The notes under the pieces: model-generated
The model's input: only the letters and a program-made list of their open reading frames with translations
What the model was told of the DNA's origin: nothing
Database searches by the model: none
From: Flavobacterium sp.
GTDB lineage: Bacteria > Bacteroidota > Bacteroidia > Flavobacteriales > Flavobacteriaceae
Assembly: GCA_012270005.1 (NCBI GenBank)
Contig: JAAXJD010000007.1
Coordinates: 1-34,906 of the forward strand
Length of the DNA: 34,906 nt
Reading direction: 5' to 3'
Made by a program: the position numbers and the translations under genes
Shown here: piece by piece, positions 1 to 34,906 of the stretch
Layout: each line of letters begins with the position of its first letter
How positions within the stretch are numbered: position 1 is the stretch's first letter

Positions 1-321
1 GTTATAACATTATCGTATCCAACTCTTAACAACCCACCGCACCCCACAAACAGCAATAATAGCCACAGCCACTTTATACTGCAAAACCGCACCCACTAAC
101 CCCAAAGCACCAAAACCAACAGGTACGTTGCGCCGCTTTTTCTTCTATCCTGTGTTTTGCGTTACAGTATTGATTATTTGTGTTTTAGCTTTGTAAAAGT
201 TATGCTTTAATTAATTTAACAAAGTTTTTATGCGCTTTATCTTATAAAAAAGCCGTTTGTCGAAAAATTAAGCGCAGTATTTTCTTTATAATTAGCTTAG
301 CGGTACTAAATATTCCAACAC
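1..321. other. Intergenic left edge, no gene supported
   Basis: No complete gene is visible. The first ~115 bases are markedly C-rich on the plus strand. The minus strand there reads as a short hydrophobic peptide (about 44 codons, from about 145 down to 14) but it follows a TAG stop directly and has no ATG, so it is not called. The right half is AT-rich and carries a promoter-like TAGCTTTG at 186-193, which probably serves the small membrane protein starting at 322. Confidence 0.5.
186..193 (+). promoter_or_regulatory. Candidate Bacteroidetes -7 element for the gene at 322
   Basis: TAGCTTTG fits the TAnnTTTG consensus of the Bacteroidetes primary sigma factor. It lies about 130 bases before the start at 322, so the transcript would have a long leader. 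No well-spaced -33 TTG is seen (the nearest TTTTG ends at 159, 26 bases away), so the call is tentative. Confidence 0.35.
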
Positions 322-726
322 ATGTTACTGACAAATGATCTAATGATTTTGGTAGCCCTTGGCGCCGCCTGCGGGCTGTACGCTTTTGTGGCGTTTTGCA
401 TGCAAAAGCTTTCTGTAAACAAAAAAGAGCAAATGCTTAGCAAGTACTCAGAACTGCGCAGGCAGTCGCTTACGCTTCAGGAAGTGGTAAGCAACTACCT
501 CCTTGCAGATGATGCTGATAAAAGACTGCTTAGCGGTGAGCTAACCTGTGCTGATTTGTACAGGCAGCTAAAAAGTAACCACGTGTATAACTTGTCAGAC
601 AAATATTTGTCTAAAGTTAAAAAGAGCAACAACCTGCTGTTTTTAAATAGAGCCGAGCGTAAACTGTACGAACAGGAAGAAAGGCTTAACAACGCACAAC
701 GTCTTATATCTTCGGCATCCAGGTAA
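322..726 (+). CDS. Small membrane-anchored protein of unknown function (paralogue of 26147-26587)
   Basis: I do not recognise a named family. The 134-aa protein has one N-terminal hydrophobic segment (about residues 6-28) followed by a basic, helical, soluble part rich in Lys, Arg, Leu and Glu. Residues about 51-99 match the minus-strand protein at 26147-26587: both share LQE, a short YLL/YIL-type stretch, ADK, a TC pair, NH, NLSDK and a late A..K.L.EQE pattern. The two are therefore paralogues in one window, with the same topology. The start at 322 is the first ATG before the hydrophobic segment. A strong terminator follows at 751-778, so it appears to be a single-gene transcript. Inner-membrane location with a cytoplasmic helical tail is inferred. 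Confidence 0.7.
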   Translation: MLLTNDLMILVALGAACGLYAFVAFCMQKLSVNKKEQMLSKYSELRRQSLTLQEVVSNYLLADDADKRLLSGELTCADLYRQLKSNHVYNLSDKYLSKVKKSNNLLFLNRAERKLYEQEERLNNAQRLISSASR

Positions 727-750
727 TCCATTTTTTTATTTTCTGATACA

Positions 751-778
751 AAAACCTTCCGCAATCGGAAGGTTTTTT
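751..778 (+). terminator. Rho-independent terminator after the gene at 322
   Basis: Perfect inverted repeat of 11 bases (751-761 with 766-776), loop CAAT-like, flanked by A and T runs. It can act on both strands and closes the 322-726 transcript. Confidence 0.85.
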
Positions 779-839
779 GGTTTACAATGGTATAGGTTTA
801 CAGAAATGGCTACCTTTAGGCATAGCAATAACCCCGGCG

Positions 840-1073
840 ATGATAAAAGAGTCTAAAACCGACGTAAAGATAGCTTTCCGTAAACCGGCATACCCCATAA
901 TACCTGAGCTTATGGAGTATCTGGAAAAATACAACCGTACCACAAAGTCGACCTTGCTGTATGATGATTTGCTGAGGTTTTCGGGAGGTATTTCGGTGTA
1001 CGACAAGGAGGGGAACGACACCCTTTGGTTACGTGTTTTCTATCCTGAGTTTGAACAGGCGGAGATAGAGGCG
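840..1073 (+). pseudogene. Truncated 5' copy of the kinase-like gene (78 codons)
   Basis: This segment encodes exactly the same first 78 residues as the intact gene at 2204-3265 and then stops matching at 1074, where the sequence runs into the tail of the opposite-strand gene 1075-2094. The frame reads on for about 27 foreign codons to a stop at 1154. The two copies differ at nine positions, all third-codon and all synonymous. Similarity also extends about 30 bases upstream of the ATG with one indel, including a promoter-like TACCTTTA (TATCTTTA in the intact copy). An in-frame ATG exists at 777, but it overlaps the terminator tail; 840 is the homologous start. A partial duplication or recombination scar is the likely explanation. 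Confidence 0.85.
840..1073 (+). repeat. Direct repeat, copy 1 (partner 2204-2437)
   Basis: 234 bases with nine mismatches to 2204-2437, plus weaker matching about 30 bases further upstream (from about 810 and about 2171). The repeats flank a unique ~1.1-kb block holding one complete gene. No transposase and no terminal inverted repeats are seen in the block. Confidence 0.9.
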
Positions 1074-1074
1074 A

Positions 1075-2094
1075 TTAATTACAGTCATGTAATGCGACAA
1101 CTTCTTCAAAGGCACTGTAAAAAAACTCCTTATCATAAACAGGGGAGGGGGTGATATTGTACCTGAAGTCAAAATTATTGCGGGTTCCGTACTTAAAAAT
1201 GAGTTTTTTTTCAAGGTCGGTGATGTTTTCAAGGAAACATTTCCTTCTAGTTTGGTTTATTTCGGCTAGTTGTTCAATTTCTTTTTTACGATAGAGTTTG
1301 CATAGGCTTATTTTAAATAGCCACATACCAGTATCTCCAAAAACAGCATCGGTCATTTCCATAATCTGGGATACATTATAGTGAGTAATAGTGCCATTGC
1401 TTAAGTTGCTAATAAATAGTGCTTTTATTTCATTAATCAGCTGTCTGTCACGTCCCATTTCAAGATAATGCAGCAGTACAATATCGCCCTTGCTCATATA
1501 TCTGATTATGGTGTCATTACTAATGCGAGCTCCCATTTTTTTCTCTGAATAAATACCGTTCACTTTAATAAATGCCATTATATTTTGCGTATTAGTTCTA
1601 AATAGATTCTCTAAGGTATCAGGGGTATGGCCCAGCTCGCGATATTTTGTGAGGCGTAGTCTGTTGTAGGTAGAATCTAGGGTAACAAATTCTTGTATTT
1701 GTTTATTGTAAGTCCCGTTTACCTTCATGTTTTTCTGTTTGCTTTGCTCTGCCAGTTTCATTATTTTAATAAATGCCGGGTCATCTTTGTAGGGACTAAA
1801 AATTTTTTTCCTGAAAAACTTTTCTCCAACGCCTTTTTCAGCCAACTTTCGAGAGTAAGAGTATACCATTTTGGTGTCGTTCAGTTTTGCCGCACAAGCA
1901 GCAGCATTGTAAAGGTCTACCGAAAAATTGGCTATTTCAAAAGCTTTGTTGTATTCTCTTAAAGCATCGTAGTATCGGGCTTCGGTAATGCTTAGTTCAG
2001 CGAGGTTGGTAAGCCTTTTGTAGTTTTGCCCTATGGTTTGTGCCTTGGTAAATGAAATGATTGAAAGGGTAAATAGTAGTACTGCTTGTTTCAT
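1075..2094 (-). CDS. Secreted TPR-like protein of unknown function
   Basis: A 339-aa protein with a clear signal peptide (residues 1-18, cleavage likely after Lys-Ala before Gln). Residues about 25-110 look like tetratricopeptide-type helices (a segment with YDALREYNKAFE and a following AAACAAKLND helix). The second half has no domain I can name with confidence; short blocks (a VG-like ARI segment, an LLHYLEM segment, a late GTITHYNVSQ segment) faintly recall the bacteroidetal DUF6624 group, but this is a weak guess. The stop codon lies at 1077-1075, immediately beside the end of the duplicated 840-1073 segment, so the gene is exactly the payload between two direct repeats. Its base composition looks more AT-rich than the flanking kinase-like gene, by eye. 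Periplasmic or surface location is inferred. Confidence 0.75.
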   Translation of the reverse strand: MKQAVLLFTLSIISFTKAQTIGQNYKRLTNLAELSITEARYYDALREYNKAFEIANFSVDLYNAAACAAKLNDTKMVYSYSRKLAEKGVGEKFFRKKIFSPYKDDPAFIKIMKLAEQSKQKNMKVNGTYNKQIQEFVTLDSTYNRLRLTKYRELGHTPDTLENLFRTNTQNIMAFIKVNGIYSEKKMGARISNDTIIRYMSKGDIVLLHYLEMGRDRQLINEIKALFISNLSNGTITHYNVSQIMEMTDAVFGDTGMWLFKISLCKLYRKKEIEQLAEINQTRRKCFLENITDLEKKLIFKYGTRNNFDFRYNITPSPVYDKEFFYSAFEEVVALHDCN

Positions 2095-2203
2095 AAGAGG
2101 TTGATTTTATAGTATAAACGGTATTGTGATTGAAATATTTCCTTAGGAATTAATCACGATTAAAACGCATTAAGTATCTTTAGCAATAGCAATAATCCTG
2201 GCG

Positions 2204-3265
2204 ATGATAAAAGAGTCTAAAACCGACGTAAAGATAGCTTTCCGTAAACCGGCGTACCCCATAATACCTGAACTTATGGAGTATCTGGAAAAATACAACC
2301 GTACCACAAAGTCGACCTTGCTGTATGATGATTTGCTGAGGTTTTCGGGAGGTATTTCGGTGTACGACAAGGAGGGAAACGACACCCTTTGGTTACGCGT
2401 TTTTTATCCCGAGTTTGAACAGGCAGAGATAGAAGCAGGCCTTAACAAAATTTACACCCTTTTACATTCTGATGGTGATGAAGATACCCTGCCGTACCTT
2501 ACGGTAGATTCTATTGAGTTCTGCACCTTCGGTAATTCTAAACCGTTCCGTATACGGGTTCGGAATATTCTTAATGATAATTATACCAACTTTTACATAA
2601 AAAAGGCCGATGCCTCGCGCATTTACGGGCTGGAAATGGAAGACCTCTTATCGCCTAACCGCGTAAATTACCTGGTGTACAAAGACACGCTTATAGAGGA
2701 GCACATCCTCGGCATACCCGGAGATGTTTTTATAAAACAACACCTGGATAAATGTACCGAACTCGAAAAATCACAGTTGGCCAAAGAGTTTGTAAAGTTT
2801 AACGAGCGCTGCATGGTAGGGCTTTTAGGCGATATGCGCTCGTATAACTATGTGGTTATACCCACGCATGATTATGATCAGGTGGTGTACCGCATACGTG
2901 CCATAGATTTCGACCAACAGTCGTATGAAGGGAACCTCAAAATTTACCTGCCGCAGTACTTTAAAGAAAACTTCAGGATGGTGAAGCTGGTTATGGATAA
3001 GCTTAAACCAAATTCAGTAGAGCAATACCGCAAAGAAGTACGCTCAGTTATTGCCAAGCGTTTGCTAAACAGCCACGAGCGTTACCTGGATTTGGTAAGC
3101 ATACTAAAAAAAGACAACATAGCCCCAAAAGGCCACGTAACAGAACTGCGCACGGCTTTGCAAAAACTTACTTATGACTCTAAGTTTCGCCTTTGTGAAA
3201 ATATGGGAGACATAGCCGAAATAGGGCTGGAGTTTGTAATGAAAAACTACCGCAAGGCAGAGTAG
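2204..3265 (+). CDS. Uncharacterised protein with protein-kinase-like (APH/HipA-type) motifs
   Basis: 353 aa, no signal peptide, so cytoplasmic. I know no name for this family. Its central part has the order of motifs seen in kinase folds: a Lys pair at 133-134 in a beta-strand-like FYIKK, acidic residues at 144/146 in the next helix, a catalytic-loop-like GDMRSYNY with Asp210 and Asn215 in D-x4-N spacing, and a DFG-like IDFD with Asp235, twenty residues after Asn215. The C-terminal part is helical. No conventional Gly-rich loop is obvious. The start at 2204 is shared with the truncated copy at 840. A promoter-like TATCTTTA lies near 2175. The kinase assignment is inference from motif spacing only. 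Confidence 0.75.
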   Translation: MIKESKTDVKIAFRKPAYPIIPELMEYLEKYNRTTKSTLLYDDLLRFSGGISVYDKEGNDTLWLRVFYPEFEQAEIEAGLNKIYTLLHSDGDEDTLPYLTVDSIEFCTFGNSKPFRIRVRNILNDNYTNFYIKKADASRIYGLEMEDLLSPNRVNYLVYKDTLIEEHILGIPGDVFIKQHLDKCTELEKSQLAKEFVKFNERCMVGLLGDMRSYNYVVIPTHDYDQVVYRIRAIDFDQQSYEGNLKIYLPQYFKENFRMVKLVMDKLKPNSVEQYRKEVRSVIAKRLLNSHERYLDLVSILKKDNIAPKGHVTELRTALQKLTYDSKFRLCENMGDIAEIGLEFVMKNYRKAE

Positions 3266-3304
3266 GCTGTTAGTTTTTTATCACTTCTATACAAAATAGT
3301 ATCA

Positions 3305-3357
3305 GTTTGGTTATGGGTAAAAATGTACTTTAGTGGGTTATATACCGTTAACCAAAC
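3305..3357 (+). promoter_or_regulatory. Beta-galactosidase promoter region with flanking inverted repeat
   Basis: Perfect 9-base arms GTTTGGTTA (3305-3313) and TAACCAAAC (3349-3357) sit either side of TACTTTAG (3326-3333), which matches seven of eight positions of TAnnTTTG. The arrangement suggests operator half-sites around the promoter of the downstream GH2 gene. No cognate regulator is adjacent. Confidence 0.35.
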
Positions 3358-3364
3358 CCTTTTT

Positions 3365-6187
3365 ATGAAACCAAACCGGATGTTTTTATTCCTGCTGCTT
3401 TTTGTGGCATCTTTCGGCTATAGCCAGAATCCAATTTCCCGAGAAACGATTAACATAGATGCCGGCTGGCGCTTCGCCTTTGGTCATCCGCATGATACCG
3501 CTAAAGACTTTGGCCATGCCGAAGCGTATTTTTCTTATCTGGCCAAAACAGGTAGTGCCGATGGGCCTGCCGGTGCCGTGTTTGACGACCGCGCATGGCG
3601 ACAGTTAAACCTACCACACGACTGGGCGGTAGAGCAGCCCTTTAGTGAAAAAGCCAGCTATAGCCATGGGTTTCATGCGGCAGGAAAAGGTTTTCCGGAC
3701 AAAAGCATTGGGTGGTACCGCAAACAAATCAATATTTCCAAAGAGGATTTGGGGCGTATTATTACCCTGAAGTTTGACGGAGTGTTCCGTAATTGTAAGG
3801 TGTGGTTTAACGGGCATTTCCTGGGGACGGAAGAAAGCGGTTACAACAGTTTTGAATATGATGTTACGGCGTATGTAAAGTATGGCGAAAAAAATTCGAT
3901 TGCCGTACGTGTAGATGCCTCTATGGAAGAAGGCTGGTGGTATGAAGGCGCAGGGATTTATCGGCACGTGTACCTGCAAAAGACACAACCGCTGCACATA
4001 GCCACAAACGGAACGTATATTACCACCAAAATTAACGGAGCTAATGCTGAAGTAAATGTCGTGGCTACGCTGCTTAACCAGGGCAGTTATACAGGGGCTG
4101 TCGCTTTGCGCCATACGGTTTACGACACAGGTAATAAAGCGGTTGCTACAATTACAGAGCCTGTAACAGTACCCGATTTTTATAAAATGGCGGATAAAAA
4201 ATCGGGCCTTACAATTAGTAATGCGCGGCTTTGGGATATAGAGCATCCTAACCTTTACACTTTGGTTACCGAAGTGCTACAGGCGGATAAGCCCGTAGAC
4301 CGCTACGAAACCACATTTGGCATTCGCGAAATTCATTTTGATGCCGAGAAAGGCTTGTTTCTTAATGGTAAAGCTGTAAAACTAAAAGGGACCAATAACC
4401 ATCAGGATCACGCCGGTGTGGGTACGGCAATACCCGATGAGTTGCAGTACTGGCGTATTAAGCAGCTAAAAGACATGGGCAGTAATGCCTACCGCTGTTC
4501 GCACCATCCGCCTACGCCGGAGTTGCTCGATGCGTGCGACAAACTTGGCATGCTGGTGATTGACGAAACCCGCCTTATGGGTATTAACCAATACCATTTG
4601 GGCAACCTGAAACGCCTGATAGAGCGCGACCGCAACCACCCGAGTGTGTTTTGCTGGTCGGTAGGTAATGAGGAGTGGGCCATAGAAGGAAACATAACCG
4701 GCGAGCGCATTACGCAAGTCATGCAGGATTTTGCCCACAGCATAGATCCTACACGCCCTGTAACGGTGGGTATAAGTAGTGGTTTCCGGAGTGGAATTTC
4801 ATCTGTGGTAGAGGTTATGGGGTATAATTACCTGGGTAATGGCGATATTGATGCCCACCGCAACAAGTTTAAAAACCAGCCGGGTATGGGCACAGAGGAA
4901 GGTTCTACCTTTGCCACCCGGGGCGTGTATGTTACAGATGACGCCAGGCATTACCAAAGTGCTTACGACCGTAAGCCGCGCCCGTCTTTTTACAGCATAG
5001 AAGAAGGCTGGACGTTTTATGCCACACGCCCGTATCTTGCCGGTATGTTCATCTGGACCGGGTTTGACTATCGTGGTGAGCCTACGCCATACGGCTGGCC
5101 GTCGGTTACGTCGTATTTTGGTATGATGGACGTGTGCGGTTTCCCTAAAGATAATGTATACTACCTAAAATCGTGGTGGGGTACAGCGCCCGTATTGCAC
5201 CTGCTGCCACACTGGAACTGGCCGGGAAAAGAGGGTAAAGAGATAAACGTATGGGTGCATACAAATTGTGATGAAGTAGAACTGTTTCTTAATAAAAAAA
5301 GCCTAGGCAAAAAAAGTGTAAAACAGTACAGTCACTTAGAATGGAACGTTATTTACCAACCCGGTACGCTTGAGGCGGTGGGCTATAAAAACGATAAAAA
5401 GGTAATGGTAGATGTGCAAAAAACAACAGGCACACCTGCCGCGATTAAGCTAACGCCGCATAAAACTACCCTAAAAAGCGCAACAGATGTAGCTGTGGTT
5501 ACGGTAGCTGTTTTAGATAAAAAAGGGCTGCATGTGCCGGTAGCCGATAACATGATTACTTTCAGTATAAAAAATGGTAAAATACTGGGTGTGGGCAATG
5601 GCGACCCTACTTCGCTGGAAAATGATAAGTTTATAGATGATGTACAGTTGGTTCCTCTAACCGGGTTAAAAGAACAGGCGCTTAGTACGAGCGTGCTGCC
5701 GGATGTACTTCCTACATACAAAGAAACCGCCTGGGAAGAGGGTTTTAAAGACCGCGATTATAAAAATTTGGCTCCTGCGTATGCTTATAAAGCTTCTTTT
5801 GGGTTAGATAAAGTGGAGGGTACACACGTAACGTTTTATTACAAAAAGATAGGTGTAGAGGCTGTTGTGTTTGTAAATGGCATTAAGGTTTCGGCTTCTG
5901 CCGATGATGCTCATAAATTTGTGCTGGATGCAAAAATACTGAAACAGGGCGGCAACACCATGCACATTGTTGCCACACCCGAGCATAAAGTACACGACTG
6001 GGATGTTATTAACGCCGATCCCGGCGTACTACAGGTAGTAACCCCCGCTGCTCCTTACACGCGAAAGTTATTTAATGGCTATGCCCAAATCATTGTACAG
6101 CCTGATGGCAGCGGTAAGACTATTGAATTACGTGCTACATCAAAAGGTGTGAAAGAAGCAACATTGAATTTAACTGTAAATAAATAA
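3365..6187 (+). CDS. Glycoside hydrolase family 2 beta-galactosidase, secreted
   Basis: An exported GH2 enzyme of about 940 aa, expected to release terminal beta-galactose (or a related sugar) from plant or algal oligosaccharides in the periplasm or at the surface. A signal peptide follows the ATG at 3365 (hydrophobic run ending in ...FGYSQ); the earlier ATG at 3323 would put an extra 14 residues in front of it and is less likely. In order: GH2 sugar-binding jelly roll, immunoglobulin-like sandwich, TIM barrel with the acid/base Glu in SVGNEEW (about residue 435) and a nucleophile Glu in GTEEGST (about residue 510), then C-terminal beta domains like those of the GalA/GalB-type enzymes that carry DUF4982. 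It stands alone, without SusC/SusD partners in this window. It converges on the GNAT gene 17 bases downstream. Substrate specificity within GH2 cannot be read from sequence. Confidence 0.9.
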   Translation: MKPNRMFLFLLLFVASFGYSQNPISRETINIDAGWRFAFGHPHDTAKDFGHAEAYFSYLAKTGSADGPAGAVFDDRAWRQLNLPHDWAVEQPFSEKASYSHGFHAAGKGFPDKSIGWYRKQINISKEDLGRIITLKFDGVFRNCKVWFNGHFLGTEESGYNSFEYDVTAYVKYGEKNSIAVRVDASMEEGWWYEGAGIYRHVYLQKTQPLHIATNGTYITTKINGANAEVNVVATLLNQGSYTGAVALRHTVYDTGNKAVATITEPVTVPDFYKMADKKSGLTISNARLWDIEHPNLYTLVTEVLQADKPVDRYETTFGIREIHFDAEKGLFLNGKAVKLKGTNNHQDHAGVGTAIPDELQYWRIKQLKDMGSNAYRCSHHPPTPELLDACDKLGMLVIDETRLMGINQYHLGNLKRLIERDRNHPSVFCWSVGNEEWAIEGNITGERITQVMQDFAHSIDPTRPVTVGISSGFRSGISSVVEVMGYNYLGNGDIDAHRNKFKNQPGMGTEEGSTFATRGVYVTDDARHYQSAYDRKPRPSFYSIEEGWTFYATRPYLAGMFIWTGFDYRGEPTPYGWPSVTSYFGMMDVCGFPKDNVYYLKSWWGTAPVLHLLPHWNWPGKEGKEINVWVHTNCDEVELFLNKKSLGKKSVKQYSHLEWNVIYQPGTLEAVGYKNDKKVMVDVQKTTGTPAAIKLTPHKTTLKSATDVAVVTVAVLDKKGLHVPVADNMITFSIKNGKILGVGNGDPTSLENDKFIDDVQLVPLTGLKEQALSTSVLPDVLPTYKETAWEEGFKDRDYKNLAPAYAYKASFGLDKVEGTHVTFYYKKIGVEAVVFVNGIKVSASADDAHKFVLDAKILKQGGNTMHIVATPEHKVHDWDVINADPGVLQVVTPAAPYTRKLFNGYAQIIVQPDGSGKTIELRATSKGVKEATLNLTVNK

Positions 6188-6204
6188 AGGCAACGATCCA
6201 ATAG

Positions 6205-6711
6205 TTACTCAGCCCCACACTCAAAATACGCCAGTTCCAGTGTTTCGGGGTAGCGGGTTACGGTGCCTTTGGCTTTTAGCCCGGCCTTTAGTAACACTGC
6301 TTGGGAGGCGATGTTTTCTTTTACGGTAACGGCAGCCAGTTTTTTGGTTTGGGGTAATGTAAAAGCATACGCTTTTAGCGCGTGTACCATTTCGGTTCCG
6401 TAGCCTTTGCCCCAGTAAGGAGTGTCTATACTATAGCCTATTTCTATTACTTCTGGGTCTCCGGCGTTAAATTCCCGAAGCAGGCAACTGCCTATAAAGT
6501 TACCGGTAGCCTTTTCTTCCATTACCCAGCGGTTAAGCGGCACGTTGCCCCGGCTTATAGCCTCGAGCAGAAAAGTGCGGTGTTCTTCAGGGCTGCGTTT
6601 TGGCAGGTAAAGGTTTACCTCGGGTTTTATATGCATTTCTATAAATGTAGGGATATCCTCTTCGGTAAATAAGCGTACAATAAGTCGTTCGGTTTCTAAT
6701 GCAAATGCCAT
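6205..6711 (-). CDS. GNAT acetyltransferase, RimJ/RimL type
   Basis: 168 aa of the GNAT fold, transferring acetyl from acetyl-CoA to an amine. The N-terminal LETERLIVR opening, the GYSID.PYWGKGYGTEM acetyl-CoA binding loop (about residues 95-110) and the late N.ASQAVLLKAGL motif are typical of RimJ/RimL-like ribosomal-protein acetyltransferases, but many relatives act on small molecules, so the substrate is unknown. It lies 24 bases after the alpha/beta hydrolase and is probably the last gene of a three-gene minus-strand unit (8149 down to 6205). Confidence 0.88.
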   Translation of the reverse strand: MAFALETERLIVRLFTEEDIPTFIEMHIKPEVNLYLPKRSPEEHRTFLLEAISRGNVPLNRWVMEEKATGNFIGSCLLREFNAGDPEVIEIGYSIDTPYWGKGYGTEMVHALKAYAFTLPQTKKLAAVTVKENIASQAVLLKAGLKAKGTVTRYPETLELAYFECGAE

Positions 6712-6735
6712 GGTAATGTTTTTTATAAAGGTAAC

Positions 6736-7713
6736 TTATTTCGCCGAAGGTTGCCATAAAAAGGTACGTACCGGAGTGGCCCATTCTTCAGGTTCGGTAT
6801 CTATATACTGTCCGTGCCCGGAATGTATAAAGGTGTATAACTCTTTTTTGCCCGCCAGGTTATTGTATATGGCTTGTGTTTCTTCGTAGCTTACGCGGTT
6901 GTCCTGCTCGCCCCAAAGCAGCAGGGTAGGGCAGGTAATGTGTTTGGCATAGTCTTCCGGGTTGTGGCCAAATGCCCAAAAGCCATTTTCTAAACCGCCC
7001 CAAAAAGCGAGCAACCCTGCCATGGGAAACCTGGGTATTCCCATAATTTCGAAGCGTTTGCACACTGTGCCATACATAGAGCCAAACGGACACCCTACAA
7101 TAATACCACGAGGCGAAAGTTTGTAATCGTCAACGGCTTTCATAACGGCGGCTGCGCCCATGCTGCTCCCGTACAGGTAAATATTTTTTTCGCCTTTCTG
7201 GGTAACGTAGTCGTAGCAGGCCTTTACGTTTTCAGCCTCTTTAAACCCTATGGTCGTTTGGTTGCCCTCGCTGGCGCCAGATCCCATAAAATCTACCATC
7301 AGGGTATTATAGCCCATATTAAGTAAGGCGTCGGATACTTCAATAAGAGTTGATTTTGTACCCTGATACCCGTGAAATAATACTACAGTACCTTTTGAGT
7401 GGGGAGCGTCTGCTTTACTATACCATGCGCTAAGCGCCACATTACTATGTATGGTTACCGTTTCGTAAGGTTGGCCGGGCAGTGCTGTATTTAGAGGCCG
7501 GGGTAAGGAAGCACCAAAAAGCAGCATTTTTAGCTTGGCAGAAGAAGAAAGTTTATCTGTATTTACACGATTGCCCACCGTATCATCAAAATGTGTAAAC
7601 GACCATGCCTGAAACGCCGCTATAACGTTCATCAGTATAAAAACAACCAGTAGTATTTTAGCTAATGTTTTAAGGAGGTTTTTACGTTTGGGAAGGGGTA
7701 TGGGTTGGTACAT
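6736..7713 (-). CDS. Alpha/beta hydrolase with N-terminal membrane anchor
   Basis: 325 aa. A hydrophobic segment at about residues 16-35 is an uncleaved anchor or signal. The hydrolase core shows the oxyanion HGYQG motif, the nucleophile elbow GSSMG, the acid in GEQDNR and the catalytic His in SGHGQY, so the Ser-Asp-His triad is complete. The family (prolyl oligopeptidase / BAAT-like thioesterase relatives, YfhR/YqkD-like) includes esterases and peptidases; the substrate cannot be predicted. Its start overlaps the end of the upstream membrane-protein gene by 32 bases, which supports translational coupling. Confidence 0.88.
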   Translation of the reverse strand: MYQPIPLPKRKNLLKTLAKILLVVFILMNVIAAFQAWSFTHFDDTVGNRVNTDKLSSSAKLKMLLFGASLPRPLNTALPGQPYETVTIHSNVALSAWYSKADAPHSKGTVVLFHGYQGTKSTLIEVSDALLNMGYNTLMVDFMGSGASEGNQTTIGFKEAENVKACYDYVTQKGEKNIYLYGSSMGAAAVMKAVDDYKLSPRGIIVGCPFGSMYGTVCKRFEIMGIPRFPMAGLLAFWGGLENGFWAFGHNPEDYAKHITCPTLLLWGEQDNRVSYEETQAIYNNLAGKKELYTFIHSGHGQYIDTEPEEWATPVRTFLWQPSAK

Positions 7714-8149
7714 TGTTTATATCTTGTTCATTTTTGCGGTTCTGATGTTCTTTTACTTTTCTAACAATAATACTTGCCGCAAAAGCCAAAGCCATGGTTT
7801 TATTTCCTGTAGCCCAAAAATGATACATAAGCCCTCCGGCAATAAATGGGAATAGGCAATCTATAGTTTGATTAGTAAAACGTGCGTATTGAATTAAGGT
7901 AATTCGGGTAGACTCCGGTAATTTATGGTACAGGTTTCTAAAAAAATCACGCAGGTAATTCAGGGCTGTAATCAGAACAATAAAAGCCACAGCAAACGGA
8001 ATTACAATCCACGCTACCATAAAATCCGACACTTTGAGTTCGGTTATAAGATATGTTAATGCGTATGCAATGAAAATACCTGCACCTATAAGCATAAGTG
8101 GCAGCAAAAGCCATTTCCAGAGTTGGGCTAAAAACTGCTTTCTGTTCAT
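7682..8149 (-). CDS. Small multi-pass membrane protein, unknown function
   Basis: 155 aa from the ATG at 8149, with about four hydrophobic stretches (around residues 12-32, 43-63, 95-112 and 115-130) and a basic, hydrophilic C-terminal tail. No family recognised. An in-frame ATG at 8215 would add 22 residues, but a perfect TAACTTTG promoter element lies at 8174-8181, between the two candidates, so transcripts from it can only use 8149. First gene of the unit with the alpha/beta hydrolase and GNAT. Confidence 0.7.
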   Translation of the reverse strand: MNRKQFLAQLWKWLLLPLMLIGAGIFIAYALTYLITELKVSDFMVAWIVIPFAVAFIVLITALNYLRDFFRNLYHKLPESTRITLIQYARFTNQTIDCLFPFIAGGLMYHFWATGNKTMALAFAASIIVRKVKEHQNRKNEQDINNVPTHTPSQT

Positions 8150-8173
8150 GTGGGTTGAGGTAATTGGTTTACA

Positions 8174-8181
8174 CAAAGTTA
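8174..8181 (-). promoter_or_regulatory. -7 element TAACTTTG that decides the start of the 8149 gene
   Basis: Exact TAnnTTTG on the minus strand, 24 bases before the ATG at 8149. It lies downstream of the longer alternative start at 8215, which argues for the shorter protein. No good -33 TTG is seen at the expected spacing. Confidence 0.5.
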
Positions 8182-8198
8182 GTTTTTTTCGGAGTTCA

Positions 8199-8230
8199 TT
8201 TGTTATGTTTCTCACGAAATTTAACTTTTG
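8199..8230 (+). promoter_or_regulatory. Promoter of the vWA gene
   Basis: TTTG at 8199-8202, a 19-base spacer, then TAACTTTTG at 8222-8230, close to the flavobacterial -33/-7 pattern. It points at the gene beginning at 8267. Confidence 0.45.
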
Positions 8231-8266
8231 CCCCCTGCCGTTCGCATTTAATTATATAGTAACTTT

Positions 8267-9406
8267 ATGGGTATGGAAACAGGAAGAAGAAAAGGGTTTA
8301 AATTTAGCACTTACAGCGCCGCTCCCCAGTCGGTTTTTGATAAGCTACTTGAAATTTTTACCGAGCTCATTACCCATACTTCGGGTGATTTTGATGAAGC
8401 CATAGACTGGTTACGCCAGCTGGATAAAGAATACGAGCTTACCACACCGGAATATACCATAGACGATTTTATAGAAGACCTTAAAAAGAAAGGCTATATC
8501 CGTGAAGAAATCCGCCCGGATGGCGATGGAAACGGAGAGGGCAGTGGTATAAAACTGGGTTCTAAGCTGGAGCAGAACATACGGCAGCAGGCACTAAAAC
8601 AGATATTTGGTAACCTGAAGCGCAACGGATCGGGCAACCACCGTACCAAATACAGCGGCGCGGGCGACGAACATACCGGGGAGTTTCGTGATTATCGTTT
8701 TGGCGATGCGCTGGAAAAGATTTCGCTTACCGAAAGCCTTAAAAACGCCCAGGTAAATAATGGCGTGGATGCGTTTCGCATTACCGAAGATGATCTTGTG
8801 GTAGAAGACAGCCACCATAAGGCGCAGATGAGCACGGTGCTGATGATAGACATTAGCCACAGTATGATTCTGTACGGGGAAGACCGCATAACACCGGCTA
8901 AAAAAGTGGCCATGGCATTAGCCGAACTCATTACCACGCGCTACCCTAAAGACACGCTCGATATACTGGTGTTTGGCAACGACGCCTGGCCTATTGAGAT
9001 TAAAGATTTGCCATACCTGCAAGTAGGGCCATACCATACCAATACCGTGGCAGGGCTACAACTGGCTATGGACTTACTACGCCGTAAGCGCAATACCAAT
9101 AAGCAGATTTTTATGATTACCGATGGCAAGCCGAGCTGTGTACGCGAGAGCGACGGTACTTATTATATGAACAGCAACGGGCTGGACGAGTATATCGTTG
9201 AAAAATGCTACACCATGGCGACACAGGCGCGTAAACTGCATATACCCATAACCACCTTTATGATAGCGCAGGACAGCTACCTGCAACGTTTTGTACGCGA
9301 GTTTACTGAAGCCAACCAGGGCAAGGCTTTTTACACCGGACTGAAAGGCTTGGGTGAGATGATTTTTGAGGATTATGAAGCGAACAGGAAAAAGAGAATT
9401 AAATAA
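8267..9406 (+). CDS. von Willebrand factor A domain protein, MoxR partner
   Basis: 379 aa, cytoplasmic. Residues about 190-370 form a vWA (MIDAS) domain: DISHS (Asp195, Ser197, Ser199) is the DxSxS metal site, a threonine follows in the HTNTVAG stretch, and ITDGKPS supplies the later Asp. The N-terminal half is acidic, mainly helical, and without a known domain. Such vWA proteins bind partner proteins in a metal-dependent way and act with a MoxR-type AAA+ ATPase as a chaperone or chelatase-like machine; here that ATPase is the next gene (9524), 117 bases downstream. A second ATG at 8273 is possible. The client is unknown. Confidence 0.88.
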   Translation: MGMETGRRKGFKFSTYSAAPQSVFDKLLEIFTELITHTSGDFDEAIDWLRQLDKEYELTTPEYTIDDFIEDLKKKGYIREEIRPDGDGNGEGSGIKLGSKLEQNIRQQALKQIFGNLKRNGSGNHRTKYSGAGDEHTGEFRDYRFGDALEKISLTESLKNAQVNNGVDAFRITEDDLVVEDSHHKAQMSTVLMIDISHSMILYGEDRITPAKKVAMALAELITTRYPKDTLDILVFGNDAWPIEIKDLPYLQVGPYHTNTVAGLQLAMDLLRRKRNTNKQIFMITDGKPSCVRESDGTYYMNSNGLDEYIVEKCYTMATQARKLHIPITTFMIAQDSYLQRFVREFTEANQGKAFYTGLKGLGEMIFEDYEANRKKRIK

Positions 9407-9410
9407 TGGA

Positions 9411-9506
9411 TTAAGTACAAAGTATCAAGAATTAAGTATTAAGATTGGAAGCAAAATTTATACACCGAAAAGTCTTAATACTTTGTACTTAATACTTGAT
9501 ACTTAA
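9411..9506. repeat. Long imperfect hairpin made of NNTACTT heptads (element A)
   Basis: Left arm 9411-9444 and right arm 9473-9506 pair at 28 of 34 positions around a 28-base loop. Each arm is a run of seven-base words of the form NNTACTT (AATACTT, TGTACTT, GATACTT), repeated four or five times in register. It lies between the vWA and MoxR genes, inside what should be one operon, so it would be transcribed as a stable stem. Confidence 0.85.
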
Positions 9507-9523
9507 TACAACTACACATAATT

Positions 9524-10990
9524 ATGACTATAACAGATATAAAAACATTTGGCGAACTAAAAGCCTCGGGTTACCAACCCATTAGTATAAAAGACGAACT
9601 GCGTAAAAACCTTCGTAGTAAAATAGCTAAGAAGCAAACCGTTTTTGAAGGGGTGTACGGATATGAGCATACCGTAATCCCGCAACTGGAACAGGCTATT
9701 TTGAGCCGGCACAACATTAACCTGCTGGGGCTTCGCGGTCAGGCTAAAACCAGGCTGGCGCGCCTAATGGTGAATTTGCTGGACGAGTATATTCCGTATG
9801 TAGAGGGGAGCGAAATTAACGACGACCCGTTTAACCCGATTTCACGTTACGCTGTTGAGGTGCTTGCTACCAAAGGCGACGATACCCCTATTAGCTGGTT
9901 GCACCGCAACGACCGCTTTTTCGAAAAACTTGCTACACCCGACGTTACTGTGGCCGACCTTATAGGCGACATAGATCCGATTAAGGCTGCCAACTTAAAA
10001 CTGTCTTATGCCAATGACCGTGTGATTCATTACGGTATGATTCCGCGTGCCAACCGTTGTATTTTTGTGATTAACGAGTTGCCCGATTTACAGGCGCGCA
10101 TTCAGGTATCGCTATTCAATATTTTGCAGGAAGGCGATATACAAATCCGTGGCTTTAAGGTGCGCCTGCCGCTGGATTTGCAATTCATCTTTACCGCAAA
10201 CCCTGAAGATTATACCAACCGTGGTAGCATAGTAACGCCGTTAAAGGACAGGATAGGTTCGCAAATCCTTACGCATTACCCTGAGGATATAAAAATAGCC
10301 CGTACCATCACTGAGCACGAGGCAAGACTGGACAGCCGCCAAAGTGATACGGTGTATGTGCCATCATTAGCTAAAGACCTTTTGGAACAAATTGGCTTTG
10401 AAGCCCGCGACAGTGAGTTTGTAGATTACAAGAGCGGCGTTAGTGCCCGTATGAGCATAACCGCTTTTGAAAATCTGCTGAGTACTGCCGAGCGCCGCGC
10501 GCTGCGTGCCGGTGAGGAGAAAACTACGGTACGCCTTAGGTATGTTATGGGTATTATACCGGCCATTACCGGTAAGGTGGAGCTGGTATACGAAGGCGAG
10601 CAGGAGGGTGCCGCTGCCGTAGCCGAAATTTTAATCAGCAGTGCCGTAAAAACCCTGTTTGGCGAACATTTTCCTAAAATAGAAAAGCTGGAAAAACAGA
10701 ACCAGAAAAGCCCTTACCAGGAAATTATCGATTGGTTTTTTAACGAAAGCGGCGGCCTGGAAATAACCGACGATGCAACCGACAGGCAGTACCAAAAGGA
10801 ACTGGACAAAATTATTCCGCTTAAGCAGCTAATACAAAAGTATGCTCCCGAAACACCTAAGGAAGACCTCTTGTTTATGAAAGAGTTTGTATTATGGGGA
10901 CTTGCCGAATACAAAAAGCTGAACAAAGACCGCTTTAGCGAGGGCTACCAGTTTAGGGACCCTTTCGGTAGTTATATCAGTAAGTTGTAA
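9524..10990 (+). CDS. MoxR / ChlI-like AAA+ ATPase
   Basis: 488 aa. AAA+ ATPase of the MoxR/magnesium-chelatase group, thought to remodel or assemble partner proteins with a vWA subunit. Walker A is GLRGQAKT (69-76); Walker B is IFVINELP, with Asn183-Glu184 instead of the usual Asp-Glu; sensor 1 is the FIFTANPEDYTNRG stretch (about 216-230), and an arginine-rich LKDRIGSQ follows. The C-terminal 130 residues are helical. The start at 9524 is the first ATG after hairpin element A. It forms an operon-like pair with the vWA gene and ends just before hairpin element B. Confidence 0.88.
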   Translation: MTITDIKTFGELKASGYQPISIKDELRKNLRSKIAKKQTVFEGVYGYEHTVIPQLEQAILSRHNINLLGLRGQAKTRLARLMVNLLDEYIPYVEGSEINDDPFNPISRYAVEVLATKGDDTPISWLHRNDRFFEKLATPDVTVADLIGDIDPIKAANLKLSYANDRVIHYGMIPRANRCIFVINELPDLQARIQVSLFNILQEGDIQIRGFKVRLPLDLQFIFTANPEDYTNRGSIVTPLKDRIGSQILTHYPEDIKIARTITEHEARLDSRQSDTVYVPSLAKDLLEQIGFEARDSEFVDYKSGVSARMSITAFENLLSTAERRALRAGEEKTTVRLRYVMGIIPAITGKVELVYEGEQEGAAAVAEILISSAVKTLFGEHFPKIEKLEKQNQKSPYQEIIDWFFNESGGLEITDDATDRQYQKELDKIIPLKQLIQKYAPETPKEDLLFMKEFVLWGLAEYKKLNKDRFSEGYQFRDPFGSYISKL

Positions 10991-11054
10991 TTTGGTTGTT
11001 GGTTGATGGTTTTTAGGAGCTACACTTCCGTCATGAACATGAATAATCAGTGAC

Positions 11055-11220
11055 ACAGAGATACACGGAGGGAGCACTGAGCAACACGGAGAAAAAGAGG
11101 TTATACCTTTGGTATAAGAACACAGAGCTGTACGTTTTAACATACAGCTCTGTGAACTTTTGCTGAAGGCAGCCTCCAAAAAACTCTGTGAATCTCTGCG
11201 CTCCCTCCGTGTATCTCTGT
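11055..11220. repeat. Nested inverted-repeat element with CTCTGTG-type words (element B)
   Basis: Perfect 21-base outer arms (11055-11075 with 11200-11220), continuing inward as degenerate words of about ten bases (CTCTGTGAAT, CTCTGCGCTC, CTCCGTGTAT). Inside lie two clean hairpins: 11101-11107 with 11111-11117, and a perfect 12-base stem 11121-11132 with 11143-11154. It separates the MoxR gene from the convergent YgiN gene. CTCTGTG-type repeats occur between genes in many Bacteroidetes genomes, as far as I recall. Confidence 0.9.
11121..11154. terminator. Strong hairpin inside element B, possible terminator
   Basis: Twelve perfect base pairs with a 10-base loop, between convergent genes. It lacks a clear U tract on either side (AACTTTTG follows on the plus strand), so termination is only possible, not shown. 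Confidence 0.4.
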
Positions 11221-11230
11221 ATTATATTTT

Positions 11231-11521
11231 CTAAGAAAGCAATTCCATCTTTATAATCACAGGCGGTTGCTGTAGTTTGTAAGGGATAATATCTATAAAG
11301 TCTTTTAAATACGGCTGTTCGTTGTGCCGTTGCAATATCTCTTCGTTTTGCCATATTTCGTAAAATACAAACGTGTTTTCGTCCGCTTTATCGCGGTGCA
11401 GGTCGTATTGCAGGTTGCCCGCTTCCTTGCGGCTGGGCACTACCATGTTTTGCAGTAGGGCAAATACATCGGCAGTATGTTCGGGTTTACTTTTTACAAT
11501 GGCGGTTAAATATACTTTCAT
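11231..11521 (-). CDS. YgiN-like quinol monooxygenase (ABM domain)
   Basis: 96 aa, a single antibiotic-biosynthesis-monooxygenase (ABM) ferredoxin-like domain: MKVYLTAIVK strand, a conserved EAGNLQYDLHRD strand, FVFYEIWQNEE and a HN..PY.K helix, all typical of YgiN-type quinol monooxygenases that need no cofactor. It follows the MdaB gene with only three bases between them, the same pairing as mdaB-ygiN in E. coli, where the two enzymes interconvert quinones and quinols. A cytoplasmic quinone-redox role is therefore likely by family and context. Confidence 0.85.
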   Translation of the reverse strand: MKVYLTAIVKSKPEHTADVFALLQNMVVPSRKEAGNLQYDLHRDKADENTFVFYEIWQNEEILQRHNEQPYLKDFIDIIPYKLQQPPVIIKMELLS

Positions 11522-11524
11522 GGC

Positions 11525-12133
11525 TTAAGCGTTTACGGTGTTATTAGCAAAAACATTTTCTAAGTGCTGTCGGTAGCGGCTCATTTCAAGCTCCATGTCG
11601 GGGTTTTTCATCATATCATGAAAATGGAATCCATCAATTTTGCTTAGCCCTACAAATGCATTCATGCGGTGAAACCCAAACAACACACCATTATCTACGC
11701 TTGTTTCGTTAAAAAATTCTCCCGGTAGGGTAAAGGCTGTAGACGGAGCATTCCATGTGGTAGTAACCATATAATGCTTTCCGTGCATGGTTCCTCCTGT
11801 ACCATAACCTATTTGGGGAGTATCGGCGTGGCGCCCGTCGCTGTTGTAAATGCCGTTTCTATGGCCTGCTGTAAATACCTCGTCTATGTATTTCTTAAGC
11901 CCGAAAGGCAGCTGAAACCACCAAATGGGTGTGTGGTATATAATAATGTCTGCGCGGTTAAATTTGGCTACCTCCGCATTTCGTTCAAACCCCTTATCTA
12001 CGTGCGTTACCTCTACCGTATAATCAGGGTGGTTAGTAAAGAAATCTTCTGTAACAGAAGTAATTGTATTGTTATAGGCTCCACCCGAATGGCCAAAGTT
12101 TTGGCCGCCGTTTATTACCAGTATATGTTTCAT
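11525..12133 (-). CDS. mdaB: MdaB-like NAD(P)H:quinone oxidoreductase
   Basis: 202 aa flavodoxin-like FMN/FAD reductase. Visible features are the N-terminal strand KHILVINGGQNFGHSGG with phosphate-binding loop, the YHTPIWWFQLPFGLKKYIDEVF segment characteristic of MdaB/NQO1-like quinone reductases, and a Gly-Thr-Gly-Gly nucleotide loop. It reduces quinones by two electrons, avoiding semiquinone radicals. It is first in a two-gene unit with the YgiN-like gene and lies divergent from a LysR gene, with a perfect TAACTTTG element 25 bases upstream. Confidence 0.9.
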   Translation of the reverse strand: MKHILVINGGQNFGHSGGAYNNTITSVTEDFFTNHPDYTVEVTHVDKGFERNAEVAKFNRADIIIYHTPIWWFQLPFGLKKYIDEVFTAGHRNGIYNSDGRHADTPQIGYGTGGTMHGKHYMVTTTWNAPSTAFTLPGEFFNETSVDNGVLFGFHRMNAFVGLSKIDGFHFHDMMKNPDMELEMSRYRQHLENVFANNTVNA

Positions 12134-12158
12134 AATTTCTATTGCTTTAAATACAGTA

Positions 12159-12166
12159 CAAAGTTA
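12159..12166 (-). promoter_or_regulatory. -7 element of the mdaB-ygiN unit
   Basis: TAACTTTG on the minus strand, an exact TAnnTTTG match, 25 bases before the mdaB ATG. It lies within the 103-base divergent region shared with the LysR gene, the natural place for the regulator to bind. Confidence 0.6.
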
Positions 12167-12187
12167 CAGGTGGTTTTTGTATTATTA

Positions 12188-12210
12188 AAATAAGATAATT
12201 TATACCTTTG
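12188..12210 (+). promoter_or_regulatory. Promoter of the LysR gene
   Basis: TACCTTTG at 12203-12210 is an exact -7 match, 26 bases before the ATG; a TTTTTG lies upstream (ending 12179) with a 23-base spacer, slightly longer than usual. The spacer is very AT-rich. Confidence 0.5.
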
Positions 12211-12236
12211 TATTATAATTATAATGGTTTTGAATT

Positions 12237-13172
12237 ATGGTGAACTTAGAATGGTACCGCACGTTTAAGGCAATATATACTACCGGCACACTTACGGGAG
12301 CCGCCGATGCATTGTTTATTTCGCAGCCGGGGGTAAGCCTGCACCTTAGTTCGCTGGAAAGCTACGTAGGCTACAAACTCTTTGAACGTACCGGACGCAA
12401 AATGCTGCCTACCGAACGCGCCAAAGCCTTGTATAACGCCATATACGACCCGATATCTAAACTGGAGCAGGCCGAAAAAACCTTCCAGAAAAGTACCGAG
12501 AAAAACACGCCTACCATAAGTGTGGGGATGTGTTTTGAGATGTTTCAGGCCACGCTGGAAAAGCACATCAGCAGCCTGCCGTTTAACGTTATTGTGTGTT
12601 TTGGGGAGTACCCCGAAATGCTGGATAACCTTGATAAAGGGATAATAGACCTTGTGGTAACACCGCGTAAAGGTACGTCGGCAGGGGTGGGGCATGAGCC
12701 TTTTAGCTCTGAAACCATAGTGCTGGTAGGGGGGAGCGACGTGGATACCGGGGAGTTTGATGCGCTAGTGGCGAAAAAAGACTTTGAAGCCGCTGAAAAA
12801 TGGCTGAAAGGCCACAAGTGGTACGGTACTACCGGCGATATGGAGCATTTGTTTCGCTTCTGGGAACTGAACTTTGGGCACCGCCCTGATTTTAGGCCGA
12901 ACTATATAGTGCCCAATCTTAACTCTATTGTGCGCTGTCTTTCGGGAGGTACGGGGCTGGCGGTAATGCCTGATTTTTTGTGCCAGAAGGAAATCCAGGA
13001 AGGCAAGGTGCAACTGGTATGGGAAGGTAAAAAGAAGCTGCAAAACACCCTGTATTTCGGGTGCAGGAAAAATACACTGTACACCCAGGAAATCGCCCAA
13101 CTTAAAGCACTGCTGCGTGAAGTGATGCCTGTGGTTGAAGTGGTGCCTGTGGTTGAAGTGGTGGTCTCGTAA
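12237..13172 (+). CDS. LysR-family transcriptional regulator
   Basis: 311 aa. N-terminal winged helix-turn-helix (about residues 3-62: WYRTFKAIYTTGTLTGAADALFIS, QPGVSLHLSSLE, LFERTGRKMLPT), a linker helix, and a LysR substrate-binding domain from about 90 to 295. It is divergent from mdaB-ygiN and shares a 103-base promoter region, so it probably senses a quinone or oxidative signal and controls that pair, as well as itself. The extreme C-terminus carries a small oddity: an 18-base tandem duplication (13127-13162) giving two PVVEVV units. The start at 12237 is the only ATG in frame near the promoter. Confidence 0.9.
   Translation: MVNLEWYRTFKAIYTTGTLTGAADALFISQPGVSLHLSSLESYVGYKLFERTGRKMLPTERAKALYNAIYDPISKLEQAEKTFQKSTEKNTPTISVGMCFEMFQATLEKHISSLPFNVIVCFGEYPEMLDNLDKGIIDLVVTPRKGTSAGVGHEPFSSETIVLVGGSDVDTGEFDALVAKKDFEAAEKWLKGHKWYGTTGDMEHLFRFWELNFGHRPDFRPNYIVPNLNSIVRCLSGGTGLAVMPDFLCQKEIQEGKVQLVWEGKKKLQNTLYFGCRKNTLYTQEIAQLKALLREVMPVVEVVPVVEVVVS
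13127..13162 (+). repeat. 18-base tandem duplication at the 3' end of the LysR gene
   Basis: Two perfect copies (13127-13144 and 13145-13162) in frame, adding six residues to the protein tail. Probably recent slippage. Confidence 0.85.
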
Positions 13173-13184
13173 TTATATATGATG

Positions 13185-13250
13185 GCGTGGATTTGCAATC
13201 CGTGCCTTACTTTCAGTTCAACAAATAAGCACATATTGTAAATCCGTGCT
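13185..13250. repeat. Palindromic intergenic repeat, GGATTTGCAATCC type (element E)
   Basis: 13185-13205 is itself a near-palindrome (GCGTGGATT, TGC, AATCCGTGC) and pairs with a diverged copy at 13229-13250. It resembles the 'GGATTGCAAATCC' intergenic palindromes I have seen in Bacteroidetes genomes. The rest of 13173-13343 holds nothing else I can support. Confidence 0.6.
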
Positions 13251-13343
13251 ATTGGATTTATTATTTCAGTTTTTCTAAACGTTTTATAAGCACTTTAACC
13301 CGCTCTAATACAAAATTCGCTTCTATCGCTCAGGTACGCAAAC

Positions 13344-13380
13344 AAAAAAAGGACAAAGCGTTTTACTTTGTCCTTTTTTT
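13344..13380. terminator. Bidirectional terminator between LysR gene and tRNA-Leu
   Basis: GGACAAAG / CTTTGTCC stem with a seven-base loop, flanked by seven A on one side and seven T on the other, so it ends both the plus-strand LysR transcript and the minus-strand tRNA transcript. Confidence 0.9.
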
Positions 13381-13387
13381 GTTGTTG

Positions 13388-13469
13388 TGACCATGGCCGG
13401 ATTCGAACCGGCACGCCTTGCGGCACCACCCCCTCAAGATGGCGAGTCTACCAATTTCTCCACATGGCC
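13388..13469 (-). tRNA. tRNA-Leu (anticodon GAG)
   Basis: 82 bases on the minus strand, class II. Acceptor stem GGCCATG pairs with CATGGTC (one G-U), anticodon stem CCATC/GGTGG encloses loop TTGAGGG with anticodon GAG, a long variable arm follows, and the T arm is GCCGG TTCGAAT CCGGC. Discriminator is A; CCA is not encoded. It lies behind tRNA-Lys with a terminator-like hairpin between them. Confidence 0.95.
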
Positions 13470-13490
13470 ATTCTGGTATAAATATAAACA

Positions 13491-13521
13491 AAAAAAGTTA
13501 AGCGTTTCTGCTTAACTTTTT
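13491..13521. terminator. Hairpin with A/T flanks between the two tRNA genes
   Basis: GTTAAGC / GCTTAAC stem with six-base loop and A5-6 / T5-6 flanks, just downstream of tRNA-Lys on the minus strand. It looks like a bidirectional rho-independent terminator, which would limit read-through to tRNA-Leu. Confidence 0.75.
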
Positions 13522-13522
13522 G

Positions 13523-13595
13523 TGACCTGGCTGGGATTCGAACCCAGGACCCCATCATTAAAAGTGATGTGCTCTACCAGCTGAGCTACCAAGTC
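13523..13595 (-). tRNA. tRNA-Lys (anticodon TTT)
   Basis: 73 bases on the minus strand. Acceptor GACTTGG/CCAGGTC, D arm with AGCTCAGCTGGTAGAGC, anticodon stem ATCAC/ATGAT-type around loop CTTTTAA with anticodon TTT, T arm CTGGG TTCGAAT CCCAG, discriminator A, no encoded CCA. It is first in the pair with tRNA-Leu and has a good promoter at 13627-13659. Confidence 0.96.
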
Positions 13596-13626
13596 TTGAA
13601 GTGTGTTAACTTCCTGATTGCGGGTG

Positions 13627-13659
13627 CAAATATACGGAGGTATTCTTTATAATTCAAAA
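13627..13659 (-). promoter_or_regulatory. Promoter of the tRNA-Lys / tRNA-Leu unit
   Basis: On the minus strand, TTTTG (13655-13659), a 20-base spacer and TATATTTG (13627-13634): both boxes match the Bacteroidetes consensus and the spacing is right. It is about 31 bases before the mature tRNA-Lys end. Confidence 0.75.
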
Positions 13660-13670
13660 CGAAATTGTCA

Positions 13671-13678
13671 TAAATTTG
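13671..13678 (+). promoter_or_regulatory. -7 element upstream of aroK
   Basis: TAAATTTG matches TAnnTTTG exactly, 52 bases before the aroK ATG and divergent from the tRNA promoter. No clear -33 TTG. Confidence 0.4.
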
Positions 13679-13730
13679 ACTTTTTTTTGAAAGAATTTTT
13701 CAAACCCTTGTTTTGTAAGGCTTTAATAAT

Positions 13731-14246
13731 ATGAAAAAAATAATTTTATGTGGCTATATGGGCTCCGGTAAAACAACAACCGCCCGTTTACTGGCCAAAA
13801 CGATAGGAATTGACTACCTGGACCTGGATGAAATCATCGAAAAAAACACCGGAAAAACCGTTTCACAGCTTTTTGAAGAACAGGGCGAGATAAAATTCAG
13901 GCTGCTGGAACACCAAACCCTGAAGGAACTTGTAGAAAAAAGCACGGGTTTTGTACTGGCCTTAGGGGGAGGTACGCCGTGCTATGCAAATAACCACCTG
14001 CTGCTGCAACGCCCCGATGTGGTTTCGGTATACCTTAAAACGGGTATAGATGAGGTTATACGGCGCGTAACTGCGCAGGGCAATACACGCCCGCTTTTAG
14101 CCGGGAAAACGCCACAGGAGCTAAAAGAATTTGTGGGTCAGCATATTTTTGAGCGCAGTTACTTTTATAACCACGCTCAGTATACGGTAGTAACAGATGC
14201 TAAAACCCCCGAAATAGTAGCTGAAGAAATATTACGGCTTATTTAG
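13731..14246 (+). CDS. aroK: Shikimate kinase
   Basis: 171 aa, the usual length. Catalyses ATP-dependent 3-phosphorylation of shikimate, fifth step of the chorismate pathway, in the cytoplasm. P-loop GYMGSGKT (8-15), the Mg/shikimate DLD motif (Asp31, Asp33), Arg57 in IKFRLLE, the GGGTP motif (79-83), and the lid Arg in NTRPLL (about 119-124) are all present. It converges on the phosphoribosyltransferase gene and overlaps it by four bases tail to tail, leaving no room for a separate terminator. Confidence 0.95.
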   Translation: MKKIILCGYMGSGKTTTARLLAKTIGIDYLDLDEIIEKNTGKTVSQLFEEQGEIKFRLLEHQTLKELVEKSTGFVLALGGGTPCYANNHLLLQRPDVVSVYLKTGIDEVIRRVTAQGNTRPLLAGKTPQELKEFVGQHIFERSYFYNHAQYTVVTDAKTPEIVAEEILRLI

Positions 14247-14734
14247 CGCAGGGCGGCATATATTTCGTTGCCCTGAAGTTCTACTATAATGTGCTCCTGC
14301 ATCGAGGTGCTTAATGATAGTCCTTTAAAATCAGCTTTTACGGGGTATTGCTTGTGGTTACGGTCTACCAGTACGGCGGTTTTAAACTTTTTTAGCGGTA
14401 CATTTAAAAAATGTTTTACGCCATAAATGAGTGTGGTGCCGCTGTTTAATACATCGTCTACCAGTACCAGTGATTTATTGGTATAATCCGCAGCCGGTAA
14501 TGAAGTTCGTATGGGCTCCAGCGGTTGTTGCTTGTTTATAATAACCTCGCAAAGTGTAACTTTAATATCTGAAATCTTTTCCAGTTCTGTAGCCAGCAGT
14601 TGTGCAAATACATAGCCATTGCTGGCTATGCCTGCAATAACCACCTCGGTTTCATCCGGAAAGGTTTCGTAGATCTGGTAGGCCATACGCCTGGTTTTGT
14701 ATGCTATTTCCTGTTGGTTAAGGATAATGTTCAT
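14243..14734 (-). CDS. Phosphoribosyltransferase family protein (PyrR-like)
   Basis: 163 aa, type I PRTase fold. The PRPP loop LVLVDDVLNSGTTL (about residues 89-102) is complete, and IAGIASNGYVFAQLLA near residue 34 gives the PPi loop. PyrR-type proteins and hypoxanthine/uracil PRTases share this form; the exact base is not clear, so no symbol is given. It is the last gene of a minus-strand set with the methyltransferase (14778) and S4-domain protein (15346). Confidence 0.85.
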   Translation of the reverse strand: MNIILNQQEIAYKTRRMAYQIYETFPDETEVVIAGIASNGYVFAQLLATELEKISDIKVTLCEVIINKQQPLEPIRTSLPAADYTNKSLVLVDDVLNSGTTLIYGVKHFLNVPLKKFKTAVLVDRNHKQYPVKADFKGLSLSTSMQEHIIVELQGNEIYAALR

Positions 14735-14777
14735 TGCGTTGTTGTTTTAATAGTAGTGGCCTGTGGGCCATTGGTTT

Positions 14778-15356
14778 TTATTTCTTTTCAAAGATAACAA
14801 ACAGTTCCCTGTCTTGTCTTGGCTTAATGGAATTATAAGCGGGCTCCATTTTTTTGATGTTGAACAAGGTACTAAAGCGATGCTCATATTCGGCTATGCT
14901 GCCGCCAAACGGCGGGCCTTCTGCCGTAAGCGGAAAGCAAAACATAAGCCCTGCCAGTATGCCGCCCGGTTGTAGCAGCTTGTGCATTTGACTTACGTAT
15001 GCATCGCGCAGCTCCGGGTTAATCGCGCAGAAAAAGGTTTGCTCTATAATCAGGTCATACGCGCCAGTGTGGCTAAAAAAGTCGCCGTGGATAAAATGTT
15101 CGGCAGGCACCTGTGGTAGCCTGGCTGCTGCATTTTGCAGTGGTGCAAGAACAATATCCAGCATATACGCGTTAGTAAACCCTTGCTGTATAAGGTATTC
15201 GTACTCGTGCCCGTTGCCGGCTCCGGGTACCAGTATTTTTTGATCCTTGTGGGTAAGGCTTTCTATAAATGTTTTTATCGGGGTGGTTACGCGCCCGGCA
15301 TCCCAACCCGTTTCGCCGTTTTGATAGCGGTTTTCCCAGTAGTTTTTATCCAGCAT
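14778..15356 (-). CDS. TPMT-family SAM-dependent methyltransferase
   Basis: 192 aa. The opening YWENRYQNGETGWDAGRVTTP is the signature start of the thiopurine S-methyltransferase family (tryptophan motif WD.G). Motif I is ILVPGAGNGHE (about 41-51), followed by a YMLDI-type acidic strand end and a YDLIIEQTFFCAI motif IV region, then PPFGGS near the C-terminus. Bacterial members methylate thiols, selenium/tellurium or halide-like substrates; the substrate here is unknown. Its start overlaps the end of the S4-domain gene by 11 bases. Confidence 0.87.
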   Translation of the reverse strand: MLDKNYWENRYQNGETGWDAGRVTTPIKTFIESLTHKDQKILVPGAGNGHEYEYLIQQGFTNAYMLDIVLAPLQNAAARLPQVPAEHFIHGDFFSHTGAYDLIIEQTFFCAINPELRDAYVSQMHKLLQPGGILAGLMFCFPLTAEGPPFGGSIAEYEHRFSTLFNIKKMEPAYNSIKPRQDRELFVIFEKK

Positions 15357-15756
15357 CGGTATCGTTTAGGTATTCTTCAGCATCCGGCCATTCGTCATCG
15401 GCATAGTCGTCCAGGTCGCGGCGGTCTTTTTTGGTAGGGCGTCCGGTACCTTTTGCACGATAATGCTCATCGAGAAGGCGCAGCAATTCGAGGAGTTCAA
15501 ACGCCTCTGCCTGGCTTTCGGCTTTACGCTCCAGGTCTACCAGTTTAGGTCCTACGCGGTTATCGGGTATATCCAGCACGCGCACCACATAATTAATCTG
15601 GTCGCGGCGTACGGTTATCTTGTCGCCGGGCAGCACATCGCGCGATGCCTTTGCCTGCTGGCCGTTTATGGTTACGTGTCCTTTTTGTATGGCTTGTGTG
15701 GCTATACTGCGTGTTTTGTAATATCGGGTACACCACAAATATTTGTCTATCCTCAT
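15346..15756 (-). CDS. S4-domain RNA-binding protein, Hsp15 (HslR)-like
   Basis: 136 aa from ATG 15756; an in-frame TTG at 15768 is less likely. The S4 domain occupies residues about 1-65 (MRIDKYLWCTRYYKTRSIAT, then GHVTINGQ, PGDKITV). The C-terminal tail is the basic then acidic KGTGRPTKKDRRDLDDY type common in Bacteroidetes. Family members such as Hsp15 bind rRNA on free 50S subunits carrying a nascent chain, to recycle stalled ribosomes. First gene in the unit with the methyltransferase and PRTase. Confidence 0.88.
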   Translation of the reverse strand: MRIDKYLWCTRYYKTRSIATQAIQKGHVTINGQQAKASRDVLPGDKITVRRDQINYVVRVLDIPDNRVGPKLVDLERKAESQAEAFELLELLRLLDEHYRAKGTGRPTKKDRRDLDDYADDEWPDAEEYLNDTDAG

Positions 15757-15835
15757 ACTAATTCTCAAAAAACGGTGTTATTACCATTACAAAAATACAG
15801 GAAAATTGTATCTTGCACCCCTATAAAAAATTAAT

Positions 15836-16786
15836 ATGAATAGATTTTTAAAGGCGTTTGCCATCATAGGCTTTATAACGTTTTTGGCCTCGTGTAAAAA
15901 GGATGATAATAACTACACTCCGCCGCGCGACTACAATGTGCAATACGCCTCTGAGAAAGACAGCATAAAAAAATACCTTAAAACACATTACATGACGGTA
16001 GATGCCGACTTTAATGTGCAGCTGGATAGTATAGACCCAGACAATCCGCGCCCTTCTATATGGGACCAAACCGAATACCCTATAGATAGCGTTACGGTAA
16101 AACTAAAGGATTTGGCATATTACCATAATACTACCAATACACCGGAGTACAAGGTGTATTACATAAAATTCCGCCAGGGAGTGGGCGACAAGCCTACCCG
16201 CGGAGACGATGTGCTGGTGTCTTACCGCGGTACAAGGCTGGACCTAACCCAGTTTGACTACGACCCTTACCCGCAAAGCCCTCTTTCGCTTAGCAGTGTA
16301 ATAGAAGGTTGGCAGGCGATAATGCCGCTGTTTAACGCCGGTACGTATGTGGCAGAGCCAAACAGCCCTAACCCGGCGCGTTATGAAAACTACGGTGCAG
16401 GTATAATGTTTGTTCCTTCAGGATTAGGGTATTACAATACCGGTTCTGGTGCTGTAGGTGCTTACCAAAGCCTTGTGTTTTCTTTTAAACTATATGCTGT
16501 TAACTATGCCGATACAGATAAAGACGGTATACCGGATAGATATGAATATGATCAGGATCCTAATGAAGATATAGGTAAGGTTGACACCGATGGCGACTAT
16601 ATTCCTAACTATCTTGATACTGATGATGACGGAGACGGTGCCAGTACTAAACTTGAGCTAAAAATACCGGGTTCATCGCCTACAGCTTACTACACGTTTG
16701 ATAACGCCCCTGACTGCAGTGGCGACCAAACTACAGCTTCGCGCCGCAGGCTTTACCTTGATGCTACATGTAAAAAGAAGCCTTAA
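15836..16786 (+). CDS. FKBP-type peptidyl-prolyl isomerase lipoprotein with calcium-binding-like tail
   Basis: 316 aa. Lipoprotein signal with FLASC lipobox (Cys20) and a polar KKDDNN spacer, so anchored in the outer membrane or periplasm. An FKBP-like domain lies at about 115-225 (VSYRGTRLD, VIEGWQAIMP, GIMFVPSGLGYY, ending in a VFSFKLYAV strand); relatives are the gliding-motility GldI-like and FkpA-like foldases of flavobacteria. After it, residues about 228-270 carry DTDKDGIPD-, DTDGDYIPN- and DTDDDGDG-type repeats like thrombospondin type 3 calcium motifs, an unusual addition for an FKBP. A terminator follows at 16819. Confidence 0.85.
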   Translation: MNRFLKAFAIIGFITFLASCKKDDNNYTPPRDYNVQYASEKDSIKKYLKTHYMTVDADFNVQLDSIDPDNPRPSIWDQTEYPIDSVTVKLKDLAYYHNTTNTPEYKVYYIKFRQGVGDKPTRGDDVLVSYRGTRLDLTQFDYDPYPQSPLSLSSVIEGWQAIMPLFNAGTYVAEPNSPNPARYENYGAGIMFVPSGLGYYNTGSGAVGAYQSLVFSFKLYAVNYADTDKDGIPDRYEYDQDPNEDIGKVDTDGDYIPNYLDTDDDGDGASTKLELKIPGSSPTAYYTFDNAPDCSGDQTTASRRRLYLDATCKKKP

Positions 16787-16818
16787 TAACAGGTTTCTTT
16801 TTACAATAAATATATAGA

Positions 16819-16847
16819 ACTCCTGCCCATTGGGTAGGAGTTTTTTT
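16819..16847 (+). terminator. Rho-independent terminator of the FKBP gene
   Basis: ACTCCTGCCC / GGGTAGGAGT stem (10 pairs including one G-U), loop ATT, followed by seven T. Confidence 0.88.
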
Positions 16848-17226
16848 ATGGTGCGTAGCGAGTATAACCTCTGGGTTACTTTGGGTTTTTAAACTGCAAA
16901 TAGGGTAGGGAAGGAAGTGCTTAAATTACCCGGTTAAAAGAATGCAGAATTGCGTTTATAAACCATGGGGCAAACTGCTGAACAGAAACGTTCAGTACAA
17001 GGTATTGGTTATTGTTGTATGGCGGTGCGTGTAAGCAGCAAATTTAAAATACACCAAAAGCGGAACATATTTTAGTTAGGTTCTTAATGTAAAGTGATTA
17101 ATGTGAGGAGGTTGGGGTGTTTTTTGTTGTTTCCTATTCAGTATGTTTTTTAGAAAAAAAGCTCAAAAAACAGACAGATTGCGGAATATCTCGGTAAAAA
17201 AATAATGTATTTCTTACAAATAAAAA
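16848..17226. other. Long intergenic stretch, nothing recognised
   Basis: About 380 bases between two terminators with no ORF worth calling on either strand, no tRNA-like fold and no strong promoter element seen. It may be an eroded gene or simply spacer; I see nothing specific in it. Confidence 0.5.
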
Positions 17227-17258
17227 AATCTGCCCCTGGAGGATTGGCGGGGCAGATT
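17227..17258 (-). terminator. Rho-independent terminator of the GAPDH gene
   Basis: AATCTGCCCC (17227-17236) pairs with GGGGCAGATT (17249-17258), and the minus-strand transcript then runs into seven U. It lies 41 bases after the GAPDH stop. Confidence 0.9.
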
Positions 17259-17299
17259 ACACACAATTATGAAGAAAAAGGATTTGGTTGAAGACAATT

Positions 17300-18748
17300 T
17301 TAGTAGTAAGTATAGCGCCTTACTTTGGCTACATATTTAGCCAGGCGTATAACTTGCTGACTATAACCGTATTCGTTATCGTACCATACATATAGTATTA
17401 CATTGCGTCCGTCCGGGCTTACAATAGAGGCATTGCTGTCAAAAATTGCAGGGGCCGAAGTTCCTACTATATCGCTGGATACCAGTTCGTTGTTTACAGA
17501 GTATTGTATTTGTTCCACCAATTCGCCTTCCAGCGCATAGTGTTTTAGTATCTCGTTGATTTCGTTTACATTGGTAGCGCGTTCCACTTCCAGGTTAGCC
17601 ACCACTAACGATCCGTTTGGTACAGGTACCCGTATAGCATTGCTTGTTAATTTGCCTGATAATGAAGGTATTGCCTTAGCTACGGCACTTCCTGCTCCCG
17701 TTTCGGTGATAACCATGTTAAGGGCAGCGGCACGACCACGGCGGTACTTTTTGTGCATGTTATCTACCAGGTTCTGGTCATTTGTGTAGGCATGGATGGT
17801 TTCCAGGTGGCCTTTAGTAATGCCCAATGTATCTTCAATTGCCTTAAGTACTGGTGTTATGGCATTTGTAGTACAAGACGCCGCAGACCAAATGTCAATC
17901 TCTTCAGGGTCAAACTCTTTGTGGTTTACGCCGTATACAATATTAGGCACGCCTTTGCCCGGAGCTGTAAGGATAACCTTATCTACGCCGTTTGATTTCA
18001 GGTGGCGTTCCAGTGCTTCGGCGGTGGTAAAAGCGCCGGTGTTGTCTATCACCAGGGCATCGTTAATGCCGTAGACGGTATAGTCTATTTCTTCAGGTGC
18101 ATTAGCACTGATAATATGTACGGTAGTGCCATTTATAACCAGGGTGTTATTAGCTTCATCAGCAATTACGCTTCCACTAAAGTCCCCGTGAATAGAATCA
18201 TGTTTTAGCAACGATGCCCTTTTGGCAAGTAGCTTAGCATCAGCCTTATCGCGTACTACAACAGCACGCAGCCTTAGTTGCGCTCCTTTGCCTATTTTGT
18301 CCATCATGTCCCTTGCCAGCAGCCTGCCTATGCGGCCGAAGCCATACAGTACCACATCTTTAGGTTTAATGTTTCCGCTGTTGCGGGCGCCATTTAGTTT
18401 GTTTCCTACGAACACCGCTGCATCGTGGCAGGTATTGGTTTCCTCATGAAATTCGTAGGTCAGCTTTCCTAAATCCAGCCTGCTTGGTGGTAAATCAGCT
18501 GATTTTAAGGCTCTTGCAATCTCTACAGTGTCAAAGATATTGATAGGCTTTTTTACAAATTCGCCGGCATAATCGTGCAGGTTCATTATTTCACCTACGC
18601 TTTTGTCAATTAGCTGATTACGGAAAAGTACAAGTTCAATAGATTTTTCGTACCAAAGTTCGCTTACTATTGTAATTAGCTCTACGCCAGCCTTTCTCCT
18701 GTCTGCCTGGTAGGTAAGTTCCTTTTCGTACAGTACTGAGTTGTTCAT
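17300..18748 (-). CDS. Glyceraldehyde-3-phosphate dehydrogenase, long form with N-terminal extension
   Basis: 482 aa, against about 335 for classical GAPDH. The Rossmann NAD(P) motif YGFGRIGR starts near residue 135, so about 130 residues precede the usual beginning; they are mostly helical. The catalytic site is intact: SAASCTTN with Cys292 and His319 in ETIHAYTNDQ, plus the conserved SNAIRVPVPNGS. The reaction is oxidative phosphorylation of glyceraldehyde 3-phosphate in glycolysis, or the reverse. Long forms like this are known in Flavobacteria, usually beside a second short GAPDH elsewhere; whether this one prefers NADP cannot be read here. A perfect -7 box and palindromic operator candidates lie upstream. 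Confidence 0.9.
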   Translation of the reverse strand: MNNSVLYEKELTYQADRRKAGVELITIVSELWYEKSIELVLFRNQLIDKSVGEIMNLHDYAGEFVKKPINIFDTVEIARALKSADLPPSRLDLGKLTYEFHEETNTCHDAAVFVGNKLNGARNSGNIKPKDVVLYGFGRIGRLLARDMMDKIGKGAQLRLRAVVVRDKADAKLLAKRASLLKHDSIHGDFSGSVIADEANNTLVINGTTVHIISANAPEEIDYTVYGINDALVIDNTGAFTTAEALERHLKSNGVDKVILTAPGKGVPNIVYGVNHKEFDPEEIDIWSAASCTTNAITPVLKAIEDTLGITKGHLETIHAYTNDQNLVDNMHKKYRRGRAAALNMVITETGAGSAVAKAIPSLSGKLTSNAIRVPVPNGSLVVANLEVERATNVNEINEILKHYALEGELVEQIQYSVNNELVSSDIVGTSAPAIFDSNASIVSPDGRNVILYVWYDNEYGYSQQVIRLAKYVAKVRRYTYY

Positions 18749-18782
18749 GAGGGTTTGTAGTTTAGTTTGGGTTAACTGTTGG

Positions 18783-18790
18783 CAAATGTA
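18783..18790 (-). promoter_or_regulatory. -7 element of the GAPDH gene
   Basis: TACATTTG on the minus strand fits TAnnTTTG exactly, 34 bases before the GAPDH start. The region just upstream contains the ACGAAAA palindromes. Confidence 0.55.
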
Positions 18791-18796
18791 TAAAAT

Positions 18797-18851
18797 TTCA
18801 AACGTTTTCGTAAAATATTTTTTAATATTTTTTTCACGAAAATGTTTTCGT
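18797..18851. promoter_or_regulatory. Two ACGAAAAnGTTT palindromic sites upstream of GAPDH (candidate operators)
   Basis: A perfect 16-base palindrome ACGAAAATGTTTTCGT occupies 18836-18851, and a second, half-conserved site with AAACGTTTTCGT lies at 18800-18811; both contain ACGAAAAnGTTT. Two related dyads next to the GAPDH -7 box look like sites of a dimeric repressor such as a LacI-type regulator, possibly linking GAPDH to carbon status. No such regulator is in the window. Confidence 0.4.
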
Positions 18852-19000
18852 ATTGATGATAATGTATTTTTGATGTTGCGGTAAAATGCGTAAAAATTGT
18901 TAAATATTTAACTAAATCACTTCAGAGTTAGGGTAAAAGTAATTTTAGCTGTTTATTTTTTATATTTTTACATTCATCAGGACCAATACCAAAATGTTTT

Positions 19001-21277
19001 ATGACAAAGAAATTTACATTACTCAGGGCTGTTTTAGTCCTTTCCTTTATGCTTTTCGGGTTAAAAAGTGGTGCTCAGATTAACTATTCTCAAAATTTTG
19101 ACGGTGCAACCATAGACTGGTATAACCCCGGGTATTTTGATACAGACAACACATTCAGTTGTAATGGGGTATCTATATATACCAATCTGTACTATCTGGA
19201 CGATTTTGAAAAGGATGCCTATTCTATGCCTATAGGTATTTCTAACGGGCAGGAAGCTACACTTACATATAATTTTAAGCTTTTGGATTTTGAAACACTA
19301 GAGGCGTTTACGGGAGCAAACTGGGGCACCATTACTGTTCAGTACGGTACGTCATTAGATGGGCCGTGGACAGCTATTGATGTAATTTCTGATGCTAACC
19401 ACACGCCATCAGATATTTGCGGTTTAAGAACGGTATCGTTCACCCCGCCATCGGGTACAAACATCCACCTACGTATTGTAGCTGAGGTAAACGGAAATAC
19501 AGAAACCGACGCCCTTGCTTTTTTTGATGATGTTACAGTAATACAAGACGCGTCTCCGGGTTGTACCGGCGTACCGGCTGGTGTGGCTATAACATCTTCA
19601 ACTACAGCAGCGTGTGCTACCCAGCAAATCAACCTCGCGCTTAACCCTCAGGCGGTTTCGGGCCTTACGTATCAGTGGTTTTCATCTTCAAACGGAACTG
19701 ATTTTAGCCCTATAGCTAACGCTACTTCGGCTACGTATACGGCTACACAAACGCAAACTACATGGTACAGGCTTAATGTTACCTGCGCCGCAGGACAGCA
19801 AACCGTTACTACCAATGCCGTGCAGGTTACCTCTACAGGCTTCCCTTGTTACTGCGACGCAGTTTTTGACGGAGGTACAGAGCCTATTACACTGGTTAAC
19901 TTCGCGGGTATAGACAACGCCAGCTCTGCAGCTACTTCGTCTCCAGGAATGGAAAGCTTCGTTTCTCTTGCACCTGCGCAGGTTGTTGCAGGACAGTCTT
20001 ACACGATAACACTTAAAGGAAATACAAACGGTAATTATACCAACTATTTTACGGTTTATATCGACTTTAATAGAGATGGTGATTTTGTAGACCAAGGCGA
20101 AATGTTTAGCGTAGCCGGTACTATCCGTAACTCTACAGGTGAAGACAGTCAGCAGGTTACTGCCGATATACAAATCCCTGCTACGGTACAAACAGGTATT
20201 ACAGTTATGCGCGTATTTAAGTTGTACAATATTGCAGCGGTAGATCCTTGCGACGCGTCTGAAGGCTTGGGCTTCGGTCAAATTGAAGATTATGCTATTA
20301 ACATAGCTGCCCCATGCAGTGTACCGGCACCTCAGGCTCCGGGGTTACAGTCATTTTGTGGTGTAGCTACGGTAAGTATGCTTACGGCAAGTTCTAACAG
20401 CGGTAGTGTAGTGTGGTATAGTGCTTCCGAAGGTGGCGAGCCATTAGCCGGTTCTGCAAACCTGGTAAGCGGTATATATTATGCTGCTGTAATAACTAAT
20501 GTATGCGAAAGCCCACGTACACAGGTAGATGTAACGGTAGATGTTGTACCTGCTCCCGAAGCTACGGCAGACCAGGTGTTTTGTAATGGTGCTACCATTG
20601 CTGATTTTGTAATAAATGGTAATGGTACCATAGCGTGGTATACTACAGCGCAGGGTGGTGAGCCTCTTAGCGCCACTACACCATTGGTTAATGATGTGGT
20701 ATATTATGTAGGGCAGTCATTTGGCGAGTGTCAAAGCCCGCGTATTGCAGTAAGTGCATTAGTCACTACGGTACCTGCTCCTGCAGGTGCAGCTACTCAG
20801 GATTTTGTGATAGGTGCGGAAGGACTTCCTATAGGTCAGGTAGTGGTACAGGGTACTGCTAACGGCATGATTATGTGGTACGCTACCCTGCAGGATGCTC
20901 TTGCACAAACAAACCCACTGCTTGAAACCTATGCTATTATGGATAGCGGAACATACTATGCGGTACAAACGGCTAACGGATGTGCCAGCGAGCCATTTGC
21001 AGTACGTGTAAACATTACTCTAGGTACAGATAACGTAGCGAAAGCTAACTTTAAGTGCTATCCTAACCCTGCTACCGATGTGCTTAATGTGTCATCGTCT
21101 AAGCCGGTGGTTGCGGTAGCAGTGTTTAATATGCTGGGCCAAAAAGTAGCCGATTTCTCTAACGGAAATGCAGCCGTATCTCAGTGCAACATCGCTTCGC
21201 TTACTGCCGGTACTTACCTGGTAAAAGCGACAGATGTAAGCGGTGCATCGGCTTCGTTTAAAGTAATCAAGAAATAA
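19001..21277 (+). CDS. Secreted multidomain protein with GEVED domain and T9SS sorting signal
   Basis: 758 aa. Signal peptide (residues 1-26, ending GAQ), a jelly-roll-like N-terminal region, an Ig/PKD-like domain with YQWFSSSNG at about 215-285, then a GEVED-type domain (about 287-430) containing VYIDFNRDGDFVDQGE and a closing GFGQIEDYAI. Next come three tandem Ig-like repeats of about 85 residues (each with a WYS/WYT/WYA strand), and a C-terminal type A sorting domain (about 688-758: CYPNPATDVLNV, NMLGQKV, GTYLVK, KVIKK). The tail directs export through the type IX secretion system to the cell surface or medium. Binding or adhesive function is inferred; no catalytic motif is seen. A TATATTTT near 18961 may be its promoter. 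Confidence 0.88.
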   Translation: MTKKFTLLRAVLVLSFMLFGLKSGAQINYSQNFDGATIDWYNPGYFDTDNTFSCNGVSIYTNLYYLDDFEKDAYSMPIGISNGQEATLTYNFKLLDFETLEAFTGANWGTITVQYGTSLDGPWTAIDVISDANHTPSDICGLRTVSFTPPSGTNIHLRIVAEVNGNTETDALAFFDDVTVIQDASPGCTGVPAGVAITSSTTAACATQQINLALNPQAVSGLTYQWFSSSNGTDFSPIANATSATYTATQTQTTWYRLNVTCAAGQQTVTTNAVQVTSTGFPCYCDAVFDGGTEPITLVNFAGIDNASSAATSSPGMESFVSLAPAQVVAGQSYTITLKGNTNGNYTNYFTVYIDFNRDGDFVDQGEMFSVAGTIRNSTGEDSQQVTADIQIPATVQTGITVMRVFKLYNIAAVDPCDASEGLGFGQIEDYAINIAAPCSVPAPQAPGLQSFCGVATVSMLTASSNSGSVVWYSASEGGEPLAGSANLVSGIYYAAVITNVCESPRTQVDVTVDVVPAPEATADQVFCNGATIADFVINGNGTIAWYTTAQGGEPLSATTPLVNDVVYYVGQSFGECQSPRIAVSALVTTVPAPAGAATQDFVIGAEGLPIGQVVVQGTANGMIMWYATLQDALAQTNPLLETYAIMDSGTYYAVQTANGCASEPFAVRVNITLGTDNVAKANFKCYPNPATDVLNVSSSKPVVAVAVFNMLGQKVADFSNGNAAVSQCNIASLTAGTYLVKATDVSGASASFKVIKK

Positions 21278-21306
21278 CAGTTTCAATTAGGTTCTGAATG
21301 TATATT

Positions 21307-21338
21307 AAAGGGCCGCCTCTGTAGTGAGGCGGCCCTTT
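21307..21338. terminator. Bidirectional terminator between T9SS cargo and HtrA genes
   Basis: Perfect 13-base arms (21307-21319 with 21326-21338), GC-rich, six-base loop, AAA/TTT at the base. It sits between convergent genes and can serve both. Confidence 0.9.
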
Positions 21339-21363
21339 CTCTTTATAATAAGTAAGATGAATA

Positions 21364-22758
21364 TTAAAGTATAAAGCGCATTACCTGGCGGTCTTTGGTA
21401 AGCATTTCTACCTGCATGCGCTGGCCTTGTGCCTTGCGCGAAAGGATTTCGGTAACCGTATTAATATCAGTTGCCTTAGTGTTGTTTATAGATAGGATAA
21501 TACCATCCTTCATGTAATCATAATACGGCATAAATTCTTCAGATGTAATCTCTTTAATACGTACCCCGTAGTTTATCTTAAGGCTTTTCTTTTCATTTGC
21601 CGAAAGGTCTTCCAGTTCCAGCCCTTCATATTTAAAGGAGTTGATTTCATTTTTTGTAAGCTTAACCGGCAGGGTTATAAGCTTGCCTGCACGGTTTACC
21701 GTTACCTGAACCACATCGTTAGGGCGTTTGGTAACAATAGCCCCGTTAAGGTCGGCAAAGTTGCTTATTGGCTTATCGTCTATTTTCTTTACAATATCGC
21801 CTTTGCGTATACCGGCACGGTCAGCACCGCTTTTATCTACCACACTGTTTACGTAGAAGCCCTGCGTATCTGCGACGCCAACTTCTTTGGCTACATTACT
21901 GTTTAGCTCGCCGCCCTGTATGCCCAGCATACCGCGCTGCACGTTACCATATTCCATGAGGTCTTCCACAATTTTGCGGGTAATGTTGCTTGGTACCGCA
22001 AATGAGTAACCCACGTAAGACCCTGTGGTAGACGATATCATGGTGTTAATGCCTATAAGTTCGCCACGGGTGTTAACCAGTGCGCCGCCGCTGTTGCCCG
22101 GGTTTACGGCAGCATCGGTTTGTATAAACGACTGTATGCCGTCTTTACTTAGGTTACGCGCCTTGGCCGATACTATACCGGCAGTAACCGTGCTGGTAAG
22201 GTTGTAGGGGTTACCCACGGCAAGCACCCATTCGCCTACTTTAAGGTCGTCGCTGTTGCCAAAAACCGCATACGGCAGTTTTTCATCGGTATCTACTTTA
22301 AGTAAGGCTATATCCATTTTACTGTCGGTGCCCACCAGCTTAGCCTTATAGGTTTTGTTGTTGTTAAGTGTAACCTCCAGTTCGTTGGCGTCTTGTATTA
22401 CGTGGTTGTTTGTAACTATATAGCCGTCTGCGGTAATAATAACCCCGCTTCCGGTGCCCACCTGGGCCTGTTGCTGCCCGTTACCACGATAACCAAAAAA
22501 GTAATCCATCATACTAATGGGAGCCTGGCGGTAAATGGTGTTTTTTACGTGTACTACGGTATGTACGGCTTTATCTGCCGCGGTGGTAAAATCTACACTT
22601 TCGGGAGCTGCGCCGTTATACGATACGGCACGTGCCTCGGGGCCGGCTACTGCCAGTGCCGAAGCGGTATTATGGTCCTCAAATACCAGTTTATACGCTC
22701 CAAGGGTAGTGGCACCGCTTAGTAGCGAAACCAAAAACAAACTTGAATAATTTTTCAT
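21364..22758 (-). CDS. HtrA/DegP-type periplasmic serine protease
   Basis: 464 aa from the ATG at 22758 (a TTG six bases earlier is less likely). N-terminal hydrophobic segment (about 5-24), then a trypsin-like domain with the full triad: His119 in TNNHV, Asp149 in KMDIALL, Ser223 in NPGNSGGAL. One PDZ domain (about 290-370, LGIQGGELN and RAGIRKGDIV) and a second, weaker PDZ-like C-terminal region (about 380-464) follow. Degrades or refolds damaged envelope proteins in the periplasm. It is divergent from dapF across 116 bases; no clean TAnnTTTG element is seen on its side. Confidence 0.92.
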   Translation of the reverse strand: MKNYSSLFLVSLLSGATTLGAYKLVFEDHNTASALAVAGPEARAVSYNGAAPESVDFTTAADKAVHTVVHVKNTIYRQAPISMMDYFFGYRGNGQQQAQVGTGSGVIITADGYIVTNNHVIQDANELEVTLNNNKTYKAKLVGTDSKMDIALLKVDTDEKLPYAVFGNSDDLKVGEWVLAVGNPYNLTSTVTAGIVSAKARNLSKDGIQSFIQTDAAVNPGNSGGALVNTRGELIGINTMISSTTGSYVGYSFAVPSNITRKIVEDLMEYGNVQRGMLGIQGGELNSNVAKEVGVADTQGFYVNSVVDKSGADRAGIRKGDIVKKIDDKPISNFADLNGAIVTKRPNDVVQVTVNRAGKLITLPVKLTKNEINSFKYEGLELEDLSANEKKSLKINYGVRIKEITSEEFMPYYDYMKDGIILSINNTKATDINTVTEILSRKAQGQRMQVEMLTKDRQVMRFIL

Positions 22759-22847
22759 AAACAATAAGTATTTAATAATTTTTATAAATCGTTAAACTAT
22801 GCGTTAAAGTACGGTACTGCCTTTACCACTTGTGTTACTAATATTTG

Positions 22848-22855
22848 TACTTTTG
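22848..22855 (+). promoter_or_regulatory. -7 element of the dapF unit
   Basis: TACTTTTG matches TAnnTTTG exactly and lies 19 bases before the dapF ATG at 22875. It also shows that the longer reading frame starting at 22845 would begin upstream of the transcription start. Confidence 0.55.
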
Positions 22856-22874
22856 CCCTGAAACATCAGTACTA

Positions 22875-23657
22875 ATGGAATACACTTTTTATAAATACCA
22901 GGGCACCGGCAACGACTTTGTGATGATAGACAACCGCGATGAAACGTTTCCCAAAAATGATACCAAACTCGTAGCAAAACTCTGCGACCGAAGGTTTGGC
23001 ATAGGTGCCGACGGGCTTATTTTATTAGAGAACGCAGGCAGTACTGATTTTCGTATGGTGTATTATAATTCTGATGGAAATACCAGTACCATGTGCGGTA
23101 ACGGCGGGCGCTGTATTGTGGCTTTTGCCAACTTTTTAGGGATTATAGACAACGAAACAGAATTTGAAGCCGTAGACGGCCTCCACCACGCCACTATAGC
23201 CGATGATGGCACTGTATCTTTACATATGAAAGATGTTCATACCGTTTCGGTATACGAAAATTATGTGTTCCTGGATACGGGGTCGCCACATCATGTAGAG
23301 CTTGTAGAAGACCTTGAAAAGCTCGACGTAAAACAGATTGGTGCAAGCATACGCTACAGCGGCCTGTATGGCGACTCGGGTGCCAATGTAAACTTTGTAA
23401 CCCCGCTCGGGGCTGACAAATTTTCAGTCCGTACCTACGAGCGTGGGGTAGAAGACGAAACCTACTCGTGTGGCACAGGCGTAACAGCTGTAGCCATTGC
23501 CATGAAAATACTGGGTAAAACCGAGGCTAACGAGGTGTCGCTTTCTACCCCGGGTGGTTTACTTAAGGTGTCATTTGTGCAGCAGGGAAAAGAGTTTAAG
23601 GAGGTATACCTTACAGGCCCGGCTACGTTTGTATTTCAGGGTACTGTATCATGGTAA
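22875..23657 (+). CDS. dapF: Diaminopimelate epimerase
   Basis: 260 aa from ATG 22875, opening FYKYQGTGNDFVMIDNR, the family's canonical beginning. Converts LL- to meso-diaminopimelate for lysine and peptidoglycan synthesis, without cofactor. Both catalytic cysteines are present: Cys74 in STMCGNGGRC and Cys199 in TYSCGTGVTAV, with YERGVEDET before the second. An earlier ATG (22845) is excluded by the promoter position. The GNAT gene overlaps its end by seven bases, and mltG follows, so it leads an envelope-related operon. Confidence 0.95.
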   Translation: MEYTFYKYQGTGNDFVMIDNRDETFPKNDTKLVAKLCDRRFGIGADGLILLENAGSTDFRMVYYNSDGNTSTMCGNGGRCIVAFANFLGIIDNETEFEAVDGLHHATIADDGTVSLHMKDVHTVSVYENYVFLDTGSPHHVELVEDLEKLDVKQIGASIRYSGLYGDSGANVNFVTPLGADKFSVRTYERGVEDETYSCGTGVTAVAIAMKILGKTEANEVSLSTPGGLLKVSFVQQGKEFKEVYLTGPATFVFQGTVSW

Positions 23658-24181
23658 CGCTTACCGGAAATAACATTTACCTCCGCGCCCTGGAGCCTGA
23701 AGACCTGGAGTTTGTATACCGTATAGAAAACAATGAAGTCCTGTGGGAAGTTAGCTACACACAAACCCCGTACAGTCGTTTCCTTATACGGCAGTACCTG
23801 GAAAATGCCCATCAGGACATTTATGAGGCAAAACAGCTTCGCCTTGCCATATGCCGCAGGGGTAGCTTTACTGCGCTGGGGCTCATAGACTTATTTGAAT
23901 ATGATCCTGCTAATGCCCGCGCGGGCGTAGGCATTATTATAGCCAATGAAAATGACCGCGGTAACGGCCTGGGTGCCGAAGCACTGGGGCTGGTTATTAA
24001 GTACGCCTTTAATACCCTGCACCTGCACCAGTTGTATGCAAATATTGATACCGGCAATATTGCAAGTACCGCCCTTTTTACTAATTTTGGCTTTACCTTA
24101 TCGGGTATAAAACAACAATGGAATAGACGTGGAAACCTGTGGAAAGACGAAGCGCTGTACCAGTTAATAAACAATCAATAA
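23651..24181 (+). CDS. GNAT acetyltransferase, SpeG/RimJ-like
   Basis: 176 aa GNAT fold: N-terminal LRALEPEDLEFVYRIENN, a GVGIIIANENDRGNGLGAEAL acetyl-CoA loop region (about 95-117) and the C-terminal NIASTALFTNFGFTLSG block. The N-terminal half resembles spermidine acetyltransferase SpeG-like enzymes, but substrate is not predictable. It overlaps dapF by seven bases and precedes mltG by 13, so it is cotranscribed with both. Confidence 0.87.
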   Translation: MVTLTGNNIYLRALEPEDLEFVYRIENNEVLWEVSYTQTPYSRFLIRQYLENAHQDIYEAKQLRLAICRRGSFTALGLIDLFEYDPANARAGVGIIIANENDRGNGLGAEALGLVIKYAFNTLHLHQLYANIDTGNIASTALFTNFGFTLSGIKQQWNRRGNLWKDEALYQLINNQ

Positions 24182-24194
24182 CAACAGTAAACCT

Positions 24195-25235
24195 TTGAAA
24201 GCAAGAAAAATTATTGGTATTTTTTCGCTGGTGGTTATCCTCGGCGGAACTATTGTAGGGTACATCCTTTTCAGGAAAATATTTTCCCCAAACACTAAAT
24301 TCAACGATGGCGAAGTGTCGGTTTTTATCCCTACAGGGGCTAACTACGATCAGGCACGCAAAGCGGTAGCACCTTACATTAAAGATATGGACCGCCTGGA
24401 CTGGGTAGCCGAAAAAAAACAATACCCGCAAAACGTTAAGGCAGGTAAATTTATCCTTACCAAGGACATGAGCAGCAACGATATTATTATTGCCCTGCGT
24501 AATCCTGTACCTGTAAAGGTATCTTTTAACAACCAGGAAACCATACAAAACCTGGCGGGTCGCCTTTCGTACCAGCTGGAGCCCGATAGCCTTGCCATAC
24601 TTAACGCCTTTACAGACAAAGCGTTCCTGGATGAAAACGGCCTAAATGCAGATAACGTGCTGAGCATTTTTATACCTAATTCATACGAGTTTTACTGGAA
24701 CACTACCGCTACCAAGGTACGCGATAAAATGATTAAGGAGTACCGCAAATTCTGGACGCCGGAGCGTATAGCTAAAGCCGAAGCGCTTAACCTTACTCCG
24801 TTGCAGGTATCGGCACTGGCGTCTATTGTGCATAAGGAAACGGTAAAAACAGACGAAAGGCCACGCGTGGCAGGGGTATACCTAAACCGCCTGGCTAAAG
24901 GAATGAAGTTGGAAGCAGACCCTACCGTGATTTACTCGGTAAAAAAGCAATCGGGTAATTTTGACCAGGTTATTAAGCGTGTACTTTATAAAGACCTCGT
25001 AATAGATTCGCCATACAATACGTATAAGTACAACGGGCTTCCTCCGGGGCCTATAGCCATGCCCGATATTACGGCTATAGATGCTGTACTAAACCCCGAA
25101 AAACACAACTACATTTACTTCTGCGCAAGCGTTACAAACTTTGGTTACCATGAGTTTGCGGTAACACCTGCACCGCACGAAGTAAACCGCCAGAAGTATG
25201 TGGCGGGGGAAGATAAAATGGGAATTAAACGATAA
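24195..25235 (+). CDS. mltG: Endolytic murein transglycosylase MltG (YceG-like)
   Basis: 346 aa. One N-terminal transmembrane segment (about 6-28), a LysM-like/SH3-like region, then the YceG catalytic domain with Glu215 in ASIVHKE, followed by RPRVAGVYLNRL, LEADPTVIYS and the SPYNTYKYNGLPPGPI block. It cleaves nascent glycan strands and is thought to set their length. The only start that keeps the membrane segment is a TTG at 24195; no ATG is available between the GNAT stop and that segment, so a TTG start is likely real. A strong terminator follows. Confidence 0.93.
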   Translation: MKARKIIGIFSLVVILGGTIVGYILFRKIFSPNTKFNDGEVSVFIPTGANYDQARKAVAPYIKDMDRLDWVAEKKQYPQNVKAGKFILTKDMSSNDIIIALRNPVPVKVSFNNQETIQNLAGRLSYQLEPDSLAILNAFTDKAFLDENGLNADNVLSIFIPNSYEFYWNTTATKVRDKMIKEYRKFWTPERIAKAEALNLTPLQVSALASIVHKETVKTDERPRVAGVYLNRLAKGMKLEADPTVIYSVKKQSGNFDQVIKRVLYKDLVIDSPYNTYKYNGLPPGPIAMPDITAIDAVLNPEKHNYIYFCASVTNFGYHEFAVTPAPHEVNRQKYVAGEDKMGIKR

Positions 25236-25256
25236 TTTCGTACAAAAATATACTGC

Positions 25257-25294
25257 AACACCCTCCGGATTTAGCTTCCGGAGGGTGTTTTTTT
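25257..25294 (+). terminator. Terminator of the dapF-GNAT-mltG unit
   Basis: AACACCCTCCGGA / TCCGGAGGGTGTT arms with a short loop, followed by seven T. Confidence 0.92.
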
Positions 25295-25475
25295 ATTACA
25301 TAATACTACTTTTTTATTACAAAATACCTTACCGGAAAACGATATGCCCGGGGCAGGGCAAACCCTTTGTTTACGGGTGGTTAGGGGTGGTTTAGCGCTC
25401 TTTTTTGTGGTCTTAACGTAAAGTTAAAGTAAAGCCTGTGTGTAAGTGCTTGTGTATCAAGCTTAGATTTTTTCG

Positions 25476-25483
25476 TATATTTG
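25476..25483 (+). promoter_or_regulatory. -7 element of the lysozyme-like gene
   Basis: TATATTTG, an exact TAnnTTTG, 47 bases before the ATG at 25531; a TTG at 25450-25452 lies 23 bases upstream. The rest of 25295-25475 shows nothing else. Confidence 0.55.
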
Positions 25484-25530
25484 CCTCCTGTGAAATTCAT
25501 AAGGTGACAGATTATGAGAAATTAAAATAG

Positions 25531-26178
25531 ATGGTAAATAAAAAATGGATTTACTTTTCGGGCCTGGCCCTTTTTATTGCTACGGTAAGTACAGGTTTTA
25601 AGACCAAAGAAGAAAAACAGTTCGGGAAGCTTGAGGGTTTCCACGTTTCTGAGGACGAGATTACAAATTACTCGGTTCCTACAATTGATGAAACAGCCAA
25701 AGTATCGTTTAGCTTTCCGTTTACAGGGAAGTCGTACATTGGGTTTAAACAGGCGATAGCCATTAAAGAAAGCCAGGGGCTCTACAAACTGGTAAACCGT
25801 TTTGGTTACCTTGGCAAGTACCAGTTTGGTAAATCAGCGCTCCGCTCTGTGGGCATTACCAATGCAAAAAACTTTTTAAACAACCCTGGATTGCAAGAGC
25901 GTGCGTTTAAAGCGCTTTTAAGCAAAAACAAATGGGAATTGCGTAACGAAATAGATCGTTACGAAGGGCGCATAATACGCGGCATTAAAATAACCGAATC
26001 AGGTATTTTAGCAGCAGCGCACCTTGCCGGAGCCGGTTCTGTAAAATCTTTTTTAAACAGTAACGGCAAAAACGAAGCCCATGACGGTTTCGGTACCTCA
26101 CTAAAATCTTACATAAGGCGTTTTGGCGGCTACGATACTTCTAATATCATAGCGCACCCTGCACCGGTTGTGCAGTAA
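25531..26178 (+). CDS. Exported lysozyme-like / peptidoglycan-acting protein
   Basis: 215 aa with an N-terminal hydrophobic segment (about 6-21, signal or anchor). Residues 70-205 look like a small lysozyme-fold domain: a candidate catalytic Glu80 in AIKESQG, the GYLGKYQFG segment at 92-100 (a GxYQF pattern common in transglycosylase-like domains), and a C-terminal AAHLAGAGSVKSFL stretch, as in phage-type and transglycosylase-like proteins. Peptidoglycan cleavage in the periplasm is the likely role but is inferred from motifs. It lies behind the mltG unit with its own promoter and overlaps the convergent gene 26147-26587 by 32 bases. Confidence 0.72.
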   Translation: MVNKKWIYFSGLALFIATVSTGFKTKEEKQFGKLEGFHVSEDEITNYSVPTIDETAKVSFSFPFTGKSYIGFKQAIAIKESQGLYKLVNRFGYLGKYQFGKSALRSVGITNAKNFLNNPGLQERAFKALLSKNKWELRNEIDRYEGRIIRGIKITESGILAAAHLAGAGSVKSFLNSNGKNEAHDGFGTSLKSYIRRFGGYDTSNIIAHPAPVVQ

Positions 26179-26587
26179 AGTTATAGCCTATAACCTTTAG
26201 TTTTGTCTGAGCATCTGTAAGTATAATTTCCTGTTCAGATAACATCTTATTTGCCTGTCTTAAAATTACACGGTTATGTGTGTTTTTAAGGCGGGCATAA
26301 TTTTTATCCGAAAGATTCTGGATGTGGTTACGCTGCAGGTGTTTTAAAAATTCTTTACAGGTTATGTTATCAAATAACACCTGTTTATCTGCACTGTTAG
26401 ATAAAATGTAGCTGCTAAGCTCCTCCTGTAGCTTAATTGATACAGACCTCAGTTGCTGAAAGCGATCAAGGATGTCGTTTTTCCTTGTAAGGTGGCCCGG
26501 CCTGCTGTTAAAAAACCGGGAAAGTATATACAATATCAGTATAACTCCCAGTGCAACAGCAATGGTATATTCTGGAATTAACGGCAT
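26147..26587 (-). CDS. Small membrane-anchored protein of unknown function (paralogue of 322-726)
   Basis: 146 aa with one N-terminal hydrophobic segment (about 8-26), then a basic helical tail. Residues about 52-102 match the protein at 322-726 (LQE, Y.L.....ADK, TC, LKHLQRNH versus LYRQLKSNH, NLSDK). No known family. Its last 10 codons overlap, on the other strand, the end of the lysozyme-like gene. No TAnnTTTG element is found upstream in 26588-26797, an AT-rich stretch of 210 bases in which I see nothing else. Confidence 0.68.
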   Translation of the reverse strand: MPLIPEYTIAVALGVILILYILSRFFNSRPGHLTRKNDILDRFQQLRSVSIKLQEELSSYILSNSADKQVLFDNITCKEFLKHLQRNHIQNLSDKNYARLKNTHNRVILRQANKMLSEQEIILTDAQTKLKVIGYNFTAQPVQGAL

Positions 26588-26797
26588 GATGATGTGATTA
26601 TTTGCTGCTAATTTAAGTAATTTAACAGGTTATCTTCTAACTTTTTTTGAATTTACGAAAGAAAAAACAATTTGTTAAAATTTACTTAATAAAATTAGCA
26701 AACTCATACTGCCAGCGTAGCAATTAGGTAGTGTTTAGCGGTTTTGTATTACTTTTTAACGAAGCGTAAATACCTGCTGAGACAACTTATGAGTATG

Positions 26798-27970
26798 TTA
26801 CTGCTGCTTTGAAAGGTATTTTAAGTACATAAAACCCGCCATACCCGAAAAAACCGACGCTACCAGTATGGCAAATTTTGCTTCTTGTTGCAGGTATGCC
26901 CTGTCCAGAGAGAGTAGTGCTATAAATACCGACATGGTAAAGCCTATGCCGCCCAGCATACCCAGCCCCGTAAGATGTTTCCAGGATACATTGTCGGGCA
27001 GGCGCGCTATTTTAAGTTTTACAGCCAGCCAGCTCATGCTTACTATGCCTATAGGTTTTCCCAGCACAAGCCCCAGTACTATGCCCGTACCCATGCCGCT
27101 TAGTAATCCTTTAGACATGCCGCTTTCAAAGGTTATGTTTGTGTTGGCTATTGCAAAAATGGGCATTATAATAAAGTTTACCGGATTGCTTAGTACGTGT
27201 TCCAGTTTTTCCAGTGGCGACTCGGTGTCGTCTTCGGTAGTGGGTAGGGTAAGAGCGGTAAGCACTCCTGCTATAGTGGCATGTATACCTGAATGGTGGA
27301 TAAAATACCACATAAATATACCCGGCACTAAGCACGCCCACACTGTTTTTACTTTAAATCGGTTGAAGATCATTTGCAGTAAAAACATGGCTCCCGCATA
27401 GAGCAGATAGTTGGTATGTAGTTCTTTGGTATAAAAAATGGCAATGACCAGTATGGCCATAAGGTCGTCTACAATGGCCAGTGCGGCTAAAAATATTTTT
27501 AGCTGCGCGGGTACCCTGTTACCTAATAGCGACAATATGCCTAGTGCAAAGGCAATATCTGTAGCCATGGGGATGCCCCAACCGGGTGCGGTGTGCGTAT
27601 GATCGTGGTTAAAAAAACTGTAGGTAAGTGCCGGTATTACCACGCCGCCCACGGCTGCAAGCACCGGCAGTATGGCCTGGTTAAACGACGATAGTTCGCC
27701 TTCTACGGTTTCGCGTTTAATTTCAAGGCCTACGAGCAGGAAAAACACGGACATAAGCCCATCGTTTATCCAGCTCAGGACAGAATATTTTAAATGTAAA
27801 TTTTCTCCCGAAAAGCCTAATTGCGTGTTAAGCAAATGATTAAAGTCGTCAGCCACATTAGTGTTGGCAAGCGTTAATGACACCGCTACACTTATAAGCA
27901 ATAAAATACCACCCGCGCTTGACGAGGCAAAAAATCTTCGAAAAATCTTAAGGTTTATCAGTTTGGCCAT
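26798..27970 (-). CDS. nhaA: Na+/H+ antiporter NhaA
   Basis: 390 aa from ATG 27970 (a TTG at 27988 is less likely). About 11-12 membrane segments. Hallmarks include FFLLVGLEIKRE (about 76-87), MATDIAFALG with Asp138, and the paired acids Asp168-Asp169 in ALAIVDDL that bind Na+ and H+. It exports Na+ in exchange for H+ across the inner membrane. It follows the SulP gene on the same strand after 74 bases. An exact TATATTTG box ends five bases before the ATG, so its own transcript would be leaderless or nearly so. Confidence 0.94.
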   Translation of the reverse strand: MAKLINLKIFRRFFASSSAGGILLLISVAVSLTLANTNVADDFNHLLNTQLGFSGENLHLKYSVLSWINDGLMSVFFLLVGLEIKRETVEGELSSFNQAILPVLAAVGGVVIPALTYSFFNHDHTHTAPGWGIPMATDIAFALGILSLLGNRVPAQLKIFLAALAIVDDLMAILVIAIFYTKELHTNYLLYAGAMFLLQMIFNRFKVKTVWACLVPGIFMWYFIHHSGIHATIAGVLTALTLPTTEDDTESPLEKLEHVLSNPVNFIIMPIFAIANTNITFESGMSKGLLSGMGTGIVLGLVLGKPIGIVSMSWLAVKLKIARLPDNVSWKHLTGLGMLGGIGFTMSVFIALLSLDRAYLQQEAKFAILVASVFSGMAGFMYLKYLSKQQ

Positions 27971-27975
27971 AGTTG

Positions 27976-27983
27976 CAAATATA
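27976..27983 (-). promoter_or_regulatory. -7 element abutting the nhaA start
   Basis: TATATTTG on the minus strand with only five bases between its G and the ATG. If transcription starts at the usual distance, the mRNA begins at or next to the start codon. No good -33 TTG is visible. Confidence 0.45.
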
Positions 27984-28044
27984 GCCAATTAGTAAGTTTT
28001 GTCCTTCCTTTTTAACGTGGGCTTAGTGTTTTAAACCACTGTTT

Positions 28045-29541
28045 TTAGTCGGTTAAAAGATTTACACTGATAAGATCTCCGGCTTTTTGAAGTAGTGCAA
28101 GGCTTTGCGGATTCAGGTTTTTAACGTACACGGTTTTTTGTTCGGCGCTGTACTTTTTTGTAAGGTTATTTAGTGCTTCAATGGCCGACATATCGCTTAT
28201 GGTACTTTCCTTAAAGTCAATGATTATTTTTTCCGGATCGGTTTTCGGGCTGAATTTTTCGTTAAAAGTGGTAACCGCGCCAAAAAACAGCGGGCCGTAA
28301 ATTTCATAATGTTTGGTGCCTTCAGGGTCTGTAAACGAGTGGCAGTGTATGCTTACCGCACTTTGCCACGCAAATACCAGGGCAGAAATAATAACACCGG
28401 CAAGTACAGCCAGGGCAAGGTTATGGAAAACAATGGTTATGGCTGCCACCAGCATACCGATGATAATATCGGCCTTTGGCATTCTGTTTATCACCTTAAA
28501 GCTGGACCACTCAAAGGTGGTTATGGCCACCATCATCATTACACCGGTAAGCGCCGCAACGGGCAGTTTGCCTATAACGGGTGCGCCTACCAGTATTATA
28601 AGCAGTATGGTTAACGCTGCTACAATACCCGACAACCGGGCCCGAGCCCCGGCATTAAGGTTTACAAATGTTTGGGCTATCATGGGGCAACCGCCCATAC
28701 CGCCAAAAAATCCGTTTGCTATATTGGCAGTGCCCTGAGCCACACACTCACGGTTGGCATTGCCTCGTGTTTCGGTTATGTCGTCTACAAGGTTCAGGGT
28801 AAGGAGGCCTTCGGTAAGGCCTACGGCTCCCATAATCAGCGCGTACGGCAGTATGATTTGCAATGTTTCTAAATTTAAAGGCAACTGCGGTAAATGGAAA
28901 GGAGGGAAGCCACCCTGCACTGATGCTATGTCTTCTACCGTTTTGGTTTCTATGTTAAACATCAGGGATATGGCAAATATTGCCATAATAGCTACCAAAG
29001 AGGCGGGCACAGCCTTTGTAATTTTCGGGAAAAAAGCCACAATGGCTACCGTAAGGGCTACCAGTCCGCCCATAATATACAACGGCGTGCCGGAGAGCCA
29101 AACCGTTTCCCCGTTCACTACGGTTTTAAACTGCTCTAATTGCGACATGAAAATAATGACCGCCAGCCCGTTTACAAATCCGTACATAACGGGTTGTGGT
29201 ACAAGGCGGATAAATTTGCCAAACTTAAACACGCCCACAAGAATCTGGAACACGCCGGCCAGTGCCACCGCTGCAAAAACGTACTCTATTCCGTGAGATT
29301 TCATAAGGGCTATAAGTACAATAACGGTGGCTCCTGCACCCCCAGATACCATGCCCGGCCTGCCGCCAAGTACTGCGGTAACCAGCCCCATAATAAAGGC
29401 GGCATATAGGCCTACCAATGGTGGGAAGCCTGCAAGTATGGCAAAAGACAACGATTCTGGTATCATGGTCATGGCTACGGTAAGCCCCGCCAATATTTCG
29501 TTTGTATAATTGATTTTTTTGGATAAGTCGAAGAATTTCAG
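28045..29541 (-). CDS. SulP-family anion permease with STAS domain; start codon unclear
   Basis: About 480-500 aa, with roughly 11-12 membrane segments and a C-terminal STAS domain (about the last 100 residues, with IIIDFKESTISDMSAIEAL). The early AGLTVAMTMIPESLSFAILAGFPP block is the SulP signature. Members carry sulfate or, in many marine bacteria, bicarbonate with Na+. The start is a problem: the frame is open up to TAA at 29553-29551 and encodes a normal-looking KFFDLSKKINYTNEILAG leader, but it has no ATG or GTG; only CTG at 29541 or TTG at 29493 (which would begin inside the first helix) are available. The end at 29541 is the CTG option. The upstream DNA is repeat element C. nhaA follows downstream. 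Confidence 0.85.
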   Translation of the reverse strand: MKFFDLSKKINYTNEILAGLTVAMTMIPESLSFAILAGFPPLVGLYAAFIMGLVTAVLGGRPGMVSGGAGATVIVLIALMKSHGIEYVFAAVALAGVFQILVGVFKFGKFIRLVPQPVMYGFVNGLAVIIFMSQLEQFKTVVNGETVWLSGTPLYIMGGLVALTVAIVAFFPKITKAVPASLVAIMAIFAISLMFNIETKTVEDIASVQGGFPPFHLPQLPLNLETLQIILPYALIMGAVGLTEGLLTLNLVDDITETRGNANRECVAQGTANIANGFFGGMGGCPMIAQTFVNLNAGARARLSGIVAALTILLIILVGAPVIGKLPVAALTGVMMMVAITTFEWSSFKVINRMPKADIIIGMLVAAITIVFHNLALAVLAGVIISALVFAWQSAVSIHCHSFTDPEGTKHYEIYGPLFFGAVTTFNEKFSPKTDPEKIIIDFKESTISDMSAIEALNNLTKKYSAEQKTVYVKNLNPQSLALLQKAGDLISVNLLTD

Positions 29542-29807
29542 ATCTCGAAGTTACTGAGTTTTTAAGACACTTAGCAACTTAGTTTTCTTTGAGGTTGATT
29601 CTTTTGGTGCCATTTTTAAGGTGTGGCCATCGCGAATTACGAAGCGATTAATAACATGGCTGTGGGATTGCCACGGTCGTACCTCCCTCGCAATGACGGT
29701 GCGTAAAGAAAGGACTGTACAGATGGGGCTTGCTTACTCCATTATTATACTATGAGTGAAGCTGCTCAGTAACTCAGTGTCTACGTATCTCAGCGACTCA
29801 GAATCTG
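29538..29807. repeat. Long inverted-repeat element with octad words and nested REP (element C)
   Basis: The outer arms, about 29538-29583 and 29765-29807, are imperfect inverted repeats made of eight-base words starting CT (CTCAGTAA, CTCAGTGT, CTACGTAT, CTCAGCGA). Between them lies a second palindrome (29628-29699) of the widespread GTCATTGCGAGG type, with GAAGCGATT-like and GGCAATCCC-like arms. The left end overlaps the 5' end of the SulP gene and the right end overlaps the stop codon of the methylase gene at 29798. This fills the whole 29494-29797 gap apart from a short stretch near 29700-29764 with no feature. Confidence 0.82.
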
Positions 29808-30511
29808 TGCACAATAAAAATCGCAGGCCTGTTGTGCAGGTCTGGTTTTTCTTTTTTCCACTGTGCTACTGTTTTGGTTTTAATGTATTCGGTATCAAGG
29901 GTAATGTCTGCTGCTATGCACAAATGGGTGTTGGGTTGCAGCAGTGCCAAAAGATCTTCTACCAACTTATTATTACGGTAAGGCGTTTCTATAAACAGTT
30001 GCGATTGCCCGCGTTCCTGCGAAACTTTTTCAAAATATTTCAGTGCTGTTTTTTTATCGCCTTTATCTATGGGCAGGTAGCCGTTAAAGGCAAAGCTTTG
30101 TCCGTTCATGCCGCTGGCCATCATGGCAAGCAATATAGAGGAGGGCCCCACAAGCGGTACCACCTGTATGCCTTTTTCATGGGCAAGCTTTACTATTGCC
30201 GCACCGGGGTCTGCTACGCCCGGGCAACCGGCTTCGCTCATTAGTCCCACGTTTTTACCCTCCATACACGGCTGTAAAAAACCGGCGTGTTCCGTTGTTT
30301 CGGTACGTTTGTTAAGTAACGAAAGCTTCAGTTCGGGTTGTTTTTTTGTAGGGAGTATTGCTTTTATAAAGCGGCGTGCTGTTTTTTCGTTTTCTACTAT
30401 ATAGTGGTCTATAAACTCTATAGAACGGGCTACCGTTTCGGGTAGTACGTGCTTAGGGTCGGCGTCTTCTCCAAGCGGAACGGGTAGTAAATACAGCTTA
30501 CCAACAGGCAT
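29798..30511 (-). CDS. RsmI-like tetrapyrrole-methylase family SAM methyltransferase
   Basis: 237 aa. YLLPVPLGEDADP replaces the LYLVATPIGN opening of RsmI; GLMSEAGCPGVADPGAAIV (about 88-107) and VVPLVGPSSILLAMMASGMNG (about 116-136) are the SAM-binding blocks, and QLFIETPYRN (about 171-180) follows. RsmI 2'-O-methylates C1402 of 16S rRNA; this shorter Bacteroidetes paralogue is related but its target is not proven. Its ATG shares one base with the phosphatase stop (TAATG), so translation is coupled, and it ends inside repeat element C. Confidence 0.87.
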   Translation of the reverse strand: MPVGKLYLLPVPLGEDADPKHVLPETVARSIEFIDHYIVENEKTARRFIKAILPTKKQPELKLSLLNKRTETTEHAGFLQPCMEGKNVGLMSEAGCPGVADPGAAIVKLAHEKGIQVVPLVGPSSILLAMMASGMNGQSFAFNGYLPIDKGDKKTALKYFEKVSQERGQSQLFIETPYRNNKLVEDLLALLQPNTHLCIAADITLDTEYIKTKTVAQWKKEKPDLHNRPAIFIVHRF

Positions 30512-30978
30512 TATGGGTGTTGTTTTAAAAGTTTTTCGGCAACCACGGTGCAGGCTTCGTCCAGCATATCGTATACGTGTTCAAAACCTTCCGGCCCGCC
30601 GTAGTAGGGGTCGGGTACGTCTACTTTCTGTCCCGGATAAATTTCATCCATCATCATTTTTACCTTAGCCCTGGCTTGTGGGCTAGGGGCAAGTGCTGTA
30701 ACGTCTTGCAAGTTACTGCTGTCCATTACATAGATGTGGTCAAATTCTGTAAAGTCAGATGTTTTAAACTTCCGTGCCTTTTGTTTGCTAATGTCTATAC
30801 CGCGCCCTTTGGCAGTAGTGATAGAGCGCTTGTCCGGACATTCGCCGGCATGCCAGCCGCCGGTACCGGCACTATCTACTATAAATTTATCTGATGGCAG
30901 TTTGCTCTGCAATATACCCTCGGCCAGTGGCGAACGGCATATATTACCAAGGCAAACCATCAGTATCTTTACGGTCAT
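30511..30978 (-). CDS. Low-molecular-weight protein-tyrosine phosphatase
   Basis: 155 aa. The P-loop is VCLGNICRS, giving Cys9 as nucleophile and Arg15 (C-x5-R), and the general-acid Asp123 stands in the DPYYGG loop, with the usual second Asp-rich tail. It dephosphorylates tyrosine or related phospho-substrates in the cytoplasm. It lies five bases after dnaA and overlaps the RsmI-like start by one base, so it belongs to the dnaA operon; this order is common in Flavobacteriaceae. Confidence 0.92.
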   Translation of the reverse strand: MTVKILMVCLGNICRSPLAEGILQSKLPSDKFIVDSAGTGGWHAGECPDKRSITTAKGRGIDISKQKARKFKTSDFTEFDHIYVMDSSNLQDVTALAPSPQARAKVKMMMDEIYPGQKVDVPDPYYGGPEGFEHVYDMLDEACTVVAEKLLKQHP

Positions 30979-30983
30979 TATGC

Positions 30984-32411
30984 TTAAACAGAAAGTTTCT
31001 TATTAATATCGTCTACAAACTTGCGGAACTGCTTATCTGTAGTAACCAGGTTATCTACCGTTTTGCAGGCGTGCAGTACCGTAGCGTGGTCACGGTCACC
31101 TATTTGCGAGCCGATGTTTGCGAGTGAAGCTTTGGTAAACTTCTTAGCAAAGAACATGGCCAGCTGCCTGGCTTGTACTACGTGGCGCTTACGGGTTTTA
31201 GACTTTAATGTATCTACATCGAGCTGGAAATAATCCGAAACTACTTTTTGTATGTAGTCTATAGATATTTCGCGCTTTACGTTTTTTACAAATTTTTCTA
31301 CTACCTGCTTGGCAAGATCCAGCGTTACTTCGCGGTGGTTAAACGACGACTGTGCAATAAGCGATATAATAGCGCCTTCAAGCTCGCGTACATTACTCTT
31401 TATGTTACGGGCTACGTATTCTATGATTTCCTGCGGCATCTCTACACCATCGCGGTACAGGATGTGGTTAAGAATAGAAATACGCGTTTCGTAATCAGGC
31501 TGATGCAGCTCTGCCGAAAGCCCCCACTTAAAGCGCGACAACAGTCGTTGTTCTATATCCTGCATGTCTACAGGTGCCTTGTCTGAGGTAAGTATAACCT
31601 GCTTGCCGTTTTGGTGCAGGTGGTTAAAAATGTGGAAAAACACATCTTGCGTACCTGTTTTACCGGAAAGGAACTGTACGTCGTCTATAATAAGTACGTC
31701 TATCAGTTGATAGAAGTGAATAAAGTCGTTACGGGTGTTGCGCTTTACCGAGTCTATATACTGTTGGGTAAATATTTCGGCCGAAATGTAAAGCACGGTT
31801 TTTTCCGGGTACTTTTCTTTAATCTCTATACCTATGGCGTGTGCAAGGTGGGTTTTACCCAAACCTACACCACCAAATATAAGTAGCGGGTTAAACGATG
31901 TTCCGCCCGGTTTGTTAGCCACAGCCATACCTGCCGAACGGGCAAGGCGGTTAGCGTCGCCCTCAAAAAAGTTATCAAAACTGTAATTTGCATTCAGTTG
32001 GGATTCTATTTTAAGGTTGCGTATTCCGGGGATAACAAACGGGTTTTTAAGTTCCGGGTTTTTGTTCTGGATAGGCACGTCTACCTCCTGAGGTTTTACA
32101 GGGGCGCGGTGGGCACTGGGCAACTGCTCTGTAAAGGGCTGTTTGTTGCCGTAAGTGTTTTCCATCTTAATTTTATAAAGTAACTTAGCGCCCTGGCCCA
32201 GTTCTTTGGTAAGTGCTACTTTCAGCAGCTTCACATAGTGTTCCTCCAGCCATTCGTAAAAGAATTTACTGGGAACCTGTATGTAAAGTGCGTTGTCTGA
32301 AAGTTCAACTGCTTTAATCGGTTCGAACCAGGTCTTATACGCCTGCTCCTGAATATTGTCCTTTATGAACGACAGACAGTTTTCCCAGACCGATTGCGCA
32401 GTTTTTGTCAT
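30984..32411 (-). CDS. dnaA: Chromosomal replication initiator DnaA
   Basis: 475 aa. Domain I (about 1-80, with CLSFIKDNIQEQAYKTWF), a short linker, then the AAA+ domain with Walker A GGVGLGKT (180-187), Walker B LIIDDVQF (about 240-247), sensor and arginine-finger region, and domain IV with the signature RDHATVLHACKTV near the C-terminus for DnaA-box binding. It melts oriC and loads the helicase. First gene of a unit with the phosphatase and RsmI-like genes. I saw no TTATCCACA-type boxes in the 190 bases upstream, so oriC is probably elsewhere. Confidence 0.97.
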   Translation of the reverse strand: MTKTAQSVWENCLSFIKDNIQEQAYKTWFEPIKAVELSDNALYIQVPSKFFYEWLEEHYVKLLKVALTKELGQGAKLLYKIKMENTYGNKQPFTEQLPSAHRAPVKPQEVDVPIQNKNPELKNPFVIPGIRNLKIESQLNANYSFDNFFEGDANRLARSAGMAVANKPGGTSFNPLLIFGGVGLGKTHLAHAIGIEIKEKYPEKTVLYISAEIFTQQYIDSVKRNTRNDFIHFYQLIDVLIIDDVQFLSGKTGTQDVFFHIFNHLHQNGKQVILTSDKAPVDMQDIEQRLLSRFKWGLSAELHQPDYETRISILNHILYRDGVEMPQEIIEYVARNIKSNVRELEGAIISLIAQSSFNHREVTLDLAKQVVEKFVKNVKREISIDYIQKVVSDYFQLDVDTLKSKTRKRHVVQARQLAMFFAKKFTKASLANIGSQIGDRDHATVLHACKTVDNLVTTDKQFRKFVDDINKKLSV

Positions 32412-32550
32412 ATCCTGAATATTAGGTGTTTAATAATTGTTGTTTCTACTTTTACAGAATGCACGGGATCATTCCGTTTCGGGAGAACAAATATGAACAC
32501 AAAATTCCTAAAAAAAAAACTTTGGCTATATTGATTTTTCTAAAAAAAAA

Positions 32551-32582
32551 TTGTAAGCATGAGTAACGAAAAATTAGGTTTA
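32551..32582 (+). promoter_or_regulatory. Promoter of the thioesterase gene
   Basis: TTG (32551-32553), a 21-base spacer and TAGGTTTA (32575-32582; seven of eight to TAnnTTTG), 18 bases before the ATG at 32601. The dnaA side shows only a partial CATATTTG near 32490. Confidence 0.45.
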
Positions 32583-32600
32583 AATTAACATTAAAAAAAT

Positions 32601-32999
32601 ATGAATTTTTACGAATTTAACGTACGTGTCCGCTATGCCGAAACCGACCAAATGGGAGTGGTTTATCATGGTAATTATGCGCAGTATTTTGAAATGGGCC
32701 GTGTAGAATGGCTTAGAAATCTGGGGGTTAGTTATAAGTCTATGGAAGAGGCCGGGATTATGCTGCCGGTAGTGTCTTTGACTATGAACTACAAAAAGCC
32801 TGCCCGGTACGACGACCTGCTAAGGGTGCGTACCATCTTTAAAAAACAAGACGGCGTTAAGATAGAATTTGACTACGAGATATACAACGAAGCTAACGAG
32901 TTATTAACAACCGGGTACTCTATGTTAGTGTTTGTAGACATGAAAACCGGACGCCCTGTAAGCCCTCCGGACTATGTAAGAGAAAAGCTTAATTTTTAG
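32601..32999 (+). CDS. Acyl-CoA thioesterase, 4HBT (YbgC/FcbC) type
   Basis: 132 aa hot-dog fold. The signature RVRYAETDQMGVVYHGNYAQYFEMGR (about residues 8-33) contains the catalytic Asp16 and the YHxNY pattern of the 4-hydroxybenzoyl-CoA thioesterase group. Hydrolyses acyl-CoA thioesters in the cytoplasm; chain length unknown. It stands alone, divergent from dnaA, and is followed by hairpin element D. Confidence 0.9.
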   Translation: MNFYEFNVRVRYAETDQMGVVYHGNYAQYFEMGRVEWLRNLGVSYKSMEEAGIMLPVVSLTMNYKKPARYDDLLRVRTIFKKQDGVKIEFDYEIYNEANELLTTGYSMLVFVDMKTGRPVSPPDYVREKLNF

Positions 33000-33004
33000 T
33001 TTAT

Positions 33005-33103
33005 CTTTTTTGTTTAAAGTTTAAGGTTTGAAGTTTTTTTTAAAGTTGTTTGAACATACGGAACGGTCAAAAAAACCTGAAACTTTAAACCTGAAACAAA
33101 ACG
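33005..33103. repeat. Long imperfect hairpin made of GTTTnAr heptads (element D)
   Basis: Left arm about 33005-33041, right arm about 33067-33103, with only short mismatches. Each arm is a run of seven-base words of the GTTTAAA / GTTTCAG kind ending in a T or A run. It occupies the gap between the convergent thioesterase and YigZ genes and reaches the last codons of the latter (33085). The same layout as element A. Confidence 0.82.
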
Positions 33104-33696
33104 TCTATTGTATAAAGACTTTCAAATGCCTCCAGTACTGAGGGGGCATTTTTTTTGCGCGTGGCTACAACTATTTCGCAGTCCATTTCCATTTTTTGCG
33201 AAACTACCTCCAGGTTTTTTTCTTTAATAACCCGCATTACGCGGTTCATGTCATGGTAACCAAATTTAAGGGTGTAGTGTACGTTTATGGTTTTTTCAAT
33301 GATTTCACTTGCCTCGAGTGCCAGCTGTGCCGAAAGTCTGTATGCTGCTATAAGTCCGCCCACACCCAGCTTCACTCCGCCGAAGTACCTTACTGATACC
33401 ACCAGCACATTGGTTACCCCAAAGCTTTGTATTTGTCCATAAATAGGCATACCGGCAGTATTGCTGGGTTCGCCATCGTCGTTAGCACGGTAGTAGATGT
33501 TTGGTTCGGTGCCCAGCTGAAACGCATAGCACCAGTGGCGCGCCTGTGGGTGTTGTTTTTTAATGTCAGCCAGCAGGGTTTTTACCTGGGTTTCATCTGC
33601 CACCGGAAAAGCATAGCCAAAGAACTTACTGCCCTTTTCCTTAAAAAGGGTTTCTTCGCCGGGAGCGGCCAGTGTGTTATAGGTATCTTTTTCCAT
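33085..33696 (-). CDS. YigZ / IMPACT-family protein
   Basis: 203 aa from ATG 33696; an in-frame TTG at 33717 lies upstream of the promoter box and is rejected. UPF0029 N-terminal domain: EKGSKFFGYAFPV near the start, then HWCYAF, the DDGEPSNTAGMPI signature (about 80-93) and VRYFGGVKLGVGGLIAAY (about 107-125). The C-terminal half is a ferredoxin-like domain resembling elongation-factor G domain V. The family is linked to translation regulation, with no firm biochemical role. The final codons lie inside repeat element D. Confidence 0.9.
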   Translation of the reverse strand: MEKDTYNTLAAPGEETLFKEKGSKFFGYAFPVADETQVKTLLADIKKQHPQARHWCYAFQLGTEPNIYYRANDDGEPSNTAGMPIYGQIQSFGVTNVLVVSVRYFGGVKLGVGGLIAAYRLSAQLALEASEIIEKTINVHYTLKFGYHDMNRVMRVIKEKNLEVVSQKMEMDCEIVVATRKKNAPSVLEAFESLYTIDVLFQV

Positions 33697-33703
33697 GCGG
33701 GTG

Positions 33704-33711
33704 CAAAGGTA
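33704..33711 (-). promoter_or_regulatory. -7 element abutting the yigZ start
   Basis: TACCTTTG on the minus strand, exact match to TAnnTTTG, with seven bases before the ATG at 33696; the leader would be only a few bases. Confidence 0.5.
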
Positions 33712-33772
33712 AGGCAAGTATTTGTAAACGAAAAATTGTGTAATATTGTAGTAAAGCCAATCAATCCCGGTT

Positions 33773-34390
33773 ATGCGAATTATTATTTGTTTTTTCTTCT
33801 TCTTATCTTCTTTGTCTTGTTTCGCCCAAGGAGATCATTCGCACGAACATATAAATAAGGTTATTGGTATTCCTGATTTGCTTGCTGATTTTGAAATACG
33901 GATATACAAGAGTTACAACATAACCAACTGTACCGAAGTTTTCAGGATGTACCAGGTGAATAAAGATGTTTGGCGAGGTATGTTTTATGAGTATTATAGT
34001 GCGGCACCACATGCTAATGTAAAGGAACACTTTACAAAGAGAGAGCTTCAGGCATCTGGAAATTTAGATATAGCTTGGTATAAAATGCTTGCTCAGGATA
34101 TTTTATATTTACCACAGCAGGAAGCTATAAGGCACAAGCTAAGTAAGAAATATGTAGAATGCGATCCGTTAGATAAAAGGTATGATGGCTATGGCCTTGC
34201 AGTACAAACCGTAGCTATTTGCGATGGAACATCATTTGATATTTTCATACGCCAAGAGGATAAACAAAATAATATTTCTTACGATAACCCTGAAAGTTAC
34301 TTAAAACGTTATCCTGATGTAGACGAACTGATTTCTATTCACGAACTGCTGGAGATAATTCGGGAGAATTTTGGCGTTTGGAAAGAGTAA
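33773..34390 (+). CDS. Secreted protein of unknown function
   Basis: 205 aa. A signal peptide (residues 1-19, ending in CFAQ) and a short His-rich stretch (GDHSHEHIN) open the mature part; the rest has no domain I recognise, though it reads as a compact alpha/beta protein with conserved-looking Cys pairs (NCTEVF, YVECDP, AICDGT). The coding is more AT-rich, by eye, than its neighbours, like the unknown gene at 1075-2094. A TAATATTG at 33741-33748 may be its -7 box. It may be periplasmic. Confidence 0.75.
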   Translation: MRIIICFFFFLSSLSCFAQGDHSHEHINKVIGIPDLLADFEIRIYKSYNITNCTEVFRMYQVNKDVWRGMFYEYYSAAPHANVKEHFTKRELQASGNLDIAWYKMLAQDILYLPQQEAIRHKLSKKYVECDPLDKRYDGYGLAVQTVAICDGTSFDIFIRQEDKQNNISYDNPESYLKRYPDVDELISIHELLEIIRENFGVWKE

Positions 34391-34452
34391 ACAATAGCAT
34401 ATTTTTGTATCTTAACCATTCAGAACAAACAATTAAAACATCTACAGAAACC

Positions 34453-34906
34453 ATGAAAACAATTTTTATAGCATCGGCACTGGCATTGGTGCTGTTATCG
34501 TCTTGCGGGCAAACCGAAAAACCTAAAGAAATGTATTGCGGCATAGGCATGAGTGCCTTTGAGGTAATTGATGCCAAAACCATGGCGGCCAACTTTAAGT
34601 ATACCGAAGCCGATAAAACCCTGCTCGCTGCCGTTACTGCCGAAGTAAAAAGTGTGTACGCCGAAAAGCCCGTAGAGGTGTATTTTTATAATAAGATAGC
34701 GAATGAAATAGGTATTTACGTAGTAGCGCCTAACGATAAAACGGTGGTGGAAAAAATATGCTGCGACTTGCTGCAGAGCACTTTGCCTGATTTACCCCCC
34801 ACCCCAAGAATTGTTTGTGATACTAAAAAAGATCAAACACTCAATCAAGGAGATCGAATTGGAATGATAAGATTTGGAAGTAGAGCGGATGTTTACTATG
34901 AAAATT
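34453..34906 (+). CDS. Small lipoprotein, running in frame into a phosphatidylserine decarboxylase fragment at the window edge
   Basis: ATG at 34453; the first 115 or so residues form a lipoprotein (LLSSC lipobox, Cys18) of unknown function, with codon use like the neighbours. From about 34800 the frame stays open but the protein changes: RIVCDTKKDQTLNQGDRIGMIR and a following FGSRADVYY match the end of bacterial phosphatidylserine/archaetidylserine decarboxylases, including the FGS self-cleavage site. The DNA there is also AT-rich, with AGA, GGA, ATT and AAT codons uncommon elsewhere here. The gene is cut by the window end. This is more likely a junction to foreign sequence than a true fusion. 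Confidence 0.65.
   Translation, partial: MKTIFIASALALVLLSSCGQTEKPKEMYCGIGMSAFEVIDAKTMAANFKYTEADKTLLAAVTAEVKSVYAEKPVEVYFYNKIANEIGIYVVAPNDKTVVEKICCDLLQSTLPDLPPTPRIVCDTKKDQTLNQGDRIGMIRFGSRADVYYEN

What the first reader, a model, noticed from the sequence alone, without database searches (positions are those of the whole stretch)
840..2437. Direct repeats with only synonymous differences flank a one-gene insert
840-1073 and 2204-2437 encode identical 78-residue segments yet differ at nine third positions. Purely silent divergence means both copies evolved under protein selection, so the truncated copy was part of a working gene until recently. That fits recombination between two diverged alleles or paralogues, bringing in the 1.1-kb block, rather than simple local duplication. 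In a metagenome assembly it could instead be a join of two strains.
Basis: partly seen in the sequence, partly recalled or inferred. Interest (0 to 1): 0.62.

Follow-up and report, generated by a model that had tools for sequence, protein, structure and literature searches.

The report
Recombination scar with duplicated gene start
A normally single-copy bacterial gene has a leftover copy of its first quarter lying just upstream, separated from the intact gene by one extra foreign-looking gene; this is most simply an ordinary scar of DNA imported from a related strain, not a new kind of element.

Summary
Window 840-1073 and 2204-2437 encode the same 78 residues and differ at nine positions, all silent. 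The repeat really begins 29 bases earlier, at 811/2175. The right-hand copy starts an intact 353-aa gene (X); the left-hand copy is a truncated fragment. Between them lies one minus-strand gene (I, 339 aa, G+C 37% against 44% for the window). X occurs in 222 of 397 other genus genomes sampled; three gave two matches, of which one (G390) is an unresolved second piece at a contig end and two are split genes. The fragment is cut inside a predicted helix, before the invariant kinase-like residues, so it is probably dead. Nine silent and no replacement differences mean that the copies diverged as working alleles and that the truncation is recent. Best reading: DNA carrying I plus the X 5' end of a related strain was added by one-sided homologous recombination (single crossover or homology-facilitated illegitimate recombination); both are described in print. 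No close strain and no reads were available, so donor, route and an assembly effect stay open. Interest is low. X as an unnamed kinase-fold family may be the better lead.

The parts
811..1073 (+). Left copy (A) of the repeat: 29 bases upstream of the start codon plus codons 1-78 of gene X, then cut off
   Evidence: repeat offset 1364
840..1154 (+). Open frame of the truncated X copy: 78 X codons plus 26 codons, nearly all antisense to the 3' end of gene I; probable pseudogene
   Evidence: cut lies within predicted helix 70-88 of X and upstream of the invariant kinase-like residues
1074..2174 (.). Inserted block of 1101 bases not continuing the repeat; G+C 35.9%
   Evidence: one place in the genome at E <= 0.001
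1075..2094 (-). Gene I: 339 aa, signal-peptide-like start (my reading), weak TPR-type match below its cut-off; only remote relatives found
2095..2174 (.). Non-coding spacer between divergent I and X; expected to hold the start region of I and part of that of X (inference)
2175..2437 (+). Right copy (B) of the repeat, the 5' end of the intact gene X
2204..3265 (+). Gene X, intact, 353 aa, conserved flavobacterial protein, usually single-copy, with a predicted kinase-like fold

Best explanation
The locus is a recent recombination scar. A DNA piece from a related strain or sister species carried gene I next to that strain's version of the 5' end of X. It was added to the resident chromosome by homologous recombination in X on one side only. 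The other junction, at 1073/1074, joins the resident X codon 78 to the end of gene I without visible homology. Two routes give the same final order: (a) a small circle or circularised fragment holding I plus about 263 bases of X integrates by a single crossover; (b) homology-facilitated illegitimate recombination of a linear piece. Either way an intact X remains, now led by the sequence next to I, and a dead 5' fragment stays behind. Shown: anatomy, silent-only divergence, X usually single-copy elsewhere, lowish G+C of I. Inferred: import, donor, and the one-sided mechanism. Recombination between the two copies would remove I and leave X intact, so the state should be reversible (inferred).
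For: Nine silent and zero replacement differences, silent-site difference 0.18, upstream 5 of 29: allele-like divergence under selection. X in other genomes: 21 of 59, each with one match; 222 of 397, 219 with one match (rows). 125 of 125 X loci examined, own genome left out, have exactly one match to the first 78 residues (the two sources of loci may overlap in species, and many hold only 1.5 kb on each side). A and B are much closer to each other than to any relative: longest match to another locus 72% over 217 nt (L033; 49 rows). Gene I has G+C 36.6%; 5 of 140 ORFs of a sample of the same genome are as low or lower; no close relative was found. The fragment ends inside a helix. Published precedent: in an E. 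coli assay meant to catch HFIR, 56 of 60 clones gave the PCR product diagnostic of a duplication, and 14 sequenced ones carried 109-950 bp partial duplications of the target gene, explained by single crossover of a circle (PMC3240628, passages).
Against: No donor, no strain with the empty site and no reads were available. Low G+C of I is only about 1.9 s.d. from the mean. The uneven distribution of differences (2 of 59 against 12 of 45 near-neutral sites, Fisher p = 0.0008 with limits chosen after seeing the data; scan statistics p = 0.017-0.038) needs an extra conversion step or a mosaic donor. Microhomology at the joint cannot be tested without the parents. One relative (G390) has a second X 5' piece at a contig end, 87% identical over 658 nt to its own X locus, which could be a second copy, so two-copy states cannot be ruled out.
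Confidence: 0.58

Rival explanations
1. Old tandem duplication of X within this lineage: two full copies were kept under selection, then gene I was inserted and the first copy was cut down to its 5' end. Gene conversion kept the remainder alike.
For: Direct orientation and close spacing; quiet central tract compatible with conversion; G390 may hold a second X copy.
Against: 219 of 222 other genus genomes with X, and 21 of 21, gave one match. Similarity ends 29 bases upstream of the ATG. It needs a long two-copy phase to reach 0.18 silent difference.
Confidence: 0.16
2. Assembly effect in a short-read or metagenome assembly: two strain variants, or a chromosome and an extrachromosomal form, are laid end to end.
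For: The genome is a 227-contig draft and the window is one whole contig. A 104-base identical run (909-1012) could allow wrong phasing. The divergence is of the size expected between strains (my judgement). In the draft G390, two 87%-identical versions of the X 5' region meet at contig ends, which looks like strain variants in one assembly.
Against: No 15-mer spanning 1073/1074 or 2174/2175 recurs in the window or in 220 kb sampled from the genome, so there is no visible sequence on which to join. Stated contamination is 0.02. The same 220-kb sample (20 stretches, about 6% of the genome) shows one other local direct repeat, of 80 bases, so such structures are not common there.
Confidence: 0.16
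3. A site-specific mobile cassette that inserts in the 5' end of X and brings a replacement 5' end, so that X stays intact, as some prophages and integrative elements do (recalled), moved by an enzyme supplied in trans.
For: The anatomy (target-gene 5' end duplicated with silent changes, insert between) matches the end product of such integration.
Against: No recombinase in the insert, whose only long convincing frame is gene I. The insert is found once in its genome. In 7 loci of remote I relatives no flanking direct repeat and no X was found. No match in plasmids or viral contigs.
Confidence: 0.06
4. The truncated copy is a working gene in its own right (for example a regulator or decoy of X), kept by selection.
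For: No replacement change and an open frame of 104 codons from ATG 840.
Against: The cut falls inside predicted helix 70-88 and before the invariant kinase-like residues. The 26-codon tail is mostly antisense sequence of gene I. Recency alone explains the lack of decay.
Confidence: 0.04

Closest known systems
Single-crossover integration of a circularised fragment, with partial duplication of the target gene (PMC3240628, passages seen)
   Same: Insert flanked by a partial direct copy of the target gene (109-950 bp in 14 sequenced clones there, 262 bp here)
   Different: There the event was selected in E. coli during conjugation; here the copies differ at 14 positions and neither donor nor circle is known
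Homology-facilitated illegitimate recombination (PMC3240628 and PMC2884548, passages seen)
   Same: One end joined by homology, the other apparently without; inserts of about 1 kb
   Different: Typical products show a recipient deletion and 3-10 bp microhomology at the joint; neither can be tested here without the parents
Displaced effector and immunity gene arrays of V. cholerae T6SS clusters (PMC5361080, passages seen)
   Same: Imported module proposed to enter by one-sided homology, with the displaced gene kept alongside
   Different: There displaced immunity genes are kept and thought useful; here a 5' fragment of a conserved gene is left, and nothing found ties I or X to secretion systems

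Membership tests
Single-crossover (Campbell-type) integration | Insert lies between two direct copies of one chromosomal segment, one copy truncated | tested here: met
Single-crossover (Campbell-type) integration | The insert exists or existed as a circle carrying the shared segment | not testable with these tools
   no reads and no close strains found
Homology-facilitated illegitimate recombination | One junction without homology | tested here: inconclusive
   no similarity between A and B beyond 1073/1074, but the parental sequence is unknown
Homology-facilitated illegitimate recombination | 3-10 bp microhomology at the illegitimate joint and loss of recipient sequence | not testable with these tools
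   needs the parental sequences
Tandem gene duplication | Two full copies in close relatives | tested here: inconclusive
   219 of 222 other genus genomes with X gave one match, G390 may have a second copy, and no close strain was found
Site-specific integrative element | Own recombinase in the insert | tested here: not met
   gene I is the only long convincing frame in 1074-2174 and has no Pfam or NCBIfam recombinase match
Diversity-generating retroelement | Differences directed to one template base (adenine; recalled definition) | tested here: not met
   changes from A to B run in all four transition directions and are all silent

The most novel reading that the evidence does not exclude
A minimal one-gene cassette that travels with the 5' end of a conserved single-copy gene as its homology arm: it enters by recombination in that gene, leaves the gene intact, swaps its promoter, and can leave again by recombination between the arms, so that carriage of gene I and control of X are switchable without any recombinase.
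Probability: 0.05. Interest if true: 0.5.

Novelty: new member of a known kind. Interest (0 to 1): 0.2.

Why it matters
It is a readable snapshot of one-sided gene acquisition: the silent differences date the alleles and the lack of decay dates the event. Beyond that it is one scar in one draft genome. If several strains showed different genes placed behind the same X 5' arm, it would become a natural test of how single genes enter genomes without mobile elements.

Tried and rejected
Mobile element: no recombinase found in the insert, no second copy in the genome at E <= 0.001, no match for I in plasmids or viral contigs, none for I or X in the phage or defence profile libraries at E <= 0.1. 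I-like genes elsewhere flanked by repeats: 7 remote loci checked, none. A structure of gene I from a single sequence failed (mean pLDDT 44), so no fold search was made with it. DGR-type mutagenesis: not fitting, by the direction of the changes. Common local duplication in this assembly: 20 stretches of the genome (220,384 of 3,573,020 bases) show one other local repeat, 80 bases at 84% (L157); the 80 relative loci show five pairs, of which the two long ones (L129, L131) lie in neighbouring genes that look like paralogues and the three short ones were not followed up. A close strain: none found; best X relative 75% protein identity among the best 80 kept of 556 loci, 74% in 397 other genus genomes. 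Literature: three searches. One search listed 12 of 49 papers, one unrelated paper, none; I make no claim that such scars are absent from print.

Full report
Observation. The repeat is real. At offset 1364, window 840-1073 and 2204-2437 differ at nine third positions, without amino-acid change. It extends upstream to 811/2175, five further differences lying in 29 non-coding bases, and then similarity stops. Other direct repeats found in the window are 30-41 nt at 71-80%; self-BLAST lists this pair alone, E 2.4e-116. With about 50 silent sites the silent difference is 0.18, close to the 5 of 29 of the upstream stretch, so both look like near-neutral divergence.

Anatomy. In order: a small gene at 322-726; the truncated X copy (811-1073); an insert of 1101 bases (1074-2174) with one minus-strand gene I (1075-2094, 339 aa); the intact X (2204-3265, 353 aa); and a glycoside hydrolase family 2 gene in the frame 3323-6187. 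The truncated frame runs on for 26 codons, mostly antisense to gene I.

X elsewhere. X has no Pfam or NCBIfam match above a cut-off. In the genus sample, 222 of 397 other genomes have a match (its tally of 223 of 398 counts the own genome). 219 of them have one match. The other three were looked at: G558 has two halves at the ends of two contigs; G559 has adjacent matches in different frames of one gene; G390 has a complete gene and a piece (residues 11-115) at the start of another contig. The two G390 versions are 87% identical over 658 nt, upstream region included, and meet at contig ends: either strain variants in one assembly or a second copy, possibly even a like arrangement; I cannot tell. 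One search scored at most five candidates per genome, so a weak extra fragment could have been missed. In the first search 21 of 59 other genomes were hit, each once. Of 125 X loci fetched (own genome left out) all have exactly one match to the first 78 residues; the two sources may overlap in species and flanks are 1.5 to 5 kb or shorter. So no clear second case was seen, with G390 unresolved.

The fragment. A model of X from 35 sequences has mean pLDDT 86. Codon 78 falls within helix 70-88. K133, E146, D210, N215, D235 and D237 are invariant in all 35 sequences, and all lie beyond the cut. The fragment is therefore probably without function.

Gene I. G+C is 36.6%; 5 of 140 ORFs of at least 200 aa in a sample of the genome are as low or lower (mean 43.5%, s.d. 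3.6). Relatives are remote: 1 of 59 other genomes in the first search (33% over 80 residues) and 5 of 298 other genomes of the family sample (25-32% identity). None was found in genome contigs, viral contigs or plasmids. It has a TPR-type match below the cut-off (E 0.0044). Its function is unknown; a secreted helical-repeat protein is my guess from the start of the sequence and this weak match.

Timing. Nine silent and no replacement differences in about 184 replacement sites: if the left copy has been free of selection since truncation, its neutral change is bounded at about 1.6% per site at 95%. The alleles are thus much older than the scar. Gene conversion between copies could also hide decay. 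The differences are uneven: 2 of 59 near-neutral sites in 836-1012 against 12 of 45 outside. Fisher p is 0.0008, but I chose the limits after looking; scan tests give 0.017 to 0.038. This hints at conversion or crossover in the middle tract.

Mechanism. A fresh local duplication would make identical copies, and an old one should leave two-copy relatives, of which none is certain. Import from a related strain explains the allelic divergence, the foreign-looking gene, the loss of similarity upstream of 811, and the intact X. PMC3240628 (passages) reports that in an assay meant to catch homology-facilitated illegitimate recombination, 56 of 60 clones gave the product diagnostic of a duplication, and 14 sequenced ones carried duplications of 109 to 950 bp, explained by single crossover of a circular molecule. 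PMC2884548 (passages) names homology-assisted illegitimate recombination as a source of small variable segments and says that 10-18% of such segments are flanked by repeats, most of them under 30 bp. PMC5361080 (passages) proposes the same process for T6SS arrays. The locus fits this known kind of event. I cannot choose between circle and linear routes: both give the same order of parts and differ in which strain the rest of X comes from.

Assembly. The genome is a 227-contig draft with stated contamination 0.02. No 15-mer spanning either outer junction recurs in the window or in 220 kb sampled from the genome. The longest identical run between the copies is 104 bases, so phasing across it depends on read length. 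The 220-kb sample shows one other local repeat of 50 bases or more. An artefact is possible but not the first choice.

Side result. The X model matches kinase-fold structures. Foldseek: E 2e-4 to protein kinases, but TM only about 0.3 and rmsd 9 or more for the top five rows. VIA-align, a second look at Foldseek's first 1000 chains: Z 12.0, rmsd 4.7, 272 residues aligned, 10% identity, against Vps34, with many PI3-kinase rows within 1-2 of it. A profile search of the PDB by sequence found nothing. With invariant K133, D210, N215 and D235, X may be an unnamed kinase-like family of Flavobacteriia. The motif reading (GDxxxxN, IDFD) is recalled knowledge, and a shared fold shows no activity.

Noticed in passing
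window 2204-3265 and 34 aligned relatives (A1): X is a conserved, usually single-copy flavobacterial protein without a Pfam family whose model matches PI3K/protein-kinase folds (best VIA-align Z 12.0 to Vps34) with invariant K133, D210, N215 and D235: possibly an unnamed kinase-like family.
   Followed up: partly
L158 and L163 (G390 contigs C96 and C113): Two versions of the X 5' region, 87% identical over 658 nt, meet at contig ends in one draft genome: strain variants, or a second X copy like the one in the window.
   Followed up: partly
window 322-726 and 26201-26575: The small gene upstream of the scar has a 35%-identical relative on the minus strand in the same window, and relatives in 11 of 298 other genus genomes.
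   Followed up: no
L157:52-130 and 506-585 (G000 contig C220): An 80-base direct repeat (84%) flanks one minus-strand frame of 110 codons (GIY-YIG-like by eye) upstream of a long frame: another one-gene segment between repeats in this genome.
   Followed up: no
window 11055-11220 and 9403-9500: Long imperfect inverted repeats (37-nt and 31-nt arms).
   Followed up: no
L159/L165 (G559, contig C1 1081856-1082880): In this single-contig genome X is split into neighbouring matches at residues 9-75 and 71-350 in different frames, so X may be broken by a frameshift there.
   Followed up: no
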